Positions 1 through 64,000 of a stretch of 64,000 nt of DNA are shown here, piece after piece (the first letter of the stretch is position 1; each line of letters starts with the position of its first letter). The DNA comes from Cognatishimia sp. 1_MG-2023 (GTDB lineage: Bacteria; Pseudomonadota; Alphaproteobacteria; Rhodobacterales; Rhodobacteraceae), in contig NZ_JAUORX010000006.1 in assembly GCF_030548175.1 (NCBI RefSeq), forward strand, positions 1-64,000. The letters are read 5' to 3'. A model generated the notes under the pieces. The model was not told the origin of the DNA, ran no database searches, and saw only the letters and a list, made by a program, of their open reading frames with translations. Position numbers and translations under genes: made by a program.

Positions 1-1
1 G

Positions 2-1258
2 ACGCTCATTGCCGTTACAATGCAATTCATGTCTGCCGGAATGAAAATATCAGCTTTGTTCGCGAGTCGCCGGTTTGTCCCCCCCAATACAAACAATGTA
101 CCCCCGAGCAAATTACCCAAAATTTCGATGCTGGTACCGCTTTACAAAGAAACCGAAATTGCAGGTGCGCTTATACGCAGACTATCAACCTTGCGGTATC
201 CACACGCCCTTTTGGATGTCCTCCTCGTGTTAGAAGAAAAAGATAACCTCACTCGCGAGACTTTGGCGAAAACCAATCTACCAAAATGGATGCGTGTTAT
301 TGAGGTACCGGGTGGCAGTGGGCTAACCACCAAACCACGCGCGCTGAATTACGCGTTGGATTTTTGTCGCGGCGACATCATAGGCATCTGGGATGCCGAG
401 GATGCGCCTGATCCCGAACAGCTTATGGTCATCGCCAATCAATTTGCCCAAGCTGATGATGATGTGGCTTGTCTGCAAGGCATCCTTGATTACTACAACC
501 CCTATACAAACTGGTTATCCCGTTGTTTTACATTGGAATATTCCATGTGGTTTCGTGTCGTCCTGCGCGGCATGTCTCGATTAGGGGCCGCCATCCCCCT
601 TGGCGGCACGACCCTGTTTCTACGCCGTGATGTTATCGAAAAAATCGGACGCTGGGATGCCCATAACGTCACCGAAGACGCGGACCTTGGCGTACGTCTA
701 TGTTGTTACGGATACCGCACCGAGCTGGCCTTTACCGTCACGCAGGAAGAGGCCAATTGCCATATGAAACGCTGGGTGAAACAGCGCTCTCGATGGCTCA
801 AAGGGTATATGATCACCTTCCTCGTGCACATGCGTCACCCGCTGCGGTTCTATCGCAGACTCGGGTTGCGTAAATTCATTGGCTTTAACGTGATTTTCCT
901 AAGCACCCTGGCGCAGTTCCTACTGGCCCCCTTTATCTGGAGCTTTTGGTGCCTTGCCTTGGGCGTATCCCTGCCGTGGTTCGATGGCCTGCCCGCACCA
1001 TTGATGACAGGCGTCATTGCCTTATTTGTATCGGTTTCACTGCTGGACACCATCTTGGCCGGGTTGTCGATGATCGGCCAAAAACGCAATGGGTTGATCT
1101 TTTGGGCGATTACCCTGCCAATCTATTTCCCACTCGCGACGCTCGGCGCATACAAGGCCTTGTTCGAGCTGATAGTGAATCCATTCTACTGGGATAAAAC
1201 CGCCCACGGCCAAACGCCAGAAGGCCAATCCGCCAATTTCTCAGCTATCGGCGCTTAA
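2..1258 (+). CDS. Glycosyltransferase family 2, membrane-bound (5' end outside window)
   Basis: The reading frame is open back to the window edge, so the N-terminus is missing; the ATG at 20 is only the first internal Met. The visible part starts with a hydrophobic segment, then a GT-A domain with WDAEDAPDPEQ (nucleotide-sugar/metal site), TEDADLG (catalytic acidic pair) and the QRSRWLKG form of the QxxRW motif, followed by three or four membrane segments (about residues 285-385). This is the layout of processive or polysaccharide-synthesising family 2 transferases that use a nucleotide sugar at the inner face of the membrane. Related roseobacter proteins carry a further N-terminal domain; whether this one does cannot be seen. 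Acceptor and sugar are unknown. Its 3' end overlaps the convergent GntR gene by 18 bases. Confidence 0.85.
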   Translation, partial: TLIAVTMQFMSAGMKISALFASRRFVPPNTNNVPPSKLPKISMLVPLYKETEIAGALIRRLSTLRYPHALLDVLLVLEEKDNLTRETLAKTNLPKWMRVIEVPGGSGLTTKPRALNYALDFCRGDIIGIWDAEDAPDPEQLMVIANQFAQADDDVACLQGILDYYNPYTNWLSRCFTLEYSMWFRVVLRGMSRLGAAIPLGGTTLFLRRDVIEKIGRWDAHNVTEDADLGVRLCCYGYRTELAFTVTQEEANCHMKRWVKQRSRWLKGYMITFLVHMRHPLRFYRRLGLRKFIGFNVIFLSTLAQFLLAPFIWSFWCLALGVSLPWFDGLPAPLMTGVIALFVSVSLLDTILAGLSMIGQKRNGLIFWAITLPIYFPLATLGAYKALFELIVNPFYWDKTAHGQTPEGQSANFSAIGA

Positions 1259-1879
1259 CTTCAAACGCGTCTCAAAGGCCTGAGAAATATGGGTTTTCAA
1301 CGCCGCATAAGCGCCATCTTCATCACGGTTTTCAATCGCATCAACAATGGCCCCATGCTCAGACAATGCCATTTCGCCACGCCCCTCTGCTGCCAATGAC
1401 GTCGTTGCCAACAGCGCCATAGAACGATGTACCAAATCAAGCTGCTGCACCAAATACCGGTTGTGTGACGCCAAATGGATCATCTTGTGGAACCGACGAT
1501 TGGCACGCGCCAAAGCATTGGCATCCCCCACCAGATCCATATCTTCTTTGACCATCAATTGCAGAACACGCACCTCTTCCGGTGTGGCATGACGCGCGGC
1601 CAATCGCGCGGCCAAGCCTTCTAGCTCACTGCGCACCGCATACAGTTCTGAAAGTTGGTTGTGATCCAAAGATGCCACAATCAGGCTGCGCCCATCACGG
1701 GCCAACAAGGATTGCGTCTCCAGCCGCTGCAATGCCTCGCGGATCGGCGTGCGCGACACGCCAAATCTATCCGCCAAGTCACTTTCCACCAGACGATCAC
1801 CCGGCTTGAACATCCCACCGTCAATCGCGTCTAGGATCAACGTATAAGCGTCTTTTTGTTGCGGGCGCTGCTGGCTCAT
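1241..1879 (-). CDS. GntR-family transcriptional regulator, FCD subfamily
   Basis: A winged-helix GntR domain (FGVSRTPIREALQRLE recognition region, residues about 15-75) is followed by an all-helical FCD ligand domain (about 80-205) with the His residues typical of the metal/carboxylate site (RRFHKMIH, SEHGAIVDAI, KTHISQAF). The family binds operator DNA and releases it on binding an organic acid. The longer frame reaches 1933, but AAGGAGAT lies just upstream of the ATG at 1879, giving 212 aa, so that start is chosen. It is divergent from the HAD nucleotidase at 1980 and the 100-base gap must hold both promoters. The effector cannot be read from the sequence. Confidence 0.88.
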   Translation of the reverse strand: MSQQRPQQKDAYTLILDAIDGGMFKPGDRLVESDLADRFGVSRTPIREALQRLETQSLLARDGRSLIVASLDHNQLSELYAVRSELEGLAARLAARHATPEEVRVLQLMVKEDMDLVGDANALARANRRFHKMIHLASHNRYLVQQLDLVHRSMALLATTSLAAEGRGEMALSEHGAIVDAIENRDEDGAYAALKTHISQAFETRLKLSADS

Positions 1880-1979
1880 GCGGCCTATCTCCTTGTGCTT
1901 AGCGTCGAGCTTATGCATTTGCGCACAAAACATGCAAGCAAAGCATTGACTTGCAGCCCACCAAGTCTAGCTTGCGCCC

Positions 1980-2624
1980 ATGATTAAACCCGATTTCTCG
2001 CATGTGACGACCTGGGTCTTTGACCTAGACAACACATTATACCCGCCAGCGGTGCGCCTCTTTGATCAGATCGAAGAGAAGATGACTCAGTATATGGTCC
2101 GCACTCTTGGTATCAGCACAGAAAAAGCACACAGCATGCGCGCGGATTACTGGGCACGATATGGCACCACATTGTCCGGCCTCATGCGTGAACACGATCT
2201 GGATCCGGATCCATTTCTGGTCGACGTCCATGACATATCGTTCGAGGCGTTGATCCCTGATCCTAAACTGGCCGATCACATCCGCGAGCTGCCCGGCCGT
2301 CGTATCATCTACACCAACGGCACAGCGCCCTATGCCGAACAAGTTTTAGCAGGGCGCGGCCTAGATGGATTGTTTGATGCGATTTACGGCATCGAACATG
2401 CAGAATACCTGCCCAAACCAGAGCGCGCGGCCTTTGAAACGATCTTTGCGGCAGATGGGCTGGCACCGGAACGTGCCGCGATGTTCGAAGATGATCACCG
2501 CAATCTACAAGCGCCCCATGATATGGGTCTGCGCACCGTTCACGTGGCGCCAGAGGCCCATGCCGCCGACCACATTCATCACCACACAGACGACCTGACT
2601 GACTTTCTGAGCCGTCTCATGTGA
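1980..2624 (+). CDS. HAD-family pyrimidine 5'-nucleotidase
   Basis: A 214-aa HAD-superfamily hydrolase. Motif I is VFDLDNTLYPP with the nucleophile and acid Asp, motif II is the YTNGT segment, motif III Lys is in LPKPERAAF, and motif IV is MFEDDHRNL. The DLDNTLYP form and the length fit the pyrimidine 5'-nucleotidase group (YjjG/Sdt1-like), which removes phosphate from pyrimidine nucleoside monophosphates, including non-canonical ones. The cytosolic location and the substrate class are inferred from the family. The gene stands alone between a divergent GntR gene and a UbiH-like gene that follows after 62 bases with its own ribosome site. Confidence 0.85.
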   Translation: MIKPDFSHVTTWVFDLDNTLYPPAVRLFDQIEEKMTQYMVRTLGISTEKAHSMRADYWARYGTTLSGLMREHDLDPDPFLVDVHDISFEALIPDPKLADHIRELPGRRIIYTNGTAPYAEQVLAGRGLDGLFDAIYGIEHAEYLPKPERAAFETIFAADGLAPERAAMFEDDHRNLQAPHDMGLRTVHVAPEAHAADHIHHHTDDLTDFLSRLM

Positions 2625-2686
2625 CAGCCTGACGCTTGGCATTGCGTAGGCAAACGCATATCTAAACCAGACAGCAGGAGGCTGAG

Positions 2687-3883
2687 ATGCAAAACACATA
2701 TGACATCGTAATCTCGGGCGGCGGCATTGCTGGTCTGACGGCAGCAGCAGCCTTCGCACAGGCTGGGTTTTCGGTGCAATGTGTGGACCCAATGCAGCCC
2801 ATCACCGAACAGGACAAAGCCGGATCAGACCTGCGCAGCACCGCCTTTTTACAGCCCGCGCGCAGCTTACTTGAAGAAGCGGGACTTTGGGATCGACTGG
2901 ATGCACATGCTGCCCCGCTGCAAATTATGCGGATCGTTGATGCAGGCGGGCCAAAGGCAGAGCCGCGGACTGTCAAAGATTTTGACGCCAGCGATATTTC
3001 TGATCAACCCTTTGGCTGGAACCTGCCCAATTGGCTTTTGCGCCGCGAGATGATCGCGCAATTGCAAGAGATGCCGAATGTTGACCTACGGCTTGGCACG
3101 GCAACAACAGGATTATTCACCCGTGCGGCCGAAGCACAGGTACAGCTGAGTGATGGCAGCAAGAGCCGCTGCAAATTGGTGATCGCGGCCGACGGGCGCA
3201 ACTCCAAGATGCGCGATGCTGCGAATATCGGTGTAAAGACAACGCGCTATGGCCAAAAGGCACTGGCCTTTGCCGTGACACATCCTATCCCGCACGCAAA
3301 CGTCTCTACTGAAATTCACCGCACGGGCGGGCCATTCACACTGGTGCCCCTACCCGACTACAACGGTTTACCCTCGTCAGCTTTGGTCTGGATGGAGCGT
3401 GCACCACGCGCGCAAGACCTGTTCGATATGCCCGTCACAGATTTTGAACGCGAGATGACAGAACGCAGCTGCAGCTTGTTTGGCCCATTGACCCTAGCGT
3501 CAAACCGCACGATCTGGCCGATCATCAGCCAAGTCGCGGACCGCTTTATTGGCGAACGTTTGGCGTTGGTGGCCGAGGCCGCGCATGTCGTCCCCCCAAT
3601 CGGGGCGCAGGGATTAAACACGTCACTTGGTGACATGCGCATTCTGTTGGATTTGGCCAAAGCAGACCCTGCAAAACTTGGCGATGCCGCAATGCTGCAG
3701 ACCTATCAACGCAAACGTCACGGCGACGTGGCATTGCGCGTGAAGGGTATTGATCTGCTAAACCGCGCGTCGATGGTGGAAACTCCGCTGTTGCGGAATG
3801 CGCGAGCTGCTGGATTGAATGCGCTATATGGCTTGGCGCCGGTGCGCAAAATGCTCATGCAAATGGGCTTGGGCGCGCGTTGA
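2687..3883 (+). CDS. UbiH/UbiF-type FAD-dependent monooxygenase (ubiquinone synthesis)
   Basis: A 398-aa class A flavoprotein hydroxylase. It begins with the dinucleotide-binding ISGGGIAGLTAA motif, has the second FAD/NADPH motif around VIAADGRNSKMR (about residue 165) and the third FAD motif GERLALVAEAAHVVPPIGAQG (about 290, quoted here in parts as the GD-like segment and the PPIGAQG loop). These features define the UbiH/COQ6 family, which hydroxylates the aromatic ring of ubiquinone precursors at the membrane. Which ring carbon is used cannot be told. CAGGAGG lies seven bases before the ATG. A dispersed hairpin repeat (3899-3942) follows the stop codon and separates it from the convergent Lrp gene. 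Confidence 0.88.
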   Translation: MQNTYDIVISGGGIAGLTAAAAFAQAGFSVQCVDPMQPITEQDKAGSDLRSTAFLQPARSLLEEAGLWDRLDAHAAPLQIMRIVDAGGPKAEPRTVKDFDASDISDQPFGWNLPNWLLRREMIAQLQEMPNVDLRLGTATTGLFTRAAEAQVQLSDGSKSRCKLVIAADGRNSKMRDAANIGVKTTRYGQKALAFAVTHPIPHANVSTEIHRTGGPFTLVPLPDYNGLPSSALVWMERAPRAQDLFDMPVTDFEREMTERSCSLFGPLTLASNRTIWPIISQVADRFIGERLALVAEAAHVVPPIGAQGLNTSLGDMRILLDLAKADPAKLGDAAMLQTYQRKRHGDVALRVKGIDLLNRASMVETPLLRNARAAGLNALYGLAPVRKMLMQMGLGAR

Positions 3884-3898
3884 GGAATTCTGCACGCG

Positions 3899-3942
3899 CC
3901 GGGGCGCTGCCCCGGACCCCGAGGTATTTGGATCAAGAAAAA
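3899..3942 (+). repeat. Dispersed hairpin-core repeat, copy A
   Basis: A 7-bp hairpin (CCGGGGC / GCCCCGG, loop GCT, 3899-3915) is followed by the 26-base core CCCCGAGGTATTTGGATCAA plus GAAAAA (3917-3942). The same core occurs at six other places in the window. This copy lies between the convergent ubiH-like and Lrp genes, where it could end transcription from either side. Confidence 0.75.
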
Positions 3943-3955
3943 GCCTAAAGATACG

Positions 3956-4411
3956 TTAAAGCGGACCCGGGCGGCTTTCCTCAGACAAAAGCACATTCGC
4001 CTCGACATCGCCGACACCGGGCAATGTCATCACCCGACGGCGCAGGACGCGTTCAAAATCTGAAATATCGCGGGCCGTGACACGCAGACGGTAGTCATAC
4101 ATTCCCAAAACGTGTTCGACGGTTTGTACCTCTGGAATGGCAGCGACTGCGCGCTCAAAGTCGTCAAGGCTGACCCGACCTTTGGTCGCGAGTTTGATAC
4201 CCAAAAAGACGGTCACGCCAAAGCCCAGCTTTTCCTTATCCAGATCAAGTTTTCGCCCCGCAATGATCCCTGCCTCTTGCAGACGTTTGATGCGTCGCCA
4301 TGTGGCGGGTTGGCTCAGATCAAATTTGCGGCCCAACGCACCTGCATTTTGGGTCGCGTCCTGTGCCAGTGCTAGCAAGATTTTACGGTCAATATCATCC
4401 AATGTGATCAT
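3956..4411 (-). CDS. Lrp/AsnC-family transcriptional regulator (second of a tandem pair)
   Basis: A 151-aa Lrp/AsnC protein: an N-terminal helix-turn-helix (LSQPATWRRIKRLQEAGII, about residues 30-50) and a C-terminal RAM effector/oligomerisation domain ending in MTLPGVGDVEANVLLSE. Family members form octamers that wrap DNA and sense amino acids. Its ATG overlaps the stop of the upstream paralogue by four bases, so the two are translated from one message and may form mixed oligomers (inference). The pair is divergent from ilvC, which makes branched-chain amino acid metabolism a likely target. Confidence 0.9.
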   Translation of the reverse strand: MITLDDIDRKILLALAQDATQNAGALGRKFDLSQPATWRRIKRLQEAGIIAGRKLDLDKEKLGFGVTVFLGIKLATKGRVSLDDFERAVAAIPEVQTVEHVLGMYDYRLRVTARDISDFERVLRRRVMTLPGVGDVEANVLLSEESRPGPL

Positions 4412-4860
4412 AGCGGCAGGCTTTCATCGGCTTTGATCCGGGCGACATGCATCAATGCCTCGATGTCAGCGATATGCGGCAGGGCAAGGATTTGGGCGCG
4501 GTAGATTTGTTGATAGTGGACCATATCCCGCGCAATCACCGAAAGGCGCACATCAACGCGCCCTAGAAACGTTTGGATTTCAATAACTTCCGCAATATCA
4601 CGCGCCGCTGCAATAAAATCATCAAACGCGCGGGTTTGGGTTTTGTCCAAGGTAACGCGCAGGCTGACCTCGACCTCATAGCCTAAAGCGCGCCAATCAA
4701 TGATGGCACGCACACCGCGCAAAACCCCAAGTTCGCGCAGCTTCTCAATACGGCGCGATAGGCGCGTACCGCTCAGGCCCGTTTGCTCGGCCAAATCCGG
4801 AATCGACCGCATTGGGTCGCTTTGCATAAGGCGCAGAATGCGCCGATCAAGATCATCAAG

Positions 4861-4872
<12 letters not shown>
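4408..4872 (-). CDS. Lrp/AsnC-family transcriptional regulator (first of a tandem pair)
   Basis: A 154-aa Lrp/AsnC protein with the HTH around TGLSGTRLSRRIEKLRELGV (about residues 30-50) and a RAM domain with the ALPHIADIEALMHVARI end. It is only distantly similar to the paralogue encoded immediately downstream. It starts 120 bases from ilvC on the opposite strand. Its start codon lies inside one arm of a 10-bp inverted repeat whose other arm is near the ilvC promoter, which suggests autoregulation together with control of ilvC (inference). Confidence 0.9.
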
Positions 4873-6015
<1,143 letters not shown>

Positions 6016-6037
6016 GCGCCTAAGCTTAGAACATTTG

Positions 6038-6070
6038 AACGCCCTGCCATTTGGTGGGGCGTTTTTCTTT
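6038..6070 (+). terminator. Rho-independent terminator after ilvC
   Basis: An 11-pair stem (AACGCCCTGCC with GGTGGGGCGTT, two G-T pairs) with loop ATTT is followed by TTTCTTTT. It lies 23 bases after the ilvC stop codon. Confidence 0.85.
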
Positions 6071-6125
6071 TGGCGAACCACAATCCCTGCGCTAACCTTA
6101 AGCGGGAGTATTGAGGGAGGCCAAT

Positions 6126-6593
6126 TTGAACATTGAAAAACAAGACTTTGAAACGCAGACCTATATTTATGTACAAGGCAAGGCGCGCATCACTGACCCG
6201 ACAGCAATTGCCGCTGCAATGGGCGCAGCCTTTGCAGAGATTTTCGGCTTTATTCAAAAGGTTGGAATTACGCCGCTAAGCGCCCCGATCACCGTCTATA
6301 CCAAAATCCCCGGCACCAATATGAAGTTTCGTTCAGGCTTTTTTGTCACTCCGGAAGATGCCAAAAAGGCGACTGGTGACGTCAAAGCGGATAGCATCCC
6401 CGCTGGATCAGCCCTGCATGCGCAACACGTTGGCCCCTACATGGATTTAAAACAAACCCATGGTGCCATTTGGGGATATGCCAAATCGCATTCGCTCAAA
6501 TCATCTATGCCTGTTTGGGAAATCTACATTGATGATCCGGACAAAGCGCCAGCGGATAAGTTGCGAACCGAAGTTTACCATACTGTCACCTAA
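6126..6593 (+). CDS. GyrI-like / AraC effector-binding-domain protein
   Basis: A 155-aa stand-alone GyrI-like small-molecule-binding domain. Recognisable parts are the central GFFVTPEDAKK strand-loop, the conserved AQHVGPYMDLKQTHGAIWGYA helix (cited here as the HVGPY motif) and the C-terminal VWEIYIDDPDKAP segment that closes the family fold. Such proteins bind or hydrolyse hydrophobic small molecules; the ligand is unknown. There is no ATG at the start. The frame could open with TTG at 6111, but GAGGGAGG at 6113-6120 fits the TTG at 6126 much better. No DNA-binding domain is present. Confidence 0.75.
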   Translation: MNIEKQDFETQTYIYVQGKARITDPTAIAAAMGAAFAEIFGFIQKVGITPLSAPITVYTKIPGTNMKFRSGFFVTPEDAKKATGDVKADSIPAGSALHAQHVGPYMDLKQTHGAIWGYAKSHSLKSSMPVWEIYIDDPDKAPADKLRTEVYHTVT

Positions 6594-6669
6594 CCCGCGC
6601 ACAGCCCCGGTTCATCCCCGCACAGGCATTGCCCTTGTCCAAGGCCTGCGTTGATACGACTTAGGATGC

Positions 6670-7236
6670 ATGACCACATATGACATCCACGCAAGACAAG
6701 GGTTGCCCCAAGAGATGCAACTCTTGCTTCGGGATTATCCGCGCGAAGATTGGCCGGGTCACCCGAATTTCGCCACCGCCACCCAAAACTGGATGCGGGC
6801 CCACCAAATGTTCCGCCAACTTGGCGACATCATCGTAAAGGATACGGAAAAACTCCTTGAAAAGGAAATGGAAACAGAACGTTACGCCAGCCGCCTTAGC
6901 CATTACGGCAATCAACTGGTGAACAATCTGCATGGCCATCATCATTGGGAAGACCACAGTTTCTTTCCCGAGCTCGAAGCTGCCGATCCGCGGTTTCTGC
7001 GCGGGTTAGAGATGCTGGAAACCGACCATACAGAAATGGACGCGCTCCTTGACACCTTTACAGATGCCGCCAATCGCTACCTTCAGCTAGAGCGCCTTTC
7101 CCCAAAGGACACACGTGAAGAGCTACCAGCTATGCTGAAAGCGGGCGAAAGCATCAAACGGTTTCTAGACCGCCACTTAGCAGATGAAGAAGACTTGGTC
7201 GTGCCAATCATCTTGCATCACAAATTGCGTGGCTAG
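6670..7236 (+). CDS. Hemerythrin-domain protein
   Basis: A 188-aa four-helix protein with a hemerythrin HHE domain. The likely di-iron ligands are spread over MRAHQMFRQL, GHHHWEDHSFFPEL, LETDHTEMD and DRHLADEEDLVVPIIL. Family members bind O2, NO or iron, or sense redox state. The protein has no signal peptide, so it should be cytosolic. A hairpin terminator follows the stop codon. Whether it senses or stores a ligand cannot be told from sequence. Confidence 0.85.
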   Translation: MTTYDIHARQGLPQEMQLLLRDYPREDWPGHPNFATATQNWMRAHQMFRQLGDIIVKDTEKLLEKEMETERYASRLSHYGNQLVNNLHGHHHWEDHSFFPELEAADPRFLRGLEMLETDHTEMDALLDTFTDAANRYLQLERLSPKDTREELPAMLKAGESIKRFLDRHLADEEDLVVPIILHHKLRG

Positions 7237-7269
7237 ACGCACATAGTTTGATGCGTCTCGAAGTGAAAT

Positions 7270-7308
7270 CAATTGACCCTGCCCCAGTGGCGGGGTCAAT
7301 TGCATTTT
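7270..7308 (+). terminator. Hairpin terminator after the hemerythrin gene
   Basis: A 14-pair stem (CAATTGACCCTGCC with GGCGGGGTCAATTG, one G-T pair) with loop CCAGT is followed by CATTTT. It stands 34 bases after the stop codon and just before the ribosome site of the next gene. Confidence 0.7.
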
Positions 7309-7324
7309 GAGACGAGGTAAATTG

Positions 7325-8233
7325 ATGCCAGAAATTGCAGGCCGTCATTGGGCCATGATCGCGATCCTAGGATTTGTCTGGGGGTCCACATTTTTGTTGA
7401 TCGAATTGGCGTTAGAGGGGATGACGCCCGTCTGGCTTGCGGCCGCACGCATTAGCTTTGCAACGGTCTTGCTAACAACATTCTGGGGCTTTCGCGGCTT
7501 TCGTTTGTTCCATGACAAAAAGGCCTATCTGCCACTCGCTATCGCCAGTATTGGCAGTTCCGCTTTGCCCTTTTTCCTGATCAGTTGGGGGCAACAACAT
7601 GTCACCTCTAGCTTTACCGGCATTTGCATGACAGCCATCGCGCTGATGATCCTACCGCTGGCACATATCTTTGTTCCCGGTGAGCAGATGACCCCGCGCA
7701 AAGTTGGCGGCTTTGTCATTGGTTTCATTGGCGTCGCCATTCTGATCGGTGGTAAAGCCTTTGAAAGCACAGGGGCCGACCTCGAATTCTGGGGGCGTCT
7801 GTCTATCTTGGGCGCCACAGCCAGCTATGCGTGCTGCTCCATCATTGTGCGCCGTTTGCCGCCGGTCGATTCAGTCGGCCTTGCGACAATGCTGCTATGG
7901 TTTGGTGCAATTGTAATCATCCCGGTCGCCCTGATGGCCGAGGGCGTGCCCCAAACCCCTGATCGCCAAACCTTTTTGGTTGTCGCGGTGCTTGGCCTTA
8001 TCCCCACAGCCGCGGCCAATCTGCTGCGCGTCATGGTGGTCCGCGAAGCTGGCCCAACCTTCATGAGCCTGACCAACTATCAGGTGCCAATCTGGGCCGT
8101 CCTCATGGGAGCGTTGGTTTTGGGTGAACCATTGCCGCCAACCACCCTACTCGCCCTTGCATTGATCTTAGGGGGTGTTGGCCTCAGCCAATTTGGCGCG
8201 CTGCGGCGGTTATTCACAGGCCGCAGCGCTTAA
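7325..8233 (+). CDS. EamA/DMT-superfamily transporter
   Basis: A 302-aa inner-membrane protein with about ten hydrophobic segments in two EamA repeats; the first contains FVWGSTFLLIELALEGM near the start, the second the VREAGPTFMSLTNYQVPIWAV region near residue 245, both typical of the drug/metabolite exporter superfamily. The frame extends back to a TTG at 7307, but GAGG at 7314-7317 fits the ATG at 7325. Substrate unknown; many relatives export amino acids or other small metabolites. It ends two bases from the convergent glmM. Confidence 0.88.
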   Translation: MPEIAGRHWAMIAILGFVWGSTFLLIELALEGMTPVWLAAARISFATVLLTTFWGFRGFRLFHDKKAYLPLAIASIGSSALPFFLISWGQQHVTSSFTGICMTAIALMILPLAHIFVPGEQMTPRKVGGFVIGFIGVAILIGGKAFESTGADLEFWGRLSILGATASYACCSIIVRRLPPVDSVGLATMLLWFGAIVIIPVALMAEGVPQTPDRQTFLVVAVLGLIPTAAANLLRVMVVREAGPTFMSLTNYQVPIWAVLMGALVLGEPLPPTTLLALALILGGVGLSQFGALRRLFTGRSA

Positions 8234-8235
8234 AG

Positions 8236-9579
8236 TCAGACGCTGGCCTGAACCTCAGCGATGATGCCGTCCACAACGTCCGTCAGCAGCCCAGAGTCTT
8301 CGCATTCTGCCATTACACGGATCAACGGTTCTGTGCCGGATTTACGGATCAACAGACGCCCTTGGCCATTCAAACGCACCTCTGCATCCGCAATGGCCGC
8401 TTTTACCGAAGCAGCCTCTAGCGGCGCTTGCCCTGTACCATAACGCACGTTCTTCAATAGCTGCGGCACAGTCTCAAAGCTTTGCGATAGATCGCTTGCG
8501 GGCTTCCCTGTCTCAACCATCGCGGCCAGAAACTGCAAGCCTGCCAGCAGGCCATCACCCGTGGTTGCATAATCCGTCATGACAATATGGCCAGACTGTT
8601 CACCACCTAGATTAAAGCCGCCCTTGCGCATCCGCTCAACAACGTATCGGTCACCAACAGAGGTACGCTCCAGCCGCAAACCTTTGCTTTGCATAAACCG
8701 CTCAAGCCCAAGGTTTGACATTACGGTCGCCACCAGCGCCCCGCCCTTTAGACGCCCAGTCTGCGCCCAGCGATCTGCCAACAGCGCCATGACCTGATCG
8801 CCATCCGCAACCTTGCCATTTTCATCGATGATCATCACGCGATCCGCATCGCCATCCAACGCAATACCCACATCGGCACCATGCGCAACAACGGCTTCAG
8901 AGGCTGTTTGAGTATGGGTTGAACCACAATTCTCGTTAATATTGGTCCCGTTCGGCGACGTACCAATCTCGATCACCTCAGCACCCATTTCCCAAAGCGC
9001 CTCTGGTGCGGCGCGATAAGCGGCCCCATTTGCGCAATCGACAACAACCTTGATGCCTTTGAATGGCAAAGACGACGGCAACGCGCTTTTAACCCGCTCA
9101 ATATAACGGAACCGACCATCATCAATCCGCTTCGCACGCCCAATGTTCTGCGGCTGTGCAGCTTCAACACCTTCCAGCACAAGCCGCTCAATCTCTAGCT
9201 CTGCGTCATCAGACAGCTTAAAACCATCCGGACCAAAGAACTTAATCCCATTATCAATCGCCGGGTTATGGCTCGCAGAAATCATGACACCTAGATCGGC
9301 ACGCATAGATGTGGTCAGCAAACCAACCGCAGGCGTCGGCACAGGGCCAAGCAAAAGCACGTTCATCCCGGTAGAGGTCAAACCCGCCGTCAGTGCGCTT
9401 TCAAACATATAGCCAGACAAACGCGTATCTTTACCAATAACAACCCGGTGCTGGTTATCACCGTCATTGCGGAAATAACGCCCAACAGCCGCCCCCAGTT
9501 TCAACGCCATCTCGGCGGTCATTGGATATTGGTTGGCTGTGCCACGCACCCCATCGGTGCCAAAAAACTTACGTGCCAT
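8236..9579 (-). CDS. glmM: Phosphoglucosamine mutase
   Basis: A 447-aa alpha-D-phosphohexomutase that converts glucosamine 6-phosphate to glucosamine 1-phosphate for UDP-GlcNAc, the precursor of peptidoglycan and LPS. It begins with [13 protein letters not shown], carries the phosphoserine loop [13 protein letters not shown] (about residue 100), the metal loop LDGDADRVM (about 240), the sugar loop GGEQSGHI (about 325) and the C-terminal phosphate-binding [12 protein letters not shown]. It overlaps folP by 11 bases, so folB, folP and glmM are probably one operon. Confidence 0.98.
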
Positions 9580-10591
9580 CGTTAACTACTCCTGTCGTAA
9601 CAGCCTGCCAAAGGTCAAAAGCCTGCTTGGTTTCCGCCACATCGTGTACGCGAACAAATTGAATGCCTTGTGCGATGCCTTCCATCGCAACCGCCAACGA
9701 ACCGGGCACGCGATCTTGCGTGTCTGGCGCGTTGCCAATCGTGCCAATGAACCGCTTGCGCGACGCGCCTAGCAAGATCGGGCAGCCAAGGCTGTGAAAT
9801 AAACTGATACGCGCCAATAGCGCGAGATTATGAGTAAGCGTTTTGCCAAATCCGATCCCCGGATCAACGACAATCTGCCCACGGGACAAGCCAAGCGCCT
9901 CTAGCTGACTGACCTGCGCCTCAAGAAAATCGTAAACGTCCAACAGGACGTCATCATAGCTGGGATCATCCTGCATATTCGCCGGATCGCCCTGCGCATG
10001 CATGATACAAACCGGCGCGCCCTTTGCAGCCGCCAACGGTCCCAGCTCCGCATCAAAGGTGAAACCGGAGACGTCATTCACCAAAGTCGCGCCCGCCGCC
10101 AATGCGGCCGCCGCCACTGGGGCCTTGCGGGTATCAATGCTGATCGGCACGTCAATCTTTGGCGCAACCGCTGCAATCACCGGTGCTGTGCGCTCAATCT
10201 CGGCCTCAACTTCGACATAACCAGATCCCGGCCGTGTGGATTCCCCCCCAACATCAATGATCGTCGCACCTTGATCAATCATCGCCTGTGTCCGGTCGAC
10301 CGCCTGATCCAGCCCATTGAACTGCCCACCATCCGAAAAACTGTCTGGCGTCACATTCAAAATGCCCATGATCTGCGGCGTTGCCATCGGCAAACCTGCC
10401 ACATCCGCACGCGTGCCTATCAAATGCATCAATGCTTCTTGAGGAAGGTCAGCAACACCCGCAATCCGGGGTGCCTTGCCGCGTGTCAGGCATTCAACAT
10501 GGGTAAACCAGCACCAACCACCAGCAAGCGTCAATGCCTCTGGCGGACGCGCGGCGTCAGTTTGGGGTATGGGACGATAGTAGGTTTTCAT
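9569..10591 (-). CDS. folP: Dihydropteroate synthase
   Basis: The enzyme joins 6-hydroxymethyl-dihydropterin pyrophosphate to p-aminobenzoate, making dihydropteroate; it is the sulfonamide target. The TIM-barrel signature [13 protein letters not shown] is at about residue 100, then [15 protein letters not shown] and [15 protein letters not shown], and the C-terminal [12 protein letters not shown] phosphate loop. The family is usually about 280 aa; here some 90 residues precede the first signature, as is common in this group. The ATG at 10591 gives 340 aa; a GTG at 10612 is an alternative with a poorly spaced TAAGG. It lies between folB and glmM. Confidence 0.95.
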
Positions 10592-10630
10592 GTCAATGGA
10601 ATGGGCGATCACGCCTTACTTGGCAAGAGT

Positions 10631-11533
10631 TCAAAGCTGGGATTGACAGAGTGTTACGAACTGCGTCGGAATTGTGTGTGGCTCCGGCAGGGTTTTGCCG
10701 ATCACAACCAGTTTCTGCGCGCCCCACTGCTCTGCAAACCAAAGCGCCAAAGCCTCTGGCGCCAGTGGCGGCTCGTCCGTTGCATCCATCACCAGCTTTG
10801 AAGGGGCCCAAACACATGGCAGGCCGTTCTTCATCGCCCAGTCCAACTCAGTGCGCGTCGCCGCCACTGTTAAATCGGACTGCACCGCAGCCAACTGCCA
10901 CGCCGCCTGCTCTATCGCCAGCAAATCAATCTGTCGCTGAGACGCGGCACTCGCAGCCTTTAGCCGGGTTTCCGGCACATCCAACGCCAAAACCAGTGGG
11001 CCACCAGCCGTACCCAATTGCGCCAACCATGATGGCAATAAATCACTCGCCAAGGCATCATTGCTTAGAAACGCAACAACCGGCTGGCGCAAATCCAGAT
11101 CGTGCGCAGCGCCCTGCCCAGGCACACGCACAATCTCGACACCCAGCTTGCCATTGCCTTTATCCAGCTTCTGAATACGCACAAACACCCGCAAAGCCTG
11201 TGGTTCGTTCAGAATGCGATCCGCAATGCGTTCAGCCAATGTTTCGAGCAAGTTCAACCGCTCGGCGGCAAGCTCGTGTTCAATCGCCCAAGTAATACGG
11301 TCATAGGACAGGATGCGATCCACATCGTCATCCAAATCCGCATCCGGTGCGGCCACTTCAACAACGATGTCAAAGGCCACCCGTTGCGTCATGTCACGCT
11401 CTGCTTGAAATGCGCCGATCTCGACCTCGACGATATGATCCCGTAGTGACAATCGATCCGCCACGTCAGGCATCGCCATAGCAACAGCCCGAGACTCAGG
11501 ATGAGAAAACGCAGATGTTAGATCGTTGGTCAT
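10631..11533 (-). CDS. folB: Dihydroneopterin aldolase with long C-terminal extension
   Basis: Residues about 28-137 are a FolB domain: LRDHIVEVEIGAFQAER carries the conserved substrate Glu, ILSYDRITWAIEHE and ERLNLLETLAERIAD follow, and RIQKLDKGNGKLGVEIVR holds the catalytic Lys. FolB cleaves 7,8-dihydroneopterin to hydroxymethyl-dihydropterin and glycolaldehyde. The family is normally about 120 aa. Here some 160 further residues follow (VVAFLSNDA to the end), containing IDLLAIEQAAWQLA, TRTELDWAMKNGLPCVWAP and KLVVIGKTLPE. I do not recognise that region as a named domain, though it looks folded and not degenerate. folP follows after 39 bases. Confidence 0.88.
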   Translation of the reverse strand: MTNDLTSAFSHPESRAVAMAMPDVADRLSLRDHIVEVEIGAFQAERDMTQRVAFDIVVEVAAPDADLDDDVDRILSYDRITWAIEHELAAERLNLLETLAERIADRILNEPQALRVFVRIQKLDKGNGKLGVEIVRVPGQGAAHDLDLRQPVVAFLSNDALASDLLPSWLAQLGTAGGPLVLALDVPETRLKAASAASQRQIDLLAIEQAAWQLAAVQSDLTVAATRTELDWAMKNGLPCVWAPSKLVMDATDEPPLAPEALALWFAEQWGAQKLVVIGKTLPEPHTIPTQFVTLCQSQL

Positions 11534-11591
11534 ATGGCAAAGGCTCCTTATGCGCCGCTATAGCAGTCGCATAAGCCCAATGCCATATCGC

Positions 11592-12230
11592 TTAGTTTTG
11601 CGAAAGCCGTGTTGGTGGGCGATAAAAGTGATGCACACCGATTGTCGTCGTGCGCGCAAACTTACGCGCCCAACGCGGGTTCACAGCCTTGGTGTGATAG
11701 TAAGTTGCACCGTCTGTCAGATCGCGCGGTGCGCCTTCCAGCATCAGCTTTGCAATCTTACCCATCCGATGATGTGCCGCTTTCTCGCGGATCACTTCGG
11801 GATGGCCGTCACAGGTAAACGTAAACTGGCACGCGAACTTGCGACCGGTCCCTTGGTTGATCACCTTACAGGCCGTGTTCGGAAACAGGCTGCTGTCGAC
11901 ACGGTTCAAAATGACCTCGGCCACCGCAAACTGGCCACGCACGCTTTCACCACGGGCTTCAAAGTACAGCGCCTGTGTCAGGCACTCCCACTGAGCATCA
12001 CCACTGGCAACAACCGGCTGGCTGTCGATCCACGCACGAGAGCGTTCAATTTGAACCGCCTCAGGCGCTTTCTTACGTTGGAACAGATCCTTTAGCTTCT
12101 GCCCACTCAAGGCAGCAACCGCAGCGCGTTCCCGTTCGATCGCTTGTTCAACAGGATTCACCGGAGTATCGGCAAATGCTGTCCCGGCCATCAAAGTGAT
12201 GGCAAATATCGTCTTCGTTAAGATGCGCAT
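11592..12230 (-). CDS. Secreted cell-wall hydrolase, SleB type
   Basis: A 212-aa protein with an N-terminal signal peptide (cleavage near TAFA/DTP) and a C-terminal Hydrolase_2 (SleB) domain from about residue 75: WECLTQALYFEARGES holds the conserved Glu, followed by AVAEVILNRVDSSLFPNTACKV (start of the core) and GATYYHTKAVNPRWARK near the end. The family cleaves peptidoglycan glycan strands (a lytic transglycosylase or glucosaminidase-like fold). It acts in the periplasm. The gene is transcribed alone, 58 bases downstream of folB on the opposite side of its start, with a 150-base upstream gap that shows no clear element. Confidence 0.87.
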   Translation of the reverse strand: MRILTKTIFAITLMAGTAFADTPVNPVEQAIERERAAVAALSGQKLKDLFQRKKAPEAVQIERSRAWIDSQPVVASGDAQWECLTQALYFEARGESVRGQFAVAEVILNRVDSSLFPNTACKVINQGTGRKFACQFTFTCDGHPEVIREKAAHHRMGKIAKLMLEGAPRDLTDGATYYHTKAVNPRWARKFARTTTIGVHHFYRPPTRLSQN

Positions 12231-12380
12231 GGCAGCCTCGCAGATAGTGATACCGGTCCCCCGACCCGGCGAAACATCGGCTGGTGCATACAGAAAATTA
12301 ACGAATGCGTCTACCCAACGGCCAATTCTGAGAAATTTGTCAGAAATGTGACCGATATGCTGCGCATTTAGGGCGAATTG

Positions 12381-14921
12381 CTACCCTATCTTGTCTTTTA
12401 TCGCCAACTGAGCAGCAGCAAGCCGCGCAACTGGAACCCGGAAAGGAGAGCAAGAAACGTAGTCCATCCCCGCTTTTCGGCAAAATGCTATCGATTCGGG
12501 GCTGCCACCATGCTCACCACAGACCGACAAAGTCAGCGCAGGATGCGCTGCACGGCCGCGTGCTGCCCCCAACTGTAGCAATTCACCGACGCCCTCGGTA
12601 TCCAGCGTGTGAAACGGGTCTTCGACATAAACGCCCTGCTGTACATAAGCAGACATGAAACGCCCCGCGTCATCACGTGACAACCCATAGGTCATCTGCG
12701 TCAAATCATTCGTGCCGAAACTAAAGAAATCGCAATGCGGCGCAATATCGCCAGCCCTCAACGCCGCCCGAGGGGTTTCCACCATCACGCCCAAACGGAA
12801 ATCAAACTTCACGCCCTGCTCTGTCCGCACCGCTGCAGCCACCGCATCAATCCGGGTCTTAACCAATTCCACTTCCCGCTTGGCACTGACCAATGGGATC
12901 ATGATCTCGGGCACCACCGGTTCACCATCTTTGGATGCCTCAATCGTCGCCTCAAAGATCGCGCGCGCCTGCATGTCATAAATCTCTGGCACCGTGATCC
13001 CAAGCCGAACGCCACGCATGCCCAGCATTGGGTTATGTTCGCTTAAGGCCTGAATACGACGTTCCACACGGGACAATGGCAAGTTCAACGCCTCTGCCAA
13101 ATCGCGCATTCCCGCGCGTTCGCTTGGCAAAAACTCATGCAAAGGCGGATCAAACAGACGAATACACACTGGTTTGCCCTGCATAATCCGAAACAGATCA
13201 GCAAAATCGGCCCGTTGCATCGGCAACAACCGCTCAAGCGCAGCCGTGCGATCCTCGACCTCATCCGCAAAAATCATTTCGCGCATCACTGTCAGCCGGT
13301 CTTCTTCAAAGAACATATGTTCCGTGCGGCACAGACCAATCCCCTGCGCCTTAAAGTTCCGGGCCGTCATAGCATCAGCTGGCGTATCCGCATTGGCACG
13401 CACATCAATATCGCGGCTATCGTCAGCCCAGCTCATCAGCTTTTGGAACGCCTCATCCAAAGTCGCTTCTAGCATCGCTGGCTGACCAGACAAAACCTGC
13501 CCGTTTGTGCCATCAATCGTCAGCGTATCCCCTTCTTTAAAGACACGCCCATCCGCCGCAATGATCTGACGCGACCTTGCCTGAAACCGCATTTCATTCG
13601 CGCCAACCACACAGGGCAATCCAAGCCCACGCGCAATCACAGCCGCATGGCTGGTGATCCCACCACGTTCTGTCAACACGGCCACCGCCGCGTGCATACC
13701 GCGAATATCTTCTGGGTTGGTTTCACGCCGCACCAAAATACACGGCTCACCGCGCGCCGCACTCGCTTGCGCGGCCACTGCAGAAAACACAATCTTCCCT
13801 GTCGCAGCCCCAGGGCTGGCAGCAACACCGGTCACGATCTCGTCACGCTCGGCCTCTGGGTCGACCTGACGGTGCAGCAATTCATTCAACGCCCGCGGTT
13901 CAATCCGCAACACAGCTTCTTCGCGCGGGATGATCTTATCTTCGGCCAAGGCAACAGCAATCCGCACCCCAGCTCGAGCAGAGCGCTGCAAGCGCACCCC
14001 GTCTAGAATGTGCACCTCGCCGTTGCTGATGGTGAATTCCATCTGCATCTCTTCGCGCAACCGCCGGCGCATCAACTGCGCATGTGTCACCAGCGCATCA
14101 AAGGCTTTGGGCAGCTTATCTTGCAAACTTGGCCCACGCGCATCGCGTTCCAAGAACCAGGATTTCTCTCCCGCTTGCAACGCATCGCGCCCCTGCGATT
14201 GGGTCAAATACCGCCCCTTGATCACCGCAAGGCCCGTGACCCCATCCACAAGCTGCAAAACACCCGATCCGCTTTCACCCTGACCCAGCCCAAGCACCAT
14301 GGCCTGCACGACAAGCCCCAACCCAGCATCCGCTGGTGCACCTTTGGCCATGCGCAACAACCGCGCAGAGGTCCCTTCCCAAGCGCGCGCCATAGACCGC
14401 AACACACCGGCAAGCTGCTCTTTTGGATCTTGCGGAAACGGCTCTTCGGCCTCGTGTTCATAGGCATCCAGCGTATCGCGCAAGGCATTGGGCGAGCCTA
14501 GGTCGATGTCATCAAAAATATCAGGATCCAGCCGCGCAACATGGGTCGAATAGGCCTGAATGAACCGCAGATAAATCTCGTCCGCCGCGTCGCTGCCAAT
14601 TTCCTTCGCTAAGTTGGCATGGCGTTCCGCATTGATCCCAATGTTCAAAACCGCACCCGGACCACCCCAGTCAGGGTCTTGGGAGCTTGGACGCACGCAA
14701 AGCAGATGGTCGCCAACAAACGGCTCAACCAATTGCTCAATATCTGGAATGTCTCCGCCCGCGATGCGATGCACCGCATCAAAGGACAAAGCGACCGTGG
14801 TTGGCACCGGCAAGTCCAACCGCACCAACCGCTGCAAGCATTTCGCGCGTCCACCATGTGTGTCTGGGTGGATCGGTGCGCTTGGGGTCACAAGCGTGAT
14901 ATGCGAATTGTCTTGCTGCAA
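12381..14921 (-). CDS. ppdK: PPDK-like PEP-utilising enzyme
   Basis: An 846-aa protein with the three-part pyruvate phosphate dikinase plan: an ATP-grasp-like N-terminal part (HGGRAKCLQRLVRLDLPVP near residue 25; GLVVQAMVLGLG near 205), the phosphohistidine domain with GGITSHAAVIARG (catalytic His about 425), and the PEP/pyruvate barrel with LCRTEHMFFEEDR, MVETPRAAL, FGTNDLTQMTYGLSRDD and VCGEHGGSP (catalytic Cys). PPDK interconverts pyruvate and PEP. There is no ATG near the conserved start: the frame runs on to 15014, but AGAAGGAA sits seven bases before a TTG at 14921, which I choose. The N-terminal part is shorter and less canonical than in standard PPDK, so the exact reaction is not certain. 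Confidence 0.85.
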   Translation of the reverse strand: MQQDNSHITLVTPSAPIHPDTHGGRAKCLQRLVRLDLPVPTTVALSFDAVHRIAGGDIPDIEQLVEPFVGDHLLCVRPSSQDPDWGGPGAVLNIGINAERHANLAKEIGSDAADEIYLRFIQAYSTHVARLDPDIFDDIDLGSPNALRDTLDAYEHEAEEPFPQDPKEQLAGVLRSMARAWEGTSARLLRMAKGAPADAGLGLVVQAMVLGLGQGESGSGVLQLVDGVTGLAVIKGRYLTQSQGRDALQAGEKSWFLERDARGPSLQDKLPKAFDALVTHAQLMRRRLREEMQMEFTISNGEVHILDGVRLQRSARAGVRIAVALAEDKIIPREEAVLRIEPRALNELLHRQVDPEAERDEIVTGVAASPGAATGKIVFSAVAAQASAARGEPCILVRRETNPEDIRGMHAAVAVLTERGGITSHAAVIARGLGLPCVVGANEMRFQARSRQIIAADGRVFKEGDTLTIDGTNGQVLSGQPAMLEATLDEAFQKLMSWADDSRDIDVRANADTPADAMTARNFKAQGIGLCRTEHMFFEEDRLTVMREMIFADEVEDRTAALERLLPMQRADFADLFRIMQGKPVCIRLFDPPLHEFLPSERAGMRDLAEALNLPLSRVERRIQALSEHNPMLGMRGVRLGITVPEIYDMQARAIFEATIEASKDGEPVVPEIMIPLVSAKREVELVKTRIDAVAAAVRTEQGVKFDFRLGVMVETPRAALRAGDIAPHCDFFSFGTNDLTQMTYGLSRDDAGRFMSAYVQQGVYVEDPFHTLDTEGVGELLQLGAARGRAAHPALTLSVCGEHGGSPESIAFCRKAGMDYVSCSPFRVPVARLAAAQLAIKDKIG

Positions 14922-15012
14922 TGCGGCATTCCTTCTGTTGATGGCAGCATACGCGCAACAGAAAGTGAGGCAAGGAAAAGGTTTAGCGCCAGACGTGGTC
15001 TGTGCGGAACGC

Positions 15013-15045
15013 AAAAGCGCCGAATTTTCAGGGAAAATTCGGCGC
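15013..15045 (-). terminator. Strong terminator after the glyQ-glyS operon
   Basis: A perfect 13-pair stem (GCGCCGAATTTTC with GAAAATTCGGCGC) and a 3-base loop, followed on the minus strand by TTTTGC. It lies about 50 bases after the glyS stop codon, beyond a dispersed repeat, and should separate glyS from the ppdK-like gene. Confidence 0.85.
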
Positions 15046-15047
15046 GG

Positions 15048-15080
15048 CCTCCGGCGGAGGTATTTTAGTCAAGAAAAAAC
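15048..15080 (+). repeat. Dispersed hairpin-core repeat, copy B
   Basis: CCTCCG-G-CGGAGG (15048-15060) runs into the core GGTATTTTAGTCAAGAAAAA (to 15078). Same family as copies A and C-G. It sits directly between the glyS stop codon and its terminator hairpin. Confidence 0.75.
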
Positions 15081-15091
15081 CAGAAGAGCGT

Positions 15092-17143
15092 TTAGCCTTC
15101 GACCTTAGTGAGATCCGCGACAGACGCGCAAAGTTTCCGGATACGGCTAAGTAGGTTCAGACGGTTGCGGCGCACCACGTCATTGTCTGAATTAACCTGT
15201 ACCGCTTCGAAAAACGCATCAATCGGCGCGCGCAGACCGGCAAGGCCCACCATAGCAGCGGCGAAATCTTCGCCACGGATCGCTTCGGCAATCGGTGCTT
15301 CGAATTTATCAAGCGCCTCGAACAATGCCTTTTCTGCGTCGTCCTCGACAAACTTCATATCCGCGCCATAGGAATATTCGACACCATCTTTTTCCTCGGC
15401 TTGAGTGAGGATGTTATTGGCGCGTTTAAACCCTTGCAGCAGGTTGGTGCCGTCATCGGTTTTCATGAAATTCTCAAGCGCACTTGCACGGTTCACCAGC
15501 AAGGCGATGTCGTCATTACCGTCCATCGCGATGCATGCATCGATCACGTCATGACGAATGCCTTGGTCGCGCAAAAAGACTTTGAGGCGGTCGTGGAAGA
15601 AGCCCAACAAATCACCCATATCAGCATCGTCACGCACTGGCAGTGATTTCAAAGGTGCAGTCAAGCTATTGGTAAGGATCAACCGAATAACACCCAACGC
15701 CGCACGACGCAGTGCAAACGGGTCTTTGGACCCTGTTGGTTTCTCATCAATCGCCCAGAACCCTGTCAGCACATCCAGCTTATCCGCCAGCGCAACGGCC
15801 ACGGATACCGGCGCTGTTGGCACGTCGTCTGACGGGCCAAGCGGCGAATAATGTTCGGTAGCCGCCGCAGCAACCTCTGCCGGATGACCCGCGAATTCCG
15901 CATAGTAGCGGCCCATCAGGCCCTGCAGTTCAGGGAACTCATAGACCATTTCGGATGACAGATCAGCCTTGGCCCAACGCGCAGCCTTTTCAGCCAGGTC
16001 CGCATCGGCACCCACAATCGGCGCGATCTCACGCGCCAATGCGGCCACGCGATCAATGCGCTCGGCTTGCGAGCCGAGCTTGTTATGGAAGGTCACGTTG
16101 GTCAGCTTTTCCAGCCACTCCGCAGCGCCTGCCTTGGCGGTGCGCACATCGTTTTCCCAGAAGAATTTTGCATCAGACAGACGCGCGAATAGAACCTTTT
16201 GGTTCCCCGCCAGAATAGTCGCGCCATTGTCTTTGGTTTCGCGGTTCGCAACGGTGATGAATTTCTCAATCCGGCCCGTCTTGGGGTTGCGGATAGAAAA
16301 GAACTTTTGGTGTTCTTTCATCGAGGTTTGCAGAACCTCGGCTGGCAAGTTCAAAAAGTCGTCCGCAATGTCGCCCATCAAAGTGACCGGCCATTCAACC
16401 AAACCCGCGACTTCGGCCAGCAGGCCTTTGTCTTCGACAACCTCAAGCCCCTGCGCAAACGCAAGGTTCTGCGCATCAGCGGCGATCATCTCGGCGCGCT
16501 CTTCGGCAGACAGCACCACATAATCCCGCTTTAGCTTGGCAGCGTAATCTTCAAAGCCCGTCACCGCAAAGCGGCCAGAGCCCATAAAGCGGTGGCCTTC
16601 GGTGGTGTCACCCGCTTCGATGCCATCTACGGACATCGGCACAACCGCATGACCGGTTTCGTCAGATGTGATGCATAGAATAGAATGCAACGGACGCACC
16701 CAACGCAAAGAGCCCGTGCCCCAGCGCATTGCCTTTGGCCAAGGGAAGTTACGAATGGTATCTTCTAGCACTTCCGCCACAATCGCCGCTGCCGGGCGGC
16801 CCGGCTTTTCGATGGTTGCGAAATAGACGCTGCCCTTTGGTGTCTCACGCTCTTCGAGCTGATCCATCGTTAGGCCAGCACCACGCAAAAAGCCTTCGAT
16901 GGCTTTTTCAGGCGCGCCCACCTTTGGGCCCTTGCGTTCTTCACGCACGGTTGGGCTTTCGGCCAACATGCCCTCAAGTGCTAGGGTCAAACGACGCGGT
17001 GTCGAAAACGCCGATGCATGGGCATAGGTCAAACCGGCCTCGACCAAACCATCGGTCACACGTTTTTTCAGATCATCCGCCGCGCGTTTTTGCATGCGGG
17101 CTGGGATTTCTTCGGAAAACAGTTCAATCAGCAGATCGGGCAT
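15092..17143 (-). CDS. glyS: Glycine--tRNA ligase, beta subunit
   Basis: A 683-aa beta chain of the bacterial alpha2beta2 glycyl-tRNA synthetase, which recognises and binds tRNA-Gly. It opens with LLIELFSEEIPARMQ, has ERKGPKVGAPEKAIEGFLRG near residue 75, LQTSMKEHQKFFSI near 270, and a C-terminal anticodon-binding domain (DRLKVFLRDQGIRHDVIDAC near 535 onwards). Length is normal for the family. It follows the DUF6446 gene with two bases between them and so shares a message with glyQ. Transcription probably ends at the hairpin at 15013-15045. Confidence 0.97.
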   Translation of the reverse strand: MPDLLIELFSEEIPARMQKRAADDLKKRVTDGLVEAGLTYAHASAFSTPRRLTLALEGMLAESPTVREERKGPKVGAPEKAIEGFLRGAGLTMDQLEERETPKGSVYFATIEKPGRPAAAIVAEVLEDTIRNFPWPKAMRWGTGSLRWVRPLHSILCITSDETGHAVVPMSVDGIEAGDTTEGHRFMGSGRFAVTGFEDYAAKLKRDYVVLSAEERAEMIAADAQNLAFAQGLEVVEDKGLLAEVAGLVEWPVTLMGDIADDFLNLPAEVLQTSMKEHQKFFSIRNPKTGRIEKFITVANRETKDNGATILAGNQKVLFARLSDAKFFWENDVRTAKAGAAEWLEKLTNVTFHNKLGSQAERIDRVAALAREIAPIVGADADLAEKAARWAKADLSSEMVYEFPELQGLMGRYYAEFAGHPAEVAAAATEHYSPLGPSDDVPTAPVSVAVALADKLDVLTGFWAIDEKPTGSKDPFALRRAALGVIRLILTNSLTAPLKSLPVRDDADMGDLLGFFHDRLKVFLRDQGIRHDVIDACIAMDGNDDIALLVNRASALENFMKTDDGTNLLQGFKRANNILTQAEEKDGVEYSYGADMKFVEDDAEKALFEALDKFEAPIAEAIRGEDFAAAMVGLAGLRAPIDAFFEAVQVNSDNDVVRRNRLNLLSRIRKLCASVADLTKVEG

Positions 17144-17145
17144 TG

Positions 17146-17670
17146 TTATTGGCCTTCCGGTTTAGGCGGACAAAAGTCAGGGGCTGGATCGCCGTCAAAG
17201 ACAACCTCGCCACAGGCGTTAATTTGGTGCCAGGCAAAGCCCCGGCCGTCAGGCATAATCGCGATCACGCGGTCGATGCCATAGTGAATGTTTTGCGTCC
17301 CCATAAAGGCCAAAGCCTCGCCGTTTTCCAACGCTTCACCGATTTCAACCGCATCAAAGCAGCCAAACCAGTCAGGCGCGATCAGGGGCTCTGCCGTTTC
17401 ATAGGGCACATAGGTTTCCGTCATCATCGCTTGGCTTTGCGATGTGGTGAAACAGGCGCGATACCGGATCGGAGAAGAGTCCGCGTCAATCGCTTCGAAG
17501 TCTTCAAACAAGATCGGGTCCGGCTGGCCAGTGGCCATCAGGGTCATCTGAACGTCGGTGTCACCGGTTGCAGCAACAGGTTCGTAATAAGCCTGCGTTT
17601 GAAAATAATAGAGCGCGATGCCCATCGCCAAAGCAGACACAACTAGAAACCCCGCCAAAAACTTACCCAT
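17146..17670 (-). CDS. DUF6446-family membrane-anchored protein inside the glyQ-glyS operon
   Basis: A 174-aa protein starting [10 protein letters not shown] with one N-terminal membrane segment (about residues 5-22) and an outside domain containing RYRACFTTSQSQAMMTETY, PDWFGCFDAV and a C-terminal INACGEVVFDG / PDFCPPK region; its four Cys could form two disulfides in the periplasm (inference). It matches what I know as DUF6446, a family seen at this position in Rhodobacterales. The ATG overlaps the glyQ stop as TGATG, so the longer frame to 17718 is rejected. Function unknown. Being locked between the two synthetase subunit genes means it is made in step with them. Confidence 0.8.
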   Translation of the reverse strand: MGKFLAGFLVVSALAMGIALYYFQTQAYYEPVAATGDTDVQMTLMATGQPDPILFEDFEAIDADSSPIRYRACFTTSQSQAMMTETYVPYETAEPLIAPDWFGCFDAVEIGEALENGEALAFMGTQNIHYGIDRVIAIMPDGRGFAWHQINACGEVVFDGDPAPDFCPPKPEGQ

Positions 17671-18599
17671 CACGCCGCGGCCCCGCCTGCTGCGGTTTGC
17701 ACAAAGGCATCCGCGCATTGCTTGGACAGCGCGCGCACGCGCCCGATATAGGCCTGACGTTCGGTGACAGAGATCACACCGCGCGCGTCAAGCAGGTTAA
17801 AGATGTGGCTGGCTTTGATGCACTGATCATAGGCCGGATGCGCCATGATGATGGTCTTGCCGGTTTTCGGATCAACGTGCTCTTGCGCCAGAATGTTTTC
17901 ACACTCGGCTTCCGCCTCTTCGAAATGACGCAGCAGCACCTCGGTGTTGGCCACATCAAAGTTCCAACGTGCGTATTCTTCTTCGGTCTGCTTGAACACA
18001 TCACCATAAGACAGCGGGATCAAAGCATCCGGGTCGTTATATGGCATGTCCATCACGTGATCGACGCCAAGGATATACATCGCCAGACGTTCCAAACCAT
18101 AGGTCAGCTCGCCTGACACCGGATGGCAATCATGGCCGCCAACCTGTTGGAAATAGGTGAACTGGCTGACTTCCATGCCGTCACACCAAACTTCCCAGCC
18201 AAGACCCCAAGCGCCCAATGTTGGGCTTTCCCAGTCATCCTCGACGAAACGGATGTCGTGCATTTCCATATCAATGCCGATCGCTTTCAGCGATCCCAGA
18301 TACAGCTCTTGCAGGTTGGGTGGGCTTGGCTTGATCAGCACTTGGTACTGATAATAATGCTGCAAGCGGTTCGGGTTCTCGCCATAGCGGCCATCGGTTG
18401 GCCGACGGGATGGTTGCACATAGGCCGCAGCCCATGGTTTTGACCCAAGCGACCGCAGGGTCGTTGCCGGGTGGAACGTACCTGCACCGACTTCCATGTC
18501 ATAAGGTTGCATCACCGCGCAGCCCTTCTCAGCCCAATAGGCCTGAAGCCGCAGGATGATCTCTTGGAATGACCGTGGTTTGCTGTCCGTATTCGCCAT
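17670..18599 (-). CDS. glyQ: Glycine--tRNA ligase, alpha subunit
   Basis: A 309-aa class II synthetase catalytic chain. It starts with the [20 protein letters not shown] helix, followed by the [17 protein letters not shown] motif, [20 protein letters not shown] (motif 2 region) and [14 protein letters not shown] (motif 3). With GlyS it charges tRNA-Gly with glycine using ATP. It is the first gene of a three-gene operon (glyQ, DUF6446, glyS). The 150-base gap upstream separates it from a divergent gene and must contain both promoters. Confidence 0.98.
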
Positions 18600-18751
18600 G
18601 GTTCTGCCCTTTTCAAACGCCGGTTGTTCCTATGCGCAACAGGTCTGCGGGTCAATTGCGTGAAACGGGAATTTAAGGGTGCATGCGCGGCGGAAATTGG
18701 TAAAAGGGCCAACAAACAGGAAATCTTAGCGATTAAAGGGCCAAAGTCACA

Positions 18752-20506
18752 ATGCCGCGCTTTCTTTTAACTATTCTATTTGCGGTCGTCATGACGACAC
18801 GCGCCGCCTTTGCCCAGCAAGAAGACGCCGTTTGGGTGCAAGTCGAAGCCCAACCAAGTCTTGCACAAGCAAATCGCCAAATCATTAATTATGCCAACCG
18901 GTTACAGGACGTAAACGGTTTTGCACTTGGTGGTGGTTGGTACGGAATTGCCCTTGGCCCATACAATCGCGCCGATGCAGAAACCGTCTTGCGCGCCTAT
19001 CGCCGCGACGGCCTTATTCCGCGCGACGCCTACATTACATTCACCTCATCCTTTGAAAGCCAATTCTGGCCAATCGGTGCGAATCTTTTGAATGTACGGG
19101 TGGAAACACCTGCAGCAGAGCCCCTCGCCCAGCCAGAAGCACAACCCGCTGCACAAATCGCGCCTGAAACTGAAACAATTGTGCCAGACGAAACACCTCG
19201 CGAGGCCCGCGCCAGCGAAGCGCAGCTGACACGCGACGAAAAGAAAGAACTGCAATCCTGGTTGAAATGGGCAGGCTTTTACAATGCCGCGATTGATGGT
19301 TCTTACGGTCGTGGCACCCGCGCCTCTATGTCCGCATGGCAGGCCGCAAACGGCTACGAAACAACTGGCGTTCTAACCACAGCACAGCGCGCAGCCCTAA
19401 AAGGCCAGTACAACGCGGTTCTCGACGGTCTTGGCCTACAATCCGTTTCCAACTTTGACGCGGGCATCGAAATGATGATCCCAACCGAAGTGGTCTCGCT
19501 GAAATCCGCAGAATACCCATTCGTCACATACACTCCGACAGCTGACCTGGATGCACAGGTCGTGATGATCAGCCAAACCGGCGATCAATCCACGCTCTTC
19601 GGCCTGTATGACATCATGCAGACCTTGGACATTGTCCCACTCGAAGGCCCACGCGAACGCAAAGACAACAGCTTTGTTCTGGTCGGCGAAGACGCAGCGC
19701 GCATCAGCCACACCGAAGTCAGCCTGATCCGCGGCGAAATCAAAGGCTTCACTTTGGTCTGGCCATCAGGCGACGAAGAGCGCCGCCGCCGTGTGCTGAC
19801 CGAAATGCGCAGCTCGTTCAACCGGATCGACGGCGTGCTGGACCCATCCGCAGGCTCCAATGCGGTCCAAGACATCGACCTGCTCGCAGGCCTTGAAATC
19901 CGCAAGCCAAAGCTGTCTCGCTCTGGCTTTTACATCGACAACAAAGGCACCGTGATCACTACAGCCGAAGCCGTCGGTAGCTGCCAGCGCATCACTCTAG
20001 ATGACGAATACGATGCGGAATTGGTTGGCGTGAACGATCAACTCGGCGTCGCCGTCCTGCGTCCGCAAACCTCCCTTGCGCCAATCGCAGTGGCGTCATT
20101 TCGCAACTCACAACCGCGCCTGAAATCCGAAGTTGCCGTCGCAGGCTATTCTTTCGGCGGCGTCCTAAGCGCCCCATCCGTTACCTTCGGCACACTCTCT
20201 GACCTACGTGGCCTCGAAGGCGAAGAAACCCTAACGCGTCTCGCCCTCGCGCCCCTCCCAGGTGACGCAGGCGGCCCAGTCTTTGATACAGGCGGCTCAG
20301 TTGTTGGCATGCTGCTTCCAAAAGCAGACGGCACCAGCCGCCAACTACCAGGCGACGTCAGCTTCGCCGCCAGCGGCGACGCCATCCGCGCCCTGCTGAC
20401 CCAAGAAGGCATCACAACAGACGCGGGCGAGTCCCTCGGCATCATGGCCCCCGAAGACCTAACCGCCCTCGCAGGCGACATGACCGTCCTCGTCAGCTGC
20501 TGGTAA
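18752..20506 (+). CDS. Secreted SPOR / peptidoglycan-binding protein with inactive trypsin-like domain
   Basis: A 584-aa protein with a signal peptide (cleavage near AAFA/QQE). Residues about 25-95 look like a SPOR domain (VWVQVEAQPS, GGWYGIALGPYNRADAE), which binds denuded septal glycan. A Pro/Ala/Glu-rich linker follows, then a PG_binding_1 domain (about 155-215; LKWAGFYNAAIDGSYGRGT). After a middle region of unknown type comes a trypsin/HtrA-like fold (about 390-545). In it the three catalytic positions are changed: TTAEAVGSC where TxxHxx is expected, NDQLGVAVL where the Asp stands, and PGDAGGPV in place of GDSGGP. It is probably a wall-bound binding protein and not a peptidase (inference). 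Terminator follows at 20529. Confidence 0.82.
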   Translation: MPRFLLTILFAVVMTTRAAFAQQEDAVWVQVEAQPSLAQANRQIINYANRLQDVNGFALGGGWYGIALGPYNRADAETVLRAYRRDGLIPRDAYITFTSSFESQFWPIGANLLNVRVETPAAEPLAQPEAQPAAQIAPETETIVPDETPREARASEAQLTRDEKKELQSWLKWAGFYNAAIDGSYGRGTRASMSAWQAANGYETTGVLTTAQRAALKGQYNAVLDGLGLQSVSNFDAGIEMMIPTEVVSLKSAEYPFVTYTPTADLDAQVVMISQTGDQSTLFGLYDIMQTLDIVPLEGPRERKDNSFVLVGEDAARISHTEVSLIRGEIKGFTLVWPSGDEERRRRVLTEMRSSFNRIDGVLDPSAGSNAVQDIDLLAGLEIRKPKLSRSGFYIDNKGTVITTAEAVGSCQRITLDDEYDAELVGVNDQLGVAVLRPQTSLAPIAVASFRNSQPRLKSEVAVAGYSFGGVLSAPSVTFGTLSDLRGLEGEETLTRLALAPLPGDAGGPVFDTGGSVVGMLLPKADGTSRQLPGDVSFAASGDAIRALLTQEGITTDAGESLGIMAPEDLTALAGDMTVLVSCW

Positions 20507-20528
20507 GCCAAGCCCCACGAAACAACGA

Positions 20529-20559
20529 AAAGCCCGCTTCATCGAAGCGGGCTTTTTAG
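20529..20559 (+). terminator. Rho-independent terminator
   Basis: A 13-pair stem (AAAAGCCCGCTTC / GAAGCGGGCTTTT) with loop ATC and a TTTTT tail, 22 bases after the SPOR/protease-like gene. The A-run on the left arm also makes it usable for the convergent ArsR gene. Confidence 0.88.
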
Positions 20560-20576
20560 CATCTAACGTAATGGGC

Positions 20577-20903
20577 CTAGCAGCCCTGATCGCCTAAACA
20601 GCAACTCCGCACCGTTGGATGGTTTTGACAGCAATCCGTCAGAATATACCCCATCAATTCTCCTAACGTTTCAAACCGCACATGATACCTGATTTGCTTG
20701 GCTTCCCGCGTTGCACTGACCAAACCAGCCTTGGCCAAAGCTGACAGATGAAAAGAGGCCCGCGACGGCGCCGCATCCGTTTGCGCGCTAATGTCCCCAG
20801 CTGTCATGCCACCCTCTCCGGCGACAACCAACAACCGCAACATCCGCAACCGCGTTTCCCCGGACAATGCCGAAAACGCCTGTAAGGCTTCCGCTTCCTT
20901 CAT
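20577..20903 (-). CDS. ArsR-family transcriptional regulator
   Basis: A 108-aa winged-helix protein: LSGETRLRMLRLLVVAGEGG at the start, the recognition helix in RASFHLSALAKAGLVSATRE, and a wing at KQIRYHVRFETL. The C-terminal tail is Cys-rich (DCCQNHP, RSCCLGDQGC), which could bind a soft metal or arsenite, although the usual ELCVCDL site in the DNA-binding helix is not present. It is divergent from the DUF6428 gene; two dyads of the TTCAA-N6-TTGAA type lie in the 66-base gap, one touching its own start codon. Autorepression is likely (inference). Confidence 0.88.
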   Translation of the reverse strand: MKEAEALQAFSALSGETRLRMLRLLVVAGEGGMTAGDISAQTDAAPSRASFHLSALAKAGLVSATREAKQIRYHVRFETLGELMGYILTDCCQNHPTVRSCCLGDQGC

Positions 20904-20923
20904 ATTTCAATCTTTCTTGAAAT
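20904..20923. promoter_or_regulatory. ArsR-type operator dyad 1
   Basis: ATTTCAA-TCTTTC-TTGAAAT, with perfect 7-base arms and a 6-base spacer, directly next to the arsR start codon. The second dyad at 20953 has the same arms and spacer. Confidence 0.6.
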
Positions 20924-20952
20924 GTAATCGCAATTAAGTTAGCAATTTAATA

Positions 20953-20971
20953 ATTCAAGAATCATTGAAAT
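20953..20971. promoter_or_regulatory. ArsR-type operator dyad 2
   Basis: ATTCAA-GAATCA-TTGAAAT; the arms TTCAA/TTGAA and the 6-base spacer match dyad 1, read in the opposite direction. It overlaps the first possible ATG of the DUF6428 gene, so binding would block that gene's promoter or start. Confidence 0.6.
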
Positions 20972-21449
20972 GAAAGCCCTCCCTATGTCCCTAGAAAACC
21001 TACTGACCCTATTAGGCGAAAAATCCTCAGCCGCGCCCCTCATCTTTTCCACCAAAGACGGCGACATCGGCGGTGGCTATCATGTGACTGAACTGAAGTC
21101 GGCTAAGATCACCAGCATCGACTGCGGCGGCAACGTAGCAGATTGGACCGAAGCCACGTTGCAGCTATTGGATGGTGGCGACGGGACACACATGACTGTC
21201 AGCAAATTCAGCGCAATTCTCAGCCACAGCCTCAAAACCATACCCGCCTTGAAAGACGCCCCACTGTACGCCGAGTACGCGCCACAAAACACACAGCTCT
21301 CGCGCTACGACGTTTCATTGCAGCAGACTGATAATTCAATGGCAGAAATTCGGCTGACTGACATGCAGGCCCTGTGCAAACCGGCCCAAAACCAATCCTG
21401 CGGTCCAAAATGCGGCCCCACTGCACCACAAAAACGCGCCTGCTGCTAA
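20970..21449 (+). CDS. DUF6428-family protein paired with ArsR regulator
   Basis: A 159-aa cytosolic protein that I assign to DUF6428, a family usually found next to an ArsR regulator. Its core is the IFSTKDGDIGGGYHVTELKS segment, and ITSIDCGGNVADWTEATLQL follows; the C-terminus is Cys-rich (QNQSCGPKCGPT, KRACC), which suggests metal or arsenic binding, but no function is established from sequence. The ATG at 20970 overlaps an operator dyad; the ATG at 20985 (MSLENLL) may be the real start, giving 154 aa. Neither has a clear ribosome site. The gene runs straight into the hisG terminator hairpin. Confidence 0.8.
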   Translation: MKALPMSLENLLTLLGEKSSAAPLIFSTKDGDIGGGYHVTELKSAKITSIDCGGNVADWTEATLQLLDGGDGTHMTVSKFSAILSHSLKTIPALKDAPLYAEYAPQNTQLSRYDVSLQQTDNSMAEIRLTDMQALCKPAQNQSCGPKCGPTAPQKRACC

Positions 21450-21450
21450 C

Positions 21451-21479
21451 AAAAAACCCCGCAGCACAATGCTGCGGGG
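21451..21479 (-). terminator. Terminator of the hisS-hisZ-hisG operon
   Basis: On the minus strand a 10-pair stem (CCCCGCAGCA / TGCTGCGGGG on the plus strand, loop CAA) is followed by TTTTTT. It lies 28 bases after the hisG stop codon and two bases after the convergent DUF6428 stop; the plus strand has no T-run. Confidence 0.85.
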
Positions 21480-21507
21480 CTTCCCATATCCAAACTCAAA
21501 CAAGCGC

Positions 21508-22200
21508 TTACAGATCAAGCGTTTCCAAAAGCGTTTCTAACACTTTCCGATCATTCCCTTCCAACGGCGCACGGCGCGCGCGGAACAGGGTCGCTTGGGA
21601 TTTCAGCATCAAACCATCTGACAAAATTTTCAAATGGTTCGCCCGTAGCGTCTCCCCGGTCGAGGTAATATCTGCCACGGCTTCCGCCGTCATGTTCTTG
21701 ATCGTACCTTCGGTTGCGCCTTGGCTATCAACCAGTTGATAATCCGCCACGCCATTTTCGCGCAGGAAATCCCGCACCAAACGGTGATACTTGGTCGCAA
21801 TCCGCATGCGGAAACCATGTTCCTTACGGAACGCAGCTGCCGCGGCATCCAGATCGTCCAGCAGGTCCACATCAACCCAGCACTGCGGCACAGCAATGAT
21901 CAAATCCGCCCGGCCAAAGCCCAGCTCTGCCATGACCTCAACCTGTTGCTCCCAAAGGCCAAGTTTTTCGCGAACCAAATCGGTCCCGGTCACACCCAAA
22001 TGGATACGCCCAGCCGCCAATTCGCGTGGAATCTCACCCGCGCTTAGCAGTACCAATTCAACGCCATCAACACCTTCGACCTTACCCGCATATTCGCGGT
22101 CCGATCCGGTCCGCGCGAGGGAAACCCCACGCTCACCAAACCAGTCAAAGGTCTTTTCCATCAACCGCCCCTTAGAGGGCACACCCAACTTAATTGTCAT
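21508..22200 (-). CDS. hisG: ATP phosphoribosyltransferase, short form
   Basis: A 230-aa HisG that joins ATP and PRPP in the first step of histidine synthesis. It starts with KLGVPSKGRLMEKTFDWF, has LELVLLSAGEIPRELAAGR-type substrate-loop sequence (around residue 50, VELVLLSAGE) and the PRPP loop ATEGTIKNMTAEAVADI plus TSTGETLRANHLKIL. It lacks the C-terminal ACT-like regulatory domain, so it is the short form that needs HisZ. The start overlaps the hisZ stop by four bases. Confidence 0.96.
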   Translation of the reverse strand: MTIKLGVPSKGRLMEKTFDWFGERGVSLARTGSDREYAGKVEGVDGVELVLLSAGEIPRELAAGRIHLGVTGTDLVREKLGLWEQQVEVMAELGFGRADLIIAVPQCWVDVDLLDDLDAAAAAFRKEHGFRMRIATKYHRLVRDFLRENGVADYQLVDSQGATEGTIKNMTAEAVADITSTGETLRANHLKILSDGLMLKSQATLFRARRAPLEGNDRKVLETLLETLDL

Positions 22201-23282
22201 GCGCCTGCCTCCAGTTGCAGAACCACTTCGGGCCGGATCACCGCCCCAACCGCTGGAATTTCATTGCCCTGTCCCAACACGCGGGTCAGCGCATCATAGC
22301 GCCCACCTGTCGCCAAGGGCGGCAGATCAGCCCGCCCTTCGGCATAAAAGCCAAAGACGAAACCGTCGTAATATTCCATATTCGTGCGGCCATAGCTGCC
22401 TTCGAATTCGATCGCATCGACATTCACGCCGCGCTTATCCAGGGCTTCGATCCGGTCCCGCAGGCTTTGCACCGCCGGGCTAATCGCTGGCAGGTCCACT
22501 GCAATATCGCGCAGTTGCTCCAAAGCAAACGGCAAGGTTTCCCGCACGTCTAACAAGGCATCCAGCAATTCAACCTGACCCGCAGAAATCGGCATCGCAC
22601 CAACATCTTCGCGCAGCGCTTCGATCCGGTCAGACACCTCTGCCGGTGTGCGCAATCCAATAAACGGCACACCACTTTGCATAGGTTCATCTTGCGCCAA
22701 CAGCGCTTCGCGGCTTGGCGGCACTTCAACACGCCCCGCAAACCGATCCAACAAAGACCGGAACCGCCGAGGTCGCCAAATGTGCCGCGCCAAAGCCGCC
22801 TTGCGACGCTCTGTTGTCTCAAGCCCCTGAACAGCCGCCTTCAGCAACCCGATATCACCCGTCGACACCCGCACATCCAACGGCGACAGCGCCTCTTGGA
22901 TCAGTGCAAAGACTTCGGCATCCGCCGCCGCTGGGTTGTCACGATCAAAGATCTCATAGCCAACTTGCGTATATTCATTCGCACGCCGCGTATCTTCTTC
23001 TTGGCGTCGAAACACTTCACCAGAATAGGTATAGCGCGCCGGTTCCGCCCCATGCTCCATATGCATCTGCACCACGGGCACGGTGAAATCAGGCCGCAGC
23101 ATCTGCTCGCCCAATAAGCTATCGCTGGTCACATAGGCGCGGGCACGAATGTCTTCGCCATACAAATCCAAAAGCGTTTCCGCAGGCTGCAACAAGGATG
23201 TCTCAGCCACCACCGCCCCCGCCTTTTCAAAAAACGCACGCAGTTCCGCAGCACGGGCGCGGATCAAAGCCTTATCAGACAT
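22197..23282 (-). CDS. hisZ: ATP phosphoribosyltransferase regulatory subunit
   Basis: A 361-aa paralogue of histidyl-tRNA synthetase that lacks tRNA binding and forms a complex with short HisG, giving activity and histidine feedback. Class II-like pieces are visible: LRPDFTVPVVQMHMEHG (motif 2 region), RYTYSGEVFRRQEEDTRRAN, and ATGGRYDALTRVLGQG (motif 3 region). The gene overlaps hisS by one base upstream and hisG by four bases downstream. The order hisS-hisZ-hisG supports the assignment. Confidence 0.94.
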   Translation of the reverse strand: MSDKALIRARAAELRAFFEKAGAVVAETSLLQPAETLLDLYGEDIRARAYVTSDSLLGEQMLRPDFTVPVVQMHMEHGAEPARYTYSGEVFRRQEEDTRRANEYTQVGYEIFDRDNPAAADAEVFALIQEALSPLDVRVSTGDIGLLKAAVQGLETTERRKAALARHIWRPRRFRSLLDRFAGRVEVPPSREALLAQDEPMQSGVPFIGLRTPAEVSDRIEALREDVGAMPISAGQVELLDALLDVRETLPFALEQLRDIAVDLPAISPAVQSLRDRIEALDKRGVNVDAIEFEGSYGRTNMEYYDGFVFGFYAEGRADLPPLATGGRYDALTRVLGQGNEIPAVGAVIRPEVVLQLEAGA

Positions 23283-24778
23283 CAGCTTTGCCCCTCTTGG
23301 CTCGCCAAAATCTCGCGCACCTTCGCGACCAGATCACCGCGACCCACTTCGAATTGGCTTGGGCGTTCTTTCCACTCTTCCAAGGTCGCGCTTTCAGCAA
23401 TCTTCGCCCCAAGGATCAAATCCTTGATCTGAATTACGCCCTTCTCCTTTTCGTCACCACCTTCGATGACCGCAATCGGAGAGTTCCGCTTATCCGCATA
23501 TTTCAGCTGATTGCCAAAGTTCTTGGGGTTACCCAAATAGACCTCAGCCCGAATGCCCGCATTGCGCAGCTCTGCCACCATTTCCTGATAATCCGCCATA
23601 CGCGCCTTATCCATCACGGTCACAACAACTGGCCCCGCCTCAGTGCCACCAATGCGGCCTTTTTCGCGCAACGCCGCCAACAGACGATCCACACCAATCG
23701 ACACACCGGTCGCAGGCACGGCCTGACCGGTGAAACGCTTGACCAGATCGTCATACCGCCCACCACCAGACACGGACCCAAACTGACGCTTGCGCCCCTT
23801 CTCGTCGAATATCTCAAAGGTCAGCTCTGCCTCAAACACCGGACCGGTGTAATAGCCAAGACCACGCACAACAGACGGATCAATCTCAATCCGATCCGCG
23901 CCATAGCCACCAGCCGCCAGCAAATCACCAATCTGCTCAAGCTCTGCGATGCCCTCGGCCCCAACAGCCGAACCACCCACAGCATCCCGCAGATTCGCAA
24001 ATGTCTTTGCCGCATCCGCCGCCTTGGACGTCAAGAACGCCAAAACCGGAGCCGCTTGATCGTCAGACAATCCAACACCGTCGATATACGCACCAGAGGC
24101 ATCCAAACGCCCCTTGCCCAACAGCTCGCGCACGCCGCTTTCGCCAACTTTGTCAAACTTATCAATCGTGCGCAGAACATTGTCCTTGGCTGCCTGATCA
24201 TCGCCAAGACCCATGGCCTCAAGCACACCATTCAAAACCTTGCGGTTGTTGACCCGCACCAGATAATCCCCGCGCGGAATACCAACAGTCTCCAACGTGT
24301 CCGACAACATCGCGCAAATCTCAGCATCCGCCGCAACAGAGGCCGCACCCACAGTATCCGCATCACATTGATAAAATTGACGATACCGCCCCGGACCGGG
24401 CTTTTCATTGCGCCAAACAGGCCCCATCGCATAGCGACGATAAGGCGTGGGCAAATCATTGCGGTGCTGCGCATAAACCCGTGCCAAAGGCGCGGTCAGA
24501 TCATAGCGCAAAGCCATCCAATCGCCCTGCCCGTCGTCATCCGCCTCTTGCCAAGCAAACACACCCTCGTTCGGGCGATCGACATCCGGCAAAAACTTAC
24601 CCAAAGCTTCCACAGTCTCAACCGCAGCGCTCTCCAAGGCGTCAAACCCGTAACGATGATAAACCCCTGCAATTTGATGCAGCATTTCGGTGCGTTCCGT
24701 CACTTCGGTACCGAAATAGTCGCGGAACCCCTTTGGCGTCACTGCCTTAGGGCGCGGGGCTTTTTTCACTTTGGCCAT
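23282..24778 (-). CDS. hisS: Histidine--tRNA ligase
   Basis: A 498-aa class II synthetase that charges tRNA-His. Seen: the motif 1 region [20 protein letters not shown] near the start, motif 2 [19 protein letters not shown] (about 120), the HisRS signature [12 protein letters not shown] (about 305), motif 3 [13 protein letters not shown] (about 365), and a C-terminal anticodon-binding domain ([15 protein letters not shown] onwards). It is longer than the usual 420-430 aa, which is common in alphaproteobacteria. It is the first gene of the hisS-hisZ-hisG operon. Confidence 0.97.
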
Positions 24779-24871
24779 CGCTCAAGTTTCCTTGGTTAAA
24801 TTACACGGCTCGCACTTACCCCACCCCCATGCTGCAAGCAACCCAAGCCTGCAATCACATGCCAATCAGGC

Positions 24872-24930
24872 CTTTTCTTGATCCAAATACCTTGGGGTGA
24901 ATTGGCGTAGCCAAAAGGGGCAAAGCCCCT
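24872..24930 (-). repeat. Dispersed hairpin-core repeat, copy C
   Basis: The core CTTTTCTTGATCCAAATACC plus TTGGGG (24872-24897) matches copy A in reverse at 24 of 26 bases. It is followed by TTGGC-GTA-GCCAA (24902-24914) and AGGGGC-AAA-GCCCCT (24916-24930). It lies upstream of slyX, not after a gene on the same strand. Confidence 0.75.
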
Positions 24931-24968
24931 CTCTTGACCCACGCGGCAACAAAGCTTACGCCAGCGCC

Positions 24969-25163
24969 ATGGAACACATCGAAGAAAAAATCGCCCACCT
25001 GATCCGCACCGTCGAAGACCTCTCCGACGTGGTTGCCCGTCAAGATGCTGAAATCCAAACCCTAAAACGCCGCGTGAAACTCCTGCTAGAACGCGAAGCC
25101 GGCCGCGAATCCGCAGGCGGCGACTCCGTCACCTTCGGCAACGACCGCCCCCCGCACTACTGA
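24969..25163 (+). CDS. slyX: SlyX-family small coiled-coil protein
   Basis: A 64-aa protein with an N-terminal coiled coil (EEKIAHLIRTVEDLSDVVAR and further heptads to about residue 42) and the C-terminal RPPHY that marks SlyX. The function of SlyX is not known. The frame is open further upstream through a dispersed repeat, so the ATG at 24969 is taken as the start; no clear ribosome site is seen. Confidence 0.82.
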   Translation: MEHIEEKIAHLIRTVEDLSDVVARQDAEIQTLKRRVKLLLEREAGRESAGGDSVTFGNDRPPHY

Positions 25164-25262
25164 TCCGCAAAGCTCTAGCCCTAAGGCAAGCTAAGGCCCG
25201 ACTGAGAAATGTCTGCTTGGAGCCCAAAGCACCAAATTCTGCATTCTAAATGAATGGCAGCT

Positions 25263-28200
25263 TCAATGAAAATCCCGGCTCGGAAACAAACGTTTTGCCT
25301 GGTCGCGGGGATGCATGGCGCGGGTGGGATGGCGCGACTGCTTGGGCGTGTCATCGGCGCGGGGGCCTTCAGTGGTCAGGGCTTCGGGCGCAGGGTGGCC
25401 CAATTCAAAGAGCGTATGCGACATGTCCTGAATGTCCTGTGCGATCAGATGCACGACGATGCCTTCGCGTTGCAGATAGCCCGTCACACGCAAAAGCCGC
25501 GCGCCCATGACGATACGCCGAAACCGTTCATAGACATTGCGCCAGACCACAATATTGCTGACGCCGGTTTCATCCTCAAGCGTCAGGAAAATCACGCCGG
25601 ATGCGGTGCCGGGGCGTTGCCGAGTGATGACAAGGCCGCAGACGCTATAGCGGCCCAACGGAACTTCAGACAAAGACGCATGCGCCGTAAGCCCCGGAAA
25701 TGATGGACGTAGCAATTCCATCGGATGGGCACGAAGAGTCAGGCACGTGGAGACATAGTCTTCCACCACCTCTTCACCCAATTGCATGATAGGCAGGTGC
25801 ACCTGTGGTTCTTGGATGTTTTCCCCGTCAATCGGATCATTAAACAGGGGCAAGGGCTTGGGACTTTGGATGGCTTTGACCTGCCATAATGCGTCGCGTC
25901 GCGTGAGCCCCATATCTGCAAACGCATCGGCCTCAGCTAGACGCGTTAACACATCCGGGCGCAGGCCCGCACGAAGCCACAGCGCCTCTGGATCAGGATA
26001 GCCATTGCCCCGAGCCGCCACGATCCAGCCTGCATCTTCCTCTTTCAACCCTTTGATTTGGCGAAAGCCCAAGCGTAGCGCCAAGGCACCATCGGGGCGG
26101 CGCTCAAGCGTGTTGTCCCATTCGGAATGGTTCACACAAATGGAGCGCGTTTCAACTCCGTGTTCACGGACATCACGCACGATCTGTGCGGGGGCATAAA
26201 ACCCCATGGGTTGGGAGTTCAGTAAGGCACAGGCAAAGATCCCCGGATGGTGGCATTTTAGCCACGCCGAAACATAGGCCAGCATGGCAAAAGCTGCTGC
26301 GTGACTTTCAGGAAAGCCATAATCGGCAAAGCCTTCGATTTGACCAAAGCAGCGTTCGGCCACGTCCTTAGAATATCCATTGTCCAACATTCCAGCGATG
26401 AACTTGTCGCGGTGTTTTCCAATGGTACCCATGCGCCGGAAGGAGGCCAGAGAACGACGCAGATGGTCGGCCTCTTCGGGCGTAAAGCCCGCGCCGACCT
26501 CAGCAATTCTCAGAGCCTGCTCCTGAAAGAGTGGCACACCTAGCGTGCGTTTGGTCACTTCTTCCAGAGCGGGGCCAAAGGGTTCTGCGCTTTCCTGACC
26601 ATTTCGCCGCCGGATATAGGGCTGTACCATATCGCCCTGGATGGGGCCGGGGCGGACAATCGCGACCTCGATCACCAGATCATAAAATTCACGGGGCCTC
26701 ATCCTGGGCAGGAAATTCATCTGCGCCCGGCTTTCAACCTGAAAGACGCCGATCGCATCAGCCCGACAGAGCATGTCATAGGTGGATGTATCGCCCTGGG
26801 GTACCGAGGCTATGCTGTGGCTGATATTGTCGTGTTTCTGCATCAGCGCAAAAGCCTTGCGAATACAGCTCAGCATGCCCAGCCCCAACACATCAACCTT
26901 TAGGATGCCCAGAGCGTCGATATCGTCTTTGTCCCAGCAAATTACGGTACGATCCTCCATCGCGGCATTCTCGATCGGGGCAAGCTCATCAAGCCGCCCG
27001 CGTGTGATAACAAAGCCCCCCACATGCTGTGACAGATGGCGCGGAAAGCCGATGATCTCGCCAATCAGGCGGATGGTTTGCATCAAGCGGCGGTCATTTG
27101 GGTCAAGGCCAAGTTCGCGAATGCGGTCCAGATCAACACCTCCGTTGGTCATGCCCCATATCTGGCTGGATAACCCGGCGGTCACGTCCTGAGACAACCC
27201 CATAACCTTACCCACCTCGCGGATCGCGGCACGGGTACGGAAATGGATTACAGTGGCACACAGTCCGGCGCGGTGGCGGCCATATTTCTGATAAATCCAC
27301 TGGATCACCTCTTCGCGTCGTTCATGCTCAAAATCGACATCAATGTCTGGCGGCTCGCCCCGGTACTTGGACACAAAGCGTTCAAAAACCATAGCGATCA
27401 TGTTCGGGCTGACATCGGTGATGCCCAAGAGGTAACAGAGGATGGAATTGGCAGCAGAACCGCGCCCCTGACATAAAATGCCCTTGGATTTGGCAAAATG
27501 CACAATGTCATGCACGGTCAGGAAATAGGCGGGGAAGTTCAGTTCTTGCACCACGGCCAGCTCTTTTGCCATCAACTCTAAGGCACGCTCTGGCGGGGGC
27601 CCTGAATATCGCCGTTGCAGCCCTTCGCGAGCAAGCCGCTCCAACCGTTCCATTGGCGTTTCACTTTCCGTTTCCTCATGGGGGTAGTCATACGACAGAT
27701 CGCCCAGGTCAAAGCTGCACCTATCAGCGATTTCCAATGTACGGCGCAGCGCCGCCGGGTGATTGTGAAAGACCCGCGCCATATCCAGTCCTGCCTTCAG
27801 GCGGCGTTCCCCATTGGGCAAGGCACGGGTTCCGATCTGATCAATTGTGATATGTTCGCGCATACAGGTCAGCACATCTGCCAACTGCCGGCGGGCAGCG
27901 CGGTGCATTAACACATCGCCAACAGCGACCATCGGGGCCGAGGCCCTTTGCGCTGCCTGCGCGCAGGCGTTCAGGTAGGCCTGATCGCTGCCGTCGTAAC
28001 GGGGGGCAGCCCCCAGAAAGACGTGGCCCGGGAAATGGCGGACAAGAGTACGGATATCCGCTGTGGCGTCTGCCAAATCGCCTTGCGGCAGACCAATCAG
28101 GATCATGCCTTTGCAGGCGGGGAAAAGATCTTTTCTGTAAAGCAGGCATTTTCCTTTCTCGGCTCGACGCTTTCCCAATGTCAAAAGGCGTGTCAGACGT

Positions 28201-28646
28201 TGATAGGCGCCCCGGTCACGCGGCAGTGCGATCCAATCCACTGAACTGTCCTGCAAGATCAATCGGCACCCTATAATGAGCTTGGGCAAAATGATCGTAT
28301 CAGGCTTGGTGAGCCCCCCCCCTTGATCACTGACCTGCCGTGACGAGCTGTCTATGCGCTGCTGAGATCGTATCTTCACACTGCCCTGCGTTTCACGTTT
28401 CAACGCCTTCAGCGCTGACCAAGCCCGCACCACACCTGCCAAAGAATTGCTGTCTGTAATGGCAATGGCCGACAGCCCCAGTTCCGCGGCACGCACCACC
28501 AATTCCTCTGGGTGCGATGCTCCAGTCAGAAAGGTGAAGTTTGTGGTGACGCACAGTTCGGCGTACTCCTGCGCCTGCATACGGGTTTCCAGCATGCCCC
28601 GCCTGAAAGCCTCGACAGGGCGATGGATGCGATTGATCTCGATCAT
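25263..28646 (-). CDS. dnaE2: Error-prone DNA polymerase (DnaE2, mutasome polymerase)
   Basis: An 1127-aa C-family polymerase. The N-terminal PHP domain begins after LCVTTNFTFLTGASHPEEL; the palm has the catalytic Asp pair in PDIDVDFEHERREEVIQW (about residue 435); a HhH/finger region contains GRGSAANSILCYLLG; and an OB-fold near the end reads VCGLVITRQRPGTASGVIFL. With ImuB (and normally ImuA) it copies past DNA damage in the SOS response, causing mutations. The ATG at 28646 overlaps the imuB stop as ATGA, so the longer frame to 28700 is rejected. No frameshift or stop is seen in this gene. Confidence 0.94.
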   Translation of the reverse strand: MIEINRIHRPVEAFRRGMLETRMQAQEYAELCVTTNFTFLTGASHPEELVVRAAELGLSAIAITDSNSLAGVVRAWSALKALKRETQGSVKIRSQQRIDSSSRQVSDQGGGLTKPDTIILPKLIIGCRLILQDSSVDWIALPRDRGAYQRLTRLLTLGKRRAEKGKCLLYRKDLFPACKGMILIGLPQGDLADATADIRTLVRHFPGHVFLGAAPRYDGSDQAYLNACAQAAQRASAPMVAVGDVLMHRAARRQLADVLTCMREHITIDQIGTRALPNGERRLKAGLDMARVFHNHPAALRRTLEIADRCSFDLGDLSYDYPHEETESETPMERLERLAREGLQRRYSGPPPERALELMAKELAVVQELNFPAYFLTVHDIVHFAKSKGILCQGRGSAANSILCYLLGITDVSPNMIAMVFERFVSKYRGEPPDIDVDFEHERREEVIQWIYQKYGRHRAGLCATVIHFRTRAAIREVGKVMGLSQDVTAGLSSQIWGMTNGGVDLDRIRELGLDPNDRRLMQTIRLIGEIIGFPRHLSQHVGGFVITRGRLDELAPIENAAMEDRTVICWDKDDIDALGILKVDVLGLGMLSCIRKAFALMQKHDNISHSIASVPQGDTSTYDMLCRADAIGVFQVESRAQMNFLPRMRPREFYDLVIEVAIVRPGPIQGDMVQPYIRRRNGQESAEPFGPALEEVTKRTLGVPLFQEQALRIAEVGAGFTPEEADHLRRSLASFRRMGTIGKHRDKFIAGMLDNGYSKDVAERCFGQIEGFADYGFPESHAAAFAMLAYVSAWLKCHHPGIFACALLNSQPMGFYAPAQIVRDVREHGVETRSICVNHSEWDNTLERRPDGALALRLGFRQIKGLKEEDAGWIVAARGNGYPDPEALWLRAGLRPDVLTRLAEADAFADMGLTRRDALWQVKAIQSPKPLPLFNDPIDGENIQEPQVHLPIMQLGEEVVEDYVSTCLTLRAHPMELLRPSFPGLTAHASLSEVPLGRYSVCGLVITRQRPGTASGVIFLTLEDETGVSNIVVWRNVYERFRRIVMGARLLRVTGYLQREGIVVHLIAQDIQDMSHTLFELGHPAPEALTTEGPRADDTPKQSRHPTRAMHPRDQAKRLFPSRDFH

Positions 28647-30121
28647 GCAAACTCTCCCTGTACAAACCAGCCGGGGTTTTGTGGCGTATAGAATAGCCAC
28701 AATCTGCGCCCCTCACGCGTTTCCACCCGCCAGTAATCGCGCAGGCCGGAGCGCCAATTGTCATCCTCAAGCCACCATTCCGGGGCAATGCGCTCAGGCC
28801 CGGTGGCGCGACCTGTGGTGAGCGACATCCGACGCCAGCGAAAGCGCATAGGGGGCCGCAAGCCTGTTCCGGCAATCGGTTCTGGGGGGAACAGAGCGAC
28901 CGGACGCGGGTGTCTGCTAATCCAACTACCTGCCGACTCCGAATACGCAGCAGGTGCAACGACAAAGCTGCGTTCGGGAAAATGGCTGTCAGCGGGTAGG
29001 AACCGCTGGATGTTCTCCAACCCGATCCGCGTGCCAAGTCGTGAGATCAGATCATCCAGCTTGCCCTTTTCACCACCTGAAACATGGCTGATCTGCTGCA
29101 CTGGCAGGGCCTCTACCTGTGTGGCTTCCAGCCGTAGTTGATCAATGCCAAACCCTGCATCAACCTCGCTCAACCCTCGTTCAAAGAGCGGCAGGATGCG
29201 CTGTGGGTCGCGTAAAGGACGCGCCAGCCGAAGGTCGACCTGTTGCTGCCCCTGATCCACCCGACGCAGTGTTATGCAGAGGTTCCGCGCACCTACTTCC
29301 TGCGTTTTCAATTTCGCACAGAGCTGAACAAGCAGCCGCTCGGCCACAGCCATCACGTCAGACAGCAGGCCGATCGGTTCTGGCAAGGTCATGCGCACCG
29401 CATAATGTGGCGGCTCAGCCTGTGGTGAAATATCCTCAGGCTGTGTGCCCACAGCCTGATCCAAACGCAGCAAAAGACCGGGGCCAAACCGGCGGGTCAG
29501 CGGCGCACGCCCGGCCCCTGCCAAGTCGCCAATACTGCGCAATCCCAGACGTTGTAACGTGACGGATATACTGTCTTCGAGCCGCAAGGCCGCGACCGGT
29601 AGGGGCGCTAGCGTGGCCAGAGCCTCACCACTGGGGGCAACGCCCTCACCATAATGTGCCAAAGCCCAAGCTGCCCCACGCGTATCTGCAAGACCTATCT
29701 GTGCCGAAATTCCGGCGCGCATCAGGCGCAGGCGCATATCGGCCAGCATGGCCGTCTCTCCGTCAAACAGATGCGCCGAGCCGGTAATATCCATCACCAG
29801 CCCATCCTCGCCCTCAAGCCCAACCCATGGGCCGTAGCGTGTTGCCCAGCGACGGAGCGTCTGCAAGAAACGCTGGTCTTGCTCAGGTTGCGCCACCTGG
29901 CTTTGCAGGTTTGGACAAAAAGCCCGCGCATCCGCATAGGGCATCCCGTGATGCAGACCTTGTTGTGTGGCGGCGGCATTCAGGCAGTAAATCCGGTTGG
30001 CATTTTTCTGCTTCAGCGTCAGGGCAAAAGGCCCCTCAATTTGCCACTGGCGTAAAACCCGGTCACTTGCGAGCCGAGGGAACCATAGTGAAACGACGCG
30101 ACGTTGTATTCCATTGAACAT
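28643..30121 (-). CDS. imuB: ImuB, Y-family-like polymerase adaptor
   Basis: A 492-aa DinB/UmuC-like protein starting MFNGIQRRVVSLWFPRLASD. In this family the polymerase active-site acids are lost and the protein instead joins DnaE2 to the sliding clamp. Seen: LVMDITGSAHLFDGE (palm), LRLEDSISVTLQRLGLRSIG (helix-hairpin-helix), and a possible clamp-binding QVEALPV near residue 345. The C-terminus ends in LFYTPQNPGWFVQGEFA, as expected for ImuB. A GTG at 30130 is an alternative start. The gene overlaps the imuA pseudogene by 59 bases and dnaE2 by four. A GAAC-N7-GAAC sequence lies just upstream. Confidence 0.92.
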   Translation of the reverse strand: MFNGIQRRVVSLWFPRLASDRVLRQWQIEGPFALTLKQKNANRIYCLNAAATQQGLHHGMPYADARAFCPNLQSQVAQPEQDQRFLQTLRRWATRYGPWVGLEGEDGLVMDITGSAHLFDGETAMLADMRLRLMRAGISAQIGLADTRGAAWALAHYGEGVAPSGEALATLAPLPVAALRLEDSISVTLQRLGLRSIGDLAGAGRAPLTRRFGPGLLLRLDQAVGTQPEDISPQAEPPHYAVRMTLPEPIGLLSDVMAVAERLLVQLCAKLKTQEVGARNLCITLRRVDQGQQQVDLRLARPLRDPQRILPLFERGLSEVDAGFGIDQLRLEATQVEALPVQQISHVSGGEKGKLDDLISRLGTRIGLENIQRFLPADSHFPERSFVVAPAAYSESAGSWISRHPRPVALFPPEPIAGTGLRPPMRFRWRRMSLTTGRATGPERIAPEWWLEDDNWRSGLRDYWRVETREGRRLWLFYTPQNPGWFVQGEFA

Positions 30122-30611
30122 GCCAGGCACCCAATGTTCCCGATTTGTTCACAATAAACTCCCATTGCTGCAGAGTCGAGTCTTCGGGGGAGAACACAGG
30201 GGTGCAGCGCCAACGCGTTTCCGCCGCATTACTGCCCATTCCTTCGGGAATAATTGCCAAACCCGTGGACTGCCCATCCCGCGCAGCCAACTGCAATCGC
30301 CGCCCTTTGGTCAAGCCAAAAGGCTTATTCAGCGACATGACAATTAGCGACACAGCACCAGACCGCAAGGCCTCTTCGGCAACTGCAAACGTCTCGGATT
30401 GATTGCCTGTGTTACAGACCGTCAGTGCCGCAGGCTTCACAAAATCGGCAAATCCAGTTGGATTGATTTATGTCGTATCCCAGTTTTCACGGATCCACAT
30501 CCGTATGGCCACCCAATTGCGCCGCAAGCGCAAAGGCACACACATATGCGCCCGCCCCACAAACCTCATGTGTGCGGGAAGTGGCAGGCAGAAAAAATGG
30601 AATCCCGGCAT
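30063..30611 (-). pseudogene. imuA: imuA, disrupted by two frameshifts and a nonsense codon
   Basis: Three frames together rebuild one ImuA-like protein. A likely start MPGFHFF (ATG at 30609-30611) joins, after one missing base in the T6 run at 30593-30598, to LPATSRTHEVCGAGAYVCAF and ALAAQLGGHT. One extra base at 30500 shifts the frame; removing it gives HTVWIRENWDTT. A TAA at 30468-30470 then stands where the related proteins have a sense codon (CAA or GAA fits), followed by INPTGFADFVKPAALTV and an intact C-terminal half ending in MVPSARK (stop at 30063). HEVCG, the WIRENW segment and EEALRSGAVSLIV are ImuA hallmarks. The intact C-terminal 125-134 codons could still be translated, but no ribosome site precedes them. 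Confidence 0.85.
30136..30150 (-). promoter_or_regulatory. Possible LexA (SOS) box upstream of imuB
   Basis: On the minus strand this reads GAAC-AAATCGG-GAAC, the direct-repeat LexA motif of alphaproteobacteria (equivalent to GTTC-N7-GTTC). It lies 14 bases upstream of the imuB ATG, inside the imuA remnant. Eight fixed bases would match by chance about twice in a window of this size, so position is the main support. Confidence 0.4.
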
Positions 30612-30928
30612 TTTACATGGATAGAATGTAGCGAGAAACACCAAAATCACACAATACCGGGCCTTGGTGCAGCCGCAGCTAAAGCTCACTTTGTCCGCAT
30701 AGCCGCTCCTAACCCAATCGCTCTCGCCCATAGCCAACCCACCCCCCTTCATCTTTCCCAAAAATACTCTGGGGGAATTGGCCATCCCGTCAGGGGGGCC
30801 AAGGGGGCAAAGCCCCACACAAGCTCAAACGTACGCTTCAACCCGTGAATCGTACGAATTTCCACCTTACCCAAATAAAAACAAAGCGTTCGCCGCTCAT
30901 GCAACCGTTTCGCGGCGAAACCTATGGA
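30612..30928. other. Intergenic region between dnaE and the imuA remnant
   Basis: No gene is supported here. It holds dispersed repeat copy D (30748-30816) and about 135 bases before the imuA remnant that should carry the cassette promoter; no GTTC-N7-GTTC box or clear -35/-10 pair was found in it. An open frame on the minus strand (to 30818) only reads the repeat and the wrong frame of imuA. Confidence 0.6.
30748..30816 (-). repeat. Dispersed hairpin-core repeat, copy D (variant)
   Basis: The core is CTTCATCTTTCCCAAAAATA then CTCTGGGGG (30748-30776), a divergent form of the shared core. It is followed by GGGGC-AAA-GCCCC (30804-30816), the same hairpin type as in copy C. Confidence 0.65.
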
Positions 30929-33900
30929 TTAGTAATCCTCAATCGCCATGATACCCGGCAGCGATTTGATCGCGCCTTTGATCTGCGGGTTGATCGGGAA
31001 TTCGACACCCACGTCGATCTCCACCTCCCCCGGCAATTCTGGGTTCATCAGGTTAAACACGACAGGACCCCGAGGGCCTTTTTTCACCGCCTCGCGCGCG
31101 CCATTCAGCACGTTGGCAATATTGGTAAGTGCCTCTGGAGTCTCAACAAAAATCCGCAACCCGGCCGTGCCCGCATCCGCGACAATCGTATCAATCGGCC
31201 CAATGGATTTCGCCAGTAGTTTTAACTGATCGGACTCCATCGTCGCCTCAACGGTCACAACCACTTTTGATCCGGTCTCCAGATGCTCGCGGCACTTTTC
31301 CAAGGTTTCCGAGAAAATCGTAATCTCATACGCCCCTGTCGGATCAGACAGCTGCGCAAAGGCAAATCTATTACCCCGCGCAGACTTCCGCTCTTGCCGT
31401 CCCGAAACCCGCCCAGCCAATTTCGCAACACAAGGCCCACCCCGCGCACGATCCGTCAGCTCGTCCAACGTCATGATTTTCTTACGTTTTAACGCAGGCA
31501 TGTAATCTTCTAGCGGGTGCCCAGACAGGAAGAAACCAATCGCTTTGGCCTCTTCATCCAGCTTCTCCGCAGGCAACCAATCCGCTGCTTTGCTCAGGCG
31601 AGGCTCGGGCAAATCATCCCCCGCTTCACCAAACAAAGACACCTGACTGCTTTCTTTCTGCTCGTGAATGGCGGCAGAGTAATTCACCAAACCTTCAAGA
31701 CTTTCAAAGACCTTACGGCGGTTTTTATCCAACTCGTCAAACGCCCCAGAGCGCGCCAGCATCTCAAGTGGACGTTTCCCAACACGCTTCAAATTCACAC
31801 GCCGCGCAAAATCAAACAGGGTCGCAAAGGGCTTATCAACCCCATCCACCTTGCGCCCTTCGGTCACAAGCGTCATCGCCTCGACACCCACGTTTTTCAG
31901 CGCGCCCAGCGCATAGATCAACTTGCCGTCGCGCACCGTGAACATCGCTTCAGAGCGGTTCACGCAAGGCGGAACATAAGGTAATTTCAGGTGTTTCTTC
32001 ACTTCTTCGAAGTAAACCGCCAGCTTATCCGTCAAATGGATATCGCAGTTCATCACGCCGCCCATGAACTCAACCGGGTGGTTCGCTTTCAGCCAACCCG
32101 TTTGATAGGACACCACAGCATATGCCGCTGCGTGGGATTTGTTAAAGCCGTAGTTTGCGAATTTCTCCAGCAAGTCAAAGACTTCGCTGGCTTTTTTCGC
32201 AGGCACGCCATTTTCAGCTGCGCCCTTTTCAAACTTTGGACGCTCCGCATCCATCGCTTCTTTGATCTTTTTACCCATCGCACGGCGCAACAGGTCAGCC
32301 CCGCCAAGCGAGTATCCCGCCATGACCTGTGCAATCTGCATAACCTGTTCTTGGTAAACAATAATGCCCTGTGTTTCGGCCAAGATGTGGTCGATCAACG
32401 GATGAACGGATTCAATCTCTTTCAATCCGTTTTTGACCTCGCAATAGGTCGGAATATTCTCCATCGGGCCCGGACGATACAGCGCCACAAGCGCAACGAT
32501 GTCTTCGATACAGGTCGGCTTCATGCGCTTCAGCGCATCCATCATACCGCTGGATTCCACCTGAAACACAGCAACGGTTTTGGCCGCTGCATACAGCTTG
32601 TAGGTTGCCTCATCATCCAATGGAATAAGGTTGATTTCGTTTTCCGCACCGGGCGGCGGCTCGTACAATCGCGTGCCGTCCTGCGCGATGTGAATATCGC
32701 GGCCTTCGCCTTTGATCAGGTCAATCGCGCTTTGGATCACGGTCAGGGTCTTTAGACCCAAAAAGTCGAACTTCACCAAGCCTGCTTGTTCAACCCATTT
32801 CATGTTGAACTGCGTCGCTGGCATGTCAGATCGTGGATCCTGATACAGCGGCACCAGCGCATCCAGCGGCCGATCCCCAATCACAACACCTGCCGCGTGG
32901 GTCGAGGCGTTTCGCAACAATCCCTCGACCTGCTGACCATAGGTCAAAAGCCGGTCCACAACCTCTTCGTTCCGCGCCTCTTCACGCAAGCGCGGCTCGT
33001 CTTTCAACGCCTTCTCAATCGAAACAGGCTTCACGCCTTCGACCGGGATCATTTTAGACAGACGATCCACCTGCCCATAAGGCATCTGCAAAACACGCCC
33101 AATGTCGCGCACCGCAGCCTTTGACAGCAGCGCACCAAAGGTGATGATCTGCCCCACCTTGTCGCGACCATATTTTTCCTGAACGTATTTAATCACCTCT
33201 TCCCGGCGGTCCATGCAAAAGTCGATGTCAAAGTCAGGCATCGAAACACGTTCTGGATTTAGGAACCGTTCAAACAGCAGCGAATAGCGCAGCGGATCAA
33301 GGTCGGTAATCGTCAGCGCATAGGCCACCAAAGACCCCGCACCAGAACCACGGCCCGGTCCCACAGGAATGCCTTGGTCTTTGCCCCATTGGATAAAGTC
33401 CGCAACGATCAAGAAATAGCCCGGAAACCCCATGCCTTCGATGATGTCGAGCTCAAAGTCCAAGCGCGCTTGATACTCTTCCAAGGTCACTGCATGCGGA
33501 ATAACCGCCAGACGTTTCTGCAAGCCTTCGTTCGCAATGCGGCGCAGTTCTGCAACCTCGTCGTCCGCAAACTTCGGCAAGATGGGATCACGGCGGTAGG
33601 TCGCAAAGGCGCAGCGCTTGGCGATTTCAACTGTGTTTTCAATCGCCTCAGGTAAATCGGCAAATAGCGTGATCATCTCTTGCGGTGATTTGAAGTAATG
33701 CTGCGCCGTCAATCGGCGTCGTCCTTCCGCCTGATCCACATAGGCGCCTTCGGAAATACAGATCAGCGCGTCATGCGCTTCGTACATCTCTGTTTTAGGG
33801 AAATAGACGTCATTGGTCGCGACCAGCGGGATGTCCATTGCATAGGCCATCTCGATAAAGCCGCGCTCGCTGAGACGCTCTGCTTCTGGCTTGCCATCCT

Positions 33901-34447
33901 CGCCGGGGTGACGTTGCAATTCGACATAAAGCCGGTCGTCATAGATCTCTTTGAACCGTCGCATCATGGTTTCGGCAGCCGGGCGTTGCCCATCACGCAG
34001 CATCCGGCCCATTGGCCCATCCGGCCCACCCGTCAAACAGATCAAACCGCTGGAATACTTCTCCAGTTCCTCCAACCTGACCTGCGGCAGCTGACCGCCC
34101 TTGTCGATATACAGACAAGAGTTCAACTTCATCAGGTTTTCATAGCCCTCTTCGCGCTGGCTCAGCAGCACAATCGGCGCTGGCGGTGGGGCCTGAGTAC
34201 GCCCTGACGGATCATCATGCGGCATCTGCACATCAACCTGACAGCCCACAATCGGCTGAATACCCGCCCCTTCGGCTGTGACAGAAAACTCCAAAGCCGC
34301 AAACATGTTGTTTGTATCGGTAATCGCGACGGCTGGCATATCCATATCGGTACACATGCCGGGCAGTTTCTTTGTCCGAATGGCCCCTTCTAGCAAAGAG
34401 TATTCCGTATGGACGCGCAGGTGAATGAATCGGGGATCAGTGCTCAT
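30929..34447 (-). CDS. dnaE: DNA polymerase III alpha subunit
   Basis: The 1172-aa replicative polymerase. It opens with FIHLRVHTEYSLLEGAIRT (PHP domain), carries the catalytic PDFDIDFCMDRREEV (about residue 400), GRGSGAGSLVAYALTITD (about 360), the clamp and tau-binding C-terminal region, a helix-hairpin-helix (LDKNRRKVFESLEGLV region) and an OB-fold (AGRVSGRQERKSARGNRFAF, about 1000). Length fits the family. It is separate from the dnaE2 cassette, which follows 317 bases downstream on the same strand beyond a dispersed repeat. Confidence 0.98.
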   Translation of the reverse strand: MSTDPRFIHLRVHTEYSLLEGAIRTKKLPGMCTDMDMPAVAITDTNNMFAALEFSVTAEGAGIQPIVGCQVDVQMPHDDPSGRTQAPPPAPIVLLSQREEGYENLMKLNSCLYIDKGGQLPQVRLEELEKYSSGLICLTGGPDGPMGRMLRDGQRPAAETMMRRFKEIYDDRLYVELQRHPGEDGKPEAERLSERGFIEMAYAMDIPLVATNDVYFPKTEMYEAHDALICISEGAYVDQAEGRRRLTAQHYFKSPQEMITLFADLPEAIENTVEIAKRCAFATYRRDPILPKFADDEVAELRRIANEGLQKRLAVIPHAVTLEEYQARLDFELDIIEGMGFPGYFLIVADFIQWGKDQGIPVGPGRGSGAGSLVAYALTITDLDPLRYSLLFERFLNPERVSMPDFDIDFCMDRREEVIKYVQEKYGRDKVGQIITFGALLSKAAVRDIGRVLQMPYGQVDRLSKMIPVEGVKPVSIEKALKDEPRLREEARNEEVVDRLLTYGQQVEGLLRNASTHAAGVVIGDRPLDALVPLYQDPRSDMPATQFNMKWVEQAGLVKFDFLGLKTLTVIQSAIDLIKGEGRDIHIAQDGTRLYEPPPGAENEINLIPLDDEATYKLYAAAKTVAVFQVESSGMMDALKRMKPTCIEDIVALVALYRPGPMENIPTYCEVKNGLKEIESVHPLIDHILAETQGIIVYQEQVMQIAQVMAGYSLGGADLLRRAMGKKIKEAMDAERPKFEKGAAENGVPAKKASEVFDLLEKFANYGFNKSHAAAYAVVSYQTGWLKANHPVEFMGGVMNCDIHLTDKLAVYFEEVKKHLKLPYVPPCVNRSEAMFTVRDGKLIYALGALKNVGVEAMTLVTEGRKVDGVDKPFATLFDFARRVNLKRVGKRPLEMLARSGAFDELDKNRRKVFESLEGLVNYSAAIHEQKESSQVSLFGEAGDDLPEPRLSKAADWLPAEKLDEEAKAIGFFLSGHPLEDYMPALKRKKIMTLDELTDRARGGPCVAKLAGRVSGRQERKSARGNRFAFAQLSDPTGAYEITIFSETLEKCREHLETGSKVVVTVEATMESDQLKLLAKSIGPIDTIVADAGTAGLRIFVETPEALTNIANVLNGAREAVKKGPRGPVVFNLMNPELPGEVEIDVGVEFPINPQIKGAIKSLPGIMAIEDY

Positions 34448-34779
34448 GTAGGTAAGCTAACTTAGCCAGCCCTCCGATTAAATGATTCCTAACGGGCAAT
34501 GTGCTGAATTCTTAATCGGGGTTTGTCAGGCAAGACTTTCATGAATTTCCGAACAATGCACCAAAGTATACTGAAATTCCCGGCAATTGGTGGGGGTTAA
34601 CATGAAAGCACTGCATAATCGAATATTCACCTCAACCGCTCTAACCCTAAGTTTTCCTTGCCAGAACGCCCAAGCCTTCCCTATCCTCACTATAGAAATG
34701 CGGGGAGCCGCGTCCTTTCTACGTCGCATCGAGAGGACGCACAGATGGCACATCTTTGGTAAGGCGACAGGTTTCAAAT
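34448..34779. other. Divergent promoter region between dnaE and xdhA
   Basis: 332 bases without a supported gene. TATACT at 34567-34572 could be a -10 element for the rightward xdh operon. A 77-codon frame opens at 34601 after a G-run and overlaps the xdhA start, but its product resembles nothing and is not called. GAGAGG at 34729-34734 precedes a five-codon frame (34745-34762) just before xdhA. Confidence 0.5.
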
Positions 34780-36141
34780 ATGGAAATCACGTTTCTTCTG
34801 AACGGAGAGACCGTGGCCCTAACAAACGTTAAGCCCACAACCACACTACTGGATTGGTTGCGCGAAGAGCGTGGCCTAACTGGCACCAAAGAAGGCTGCA
34901 ACGAAGGCGATTGTGGCGCCTGCTCTGTTGTGGTGCAGGATGTTGATGGGCAAAAGGCGCTGAACTCCTGCATCCTGTTTCTGCCGCAGCTAAATGGCAA
35001 AGCAGTGCGCACAGTCGAAGGGCTATCAGCCCAAGATGGCACGCTGCACCCTGTTCAAGATGCAATGATCAAGCATCACGGCAGCCAATGCGGATTTTGC
35101 ACCCCCGGTTTCATCGCCAGCATGGCGTCCGCCCACGCCAATGGCGCGACGGATTACGACAATCAATTGGCAGGCAACCTGTGCCGTTGTACAGGCTACG
35201 CACCGATCATTCGCGCGGCGGAAGAGGCCTCTGCAGAACCTGTCCCAGATTGGATCAAAGACGAGCTGCCGCCATCTCCCGAAGCCACTTCAATGCAGCC
35301 CGTAAGCAGTGATGCTTTAGCGCGCTTATATGCGAAGATGCCCGAGGCGACCCTTGTGGCTGGCGCAACCGATGTTGGTCTATGGGTCACGAAATCCTTG
35401 CGTGACCTAAAACCTGTGATCTTTCTCAACCGTTGCGCAGATTTGACCGAAGTCGAAATCACCGAAGACGCGATCAACATTGGCGCGATGGTGAATATGA
35501 ATACCCTGCGCGAGGTGCTCACCCCCTATTTCCCCAGCTACGCTGAAATGCTGCGCCGATATGCCAGTACACAGGTGCGTAACGCGGCTACGCTTGGCGG
35601 CAACATCGCCAATGGATCGCCGATTGGGGACAATCCGCCCGCGTTGATTGCCCTAAATGCCACGCTAAACCTGCGCCTTGGCGACCGGCGTCGCAGCCTG
35701 CCGATAGAGGATTTCTTTATCGCCTATGGCAAACAAGACAGGCTTGATGGCGAGTTTGTGGAAAGCATCTCGATCCCGAAACAGCCGGATCGCCTAAAGG
35801 TTTACAAAATCTCCAAACGCTTCGATCAGGACATTTCTGCCGTTTTGGGCGCGTTCAATATCACCGTTGAAGACGGCAAAATCGCCGCCGCCCGCATCGC
35901 CTTTGGCGGAATGGCCGCAACGCCAAAACGCGCGCGCCACGTCGAAGATGCTTTGATTGGCAAGGCGTGGAACGAAGAAACCATCGCCAACGCATGGAAA
36001 GCTTGGGAGCAAGATTTCACACCGATGAGTGACATGCGCGCCTCTGCCGACTACCGACTAGAAATCGCTCGCAATTTATTGACGCGCTATTACCTAGAAG
36101 ACCTTGGTGCGCAGACATCCGTGTTGGAGGTGCAGCCATGA
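34780..36141 (+). CDS. xdhA: Xanthine dehydrogenase small subunit (FeS and FAD)
   Basis: A 453-aa subunit that passes electrons from the molybdenum site to NAD+. Two [2Fe-2S] clusters are visible: the ferredoxin-type site GCNEGDCGACSV (Cys 40, 45, 48, plus one about 68) and the helical site SQCGFCTPGF (about 105) with NLCRCTGYAPI (about 140). From about residue 185 an FAD-binding domain (TLVAGATDVGLWVTKSL; ATLGGNIANGSPIGD) and a CO-dehydrogenase-type C-terminal domain follow. The frame extends to 34756, but MEITFLLNG is the natural start. It is the first gene of the purine operon and overlaps xdhB by four bases. Confidence 0.95.
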   Translation: MEITFLLNGETVALTNVKPTTTLLDWLREERGLTGTKEGCNEGDCGACSVVVQDVDGQKALNSCILFLPQLNGKAVRTVEGLSAQDGTLHPVQDAMIKHHGSQCGFCTPGFIASMASAHANGATDYDNQLAGNLCRCTGYAPIIRAAEEASAEPVPDWIKDELPPSPEATSMQPVSSDALARLYAKMPEATLVAGATDVGLWVTKSLRDLKPVIFLNRCADLTEVEITEDAINIGAMVNMNTLREVLTPYFPSYAEMLRRYASTQVRNAATLGGNIANGSPIGDNPPALIALNATLNLRLGDRRRSLPIEDFFIAYGKQDRLDGEFVESISIPKQPDRLKVYKISKRFDQDISAVLGAFNITVEDGKIAAARIAFGGMAATPKRARHVEDALIGKAWNEETIANAWKAWEQDFTPMSDMRASADYRLEIARNLLTRYYLEDLGAQTSVLEVQP

Positions 36142-38489
36142 GCGTTTCAGCCCCACTGCCCCATGACAGCGCCCATCTGCATGTGACCGGCCAAGCACGT
36201 TATGTGGATGACATCCCAACACCCAAAGGCACGTTGCATCTGGCCTTTGGCCTATCAACCATTGCCCGCGGCACTATCGAAGACATGGACTTAACTGCGG
36301 TCCGTGCTGCAACAGGTGTGCGCCTTGTGCTAACGGCCAGTGACTTGCCGTTTGAAAACGATGTCAGCCCCTCTATTCACGATGAACCATTGCTGAGTGA
36401 AGGTGAGGTGCACTACCTCGGTCAGCCTCTGTTCATCGTAATCGCCGATAGCCATATGAACGCCCGTAAAGCCGCGCGATTGGCTCAGGTCACCTACGTT
36501 GAAAAAACTCCGATCCTGACCATTGATGAGGCCATGGCAGCCGGTAGCCACTTTGAAGATGGCCCCCGCATTTGGGCACGTGGCACAGCGGATGATGCCA
36601 TCCAGAACGCGCCGCATCAACTAAACGGCTCAATCGACATGGGCGGTCAGGAACATTTCTACCTAGAAGGCCAAGCCGCCCTTGCCCAACCGCAAGACAA
36701 TGGTGACATGCTGGTGCAAAGTTCGACTCAGCACCCAACGGAAATCCAACATAAGGTCGCCCATGCCCTTGGCATGCCCATGCACGCCGTACGCGTGGAA
36801 ACCCGTCGTATGGGGGGCGGATTTGGTGGCAAGGAAAGCCAAGGCAACGCCTTGGCAGTTGCTTGTTCTGTTGCGGCCCTGATCACCGGGCAGACCTGCA
36901 AGATGCGCTACGACCGTGATGACGACATGATCATCACCGGCAAGCGCCACGATTTCCGCATTGATTACACGGTGGGCTATGATGCCAGCGGACGTGTGCA
37001 GGGCATTACGTTCCTGCAACTGGCCCGATGTGGTTGGGCGCAAGATTTGTCCCTGCCCGTCGCCGACCGGGCAATGCTGCATTCAGACAATGCCTACTTG
37101 CTGGAACACATCCGTATCGAAAGCCATCGCCTGAAAACCAACACGCAATCCGCCACCGCCTATCGCGGCTTTGGCGGGCCTCAAGGTATGCTGGGGATTG
37201 AACGTGTCATGGATCACGTGGCCCATGCGTTGCAGATGGATCCGCTGGAGGTGCGACGCGCCAACTTTTACGCAGAAGCAGATGGGGGGCCGTCTGCCCC
37301 CCAGAGCCCTGCTGCGCAGGCCTCTCCCCCCGAAGGTATTTTGGTCAGGAAAAACATAACCCCCTATGGGCAACCGGTTACCGACTTTGTGCTGCATGAC
37401 TTGGTGGATCAGCTTTGTGAAAGCTCAGATTATGCCGCACGCCGAGAGGCCATCGCGACATGGAATGCCGCCAATCCGGTGCTGAAAAAGGGCATCGCGC
37501 TGACGCCGGTGAAGTTTGGGATTTCCTTTACTCTGACCCACCTCAATCAGGCGGGTGCGCTGGTGCATGTTTATCAGGATGGTTCTATCCAGCTAAACCA
37601 TGGCGGCACCGAAATGGGCCAAGGGCTGAACCAAAAGGTCGCTCAAGTCGCGGCGAGCCGCTTTGGCGTGGCGATGTCAGCGGTAAAGATCACCGCAACC
37701 GATACCGGTAAGGTGCCAAACACGTCAGCAACAGCAGCCAGTTCCGGCAGCGATTTAAATGGCATGGCCGTGAAAAACGCCTGTGATCTGATCCGCGCGC
37801 GCATGGCTGATTTCATCGGCTCGCACCCCGACTACGCCTGTGCGCCCGAAACGATCACCTTCAAAGGTGGCTTGGTCTATGCAGGTGGACAGGAATTGAC
37901 CTTCGCCGATGCCGCCAAGCTTTGCTATGAAAACCGCATCAGCCTATCTGCCACGGGCTTTTACAAGACGCCGTCACTGGAATGGGATCGGATCAAAGGG
38001 CATGGCCGCCCGTTCTATTATTTCGCCTATGGCGCTGCCGTGACCGAAGTGGTCATCGACACACTAACCGGCGAAAACCGCATTCTGCGCTGCGATATTT
38101 TGCACGATGCTGGCAGCTCTTTGAACCCCGCGTTGGACATCGGACAGGTCGAAGGTGGCTATGTGCAAGGTGCCGGCTGGCTAACAACCGAAGAGCTGGT
38201 GTGGGACGACAAAGGCGCATTACGCACCCATGCGCCCAGCACCTATAAAATCCCCGCCTGTTCTGATCGGCCCGATATTTTCAATGTCGCGCTTTATAAA
38301 AACACCAACGCCGAGGACACGATTTACCGGTCAAAGGCCGTTGGCGAGCCGCCCTTTATGTTGGGTATTTCCGCGTTGATGGCATTGTCAGATGCGGTGG
38401 CCTCTTGTGGTGCGGCCTACCCAAATCTGGATGCCCCGGCCACGGCTGAGCGTGTGTACCACGCGGTGCAGAGTGTGCAGAATGATTGA
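36138..38489 (+). CDS. xdhB: Xanthine dehydrogenase large subunit (Mo site), with in-frame repeat insertion
   Basis: A 783-aa molybdopterin subunit that oxidises hypoxanthine and xanthine to urate. Seen: TGQARYVDDIPTPKGTLH near the start, RMGGGFGGKESQGN (about 230), AYRGFGGPQGM (about 345), HGGTEMGQGLNQKV (about 485), and KAVGEPPFMLG with the catalytic Glu (about 735). Residues about 381-407 are unlike the family: they are encoded by a copy of the dispersed hairpin repeat (37284-37357), giving a Gly/Pro/Ala-rich stretch (GGPSAPQSPAAQASPPEG) before NITPYGQPVTD, where the family sequence resumes. The frame is kept, and all catalytic motifs remain, so the enzyme is probably active with an extra surface loop (inference). 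Confidence 0.93.
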   Translation: MSVSAPLPHDSAHLHVTGQARYVDDIPTPKGTLHLAFGLSTIARGTIEDMDLTAVRAATGVRLVLTASDLPFENDVSPSIHDEPLLSEGEVHYLGQPLFIVIADSHMNARKAARLAQVTYVEKTPILTIDEAMAAGSHFEDGPRIWARGTADDAIQNAPHQLNGSIDMGGQEHFYLEGQAALAQPQDNGDMLVQSSTQHPTEIQHKVAHALGMPMHAVRVETRRMGGGFGGKESQGNALAVACSVAALITGQTCKMRYDRDDDMIITGKRHDFRIDYTVGYDASGRVQGITFLQLARCGWAQDLSLPVADRAMLHSDNAYLLEHIRIESHRLKTNTQSATAYRGFGGPQGMLGIERVMDHVAHALQMDPLEVRRANFYAEADGGPSAPQSPAAQASPPEGILVRKNITPYGQPVTDFVLHDLVDQLCESSDYAARREAIATWNAANPVLKKGIALTPVKFGISFTLTHLNQAGALVHVYQDGSIQLNHGGTEMGQGLNQKVAQVAASRFGVAMSAVKITATDTGKVPNTSATAASSGSDLNGMAVKNACDLIRARMADFIGSHPDYACAPETITFKGGLVYAGGQELTFADAAKLCYENRISLSATGFYKTPSLEWDRIKGHGRPFYYFAYGAAVTEVVIDTLTGENRILRCDILHDAGSSLNPALDIGQVEGGYVQGAGWLTTEELVWDDKGALRTHAPSTYKIPACSDRPDIFNVALYKNTNAEDTIYRSKAVGEPPFMLGISALMALSDAVASCGAAYPNLDAPATAERVYHAVQSVQND
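37284..37357 (+). repeat. Dispersed hairpin-core repeat, copy E, inside xdhB
   Basis: GGGGGGC-CGTCT-GCCCCCC (37284-37302), then an imperfect hairpin (37303-37325), then the core CCCGAAGGTATTTTGGTCAG plus GAAAAAC (to about 37353). The order of hairpin and core matches copies A and B. Translation passes through it in frame without a stop. Confidence 0.75.
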
Positions 38490-39429
38490 TCTAAACGCCA
38501 TACAGGCCGCTGTGGCCGAACACGGCCCCGTGGTGCGCGTGGTTACGGCGGGTGTCAAAGGATCAGGCCCACGCGAAGTTGGTGCGGCCATGTTGGTGTG
38601 GGCGACAGGGCAAACCGGCACCATCGGTGGCGGCACGTTAGAGCACCAAGCAACTCAAGCGGCACGACAGCAATTGCTGCAAAACCAATCAGCGCGGCTG
38701 ACACATCATCCCCTTGGGCCCGCCCTTGGTCAGTGTTGTGGCGGAGCTGTGTCTCTGGTCAGCGAGGTCTTTACGGAGCAGACGCTAAACGCCTTAGCCA
38801 ATGAAACATCCTATGTGCGTCAGGTCTCGGGCGCGACAGACATGCCTTTGGCTGTCCGAAGCACTCTAGCCAAAGCCCGTTCCGAAGGCAGCCTGCCAGA
38901 CACGACCTTAAAGGACGGCTGGTTCATTGAACCACTGGCGCAGACACAACGCCCCTTGTGGGTCTGGGGCGCAGGCCATGTCGGGCGTGCGATTGTGCAA
39001 ACCCTCACCCCGCTTCCTGATTTCAACATCACTTGGATCGACACAGCGTCAGATCGTTTTCCCGATGTCATTCCTGAAAACGTCACGCCGTTAACAGCGC
39101 AAAACCCGGCTTTGTTGGTGCCCCATGCGCCACGCGGTGCCGATCACCTAATCCTAACCTATTCTCATGCGCTGGACTTGGAACTTTGCCACCAATTGTT
39201 GACCCACTCACACCAATTCGTGGGCCTGATCGGGTCAAAAACCAAATGGGCGCGCTTTCAAAAACGTCTTACTGAACTGGGCCATTCCGTGACCCAAATT
39301 TCGCGTATCACTTGCCCAATCGGCGATCCTTTTATGGGGAAACACCCGCAAGCAATTGCAATCGGTGTCGCTGCTAAGTTATTGAGCACACAAGAAGAAC
39401 AGATCATCCGAAGGGACAGGACCGCATGA
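38482..39429 (+). CDS. xdhC: Xanthine dehydrogenase accessory protein XdhC
   Basis: A 315-aa XdhC/CoxI protein that binds molybdenum cofactor, aids its sulfuration and inserts it into XdhB. The N-terminal part has GVKGSGPREVGAAMLV, GTIGGGTLEHQA and LGPALGQCCGGAVSL (the conserved Cys-Cys-Gly-Gly). The C-terminal part is a Rossmann domain (LWVWGAGHVGRAIVQ, FVGLIGSKTKWARFQ). The ATG lies inside the end of xdhB (8-base overlap), so the longer frame to 38392 is rejected. It overlaps the next gene by four bases. Confidence 0.94.
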   Translation: MIDLNAIQAAVAEHGPVVRVVTAGVKGSGPREVGAAMLVWATGQTGTIGGGTLEHQATQAARQQLLQNQSARLTHHPLGPALGQCCGGAVSLVSEVFTEQTLNALANETSYVRQVSGATDMPLAVRSTLAKARSEGSLPDTTLKDGWFIEPLAQTQRPLWVWGAGHVGRAIVQTLTPLPDFNITWIDTASDRFPDVIPENVTPLTAQNPALLVPHAPRGADHLILTYSHALDLELCHQLLTHSHQFVGLIGSKTKWARFQKRLTELGHSVTQISRITCPIGDPFMGKHPQAIAIGVAAKLLSTQEEQIIRRDRTA

Positions 39430-40955
39430 CAGCTCCGCTGCTCTCCATCCAAGGCCTTACCAAAGCTTACCCCGGCGTCATTGCAAATGACGATGTGTCT
39501 TTTGACATCGCCGAAGGGCAAGTTCACGCCCTGTTAGGAGAGAATGGCGCAGGTAAATCGACGCTTGTGAAAATGATCTACGGCTTGGTCAAACCAGACA
39601 GCGGCCAAATGACATGGCGCGGCGCAGAATTCGCCCCAGCCGAGCCTCGGGCTGCACGCGCAGCCGGCGTTGCGATGGTGTTCCAGCATTTCTCTTTGTT
39701 CGATGCATTGAACGTGGCCGAGAACGTGGCGCTTGGCATGGAAAACCCACCAGCCATGCGCGATCTGGCGGCTCGTATCAAAGATGTGTCCGAAAATTAC
39801 GGCCTACCGCTTGACCCATTCCGCACCGTCGGCGACCTGTCAGCAGGTGAACGTCAGCGCGTTGAAATCATCCGCTGCCTGTTGCAAGATCCCAAACTTT
39901 TGATCATGGATGAACCGACCAGCGTTCTGACCCCACAAGAGGTCGAAATCCTGTTTCAAACCCTTCGCAAATTGAAATCCGAAGGCACCTCGATCCTTTA
40001 TATTTCGCATAAGCTCGAAGAAATTCGGAACCTTTGCGACCACGCCACCATCCTCCGGCTTGGGAAAAACGTAGGGGAATGCGTGCCCGCAGAGACCTCC
40101 GCGCGCCAAATGGCTGAGCTGATGGTTGGCGACACATTGCAAACCCCAACCCGCACCGCAAAATCCGGTGGGGAAATCATGCTAAAGGTGCAGAGCCTTA
40201 CAGCGAAATCCGCCAACCCATTTGGCACATCACTGAAAGACATTAGCTTTACCGTAAGATCCGGTGAAATCTTGGGCTTGGGCGGAGTTGCAGGCAATGG
40301 CCAAGACGAATTGCTGGCCGCCTTATCAGGCGAATTGCTGACGTCGCCGAACACTGTGATCATTCGCGGCAAGGCTACCGGTCACCTTGGCCCCAACCAA
40401 CGTCGCGGCATCGGTACATTGGCCGCCCCCGAGGAACGCCTTGGCCACGCCGCCGCCCCAAACATGAGCCTTGTAGAAAACGCCCTGCTCACAGGCAGTA
40501 TTCGCCAAGGCCTGACGAAAAAGGGCTTTGTGAATTGGAAAGACACCACGCAATTCGCCGAAGACATCATCAAAGCCTTTGACGTGCGCACCCCCGGTTC
40601 CGACCGGGCAGCGCGGTCGCTCTCCGGCGGGAACCTCCAGAAATTCGTCATTGGACGCGAAGTCTTACAAGACCCCGACGTATTGATTGTGAACCAACCC
40701 ACATGGGGCGTGGATGCTGCCGCTGCTGCGGCTATTCGGCAAGCGCTGCTTGATCTTGCAGCAAATGGTGCGGCGGTTGTCGTCATCAGCCAAGACCTTG
40801 ATGAACTTATGGAAATCTCTGACAACTTTGGCGCGCTGAATGAAGGGCGCCTATCCAACATTTGTCCTGCAGCTGGCCTGACCATTGATGAAATTGGGCT
40901 GATGATGGGCGGTGCCCACGGCTTAGATGCCCCAACACAAGAGGTCCGCGCATGA
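39426..40955 (+). CDS. Nucleoside/purine ABC transporter, ATP-binding protein (two ABC domains)
   Basis: A 509-aa protein with two ABC cassettes, as in the YufO/NupA group of BMP-linked transporters. Cassette 1: Walker A LLGENGAGKSTLV (about residue 40), signature LSAGERQRVEI, Walker B KLLIMDEPT. Cassette 2: a degenerate Walker A (GGVAGNGQDELLAALSG), signature LSGGNLQKFVIGREV, and VLIVNQPTWGVDAAAA in place of a standard Walker B Glu, as usual for this group. It drives import of nucleosides or purine bases. Overlaps of four bases on both sides show tight coupling with xdhC and the first permease gene. Confidence 0.93.
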   Translation: MTAPLLSIQGLTKAYPGVIANDDVSFDIAEGQVHALLGENGAGKSTLVKMIYGLVKPDSGQMTWRGAEFAPAEPRAARAAGVAMVFQHFSLFDALNVAENVALGMENPPAMRDLAARIKDVSENYGLPLDPFRTVGDLSAGERQRVEIIRCLLQDPKLLIMDEPTSVLTPQEVEILFQTLRKLKSEGTSILYISHKLEEIRNLCDHATILRLGKNVGECVPAETSARQMAELMVGDTLQTPTRTAKSGGEIMLKVQSLTAKSANPFGTSLKDISFTVRSGEILGLGGVAGNGQDELLAALSGELLTSPNTVIIRGKATGHLGPNQRRGIGTLAAPEERLGHAAAPNMSLVENALLTGSIRQGLTKKGFVNWKDTTQFAEDIIKAFDVRTPGSDRAARSLSGGNLQKFVIGREVLQDPDVLIVNQPTWGVDAAAAAAIRQALLDLAANGAAVVVISQDLDELMEISDNFGALNEGRLSNICPAAGLTIDEIGLMMGGAHGLDAPTQEVRA

Positions 40956-42034
40956 TCCACCTCGAAAAACGCCCCCAACCCAGCCGCGCATGGGCGCTGA
41001 TGACCCCAGTCATCGCCGTTATCGTGACGATGATCGCCGGTGGGTTGCTGTTCGCGGCCCTTGGCAAGAACCCCATCGAAGCGATCCGCACCATTTTCTA
41101 CGATCCGCTCTTTGGCGAGTTTTCCTTTTACTACCGCCCCCAGCTTTTGGTGAAAGGCGGCCCATTGATCCTAATCGCCATTGGTCTATCACTGGGCTTT
41201 CGCGCAGGGATTTGGAACATCGGCGCAGAGGGTCAGTACATCGTCGGCGCGATCTGCGGCGCGGCGGCGGGTCTGGCATTCTATCCGATGGAAAGCATCG
41301 TGATCTTTCCGCTGATGATCTTTTTCGGAGCATTGGGAGGCCTGATCTGGGCGATGATCCCAGCGCTCTTAAAGGTAAAATTCGGCACGAATGAAATCCT
41401 AGTGTCGCTCATGCTGGTCTATGTGGCCGAACAACTCTTGGCCTCTATGTCTTTGGGTTTGCTGAAAAACCCCGAAGGGTTTGGTTTTCCAGGATCGCGA
41501 AATTTTCAGTCCTACGACAGCGCCCATAACGCCGAACTGATCACGGGCACCGGGATGCACTGGGGCGTCGTTGCCGCATTCATCGCGGTGATTTTCTCTT
41601 ACATCCTGCTGAACAAACACATCCTTGGCTACAACATCCGCCTGACGGGCGAGGCCCCACGCGCCGCCCGTTTTGGCGGCGTAAACCCAACCCGCCTTGT
41701 GCTGTTCTGCATGGGAGCATCGGGCGCATTGGCGGGCCTTGCAGGGTTATTCGAGGTCGCAGGCCCCGCCGGACAAGTCAGCATTGATTTTAACGTCGGC
41801 TACGGCTTCACCGCCATCATCGTGGCCTTCCTTGGCCGTTTGCATCCTGTTGGCATCTTGCTGGCCGGCCTTCTTATGGCGCTGACCTACATCGGCGGCG
41901 ACATCGCCCAAAGCTCGCTCTCGCTACCCTCTGCCGCGATCCAAGTCTTCCAAGGCATGCTTTTATTCTTCTTGCTTGCGCTAGATGTCCTTACCAACTT
42001 CCGCATTCGATTTGCGACGAAAGGGGCCGCATAA
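40952..42034 (+). CDS. Nucleoside/purine ABC transporter permease 1
   Basis: A 360-aa BPD_transp_2 permease with about nine or ten membrane segments; conserved features are RAGIWNIGAEGQYIVGA (about residue 88) and the GVNPTRLVLFCMGASGALAGLA loop region near 245 (EAPRAARFGG just before it), typical of YufP/NupB-like subunits. With the second permease it forms the membrane channel. It overlaps the ATPase gene by four bases and the next permease gene by one. Confidence 0.93.
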   Translation: MIHLEKRPQPSRAWALMTPVIAVIVTMIAGGLLFAALGKNPIEAIRTIFYDPLFGEFSFYYRPQLLVKGGPLILIAIGLSLGFRAGIWNIGAEGQYIVGAICGAAAGLAFYPMESIVIFPLMIFFGALGGLIWAMIPALLKVKFGTNEILVSLMLVYVAEQLLASMSLGLLKNPEGFGFPGSRNFQSYDSAHNAELITGTGMHWGVVAAFIAVIFSYILLNKHILGYNIRLTGEAPRAARFGGVNPTRLVLFCMGASGALAGLAGLFEVAGPAGQVSIDFNVGYGFTAIIVAFLGRLHPVGILLAGLLMALTYIGGDIAQSSLSLPSAAIQVFQGMLLFFLLALDVLTNFRIRFATKGAA

Positions 42035-42954
42035 TGGATCTGTCAGCCATCAACCCCGTCCTGCTGATCGCCTCTTTAATGGTGGCAGCAACCCCGCTTC
42101 TTCTCGCCGCCATCGGCGAGCTGGTTGTTGAAAAAGCGGGCGTTCTGAACCTTGGCGTCGAAGGCATGATGATCATCGGCGCGATCTGCGGCTTTGCGAT
42201 TGCCGTGGAAACAACCAACCCCTACCTCGGCCTTTTGGCTGCTATGGCAGGCGGAGCCGTTCTGTCGCTGCTCTTTGCCTTCCTGACCCAAGTCGCGCTG
42301 GCCAACCAAGTTGCATCCGGCCTTGCCCTCACACTGTTTGGCCTCGGCCTTTCGGCCCTGATGGGCCAAAGCTATGTGGGCATCAAACCACCGGCGATGG
42401 CCAAACTCGACATTCCATTCCTAACGGACCTACCCATCATCGGCCCGATCCTATTTGGCCATGACCCAGTGTTGTACGTCGGCCTAGCCCTAACGGCCGC
42501 TACTTGGGCACTGCTCAAATACTCACGCCTTGGCCTGATCCTGCGTGCCGTGGGTGAAAACCACGAGGCGGCCCACGCCCTTGGCTACCACGTCGTCCGC
42601 ACCCGCGTTCTTGCCATCCTATTCGGTGGCGCCTGCGCTGGTCTTGGTGGTGCCTACATCAGCCTGATCCGTGTCCCACAATGGACCGAAGGCATGACCG
42701 CTGGCATCGGCTGGATCGCCCTCGCACTGGTCGTATTTGCCAGTTGGAAACCATGGCGCGTTCTTTTAGGTGCCTATCTTTTCGGCGGTATCAACGTGTT
42801 GCAGCTAAACCTGCAAGCCGCGGGTGTCGCCATTCCCGTCGAGTACTTGGCAATGTCGCCATATCTGATAACCATTCTGGTGCTTGTCATCATGTCCGCC
42901 GACAAAAGCCGCGCGCCAGCGTCGTTGGGCCGAATTTTCCACGCCTCGCAGTAG
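42034..42954 (+). CDS. Nucleoside/purine ABC transporter permease 2
   Basis: A 306-aa BPD_transp_2 permease (YufQ/NupC-like). Features: ELVVEKAGVLNLGVEGMMII (about residue 30), VGENHEAAHALGYHVVRTR (about 178; the ATPase-contact loop), and GGACAGLGGAYISL. About eight membrane segments. It starts inside the stop codon of permease 1 and is followed after 46 bases by the binding-protein gene. Confidence 0.93.
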   Translation: MDLSAINPVLLIASLMVAATPLLLAAIGELVVEKAGVLNLGVEGMMIIGAICGFAIAVETTNPYLGLLAAMAGGAVLSLLFAFLTQVALANQVASGLALTLFGLGLSALMGQSYVGIKPPAMAKLDIPFLTDLPIIGPILFGHDPVLYVGLALTAATWALLKYSRLGLILRAVGENHEAAHALGYHVVRTRVLAILFGGACAGLGGAYISLIRVPQWTEGMTAGIGWIALALVVFASWKPWRVLLGAYLFGGINVLQLNLQAAGVAIPVEYLAMSPYLITILVLVIMSADKSRAPASLGRIFHASQ

Positions 42955-43000
42955 CTGCTTGCGACGCTTATCAATAACCAAAACAGGGGGGTATTTACCC

Positions 43001-44071
43001 ATGAAACTCACGAAACTTCTTGCCAGCGCCGCGCTCGTCGCAGGTCTTGCAACCACCGCTATGGCTGAAAAAACCAAAGTCGGTTTTGTCTACGTCGGCC
43101 CAGTCGGCGATGGCGGTTGGACATACGAACACGACCAAGGCCGCAAAGCCGTTGTGGCAGAATTCGGCGATGACGTTGAAACGGTCTATGTTGAAAACGT
43201 TCCAGAAGGCCCAGACGCAGAGCGCGTGATGACACAGATGGCGCTAGAAGGCGCTGACCTGATCTTCACCACCTCTTTTGGCTACATGGATCAAACCATC
43301 AACGTCGCCAAGAAATTCCCAAAGGTGAAATTCGAGCACGCCACCGGTTATAAAACCGCGGACAACGTGTCCGTCTATTCCGCACGTTTTTACGAAGGCC
43401 GCGCAGTACAGGGCCACATCGCAGGCAAAATGACCGAAAGCAACATCATCGGTTACATCGCCTCTTTCCCGATCCCCGAAGTTATTCGTGGCATCAACTC
43501 GGCCTACATTCACGCCAAAAAAGTGAACCCGGACGTCGAGTTCAAGATCATCTGGGCCTACACATGGTTTGACCCAGCAAAAGAAGCAGACGCGGCCAAA
43601 GCCTTGATCGAACAAGGCGCTGACGTGATCTTGCAGCACACCGACTCCACAGCACCACAAGCCGCAGCACAGGCCGCTGGCAATGTTGTGACATTTGGCC
43701 AAGCATCTGACATGTCCGAATATGCACCGTTCCCACGCGTTTCTTCTATCATTGATGACTGGGCACCTTACTACATCGCCCGCACCAAAGCGGTTATGGA
43801 CGGCACATGGTCCACAGCAAACACATGGGACGGCATCGGCGCTGGCATGGTTGGCATCGGCGAAATCTCTGACCGTGTTCCAGCGGACGTAAAAGCAGAA
43901 GCCATGGCAATGGTCGAAAGCCTCGCGTCCGGCGACTACCACGCCTTCACTGGCCCACTGAAAAAGCAAGACGGCTCTGACTGGCTTGCCGAAGGTGAAA
44001 CAGCAGATGACGGCACATTGGCTGGCATGAACTTTTACGTTGAAGGCATCGTAGGCGACGTACCTAACTAA
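43001..44071 (+). CDS. BMP-family substrate-binding protein of the nucleoside/purine transporter
   Basis: A 356-aa periplasmic binding protein with a signal peptide (cleavage near AMA/EKT; no lipobox Cys). The BMP/PnrA fold shows KVGFVYVGPVGDGGWTYEHD at the start, GADLIFTTSFGYMDQ, AGKMTESNIIGYIASFP and GADVILQHTDSTAPQAAA. The family binds purine nucleosides or bases. The longer frame back to 42884 is rejected because the signal peptide and a G-run ribosome site mark the ATG at 43001. Its place after xdhABC argues for purines as substrate. A strong terminator follows. Confidence 0.93.
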   Translation: MKLTKLLASAALVAGLATTAMAEKTKVGFVYVGPVGDGGWTYEHDQGRKAVVAEFGDDVETVYVENVPEGPDAERVMTQMALEGADLIFTTSFGYMDQTINVAKKFPKVKFEHATGYKTADNVSVYSARFYEGRAVQGHIAGKMTESNIIGYIASFPIPEVIRGINSAYIHAKKVNPDVEFKIIWAYTWFDPAKEADAAKALIEQGADVILQHTDSTAPQAAAQAAGNVVTFGQASDMSEYAPFPRVSSIIDDWAPYYIARTKAVMDGTWSTANTWDGIGAGMVGIGEISDRVPADVKAEAMAMVESLASGDYHAFTGPLKKQDGSDWLAEGETADDGTLAGMNFYVEGIVGDVPN

Positions 44072-44093
44072 GCCGCTTTAAGCGACAACACTC

Positions 44094-44121
44094 AAGGCCC
44101 GCCTCACACGGCGGGCCTTTT
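44094..44121 (+). terminator. Terminator of the purine operon
   Basis: A 10-pair perfect stem (AAGGCCCGCC / GGCGGGCCTT) with loop TCACAC and a TTTT tail, 22 bases after the binding-protein gene. Confidence 0.88.
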
Positions 44122-44204
44122 GCGTTTGGTCCTACGCCACGTCACGTTAGGCCATGCCGCAACTGGTGCCTTAGATTGTTATAAAAACAAGCAAAGGCCA
44201 CACT

Positions 44205-44660
44205 ATGTCAGAATTCACCCCGCGCTTTGACGGTTTCGCACAAAAGATACGTGACAGCTTTGCCCAGCAAAAAGCTATGCAAACCATCGGCATCACGATG
44301 GCCGATGTCTCCCCCGGTCATGTCGAATTATCCATGCCATTCAACCCCGACTTCACTCAGCAACATGGTTTTATCCACGCGGGAATTATCACCACAGCGC
44401 TGGACAGCGCCTGCGGCTATGCTGCGGCATCCCTGATGGAAAAAGACGCGTCTGTCCTGACGGTAGAGTTCAAAACCAACCTATTGGCCCCAGCCGCTGG
44501 TGAGCGGTTTCACATCAGAGCCAAAGTCATAAAATCGGGACGTACTTTGACAGTCGCCGACGGCACCGCGTATGCATGTAAAGGCGGGCAAGAAACCCCA
44601 ATCGCCACCATGACAGCCACCTTGATGGCCATCACCTACCGGTCTGAGAAATCAAACTGA
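44205..44660 (+). CDS. PaaI-type hotdog-fold thioesterase
   Basis: A 151-aa hotdog-fold protein. FTQQHGFIHAGIITTALDSACGYAA (quoted in part: QHGFIHAGII) is the PaaI substrate-helix motif, and VEFKTNLLAPAAGERF follows with the second conserved strand. The family cleaves acyl-CoA or aryl-CoA thioesters. The substrate is unknown and no catabolic genes adjoin it. It begins 84 bases after the purine operon terminator and is probably transcribed alone. Confidence 0.87.
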   Translation: MSEFTPRFDGFAQKIRDSFAQQKAMQTIGITMADVSPGHVELSMPFNPDFTQQHGFIHAGIITTALDSACGYAAASLMEKDASVLTVEFKTNLLAPAAGERFHIRAKVIKSGRTLTVADGTAYACKGGQETPIATMTATLMAITYRSEKSN

Positions 44661-44760
44661 CCCTTCATATTACTTTCAAAGAACGCGCATAGACCAAAAC
44701 CTCTTTAGCCGCGCCGCCGCGACGGATATCCTGCTAACAAATTCCACAGAAAGAGCTTAC

Positions 44761-45705
44761 ATGCGCCAGCCCATCACATCGCCCAACGGCACCCCAATCA
44801 GCCGCTTTGCTTTTGGCACCATGCAATTTGGCAAGGGCGCATCTGCAACTGACAGCCACGCCATGTTTGACGCCTGCCGTGATGCTGGGATCAATCACTT
44901 TGACACGGCTTATGTGTATACAGAAGGCGCCTCTGAAACCCTGCTGGGCCAATGCGCTGCCAATTGCCGCGATAACATTATCATCGCCACCAAAGCGGCC
45001 TACACCGGCGGGTCCGGTCGCGCCAATATCTTGCAGGCCTTCGACATCTCGCGCCAAAGACTGAACATGGATATGGTCGACATCCTGTATTTGCACCGCT
45101 TTGACCCGGACACGCCACTTCAAGAAACCTATGACACGCTGGCAGAACTCAAATCCCAAGGCAAAATTCGCCACATTGGCGTCAGCAACCACGCAGCGTG
45201 GCAGGTGATGAAATCCGTGGCCGTCGCTGCCGAACGCGATCTGACAATCGACATCCTGCAACCGATGTACAATTTGGTGAAACGCCAAGCAGAGGTCGAA
45301 CTCTTCCCTATGGCCCAAGACCAAGGCATTCAGCTTGTCCCCTACTCGCCCCTTGGCGGTGGTTTGCTAACCGGGAAATACGCCCATCAACATGACACAT
45401 CCGTCACTGGCCGCCTTGCCACAGATGCCCGCTACAACGCGCGTTATGGCCAAACATGGATGTGGGACGCCGCGCGAAAGCTGGCTGACGTCACCCACGA
45501 CACCAATCCCGCCACGCTTGCTGTCGCTTGGGCGGCCGCCCATCCCGCAAAGCCTAGCCCAATTCTTTCCGCAAGAACCGTCGCGCAATTGCAACCCTCC
45601 CTTGATGCAATCACCTACGATCTCACACCCGAACTCTACGACAAAATCACAGCCCTCAGCCCAACCCCGGCCCCCGCCACCGATCGGCTAGAAGAGGCCT
45701 CATGA
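44761..45705 (+). CDS. Aldo/keto reductase
   Basis: A 314-aa NADPH-dependent (alpha/beta)8 barrel. The catalytic tetrad is readable: Asp and Tyr in HFDTAYVYTEGASE, Lys in IIIATKAAY, and His in VDILYLHRFD. The sequence QPMYNLVKRQAEVELFP and the C-terminal SARTVAQLQPSLDAI are usual cofactor-site neighbours. Substrate unknown. AAAGAG lies before the ATG. It overlaps the DUF938 gene by four bases, so the two are expressed together. Confidence 0.9.
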   Translation: MRQPITSPNGTPISRFAFGTMQFGKGASATDSHAMFDACRDAGINHFDTAYVYTEGASETLLGQCAANCRDNIIIATKAAYTGGSGRANILQAFDISRQRLNMDMVDILYLHRFDPDTPLQETYDTLAELKSQGKIRHIGVSNHAAWQVMKSVAVAAERDLTIDILQPMYNLVKRQAEVELFPMAQDQGIQLVPYSPLGGGLLTGKYAHQHDTSVTGRLATDARYNARYGQTWMWDAARKLADVTHDTNPATLAVAWAAAHPAKPSPILSARTVAQLQPSLDAITYDLTPELYDKITALSPTPAPATDRLEEAS

Positions 45706-46355
45706 CCAAGCCACCAATCAAAGGTGCCAGCATCGCCCACCCACGCGAAGGCGACAGGCTCTTTGCCCCCTCTGCCGCCCGCAATGCAGATGCCATCACC
45801 ACGCTGTTAACCACGCTCGCGCCGCCTACCGGCATAGCGCTCGAGATCGCCAGCGGCACCGGCCAACATATCGTCCAATTTGCACGCGAGATGCCAAGTA
45901 TCACGTGGCAACCCACTGAAGCGGACGAAGGCCGGCTTGCTAGCATTGCGTCGTATCAAACCGAGGCAAACCTGCCGAACCTCGCAGCCCCTCAACTGCT
46001 GGATGCAACAACTCCCGGCTGGTCAGAAAATCACGCGCCCAAAGACCTGATTTTCCTCGCAAACCTCCTGCATCTCATCTCAACGCCCAGCGCCAAAACT
46101 CTGATCTCAGAAGCCGCCAAAACTCTCGCGCCTAACGGCCAATTCGTCATCTACGGCCCTTTCATGCGCAATGGCAAACTCACCAGCCCGGGCGATGCGC
46201 AGTTTCACAAAAGCCTCACAGACCAAGACCCAGATATTGGCTACAAAGACACCGCAGACATCATCGCCACGGCACAAACAGTCGGCTTGGCCCACGTCCA
46301 AACCAATGACTTACCGGCCAATAACCTCGCGCTCCGCTTCCGCAAAGCCTCTTAG
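45702..46355 (+). CDS. DUF938 protein, SAM-methyltransferase-like
   Basis: A 217-aa DUF938 protein with a class I SAM-binding fold: LEIASGTGQHIVQFAREMP (glycine-rich loop, about residue 48) and LIFLANLLHLIS (motif IV-like, about 125). The family is widely conserved but its substrate is not known. It is translationally coupled to the aldo/keto reductase. Dispersed repeat copy F begins directly after the stop codon. Confidence 0.85.
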   Translation: MTKPPIKGASIAHPREGDRLFAPSAARNADAITTLLTTLAPPTGIALEIASGTGQHIVQFAREMPSITWQPTEADEGRLASIASYQTEANLPNLAAPQLLDATTPGWSENHAPKDLIFLANLLHLISTPSAKTLISEAAKTLAPNGQFVIYGPFMRNGKLTSPGDAQFHKSLTDQDPDIGYKDTADIIATAQTVGLAHVQTNDLPANNLALRFRKAS

Positions 46356-46427
46356 TTTTTTCTTGATCTAAATACCTCGGGGTGAACGGTGAAACCAAAG
46401 GTTTCACCGAGAGGGGCAGCGCCCCTC
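46356..46427 (-). repeat. Dispersed hairpin-core repeat, copy F
   Basis: TTTTTTCTTGATCTAAATAC then CTCGGGG (46356-46382), followed by two perfect hairpins: CGGTGAAACC-AAA-GGTTTCACCG (46387-46409) and GAGGGGC-AGC-GCCCCTC (46411-46427). It fills the gap between two convergent genes, where the hairpins could stop transcription from both sides. Confidence 0.78.
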
Positions 46428-46434
46428 CTCCGCC

Positions 46435-48942
46435 TTACCCATCCACGCGAATGGTCGCGTTCTTGGGATCATACGGGCTGTCACAGGTCACAACCGCATC
46501 CCAAAGTTGATCAAACATTTTGACCTTCAGCTTCGTTCCCTCAACCGCCAGCTCAGGCGTCACATAGCCCATGCCAATGGATGTCTCGAAAGCCACGGAA
46601 TACCCGCCCGAGGTCAACCGCCCAACGCGTTCCCCTTCTGGCGTATACAGCACTTCACGCCCCCAAGGGTCTGCATCCGCAGGTCCGTCAATCAAAAGCG
46701 TGCAGCACTTCACCCGCACGCCAGTTTCAACCATCGCGTCCTTACCGTGAAACTCTTTGCCCAGATCAATAAACCGCGGCAGGTCGGCTTCCATAGGAGA
46801 CGCATCACGCCCCAACTCAGTCCCAAACGCGCGATACGACTTCTCCTGACGCAACCAGTTCTGCGCCCGCGCGCCCACCAGCTTCATGTCAAAATCGGCA
46901 CCGGCTTTTTCAAGCAAATCAAACAGATAGTTCTGCATTTCAATCGGATGATGCAACTCCCAGCCCAGCTCGCCGGTATAGGCCACACGGATCGCATTCA
47001 CCGGGCACATGCCCAATTCGATCTGGCGCGCTGACAACCAAGGGAACCGCTTATTGCTTAGCGCGGTCTCAGGGTCTGCATCCTTGATCACGGCCTTCAA
47101 TACGTCCCGCGACTTTGGTCCGGCAATGGCAAACACACCCCATTGCGTCGTCACATCCTGGATCTCGATGTAGCCGAATTCATCCATCTTATCTTCGGCC
47201 GCTTTGCGCATGAAATCGGCGTCATATTCCGTCCACGCCCCCGCAGAGACCAGATAATATGAATTCTCACCATTGCGCACGATCGTGTATTCCGTGCGTG
47301 TCGTACCCGCCGCCGTCAAAGCATAGGTCAGGTTGATCCGGCCAATCTTTGGCAGTTTGTTGCAAGTGAACCAATCCAAAAACGCGGTCGCGCCCGGTCC
47401 TTTGACCACATGTTTCGTGAACGCCGTCGCATCAATCAGGCCAACACCCTCACGAATAGCCTTGGCCTCATCAACAGCATATTGCCACCAACCGCCACGG
47501 CGGAAAGAGCGCGCTTCTTCGTCAAAATTGCTCGGCGCATCAAGGGGCCCGTAATAGTTCGGACGTTCCCAACCATTCACCCAGCCAAACTGTGCGCCAC
47601 GCGCCGCCTGACGATCAAACGCGGGCGAGGTCCGCAAAGGCCGCGCCGCAGGGCGCTCTTCATCGGGGTGGTGCAGGATATAGACGTGATCATAGCACTC
47701 TTCGTTCTTGCGCGCTGCGAACTCCGTCGTCATCCAATTGCTCGAATATCGCTTGGGATCAAGGCTGGCCATATCGATCTCGGCCTCGCCATCCACCATC
47801 ATCTGCGCAAGGTAATAACCCGTGCCACCCGCCGCAGTGATCCCAAATGAAAACCCTTCAGCCAGCCACATATTCCGCAATCCAGGTGCCGGACCAACCA
47901 GCGGGTTGCCATCCGGCGTGTAACAAATCGGACCATTGAAATCATCTTTCAGACCGCTTTCTTCACAAGACGGAATGCGATCAATCATCGCCATATACTG
48001 GCCTTCGATCCGCTCCAGATCGAGCGGGAACAGGTCCGCGCGGAAACTATCCGGCACGCCATATTCAAAGCACGCTGGCGCGTTCTTTTCATAGACACCC
48101 AAAATCCAGCCACCACGCTCTTCGCGCACATAAGACTGCGCATCCGCATCACGCACCACAGGATGTTCCGCCCCGCCTGCCTCGCGATATTTTACCAGCT
48201 CCGGGTCTTTATCCATGACGATAAACTGGTGCTCTACCGGAATGGCCGGGATTTTGATCCCCAGTTTCTTCGCCGTGGTCTGGGCGTGGTTCCCCGAGGC
48301 GGTCACAACATGCTCTGCCGTAATCACCACCTGCTCGTCAGACGCAACAAGATTGCCGCCTTTTTCCACCATTTTGGTGCAGGTCACTTCCCAATGGGAG
48401 CCATTCCAATGAAAGCTATCGGCCTGCATTTTGCGCACAATATCAACGCCCCGCTGCCGCGCTCCCTTTGCCATCGCTTGGGTCACGTCGGCTGGGTTAA
48501 TGTAACCATCCGTATTGTGATACAACGCACCCTTCAGGTCATCGGTCTTGATCAGCGGCCAACGCGCCTTGATCTCATCCGGGGTCAGCCATTCATAGGG
48601 CACACCACAGGTTTCCGCAGTGGATGCATACAGCATAAATTCATCCATCCGCTCCTGCGTCTGCGCCATGCGCAGGTTACCAACAACGGCAAAACCGGCG
48701 TTTAAACCGGTCTCTTCCTCAAGCTGCTTATAGAAATCAACCGAGTACTTGTGGATATGCGTCGTCGCATAGGACATGTTGAACAACGGCAGCAATCCCG
48801 CCGCATGCCACGTTGACCCAGCCGTCAGCTCATCGCGCTCGATCAGCATCACATCATCCCAACCCGCTTTGGCCAGATGATATGCAATCGACGTCCCGAT
48901 CGCGCCACCGCCTACAACGAGGGCTTTGACTTGCGTTTTCAT
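46435..48942 (-). CDS. FAD-dependent oxidoreductase with GcvT domain (dimethylglycine/sarcosine dehydrogenase-like)
   Basis: An 835-aa two-part enzyme. The N-terminal DAO domain has ALVVGGGAIGTSIAYHLAKA (FAD site) and AGSTWHAAGLLPL, where the His is the covalent-flavin position in dimethylglycine and sarcosine dehydrogenases. From about residue 430 an FAO_M/GcvT module follows (YALTAAGTTRTEYTIVRNG; YTGELGWELHHPIEM; LTSGGYSVAFETSIGMGYV) that passes the released methyl as formaldehyde to tetrahydrofolate. Substrate is probably a N-methylated glycine from choline/betaine breakdown (inference). The ATG at 48942 follows GAAGGAG; the frame to 48981 is rejected. No linked catabolic genes. Confidence 0.88.
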   Translation of the reverse strand: MKTQVKALVVGGGAIGTSIAYHLAKAGWDDVMLIERDELTAGSTWHAAGLLPLFNMSYATTHIHKYSVDFYKQLEEETGLNAGFAVVGNLRMAQTQERMDEFMLYASTAETCGVPYEWLTPDEIKARWPLIKTDDLKGALYHNTDGYINPADVTQAMAKGARQRGVDIVRKMQADSFHWNGSHWEVTCTKMVEKGGNLVASDEQVVITAEHVVTASGNHAQTTAKKLGIKIPAIPVEHQFIVMDKDPELVKYREAGGAEHPVVRDADAQSYVREERGGWILGVYEKNAPACFEYGVPDSFRADLFPLDLERIEGQYMAMIDRIPSCEESGLKDDFNGPICYTPDGNPLVGPAPGLRNMWLAEGFSFGITAAGGTGYYLAQMMVDGEAEIDMASLDPKRYSSNWMTTEFAARKNEECYDHVYILHHPDEERPAARPLRTSPAFDRQAARGAQFGWVNGWERPNYYGPLDAPSNFDEEARSFRRGGWWQYAVDEAKAIREGVGLIDATAFTKHVVKGPGATAFLDWFTCNKLPKIGRINLTYALTAAGTTRTEYTIVRNGENSYYLVSAGAWTEYDADFMRKAAEDKMDEFGYIEIQDVTTQWGVFAIAGPKSRDVLKAVIKDADPETALSNKRFPWLSARQIELGMCPVNAIRVAYTGELGWELHHPIEMQNYLFDLLEKAGADFDMKLVGARAQNWLRQEKSYRAFGTELGRDASPMEADLPRFIDLGKEFHGKDAMVETGVRVKCCTLLIDGPADADPWGREVLYTPEGERVGRLTSGGYSVAFETSIGMGYVTPELAVEGTKLKVKMFDQLWDAVVTCDSPYDPKNATIRVDG

Positions 48943-49091
48943 GACGGGCGACTCCTTCAAAATGCGTTGAAACCATATCAACCCATTTCAATCACCCGCG
49001 CAAAATCCATCCGACCCCTCATCGCACAAAACCGACCTCGGGCCAGACCCGGGTCGGTTTCAATGCAGTTTATTCAGGAAAGTTCAGCCGC

Positions 49092-50195
49092 TTAATGCGC
49101 CTTAGCGATCACTTTGCAATTCTTGCCCTGACCATCAGAGGCGCAGTTCTTGTTCGCAAATCCGCCCTTGTGAACCTTCGGCATCGCTTTCTTGTCATTG
49201 CCATGGCTAGCAGCCTTAGGCGCCTTAGGTGTGGCATGCCCAACATCGGTGCCATGCGCCGCTTTTGGTGGTTCATATCCTTCACCAAAACCATGCGCCT
49301 CTAGCCACGCCTCGGGCGTATCAATCACCAGATCATTCAGCCCCTCGGCAATCAAAGGGCTTGGCAAAGTCTGCATTTGGTTCAAGCTTTGAATATCAAT
49401 CGTTTCAAGCACTTCCTTGATCACTGCCTCTGGCGCATGTGCCCGCAACTTGATCACAACGCCCCCAGCCAAAGACGCAAATATATAACGCATCTTTTCA
49501 TCACGACGCGCCGCTGACGACTTCGCCGTCAAAAAGTGAACGCCTTCAAACTTGTGAAAATGTTCAACATCAATCCCATTCGAAATACTCGCGCCTCTCG
49601 AGCTTTCTTTGATGTTCGTCCAGAAATAGCTCGCCCGTGGGCGGCTATCCAACAAACGCCCTAAATCGCGGCCTGTATCCACAACCCAATACGCCTGCTT
49701 CAAACGCGTTGCCAAAACCTGCGTTGGTTCGGAATACTCTGCTCGCAAATAGATCGAATGCTTCCCTTTCAGGTAAATCGCCACCTCATGTGCCAGATCT
49801 GGATTGCCTTCAGGATAATGCGGATCGTTCATGCCATCCGGCCAGCCAAAGCCCGTATGATAGGAATCGTTCCAATCAATCCGTTCCCAACCCGCCAAAA
49901 CATCCTCTGACGGTGTCGCGAAATAGCTGTTCATGGGCGCATCGCGCAAAATCGTGCGTTTGATCTTTGCGGTTTCAATCGTTGGATCAGGCAAGCCCTC
50001 GGCCATGCCAATCTTGGACAACAGATGATCTACATAAGACGGCCCTTGCCCCTCTTCATAGTGGCCATCGCTAACCACAGTCGCCTCTTGTAAAGCGGCC
50101 AATTCAACCACACGGCCGCGATACCCAAGGAAATCCAACGTCAGGAATGCGCCCAAGGCGATAACGGCAAATGCTGCAGGAATGAGTTTATACAT
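49092..50195 (-). CDS. Unknown membrane-anchored protein with His/Lys-rich tail
   Basis: A 367-aa protein I do not recognise. It has one N-terminal membrane segment (residues about 5-24, FAVIALGAFLTLDFLG), then a soluble part with an aromatic-rich RIDWNDSYHTGFGWPDGM region (about 100), YLRAEYSEPTQVLATRLKQA, and a helix EAVIKEVLETIDIQSL (about 258). The last 60 residues are low-complexity, rich in His, Lys, Ala and Gly, with two Cys (KNCASDGQGKNC). GGAGC precedes the ATG. The soluble part probably lies in the periplasm. Transcribed alone. Confidence 0.65.
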   Translation of the reverse strand: MYKLIPAAFAVIALGAFLTLDFLGYRGRVVELAALQEATVVSDGHYEEGQGPSYVDHLLSKIGMAEGLPDPTIETAKIKRTILRDAPMNSYFATPSEDVLAGWERIDWNDSYHTGFGWPDGMNDPHYPEGNPDLAHEVAIYLKGKHSIYLRAEYSEPTQVLATRLKQAYWVVDTGRDLGRLLDSRPRASYFWTNIKESSRGASISNGIDVEHFHKFEGVHFLTAKSSAARRDEKMRYIFASLAGGVVIKLRAHAPEAVIKEVLETIDIQSLNQMQTLPSPLIAEGLNDLVIDTPEAWLEAHGFGEGYEPPKAAHGTDVGHATPKAPKAASHGNDKKAMPKVHKGGFANKNCASDGQGKNCKVIAKAH

Positions 50196-50298
50196 AGCGT
50201 GCTCCGACCCATATTCGTTGGCTCACGGTAACAAGGGGATTGGGCGCAATTAGGAAGGAAAACAGGCAACATTGCGCCGTTTTCACGGGGGCCCGCCC

Positions 50299-50442
50299 TT
50301 ATTGGGCGATCACATCCACAGCAATTGGCGCGGCGGCTGTTAGCATCTGAGGCTGATCTGCCAATTTATCGCGATGCGCATCTGCTACGGCATAACCGAC
50401 AAGACAAACACTGGCGAAAATCACTGGCAAAACACGTCGCAT
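50299..50442 (-). CDS. Small secreted peptide (47 aa)
   Basis: A short gene with a good ribosome site (AAGGAGAGG, about six bases before the ATG). The product is MRRVLPVIFASVCLVGYAVA (signal peptide) followed by some 27 residues, DAHRDKLADQPQMLTAAAP and IAVDVIAQ. No family is recognised. The frame is open further upstream but without support. It lies between the unknown 367-aa gene on the same strand and the divergent panC. Confidence 0.5.
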   Translation of the reverse strand: MRRVLPVIFASVCLVGYAVADAHRDKLADQPQMLTAAAPIAVDVIAQ

Positions 50443-50614
50443 CAAAGCCTCTCCTTTGCGAATACTTAAAGGTTCCTTCAACATCGTGCCGAAAATGCGG
50501 ACCAAACTTTGCCGATTCCAAGGCAATGCACGCGACGTTACGGCCAAGACATACCCCTTGCCGCAGTGCAGAACCATTTGCTAAACCCAAGACACTGTTA
50601 AGAAAGAGGTGCCC

Positions 50615-51454
50615 ATGCAGGTCTGCCGCACGATCTCCGACGGTCGCAACACCGTCGCAACCTTTCGCCAAGCGGGCGAAAGTGTCGGTTTGGTTCCCAC
50701 CATGGGCTTTCTGCACGCGGGCCACATGGAACTGGTCGCCGCCGCCAAGGCCCGCGCGGACCGCGTTGTTGTCACCATCTTTGTGAACCCAACGCAGTTT
50801 GGCGATGCCTCTGATCTGGATAGCTATCCACGTGACGAAAAGCGTGATCTGCAAATGCTCGAGGCCGCCGGCGTTGATATGGTGCTGATCCCCGAAGTGA
50901 TTGACGTCTATCCAGAGGGCGACGAAACCATCGTCGAAACCACCCGCATGGCCAACATGCTGCACGGCCTCGTGCGTCCTGGCCATTTCCGCGGCGTGAC
51001 CACCGTCGTCGCGCGGCTGTTCAACTTTGTGCAGCCGGATTTGGCATGCTTTGGCGAAAAAGACTACCAGCAGCTTCAAATCATCAAGCGCATGACACGC
51101 GATCTGGCCTTCCCAATTGAAATCATCGGCGTGCCCATCGTACGAGAAGCGGACGGCTTGGCCATGTCTTCGCGCAACGTGCGCCTAAACGCCGAAGACC
51201 GCGCCGCTGCCCTTATCATTTCCCAATCCCTAAACGCTGCAGAAGCGCTAACAGACAAAACCGTCGAGTCCCTGCGCGAAACCATTGCCCACACCATCAA
51301 TTCAGAGCCCCGCGCTACCATCCACGGGCTTGATATTGTCCAGGCAGAAACACTGAACGACATCAGTGGCGTTCTGACCTCCCCTGCCGCCATTATGCTG
51401 TCCGTCGAATTCGGCGGCGTCCTTCTCCTTGATCAAAGGGTCATCCAGCCATGA
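50615..51454 (+). CDS. panC: Pantothenate synthetase
   Basis: A 279-aa enzyme that joins pantoate and beta-alanine with ATP. It has [15 protein letters not shown] (HIGH-like ATP site), [42 protein letters not shown] and the KMSKS-like [15 protein letters not shown] at 50603-50609 fits the ATG at 50615; a GTG at 50609 is less likely. It overlaps panB by four bases, so the two last steps of pantothenate synthesis are made from one message. Confidence 0.97.
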
Positions 51455-52260
51455 GCAAACAAACTCCAATCCGCCGCACAACCGTTCCCCAAATCGCGGC
51501 GCGCAAAGGCGGAGAGCCCATCGTCTCGCTCACCAGCTACCACGCCCACACGGCGGCCATCGTTGATAAATACGCCGACTTTATCCTTGTCGGCGATAGT
51601 CTAGGCATGGTCATGCACGGCATGGAAAGCACCATCGGCGTGCCACTTGATCTAATGATCATGCACGGCAAAGCCGTGGTCAAAGGCACCAAACAAGCGC
51701 TGATCGTGGTTGATATGCCCTTCGGCACTTACGAAGAAAGCCCTGCCGTAGCTTTCCGCAACGCAGCCAAAATCATGAAAGAAACCGGCTGTGGCGCGGT
51801 CAAACTCGAAGGCGGCGCACGCATGGCTGAAACCATCCATTTCCTTGTGGAACGCGGCATTCCCGTCATGGCGCACATCGGCCTGACCCCACAATCCAGC
51901 CACGTCATGGGCGGCTTTAAAACCCAAGGCCGTGATGAAGCAGGTTGGGACGCTATTATCCAAGACGCCAAAGCCGTCGCCGAAGCAGGCGCATTTGCGG
52001 TGGTCGTCGAAGGTGTCGTTGAACCCCTCGCCGTCAAAATCACCAAAGAATGCCCAATCCCAACCATCGGCATCGGCGCATCCGCAGAATGCGACGGCCA
52101 AATCCTCGTCCTCGAAGACATGCTAGGCCTGAACGAATGGACACCTAAGTTCGTCAAAGTCTACGGCGACCTCGGCCCAGCCATTGAACGTGCCGTGTCA
52201 GAATACGCCGAAGAGGTCAAAACACGGGCCTTCCCTTCGGAAGACGAAGTTTATAAATAA
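51451..52260 (+). CDS. panB: 3-methyl-2-oxobutanoate hydroxymethyltransferase
   Basis: A 269-aa enzyme that adds a one-carbon unit from methylene-tetrahydrofolate to 2-oxoisovalerate, giving ketopantoate. Features: [19 protein letters not shown] and [12 protein letters not shown] (metal site), [32 protein letters not shown] and [13 protein letters not shown] with the catalytic Glu, then [15 protein letters not shown] hairpin (52273-52298, 8 pairs, no T-run) follows the stop. Its substrate comes from the branched-chain pathway of ilvC and ilvD in this window. Confidence 0.97.
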
Positions 52261-52319
52261 CGCAATCAAATAGGTGGCCCTGAATTTGCTGGGCCGCCAA
52301 CATAGCAAAAGAGCATTTG

Positions 52320-52985
52320 ATGAGAAGTTTTTTTAATGGCGGCGCAAGCGTCACCGCGACTTATTGGGGTGGTATTGTAGGGTCTTCGTTTATCCTCAAG
52401 CTCTACGTCTTTTTTTTCAACAATCAGACGATAACCAACCCCGACTGGCAATTCGTGGAGCAGCTTCATGCTGTCCACAACTACATAGTTTTGGCCTTCA
52501 CTGTTCTTTTTGGTTTTCTATTCAGAGCAATGATAAAATCATGTTTCAATGATCGGACGCCTGGTTTTTGGGGTGGGCTTGGGATCGCAATTGCAGGCCT
52601 GCGCTTTGCTACGCTTGCGTTCTCCTGCTTCACCCTATTTTTCCCATCCGTGGCTACGCCACGCGCGCTTATCGAAGCTGAACTCAAGCAATTGAACCAG
52701 CAGCTCCCAATGAAAGTGGATGAGTTCGTCGTTATGCAGCGCGTAAAAATTGAGAATGATTTCATTGTTTATTTCTACAATGTTGAGGCCAAATTAGAGG
52801 AAAGTGAGCGCGATGGTATGCAAAACATGTTTATCTCGGATCAGGTATTGGCCAAAGAAATTTGCAGAGAGATCGAAAGTTACCTCAATGGGGGAATCAA
52901 AGGCATTACCTACGATTTCGATTACCTAAACACGACGCTTTCGGCTGTACTCACTTCCGAGGATTGTGCCGCGCTCAACCGATAA
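52320..52985 (+). CDS. Unknown membrane protein, AT-rich
   Basis: A 221-aa protein of unknown function. Three membrane segments are likely: about residues 15-33, 50-70 (NYIVLAFTVLFGFLF) and 85-107 (GLRFATLAFSCFTLFFP). The C-terminal 110 residues are soluble and charged (IEAELKQLNQQLPMKVDEF; REIESYLNGGIKGITYDFDY). Base composition is visibly richer in A and T than the flanking panB and glsA genes and codon use differs, which suggests acquisition from elsewhere (inference). A TTG at 52317 precedes the ATG at 52320; the ribosome site (AAAGAG) is weak. Confidence 0.6.
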   Translation: MRSFFNGGASVTATYWGGIVGSSFILKLYVFFFNNQTITNPDWQFVEQLHAVHNYIVLAFTVLFGFLFRAMIKSCFNDRTPGFWGGLGIAIAGLRFATLAFSCFTLFFPSVATPRALIEAELKQLNQQLPMKVDEFVVMQRVKIENDFIVYFYNVEAKLEESERDGMQNMFISDQVLAKEICREIESYLNGGIKGITYDFDYLNTTLSAVLTSEDCAALNR

Positions 52986-53054
52986 AATTCTGATGTTATG
53001 GGAAAGCTTTAAGTCCTGTCATTTTAAACTTAAATTGCCAAGCATCTATTTGAG

Positions 53055-53201
53055 ATGTCGAATTTGGACACATGCGTCCGGAATTTGAATCCTATTTACC
53101 AAGTGCGCTATGACAACTCCACGTTCATAGCGCGCCTCACCCCCAAACAATGCGCCGAAGGCTACGAGCACGAAGACCTCAAGATCAAAAAGCGGATATA
53201 A
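53055..53201 (+). CDS. Putative small ORF (48 aa) or gene remnant
   Basis: The 366-base gap between the AT-rich gene and glsA holds one short frame with protein-like sequence: MSNLDTCVRNLNPIYQVRY, then DNSTFIARLTPKQCAEGYE and HEDLKIKKRI before TAA. No ribosome site is clear. Dispersed repeat copy G starts ten bases after the stop, as copy F does after a real gene, which supports this being a gene end. It may be the surviving 3' part of a larger lost gene. Confidence 0.3.
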   Translation: MSNLDTCVRNLNPIYQVRYDNSTFIARLTPKQCAEGYEHEDLKIKKRI

Positions 53202-53210
53202 CAAACGGCA

Positions 53211-53257
53211 TTTTCTTGACTTAAATACCTCCGCCGGAGGCATCCAACCATGCCTCC
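53211..53257 (-). repeat. Dispersed hairpin-core repeat, copy G
   Basis: TTTTCTTGACTTAAATACC then CCTCCG-C-CGGAGG (53228-53240), close to copy B in reverse. A second hairpin GGAGGCA / TGCCTCC (53236-53257) overlaps it. Confidence 0.72.
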
Positions 53258-53351
53258 CGCACACCATTTGCGTTTATCCCCAAACCAAATAACCAGTTGA
53301 TGTCTCGCCCGTTCTGACCCACCAATAGCGCAGGCAATCAGGACAGCGACC

Positions 53352-54263
53352 GTGGACATTCAAAGCATCATCAACCGCATCGCAAGCGATGTCAGCACCG
53401 CGTCAGATCGCGGTCAGGTGGCGGATTACATCCCTGAGTTGGCCTCAATTGATCCAAACCAATTCGGTATTTCCGTGGCCTTGCCAGATGGCACCTGCTT
53501 TTCCGCAGGCGATGCACAAACCCCGTTTTCCATCCAATCGGTGTCCAAAGTCTTCACCCTCGCTCTCGCACTTGGCCGCTTTGGCGATCAACTTTGGACG
53601 CGCGTTGGCCGTGAACCCTCTGGCCTACCGTTCAATTCGATCCTTCAGCTCGAACAAGAAAACGGCATTCCCCGAAATCCCTTCATCAATGCAGGGGCCA
53701 TTGCGATCACTGACTCGATCCTGACGGGTCACGAACCCAAAGAAGTCTTGGGCGAATTGCTGCGTTTCGTGCAAACCTCCGCCGAAGACGCTGACATCCA
53801 CATAAACGACACCGTCGCCCACTCTGAAACCGAACATGGTGATCGCAATCTCGCACTTGCCCACTTCATGGCATCCTACGGCAACCTGCAAAACCACCCC
53901 GATCGCACCTGCGGCACCTATTTCCACCAATGCGCCATCGAAATGTCGTGCCAACAGCTTGCAATGGCTGGGCGCTTCCTCACCGGCCACCCCGATGCAC
54001 CACGCTTGATTTCCTTGCAACGCACCCGCCGCATCAACGCCTTGATGCTGACCTGTGGACACTACGACGGGTCTGGTGATTTCGCCTATCGCGTCGGCCT
54101 GCCCGGTAAAAGCGGCGTGGGCGGCGGCATCTTGGTAATCGCCCCCAACCGCGCCTCAATCGCGGTCTGGTCACCGGGCCTAAACGAATACGGCAACTCG
54201 CAACTCGGCACTTATGCTATTGAAAAATTTGCGCAAATGACTGGTTGGTCCGTGTTCGGCTAA
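53352..54263 (+). CDS. glsA: Glutaminase
   Basis: A 303-aa serine-dependent beta-lactamase-like enzyme that hydrolyses glutamine to glutamate and ammonia. The nucleophile is in [16 protein letters not shown] (SxxK, about residue 64), followed by [21 protein letters not shown] and the C-terminal [17 protein letters not shown] (KSG triad). The start is GTG at 53352. It ends two bases from the convergent LysR gene. Confidence 0.95.
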
Positions 54264-54264
54264 G

Positions 54265-55197
54265 CTATCTCTGATCATCCGTCCCAAAAACGTGGTCAGA
54301 AACCTCGCCAATCAAATCAACGAACCAAGCGCCCAAGGGATGCGAAAACAGCCGTTTATGCCAAATGACCTCTAGGCTCCTATAAGCATCAGGCGCGACC
54401 AGTGGACAGTCACAGGCAACCAGCCCCGCCTCTTTCGCCATATGATCCACCATCGGCTGCGGTGCCGTCATGATGGCATCCGTTTCCAACAAAACCTGCC
54501 GCGCCGACATAAAGTTGGTAACGGTCAAACACACCTGCCGCTGCATCCCCCTTGCCTCCAGCGCATCATCTGCCCAGCCCCGCATATCACCCCTTGGATT
54601 TAGCAAAACATGACGCGCCCCTGCATAGCCCTCCGCCGTCATTGGCTTTTGAGCAAGTGGATGCCCCACACGCATGATGCACCCATAGTCCGCAACGGCG
54701 CAGATTTGCTTCTCAAAACGTTTCGGCAAGGCTCCAAAGGACGCCACAGCCAAATCCACTTCCCCACGATCCAGCATCTCATAAGATTGCCCAGAGGTTG
54801 GCACCAACCGCAGGTTCAGACCCGGCGCACGTTCGGCAAGGGCCACTGCCAATCCGGGGACAATCAGCGCCTCAAACAGGTCAACCGTCGCAATAGAGAT
54901 AACGCCCTGCGCCGTTGCCGGATCAAACGGCCTCTGATCCAAAACTTGCGAGAGTTCCTCTAATATCTGATGCACCGGACCCGCCAATTCCTGCGCGCGT
55001 GCGGTGGGCAACAACCCGTCAGGCCCACGCGTGAAAAGCTCATCCTCAAGAACATCACGCAGCCGCCTTAAAGCGTTTGACACCGCAGGCTGAGACAGTC
55101 CCACACGATGCCCCGCCTGGGTGATATGGCGCTCTGCATAGATGGCATCAAACACCACCAACAAATTCAAATCGAGTTTTCTAAGGTTCACAACCAT
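54265..55197 (-). CDS. LysR-family transcriptional regulator
   Basis: A 310-aa LysR protein: an N-terminal winged HTH (LDLNLLVVFDAIYAERHITQ; LSQPAVSNALRRLRD) and a periplasmic-binding-like effector domain (about residues 90-300). The LDLNLL and HITQAG sequences fall in the NodD/NahR-like group. It is divergent from the SDR gene across 93 bases that include an AT-rich stretch with ATATA and TATAT halves (55223-55243), a possible LysR site. Its target is probably that SDR gene (inference). Confidence 0.92.
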   Translation of the reverse strand: MVVNLRKLDLNLLVVFDAIYAERHITQAGHRVGLSQPAVSNALRRLRDVLEDELFTRGPDGLLPTARAQELAGPVHQILEELSQVLDQRPFDPATAQGVISIATVDLFEALIVPGLAVALAERAPGLNLRLVPTSGQSYEMLDRGEVDLAVASFGALPKRFEKQICAVADYGCIMRVGHPLAQKPMTAEGYAGARHVLLNPRGDMRGWADDALEARGMQRQVCLTVTNFMSARQVLLETDAIMTAPQPMVDHMAKEAGLVACDCPLVAPDAYRSLEVIWHKRLFSHPLGAWFVDLIGEVSDHVFGTDDQR

Positions 55198-55290
55198 TCA
55201 CCACGTGAATAAAAATCATTCCATATATCCATTTCACTTATATCGATAATCGACGCATCAGGGCAGCACAACATTCAATAGGAGCGCCAA

Positions 55291-56040
55291 ATGCGATTTC
55301 AAAACAAAACCGTCGCGATCACCGGTGGCAATTCAGGCATAGGCCTAGAAACAGCCATCGCCTTTAAAGACCAAGGCGCAAATGTCGCCATCTTTGGCCG
55401 TAACGCAGAAACGCTTGCCGCAGCACAGCAAGCGCATGGCTTCTTAACTATCCAGGGGGATGTCACAAACCGCGCAGATCTCGACGCCTTCTTTGCGACC
55501 ACCAAAGAACAATTCGGCAAGGTCGATGTCGTCTTTTCTAACGCCGGTATCGCAGAGTTTCTGCCGTTCGAGGCCGCCGACGCTGCACATCTTGACCGCA
55601 CACTCGACATCAACGTCAAAGGTGTATTTCACACCGTTCAGGCTGCTTTGGCCGTGATCAATGACCCAGCATCGATCATCCTGACCACCTCAGTTGCCAA
55701 CGTTTCAGGTGATCCGAACATGTCGGTCTATGCCGCCAGCAAGGCAGCCGTCAGCACCTTTGCTCGCACCCTATCAACAGAGCTACTGCCCAAAGGCATT
55801 CGCGTAAACAGCATCTGCCCCGGACCAACCGATACGCCGATCTTTGACAAAATGGGCATGGATGCTGAAACGACCGTCGCAACGAAAGAATTCATCAAAA
55901 CCCGTATGCCCGTCGGGCGCATGGGCACTGCCGCAGACATCGCCCACGCGGTTCTGTTCCTCGCATCTGATGAAAGTGCATTTATCGTAGGCAGCGAAAT
56001 CACCGCTGACGGTGGCTTCATCAACTGCGCCGTCGCCTGA
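55291..56040 (+). CDS. SDR-family oxidoreductase
   Basis: A 249-aa classical short-chain dehydrogenase. Seen: TGGNSGIGLETAIAF (NAD(P) site), VVFSNAGIAEFLPF (NAG motif), LTTSVANVSGDPN with the catalytic Ser, SVYAASKAAVSTFARTL (YxxxK), and the C-terminal FIVGSEITADGGF. TAGGAGCG precedes the ATG. Controlled probably by the divergent LysR protein. Substrate unknown; no other pathway genes adjoin it. Confidence 0.92.
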   Translation: MRFQNKTVAITGGNSGIGLETAIAFKDQGANVAIFGRNAETLAAAQQAHGFLTIQGDVTNRADLDAFFATTKEQFGKVDVVFSNAGIAEFLPFEAADAAHLDRTLDINVKGVFHTVQAALAVINDPASIILTTSVANVSGDPNMSVYAASKAAVSTFARTLSTELLPKGIRVNSICPGPTDTPIFDKMGMDAETTVATKEFIKTRMPVGRMGTAADIAHAVLFLASDESAFIVGSEITADGGFINCAVA

Positions 56041-56048
56041 TAATTGGT

Positions 56049-56070
56049 GCGAGGCGTTACCGCGCCTCGC
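56049..56070. terminator. Hairpin between convergent SDR and SH3 genes
   Basis: GCGAGGCG / CGCCTCGC, 8 perfect pairs with loop TTACCG, between two convergent stops. No T-run follows on either strand, so it is at best a weak terminator. Confidence 0.4.
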
Positions 56071-56090
56071 CCACTTGCCCTAGGCGCGCG

Positions 56091-56609
56091 TTAGTCACGC
56101 ACCTCATCGGCACCAACACCCCAAATGTCGCTCTTGCGGGCCCAGCCTTTGTAACCACCCACAGACAATCGGCACCATTCCGGGTGACATTTCCCAAGGT
56201 TCGCAACCACACCCAATTCCAGTTGTGCGGCAATCGTTGTGTTGGGCTCTGGCCGCACGTTCAACGGCAACATATCCGCCTCAACAATCACCGTGCGATT
56301 GCCTGACAGTAGCGAATAATGCACCCAGCCCCCGGCTCCGTCACGGTCCTGAACACGGCGCCAATGGCCATGCTCTGCCGTAATCACCAACGGCATATCG
56401 CGGCGCTTAAAAATCCAGTCGATCCGATGCGTCAACGACGGTCCACGCCGCACATTCGCTTTGCTGGCTTTCAACGAAACATACCGCGGCAATGGCAAGT
56501 TCGTGATTGGCCCGCGTTTGATCTCGGCCGCAGCAACGCCAGCTGCGAAAATCAGTGCCAATACACCAAGAGAGAGCTGTTTTGCCCGTCTGCCCATCAC
56601 TAAATTCAT
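56091..56609 (-). CDS. Secreted SH3-domain protein
   Basis: A 172-aa protein with a signal peptide (cleavage near VAAA/EIK) and two bacterial SH3 repeats: YVSLKASKANVRRGPSLTHR to about residue 108, and a second (MLPLNVRPEPNTTIAAQLEL) ending GYKGWARKSDIWGV. The W-rich GHWRRVQDRDGAGGWVHYSL is the typical strand pattern. The family binds peptidoglycan or stem peptides in the periplasm. A second ATG at 56597 is also possible. Convergent with the SDR gene. Confidence 0.85.
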   Translation of the reverse strand: MNLVMGRRAKQLSLGVLALIFAAGVAAAEIKRGPITNLPLPRYVSLKASKANVRRGPSLTHRIDWIFKRRDMPLVITAEHGHWRRVQDRDGAGGWVHYSLLSGNRTVIVEADMLPLNVRPEPNTTIAAQLELGVVANLGKCHPEWCRLSVGGYKGWARKSDIWGVGADEVRD

Positions 56610-56709
56610 CCGCCTGATAACAAAATTGCGCGGGGGTTCTTGTGCCCCGTCATTCAGTAAGGCACTGTGCCATCAACATCCTGATTTGGGAAGAACGGGG
56701 AGGAGCAAA

Positions 56710-57696
56710 ATGCCAAAGCAGCGTCTGAGTGTTGTTGTAACGCGACGGTTGCCAGAAGCAGTCGAGGCACGCCTATCAGAGCTGTTCGACGTATCTTTGC
56801 GCCCCGACGATCTCCCAATTCCTCAAGAGGATTTGGTGAATGCCGTCGCCACAGCAGATGTTCTTGTCACCACTCTCAATGATCGTATTGATATTGCATT
56901 ACTTGAACAGGCTGGCCCAAATCTGAAACTCATCGCCAACTATGGCGCAGGCGTCGATCACATTGATGTCGACGAGGCCCGCAAGCGTGGCATCAGCGTT
57001 ACCAACACCCCTGGTGTTATGACCGAAGACACCGCCGATATGACCATGGCGTTGATCCTATCCGTCACCCGCCGCATTCCCGAAGGCCTAGAGCAGATGA
57101 AAGTCGGCAAATGGGAGGGCTGGTCCCCCAACGCCATGCTCGGGGGTCGCGTTGGTGGCCGCAAACTTGGCATTCTCGGCATGGGTCGCATCGGCCAAGC
57201 CGTCGCCCGCCGTGCCCGCGCCTTTGGTATGGAAGTGCACTACCACAACCGCCGCCGACTACACCCCGGTATCGAAGAACGCTTTGAAGCCACTTATTGG
57301 GAAAGCCTTGATCAGATGATGGCACGTATGGACGTGCTCTCGATCAACTGCCCGCATACACCGTCCACGTTCCACCAAGTCAACGCGCGTCGCCTCAAAC
57401 TGATGAAGCCCGACGCCGTGATCGTAAACACCTCTCGCGGCGAAGTTATCGATGAATCCGCCCTCGTTCGCGCACTCAAAGCAGGCGAAATTGCGGGCGC
57501 CGGACTTGATGTCTACGAAGGTGGCGAAGAAATGGGTGCAGAGCTACGCAATCTCAACAACGTTGTCATGCTCCCCCACATGGGCTCTGCCACACATGAA
57601 TGCCGTGTGGAAATGGGCGAAAAAGTCATGCTCAACATCATGACGTTCCAAGACGGTCACTTACCGCCGGATTTGGTTCTGCCAGAGATGACTTAA
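56710..57696 (+). CDS. D-2-hydroxyacid dehydrogenase (glyoxylate/hydroxypyruvate reductase type)
   Basis: A 328-aa NAD(P)-dependent enzyme. The NAD fold has KLGILGMGRIGQAVARRARA (about residue 152); the catalytic Arg is in VNTSRGEVIDES, the Glu in AGAGLDVYEGGEE and the His in MLPHMGSATHE. It begins MPKQRLSVVVTRRLPEAVEA after GGGGAGGAGC, so the long frame back to 56461 is rejected. The closest groups reduce glyoxylate or hydroxypyruvate. Transcribed alone, with no clear terminator after it. Confidence 0.9.
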   Translation: MPKQRLSVVVTRRLPEAVEARLSELFDVSLRPDDLPIPQEDLVNAVATADVLVTTLNDRIDIALLEQAGPNLKLIANYGAGVDHIDVDEARKRGISVTNTPGVMTEDTADMTMALILSVTRRIPEGLEQMKVGKWEGWSPNAMLGGRVGGRKLGILGMGRIGQAVARRARAFGMEVHYHNRRRLHPGIEERFEATYWESLDQMMARMDVLSINCPHTPSTFHQVNARRLKLMKPDAVIVNTSRGEVIDESALVRALKAGEIAGAGLDVYEGGEEMGAELRNLNNVVMLPHMGSATHECRVEMGEKVMLNIMTFQDGHLPPDLVLPEMT

Positions 57697-57750
57697 CAGC
57701 ACTTAGCTTTCTTCTAGCTACCGATTTTGTTTCGCACGTCAGCGCATTGC

Positions 57751-57765
57751 ATGGCATGGCATGGC
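57751..57765 (+). repeat. Short tandem repeat (ATGGC)3
   Basis: Three exact ATGGC units in the gap after the 2-hydroxyacid dehydrogenase gene. TTGCAT (57748) and ATGCAA (57767) form a weak hairpin around them. Confidence 0.5.
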
Positions 57766-57820
57766 TATGCAACGTGGCAAGAACCGATCCCAAAACATTC
57801 ATTCAGCAATTTTCCGCTTA

Positions 57821-57834
57821 TTGACCACGGTCAA
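57821..57834. promoter_or_regulatory. FNR/FnrL-type box upstream of the SMP-30-like gene
   Basis: TTGAC-CACG-GTCAA, a perfect match to the TTGAY-N4-RTCAA consensus of FNR/FixK-type activators, set in a longer 9-base inverted repeat (57818-57837). CATAAT at 57874-57879 could be the -10; the box centre would then be near -58. The rest of this 283-base gap is AT-rich with no gene. Confidence 0.55.
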
Positions 57835-57979
57835 TAAAGCCTGATTTTTAGGCACTCCTCACATTCATTCAATCATAATATTAATATTTTACCCCATACC
57901 CTTTACAGTCAATTTTGAGAAACTTATCAAGTTAGCACGCGCCCCAAATCCCGTAACTCACTGAGAGTATAACAGAATT

Positions 57980-59092
57980 ATGACATCTTTCACTTCACTG
58001 CCCTCCACAACACCAGTCAACTCCCGTCGTAACCGGACCCTTTTTGCGACCATGTCATCGATGGCATTGGCCACAATCCTAGGGGTGTTTTCGACCACAG
58101 ACGCCAACGCGCTCGATGCAAATGCGCCCCTTATTCCAGCTGAACTGTTTGCGTCCCTCCCGGACACTTGCCCAACGCCAGACGCTTTCGCGATTGCTCC
58201 AGATGGCAATCTGACGCTCTCTTGCCCGAACTACGCAGGATCCGCTGGCAAACAGCAGGGCGCCCTGCTCGGCCTTACACCGGACGGCACGCCTTTTGAC
58301 ATCGGCACACTTTCTGAATTTACACAGGACGGAAAAACACGCCCAATGGGCATGGCCTATGCTCCAGATGGTGCACTGTTCATCGCGGACAATCGCGGCG
58401 GCAACGATGGACGCGTGCTTCGCGTGACTTTTGATGCGGGCAAAATCGCCGCGACCGAAGTCGTTGCTTCAGGCCTCAGCGCACCAAATGGCCTGCGCTA
58501 CCACAACGGCGCAATTTACATCACCCAATTGCGTCTTCCAAAAGTTGTAGGACCACATATCGCAAGCGGTATTTACCGGTTCAACGAAACCGACCGTGAT
58601 CTTGTTGTTGCCAGCGACGGCACATCCGAGACCCTGATCTTCCTAGATCATACTACAAACCCGAATGCCGGCTTTGGCTTGGACGGGCTTGTTTTTGATG
58701 CCGAAGGTCATCTGTACACAGCCAACCTTGGTGACGGGATTGTCTACAAGTTGACCTTAGATGCCGAAGGCAAAGTCATCTCGCAACACGTGCATGCCAC
58801 AGTGCCGACCACTGTTGGTCCAGACGGAATGTCCATCGACGAGATGGGCAATCTTTATCTCGCAGGCTTCCGCAGCAATCAGATCATCAAAGTCGACCCA
58901 CAAGGTAACACGTCTGTTCTGACTGAAAACGGCGACAGCGACGGTGCAAACGGTGAACTCGACCAGCCAGCTGACTTGATCGTCTATAACGGCCAACTGA
59001 TCGTCTCTAACTTTGACCTCATGAAGGGTGATGGCATTGTGAACAAGGGCCACAACAAACCCTACACGCTGTCAACAATCGACCTGAAGTAA
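57980..59092 (+). CDS. Secreted SMP-30/gluconolactonase-like beta-propeller protein
   Basis: A 370-aa protein with a long N-terminal leader (charged start, hydrophobic MSSMALATILGVFST, cleavage near ANA/LDA), then six-bladed propeller repeats: DAFAIAPDGNLTLSCP, MGMAYAPDGALFIADN, LSAPNGLRYHNGAIYI, LDGLVFDAEGHLYTANLGD, PDGMSIDEMGNLYLAGF, ADLIVYNGQLIVSNFD. SMP-30 relatives hydrolyse lactones or bind ligands using a metal; the activity here is unknown. An FNR-type box lies about 150 bases upstream, suggesting control by oxygen (inference). A strong terminator follows. Confidence 0.82.
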   Translation: MTSFTSLPSTTPVNSRRNRTLFATMSSMALATILGVFSTTDANALDANAPLIPAELFASLPDTCPTPDAFAIAPDGNLTLSCPNYAGSAGKQQGALLGLTPDGTPFDIGTLSEFTQDGKTRPMGMAYAPDGALFIADNRGGNDGRVLRVTFDAGKIAATEVVASGLSAPNGLRYHNGAIYITQLRLPKVVGPHIASGIYRFNETDRDLVVASDGTSETLIFLDHTTNPNAGFGLDGLVFDAEGHLYTANLGDGIVYKLTLDAEGKVISQHVHATVPTTVGPDGMSIDEMGNLYLAGFRSNQIIKVDPQGNTSVLTENGDSDGANGELDQPADLIVYNGQLIVSNFDLMKGDGIVNKGHNKPYTLSTIDLK

Positions 59093-59110
59093 CAACCCTA
59101 CCAAAACAAC

Positions 59111-59147
59111 AAAGCACCAATGCAACGAAGCATTGGTGCTTTTCTTT
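59111..59147. terminator. Bidirectional terminator between the SMP-30-like gene and rpe
   Basis: A 13-pair perfect stem (AAAGCACCAATGC / GCATTGGTGCTTT) with loop AACGAA. TTTTCTTT follows on the plus strand; the minus strand reads GCTTTGTTGTTTT. It serves two convergent genes. Confidence 0.88.
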
Positions 59148-59170
59148 CCGGCGCGTATCTCTCGATTGAT

Positions 59171-59851
59171 TTACACGACGGACGCTTTGATTGCGCGAAT
59201 GTTCTCGCCGTAAGGCGCAGGGTTTTGAACAGAGCCACCTTTAAACACCGCAGAACCAGCCACCAAAACATCAGCACCCGCCGCCGCCATCAAAGGCGCA
59301 GTTTCTGGCGTGATGCCACCGTCGATTTCGATATGGATTGGACGATCCCCGATCATAGAGCGCAGCTTTCGTACCTTCTCTACCTGACTGTGAATAAACT
59401 TCTGGCCGCCAAAGCCGGGGTTCACGGTCATAACGCAGATCAAATCAACCATGTCCAAAAGATAATCAATATCTTCCACACCTGTGCCAGGGTTCAATGC
59501 CAAACCAGCCTTACAGCCAGCACCACGGATCGCTTGCAACGTCCGGTGAATATGCGGCCCTGCCTCAAGGTGTGCTGTCAAAACGTCGGCACCGGCATCT
59601 GCAAAGGCCTCGATGTAGGGATCAACAGGCGAGATCATCAGATGCACGTCCATCACCGTGTTGATGTGCTTGCGGATCGCCGCACACAATGGCGGGCCAA
59701 ATGTTAAGTTTGGCACAAAATGGCCATCCATAACGTCGACATGAATCCAATCAGCGCCCTGCGCCTCAACAGCTTCGATTTCGGCACCGAAATTGGCGAA
59801 ATCTGCAGATAAAATGGACGGGGCAATTTTGACAGAACGGTCGAAGCTCAT
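59171..59851 (-). CDS. rpe: Ribulose-phosphate 3-epimerase
   Basis: A 226-aa TIM-barrel enzyme that interconverts ribulose 5-phosphate and xylulose 5-phosphate. Motifs: IAPSILSADFANFGAEI, WIHVDVMDGHFVPNLTFGP (metal His and Asp), VDVHLMISPVDPYI, VMTVNPGFGGQKFI and IEIDGGITPETAP. AGGAGG eight bases upstream fixes the ATG at 59851; the frame to 59938 is rejected. An FNR-type box lies about 110 bases upstream of the start. Confidence 0.97.
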   Translation of the reverse strand: MSFDRSVKIAPSILSADFANFGAEIEAVEAQGADWIHVDVMDGHFVPNLTFGPPLCAAIRKHINTVMDVHLMISPVDPYIEAFADAGADVLTAHLEAGPHIHRTLQAIRGAGCKAGLALNPGTGVEDIDYLLDMVDLICVMTVNPGFGGQKFIHSQVEKVRKLRSMIGDRPIHIEIDGGITPETAPLMAAAGADVLVAGSAVFKGGSVQNPAPYGENIRAIKASVV

Positions 59852-60173
59852 GAAGTCCTCCTGAGGGGCGCTTGATTCGTTGGCTGGAAAATGCGCTGAA
59901 CCAGCCAAAAGTGCAACGCCGCCGGTGACGCAGCACATAACTTACGCGCAAAAGCTGGTTTTGACGCAAATCAAGGCATTCCTCGCAGAACCTATTAAAG
60001 ATGTCACGAAACCGACGCACAGCGGTTCCAAACAGGGACACGACAGCGCACCCTGTTTACAGAGCCCTAATAATCTGGGTCATCCTGAAAGCTATTAAGA
60101 CAAACTTAACTTTTTCCAACGCTAAGAGAACGTGCCGCACTACGGCCAAGCCAAGATCTAAAGGAACGTTGAA
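59852..60173. other. Divergent promoter region between rpe and the Lys/Pro/Ala-rich gene
   Basis: 322 bases without a gene. It holds an FNR-type box (59961-59974), TATTAA at 59993-59998 that could be a rightward -10, and AAAGGAAC just before the gene at 60174. Nothing else stands out. Confidence 0.5.
59961..59974. promoter_or_regulatory. FNR/FnrL-type box between rpe and the gene at 60174
   Basis: TTGAC-GCAA-ATCAA fits TTGAY-N4-RTCAA. A -10-like TATTAA at 59993-59998 would place the box near -38 to -41 for rightward transcription; a leftward -10 (TTATGT, 59935-59940) is weaker. Either gene could be the target. Confidence 0.5.
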
Positions 60174-60683
60174 ATGAACTTGTTTATCCACCCGGTCGAA
60201 GCATCCCTTGCGGGATTGCAACTGATGAGCAAAGCCGTCGAGCAGCAACTCCGCGTCAACATCGCCCTCAGCGAAGCCTTGATCGCCCCCTACACCGCTG
60301 CGCTGAAACCTGCCAAACGCTCCAAGGTCGGCTCTAAACCCGCGCCAAAGCAAACCAAACCCGCAGCAAAAACGGCCAAGCCAAAACCGAAGGCCACAGT
60401 CGCCGTTAAACCAGCCCCTGCCAAACCCGTCGTGGTAAAGCCAGCCCCAGCAAAACCAGTTGCAGCAAAGCCGACCTCTGCAAAGCCCTCGACACCACAG
60501 GCCGCCACAGCACCGATCAAACCTGTGCCTGCTGCTAAACCGGCCGAACCAGCCAAAACAGCACCTGTCGCGCAAACCAAAGCAGTCAAGCCTGCAAAAC
60601 CCGCGACCCCAGCGGCGCGTTCCGTAAAACGGGCCCCATCAGCGCCGCCACAAATGCCGCCTAAAAAGGCACAAAAGAAATAA
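60174..60683 (+). CDS. Lys/Pro/Ala-rich protein with short helical head
   Basis: A 169-aa protein. The first 45 residues look folded and helical (HPVEASLAGLQLMSKAVEQQ, NIALSEALIAPYTAAL); the rest is a Lys/Pro/Ala-rich, strongly basic tail with short repeats (VKPAPAKPV twice, then AKPTSAKPS). Such tails bind DNA or other acidic polymers, as in bacterial histone H1-like proteins or phasin-associated proteins; which applies here is not known. AAAGGAAC precedes the ATG. The long frames on the opposite strand are shadows of the repetitive codons. Confidence 0.7.
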   Translation: MNLFIHPVEASLAGLQLMSKAVEQQLRVNIALSEALIAPYTAALKPAKRSKVGSKPAPKQTKPAAKTAKPKPKATVAVKPAPAKPVVVKPAPAKPVAAKPTSAKPSTPQAATAPIKPVPAAKPAEPAKTAPVAQTKAVKPAKPATPAARSVKRAPSAPPQMPPKKAQKK

Positions 60684-60791
60684 GCATTGCATCAAACGCA
60701 AGGCGGGCATTCCAAACTGTCTGTAGAGATGTCCGCCTTACAGTTCTAAAAAGACCACAGGGAGACACCATAAACACACGGAGTATGTCCC

Positions 60792-61016
60792 ATGGCAAAC
60801 ACTGCAATCAACGTTCGCGCGCCTCTTAGCATCTGGCGCACACTGGCCGCTCCTTTCGTGGCAGCTGGCAACTTTTTGGTAGCGATCGGCGAAGCATCCA
60901 GCCGCGCGAAACAAGTAGAATTCCTAAACGCGATGACCGACGAAGAGTTGGCAGCACGCGGCATGACACGCGAAACAATCGTACGTCACGTATTTTCTGA
61001 CAAGATGGGCATCTAA
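60792..61016 (+). CDS. DUF1127 (YjiS-like) small protein
   Basis: A 74-aa protein with a C-terminal DUF1127 segment (EFLNAMTDEELAARGMTRET; VRHVF) after a hydrophobic region (APFVAAGNFLVAIGEA). Small Arg-rich DUF1127 proteins have been tied to RNA turnover and phosphate or stress responses in other alphaproteobacteria; this member is longer and less basic, so that role is not assured. Followed directly by a strong terminator. Confidence 0.82.
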   Translation: MANTAINVRAPLSIWRTLAAPFVAAGNFLVAIGEASSRAKQVEFLNAMTDEELAARGMTRETIVRHVFSDKMGI

Positions 61017-61041
61017 GCTCTCGTCAGTTCCTAAACGTAAC

Positions 61042-61065
61042 AGGGCGCCCTTAGGCGCCCTTTTT
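61042..61065 (+). terminator. Rho-independent terminator after the DUF1127 gene
   Basis: AGGGCGCC-CTTA-GGCGCCCT, 8 pairs, followed by TTTT. Confidence 0.88.
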
Positions 61066-61086
61066 GCTGTCTAACAGTAAGTTAGG

Positions 61087-61108
61087 AAAAGTGACGCCAA
61101 AGCGTCAC
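61087..61108 (-). terminator. Terminator of ilvD, overlapping its stop codon
   Basis: On the minus strand GTGACGC-TTTG-GCGTCAC is followed by TTTTCC. The ilvD TGA (61105-61107) lies within the left arm of the stem, which is unusual because a terminating ribosome would cover it. Confidence 0.7.
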
Positions 61109-62955
61109 TCATCTTCCTCAACGATACGAACCGCGCCCAAAGATGCGTTAGACACATGCGCCGCATAAGCTTTCAACGCTTTAGAAACCGCACGAGGACG
61201 CCCTACAGCTTTCCACGCTTTCTTATCCGCTTGTGGGTGTGCCGCACGACGGCGCGCGATTTCGTCTTCGCTGACCATCAAGTTGATAGACCGGTTCGGG
61301 ATAGAGATCGTGATCTTGTCACCATCTTCCACCAAAGCGATCAGACCCTTTTCAGCCGCTTCCGGCGAAACGTGACCAATCGACAATCCAGCAGAGCCGC
61401 CAGAGAAACGACCATCCGTCACCAAGGCACAGGTTTTATCCAAACCTTTCGATTTCAGATAAGCGGTTGGATACAGCATTTCCTGCATACCCGGACCACC
61501 CTTTGGGCCCTCATAGCGTACGATGACAACAGAATGCTCTTTCACTTCATTCCGCAGAATGCCGTTCATCGCATCATCTTGTGATTCAAAGACCTTCGCC
61601 GTGCCTTCGAACTCATACATGTCTTTGATTACGCCAGCGGTCTTAACAATACAGCCCTGCTCCGCCAAATTGCCGAACAACACGCACAGACCACCCTCTT
61701 GGGAATAAGCGTTGTCAAAGTCACGTACACAACCATCTTCTGTGTCGAGATCAAGCTCGGTATACATGCGCGATTGGCTGAATGCCTCAACCGTCCGCAC
61801 GCCACCAGGTGCCGCGATATACAGATCATGGGCTTCGTTACCCGCAGTTTCGCGGCGGACGTCCCATTTGTCGATGAACTCACCAACCGTTCTCTCATGA
61901 ACAGTCGCACAATCACGATGAATACGGCCCGCACGATCAAGCTCACCCAGAATACGCGCGATACCACCGGCACGGTGCACGTCTTCCATGTGATACTTTG
62001 GCGTCGACGGTGCCACTTTACACAGATGCGGGATTTCACGGCTTAGACGATCCATGTCCGCCATGGTGAAATCAACGCCACCTTCGCTCGCAATCGCCAA
62101 CAGGTGCAGAACCGTATTGGTCGAACCACCCATCGCAATGTCCAGCATCATCGCGTTTTCAAAGGCATCAAACGTCGCGATACCACGTGGCAACGCGCTT
62201 GCGTCGTCATGCTTGTACCAACGCTCGCACAGCTCAACGATCTTATGACCCGCTTCTTTGAACAGACCTTCACGCTTGGAATGCGTCGCCAAAAGCGAAC
62301 CATTGCCCGGCAATGCCAGACCCAGCGCTTCGGCCAAGCAGTTCATAGAGTTCGCGGTAAACATACCAGAACAAGAACCACAGGTTGGGCAAGCAGAGCG
62401 TTCCAGCTTTGCCACGTCCTCTTCGCTGCGGCTTTCGTCGGTCGCGCCAACAATCGCGGTCACAAGGTCAGCTTTTTGCTCACCATCGGCCAAGATCACC
62501 TTGCCCGCTTCCATTGGACCACCAGAGACAAAGATCGCAGGAATGTTCAGGCGCATCGCGGCCATCAACATGCCCGGCGTGATCTTGTCACAGTTGGAAA
62601 TACAAACCAGCGCATCCACACAATGTGCGTTCGCCATGTATTCCACGCTGTCCGCGATCACTTCGCGAGATGGCAAAGAATACAGCATCCCGTCGTGGCC
62701 CATGGCAATGCCATCGTCCACAGCAATGGTGTTCATCTCTTTGGCAACACCACCAGCTTTTTCAATTTCGCGCGCAACAAGCTGGCCCATGTCCTTTAGG
62801 TGGACGTGCCCCGGCACGAATTGCGTAAAGGAGTTCACGACCGCAATGATCGGCTTCCCAAAGTCATCATCGCCCATGCCTGTGGCACGCCAAAGCGAAC
62901 GGGCGGCAGCCATACGGCGGCCAAAGGTGGATGTCTTGGAACGAAGATCTGGCAT
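61105..62955 (-). CDS. ilvD: Dihydroxy-acid dehydratase
   Basis: A 616-aa Fe-S dehydratase that makes 2-oxoisovalerate and 2-oxo-3-methylvalerate, the third common step of branched-chain amino acid synthesis and the source of the PanB substrate. Cluster Cys are in [18 protein letters not shown] (about 122), [19 protein letters not shown] (about 195) and the N-terminal region. Also seen: [32 protein letters not shown], and the C-terminal [19 protein letters not shown]. Length is normal. The upstream 171-base gap shows no clear regulatory element. Confidence 0.98.
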
Positions 62956-63126
62956 TTCGCTATTCCTACAAAGCTGTTCTCAGGTTCGGGTACATCGCGT
63001 GCCACCTGAATGAAGGATTTGCAAGGGAAATGGGACATATTCTTGCGAATTTGCCCCGACTTCCGACATGCAATTTGTCATAGACCAAAGATGAGGTCGC
63101 AAAGGGCCTTTCGCAAGCCCCCCTGC

Positions 63127-63774
63127 TTATCTTGGCAACTGGCTCGCTGCGCGCGCCAATTCCTCGATTGCATCCCAATCACCAGCATTCACCAGATCAC
63201 TGGGCGCAACCCAGCTTCCACCAGCACAAACAACGTTGGACAACGACAGATAATCGGTCGCATTCGCCGGGCTAACGCCTCCGGTCGGACAGAACGAAAT
63301 CTGCGGGATCGGCGCACCGATCGCTTTCAATGCAGGTGCGCCGCCATTGGCCTCAGCCGGGAAGAACTTCAGCATGTCATAGCCACGCTCAAGCAGGCGC
63401 ATCGCTTCAGAAGACGTCGCAGCACCCGGCAACGTCGGCAAATCTTCTGCCTCGCAGGCATCCAGCAACACGTCCGTCGCACCCGGAGACACGCCAAACT
63501 TAGCGCCCGCGTCTTTCGCCGCGCGCACATCCGCAGGTGTCAGTAAAGTACCGGCACCAACAACGCCACCTTCAACCTTGGCCATCTCGCGGATCACGTC
63601 CAACGCAACAGGCGTGCGCAACGTCACCTCAAGCGCCGGTAAACCACCACGTACCAGTGCCTCTGCCAACGGACGCGCATGCGCCACGTCATGCACAACC
63701 AAAACCGGCACGATTGGCGCCAACTGACAAATCTCACGCGCCGCAGCACTGGCTTGTTTAGGGGTAATCGCCAT
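63127..63774 (-). CDS. eda: KDPG aldolase
   Basis: A 215-aa class I aldolase that splits 2-keto-3-deoxy-6-phosphogluconate to pyruvate and glyceraldehyde 3-phosphate. Motifs: GGLPALEVTLRTPVALDVI with the active-site Glu, GAGTLLTPADVRAAKDAGAK, DMLKFFPAEANGGAPALKA with the Schiff-base Lys, and CPTGGVSPANATDYL. It follows edd with three bases between, forming the Entner-Doudoroff pair. Confidence 0.96.
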   Translation of the reverse strand: MAITPKQASAAAREICQLAPIVPVLVVHDVAHARPLAEALVRGGLPALEVTLRTPVALDVIREMAKVEGGVVGAGTLLTPADVRAAKDAGAKFGVSPGATDVLLDACEAEDLPTLPGAATSSEAMRLLERGYDMLKFFPAEANGGAPALKAIGAPIPQISFCPTGGVSPANATDYLSLSNVVCAGGSWVAPSDLVNAGDWDAIEELARAASQLPR

Positions 63775-63777
63775 TGA

Positions 63778-64000
63778 TCAAACTCCGAATACAGATGCGC
63801 CCGTGTCGGCAGAGCCAACAGATGCGCGGAATGCAGAAAATAACTCGCGACCCATGCCAGCTTGATTGCCAGCCATGTCCGCAACAGCTGGCGCGCGTTC
63901 CAGCACGCCATCCGTCATAATGTCCAACTCACCGGTCAACGCATTGACCCGCAAAACATCGCCATCTTGCAAATAAGCAATCGGCCCACCGTCCAACGCC
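63778..64000 (-). CDS. edd: Phosphogluconate dehydratase, C-terminal end (cut by window edge)
   Basis: The last 74 codons of a gene that continues beyond the window. LDGGPIAYLQDGDVLRVNAL and the following GELDIMTDGVLERAP, then GMGRELFSAFRASVGSADTG and ASVFG, match the C-terminus of Edd, the IlvD-related Fe-S enzyme that makes KDPG from 6-phosphogluconate. Position directly before eda supports this. The rest of the protein cannot be seen. Confidence 0.85.
   Translation of the reverse strand, partial: ALDGGPIAYLQDGDVLRVNALTGELDIMTDGVLERAPAVADMAGNQAGMGRELFSAFRASVGSADTGASVFGV

Follow-up and report, generated by a model that had tools for sequence, protein, structure and literature searches.

Many serine peptidases of the S1C (HtrA) type share a C-terminal PDZ domain. 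Within the Alphaproteobacteria, the HtrA-type domain of the magnetosome protein MamO, with its degenerate triad, is described as having lost catalysis and been repurposed (PMC4794232), and MamO is the one worked-out bacterial trypsin-fold pseudoprotease that our literature search turned up. Further features given for it in the same source are a residue other than glycine at position 193, a tryptophan in loop L1, a surface di-histidine metal site and a TauE membrane domain (PMC4794232). A further S1C domain, that of RsgI9, is said to serve polysaccharide binding (PMC12203970). Among proteins with a SPOR domain, Dshi_0924 is reported as abundant in the vesicles of Dinoroseobacter (PMC7901474).

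Here we describe a putatively secreted protein from Cognatishimia sp. 1_MG-2023, encoded in a 64,000-nucleotide stretch of DNA (hereafter the window). It is a repurposed S1C protease of MamO's sort, yet distinct from MamO, and we found no description of it in the openly licensed literature. With the S1C proteases of the HtrA, DegP and DegS type the window protein has fold and sequence in common (Pfam Trypsin_2, E 5.7e-18; DegS, Z 15.9), but it differs from them in having no triad, no PDZ match and a set of N-terminal wall-binding domains. Because the S1C fold is present and the S1C triad absent, we class it as a pseudoprotease homologue of these enzymes and not as a peptidase.

The comparison with MamO is instructive: the triad is degenerate in both, and the two proteins are convergent in idea. 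However, the window protein keeps glycine at the equivalent of position 193 (G504, in a loop that reads PLPGDAGGP), has no histidine in the domain and combines it with wall-binding partners: it is not MamO. A MamO-like metal site is ruled out by the same lack of histidine. No MamO entry occurs among the structure matches listed, which is no evidence against kinship. RsgI9 shares the S1C fold, but it comes from another phylum and is a membrane anti-sigma factor that also carries an NTF2 domain. The closest trypsin domains are those of intact alphaproteobacterial proteins (L082, L099-L124 and others), which end in the same C-terminal cysteine tail; these differ in carrying H/D/S in 37 of 37 cases and in having glyQ at none of their 37 loci, two of which have only short upstream sequence (99 and 849 bases).

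Domain layout and genomic setting

The gene occupies positions 18752..20506 of the forward strand, in the frame and at the coordinates first assigned to it, and encodes 584 amino acids. A hydrophobic stretch ending in AFAQ, recognised by eye, marks a putative signal peptide (residues 1-22; 18752..18817). It is followed on the same strand by a SPOR-like domain (residues 24-112; 18821..19087), a linker, a PG_binding_1 domain (residues 162-216; 19235..19399), a middle domain without a Pfam family (residues about 228-360; 19433..19831) and a triad-less trypsin domain of S1C/HtrA type (residues 386-584; 19907..20503), within which the Trypsin_2 profile covers residues 391-520. A Pfam search of the 584-residue protein with a limit of E 1 shows no PDZ family.

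A preliminary description of this DNA had called the SPOR and PG_binding_1 domains normal and had proposed that the protein binds septal or bare glycan. For PG_binding_1 the first statement stands: the match scores 44.9 bits against a curated cut-off of 23 (E 1.3e-11), and the profile picks up all 13 of the aligned members at E≤1. The SPOR profile, however, scores 14.0 bits here, under its cut-off of 21 (E 0.065), and reaches E≤1 in 11 of the 13 aligned members (best 1.4e-4). Domain profiles thus point to wall anchoring strongly in the case of PG_binding_1 and weakly in the case of SPOR. The same description had overlooked the middle domain, whose predicted fold appears to resemble PsbP and Mog1.

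That resemblance comes from structure prediction. The AlphaFold model of the whole protein is weak overall (pTM 0.47), with block means of pLDDT in the middle domain of 83-93. A Foldseek search with this model returns PsbP as the first PDB match (2xb3; E 3.7e-6, TMt 0.53) and Mog1p at rank 43; since the rows carry no query range, fold class and size are what place both matches on the middle domain. Modelled alone, the trypsin domain is better defined (pTM 0.76, mean pLDDT 74.5). Its structural matches include DegS at Z 15.9 (rmsd of 4.3 over 156) and HtrA1 at Z 15.6 (rmsd of 3.0 over 151). Fold and profile together agree with the earlier claim that the trypsin scaffold has been kept. Confidence in the domain model is lowest in the loops of the cleft, at around residues 487-505 and 526-536, where pLDDT is below 50, and for this reason the triad sites are placed by sequence alignment and not by the model; that the cleft is open is, for the same reason, something that we infer.

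Upstream, and divergently transcribed, lies glyQ (17670..18599, reverse strand), named from its sequence and its pairing with glyS and not by a profile search. The intergenic region between the two genes is 152 bases long. A terminator-like hairpin of 13 pairs (20528..20556) begins 22 bases past the last base of the stop codon; it has a T-run on both strands, being listed on the reverse strand, with the tail on the forward strand read from the sequence. Because of the intergenic region on one side and the hairpin on the other, the gene probably stands alone. Divergent glyQ is found upstream in 130 of the 132 triad-less-type loci with at least 900 bases of upstream sequence, L174 and L178 being the only exceptions; the other 70 of the 202 such loci have less than 900 bases upstream and were left unscored. 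In our reading a place beside glyQ marks orthology, and we claim no functional link.

Several neighbouring genes may be noted in passing. Between glyQ and glyS the window encodes a secreted-looking protein (17146-17718, reverse strand); where the flank is long enough, most relatives have a match to it next to glyQ (43-79% identity among the matches listed). Beyond the hairpin are a gene for an ArsR-like regulator, identified by eye, with a cysteine-rich tail (20577-20903, reverse strand) and, divergent from it, a gene for a 159-residue protein that is likewise cysteine-rich at its end (20970-21449, forward strand).

The triad sites and their ancestry

The preliminary description had read the three catalytic positions from the motifs TTAEAV, LGVAVL and GDAGGP, and had concluded that all three catalytic residues are gone. 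These motifs begin at residues 403, 431 and 504. The His site is thus E406 (19967..19969), the Asp site G432 (20045..20047) and the Ser site A506 (20267..20269), all on the forward strand. The reading is borne out by the nearest related trypsin domains elsewhere: in every one of the 37 intact relatives the corresponding columns read H, D and S. A misalignment of the triad is ruled out, given that the residues of these relatives align at 406, 432 and 506.

We then counted residues at the three sites in 195 aligned trypsin-bearing relatives, the window protein included. This number is what remains of 199 aligned rows after removal of four without a trypsin region; it includes congeners as well as near-duplicates such as L003 and L027, and the loci come from 120 of the listed genomes, hand-picked and not random. 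One locus (L076) is split over two frames. None of the three catalytic residues is present in 186 of the relatives, one in nine, and two or three in none. The His site holds E in 109, D in 33, A in 20, Q in 18 and H in two, with other residues in the rest; the Asp site is G in 180 and D in two, again with others; and the Ser site is A in 134, V in 30, S in five, with others. To the question of whether the E/G/A combination is conserved in orthologues the answer is therefore no: glycine at the Asp site is close to fixed, but the His and Ser sites vary. No histidine occurs in the trypsin domain of the window protein, the sole histidine of which (H320) lies outside it, and 82 of the 195 domains, this one included, lack histidine altogether.

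The history of the loss was assessed with a tree of 92 trypsin domains from which the triad columns had been removed. The 54 triad-less domains are separated from the 38 intact ones by one change, at a branch with an SH-aLRT value of 100. The intact rows are the 37 intact relatives, of which 26 were drawn from the class search (L099-L124) and 11 from Rhodobacteraceae, together with L015, a DegP-like protein from the same genome. A first tree had given three label changes, with L088 and L158 labelled by score; both fall under the score limit and outside the 195, and both were relabelled triad-less for the second tree, the triad sites of L158 being E, G and T and L088 retaining Asp alone. Several independent losses are unsupported, given a single change on a tree built without the columns in question. 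Because intact domains span other families of the class and HtrA proteins generally, loss of the triad is probably the derived state.

The gene is close to universal in this large marine family. Matches were found in 349 of 394 sampled Rhodobacteraceae genomes at E≤1e-10 (338 at E≤1e-25), in 187 of 196 genomes of the order sample, all of them listed as Rhodobacteraceae, and in nine of nine genomes of the genus. Named relatives include Shimia, Pseudooceanicola, Primorskyibacter, Aquicoccus, Marivivens and a Tateyamaria. The class sample gave matches in 38 of 289 genomes; four of these are Rhodobacteraceae, and the rest are weak and nearly all to the trypsin part.

Conservation and natural variants

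Recent decay into a pseudogene is ruled out by frames that are open in the relatives and by a dN/dS in the trypsin domain of 0.024, 0.048 and 0.018 in the three usable close pairs (dS is near-saturated for the last), values similar to those of the other domains. Averaged over 3000 sampled pairs, pairwise identity comes to 0.46 in the trypsin, 0.48 in the middle, 0.47 in the SPOR-like and 0.57 in the PG_binding_1 domain. Together with the absence of any full or two-thirds triad among the 195 relatives, the single split in the tree and the lack of histidine in the window's domain, this purifying selection upholds the earlier proposal of a pseudoprotease: it is an ancient one, fixed in Rhodobacteraceae, and not a product of recent decay.

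Residues other than the triad have been kept or newly fixed. Two cysteines, C411 (19982..19984) and C583, in a C-terminal CW tail (20498..20500), both on the forward strand, are present in 195 of 195 domains and in the intact relatives also, and are probable disulfide partners; 194 of the 195 domains contain exactly two cysteines, and one domain stretch, probably an artefact, contains 12 cysteines and 19 histidines. The GDxGGP loop is retained, with glycine at the oxyanion-hole position (G504) in 186 of 195. Residues fixed specifically in the triad-less lineage include G432, R496 and D505. Arginine at 496 occurs in 183 of 195 triad-less relatives, against glutamine in 34 of 37 intact ones; aspartate at 505 likewise occurs in 183 of 195, against asparagine in 34 of 37; and 180 of 195 combine R496 with D or E at position 505. 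It is a guess on our part that an R496-D505 salt bridge replaces the old catalytic network.

Three loci lack the domain. Two from one genus (L086 and L092) and one from another (L077) lie at the glyQ locus and encode proteins that have the SPOR-like, PG_binding_1 and middle domains and end before the trypsin domain; the four-domain hit to L077 stops at residue 363-366, and tblastn finds no trace of trypsin at any of the three loci. Since all three have lost it at the same place, the trypsin domain is dispensable in some lineages. A further candidate for a trypsin-less form, L143, was dropped because it runs into a contig end. L092 contains two SPOR-like matches.

The opposite combination is represented by L082, a protein of 689 amino acids from Rhodobacteraceae in which SPOR-like, PG_binding_1 and partial middle domains precede a trypsin domain with intact H/D/S. 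It has no glyQ in its flanks and is the sole matching gene region of its genome; it is either an active ancestral form or a recombinant. The family is thus widespread, sits at one fixed locus and comes in natural variants (intact trypsin, triad-less and domain-free orthologues), and for these reasons the role of a dead protease domain at the cell wall is directly testable in common laboratory strains.

Function of the triad-less domain

Our main reading, to which we assign a probability of roughly 0.55, is that the gene encodes a secreted, peptidoglycan-anchored pseudoprotease whose S1C domain lost its triad once, early in Rhodobacteraceae, and has since been kept in a non-catalytic state. Because the cutting residues were lost long ago and the domain is under strong selection, the protein probably binds instead of cutting. 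A wall-anchored binding or scaffold module is the simplest reading, given that the window's domain has neither nucleophile nor histidine and retains the oxyanion loop. For such reuse of an HtrA-type domain MamO is the precedent (PMC4794232). That the protein may bind septal glycan, or else a peptide or a partner protein, as first suggested, is plausible.

SPOR domains attach to denuded glycan at the septum, PG_binding_1 is regarded as a peptidoglycan-binding domain, and the clefts of HtrA proteins accommodate extended peptides. Against this background the protein would be exported to the periplasm, where PG_binding_1 and the SPOR-like domain would attach it to the wall, perhaps at the site of division. 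There, with a C411-C583 disulfide presumably in place, the former substrate cleft may hold, uncut, a peptide or the protein tail of a wall-remodelling partner. A bolder version, which we advance tentatively and think rather less likely than otherwise, is that of a near-universal wall-anchored receptor of Rhodobacteraceae: the ex-protease cleft would hold a signal in peptide form, either the tail of a protein or a stem peptide of the wall, and relay it to the division or wall-remodelling machinery. If true, a whole bacterial family would have a housekeeping pseudoprotease that has so far gone unnamed.

Other explanations differ chiefly in what they ask of the trypsin fold. It could be a ligand-free structural cap, retained because its loss or misfolding would harm the protein, with the work being done by the SPOR-like, PG_binding_1 and PsbP-like domains. 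We regard this as rather unlikely. It would accommodate the three orthologues that stop short of the trypsin domain yet retain the other domains, the free variation at the His and Ser sites, and the fact that non-synonymous divergence is highest in the trypsin domain of the four in five of six congeners of the window. These three orthologues and this divergence also weigh against our main reading, as do the sub-threshold SPOR score and the low confidence of the cleft loops. However, the low dN/dS (0.018-0.048), the retained GDxGGP loop and the newly fixed R496 and D505 suggest constraint beyond the fold, even if these features could themselves serve stability. That the protein is still a peptidase, acting through other residues or by an unusual mechanism, we consider very improbable: in its favour are the retained fold and oxyanion-hole glycine, but the Ser site has no nucleophile, 82 of the 195 domains, the window's among them, have no histidine to call on, and there are no cysteines apart from the invariant two.

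The two remaining alternatives borrow from described proteins. As in RsgI9 of Clostridium thermocellum, a protease-like S1C domain of which is said to bind cellulose (PMC12203970), the fold could have become a glycan-binding module and so a third contact with the wall beside SPOR and PG_binding_1. The RsgI9 structure (7sjy) matches both of our models, but its likeness is that of any S1C fold, and we identified no aromatic platform or sugar site; we hold this to be improbable. Scarcely better are the prospects of a non-cutting activator of a true HtrA protease in the same cell, after the manner of MamO, which is reported to activate MamE-dependent proteolysis (PMC4794232). Potential clients exist in the form of five other Trypsin_2 genes in the genome, two of them long (open frames of 525 and 506 amino acids). 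On the other hand, the gene is linked to no HtrA gene, glyQ being the only conserved neighbour found, and activation by MamO reportedly needs its TauE domain (PMC4794232), to which the window protein has no Pfam match.

As a separate observation on this genome, two short Trypsin_2 genes (L250 and L248) lie side by side on the same strand of contig C18 (130657-131872).
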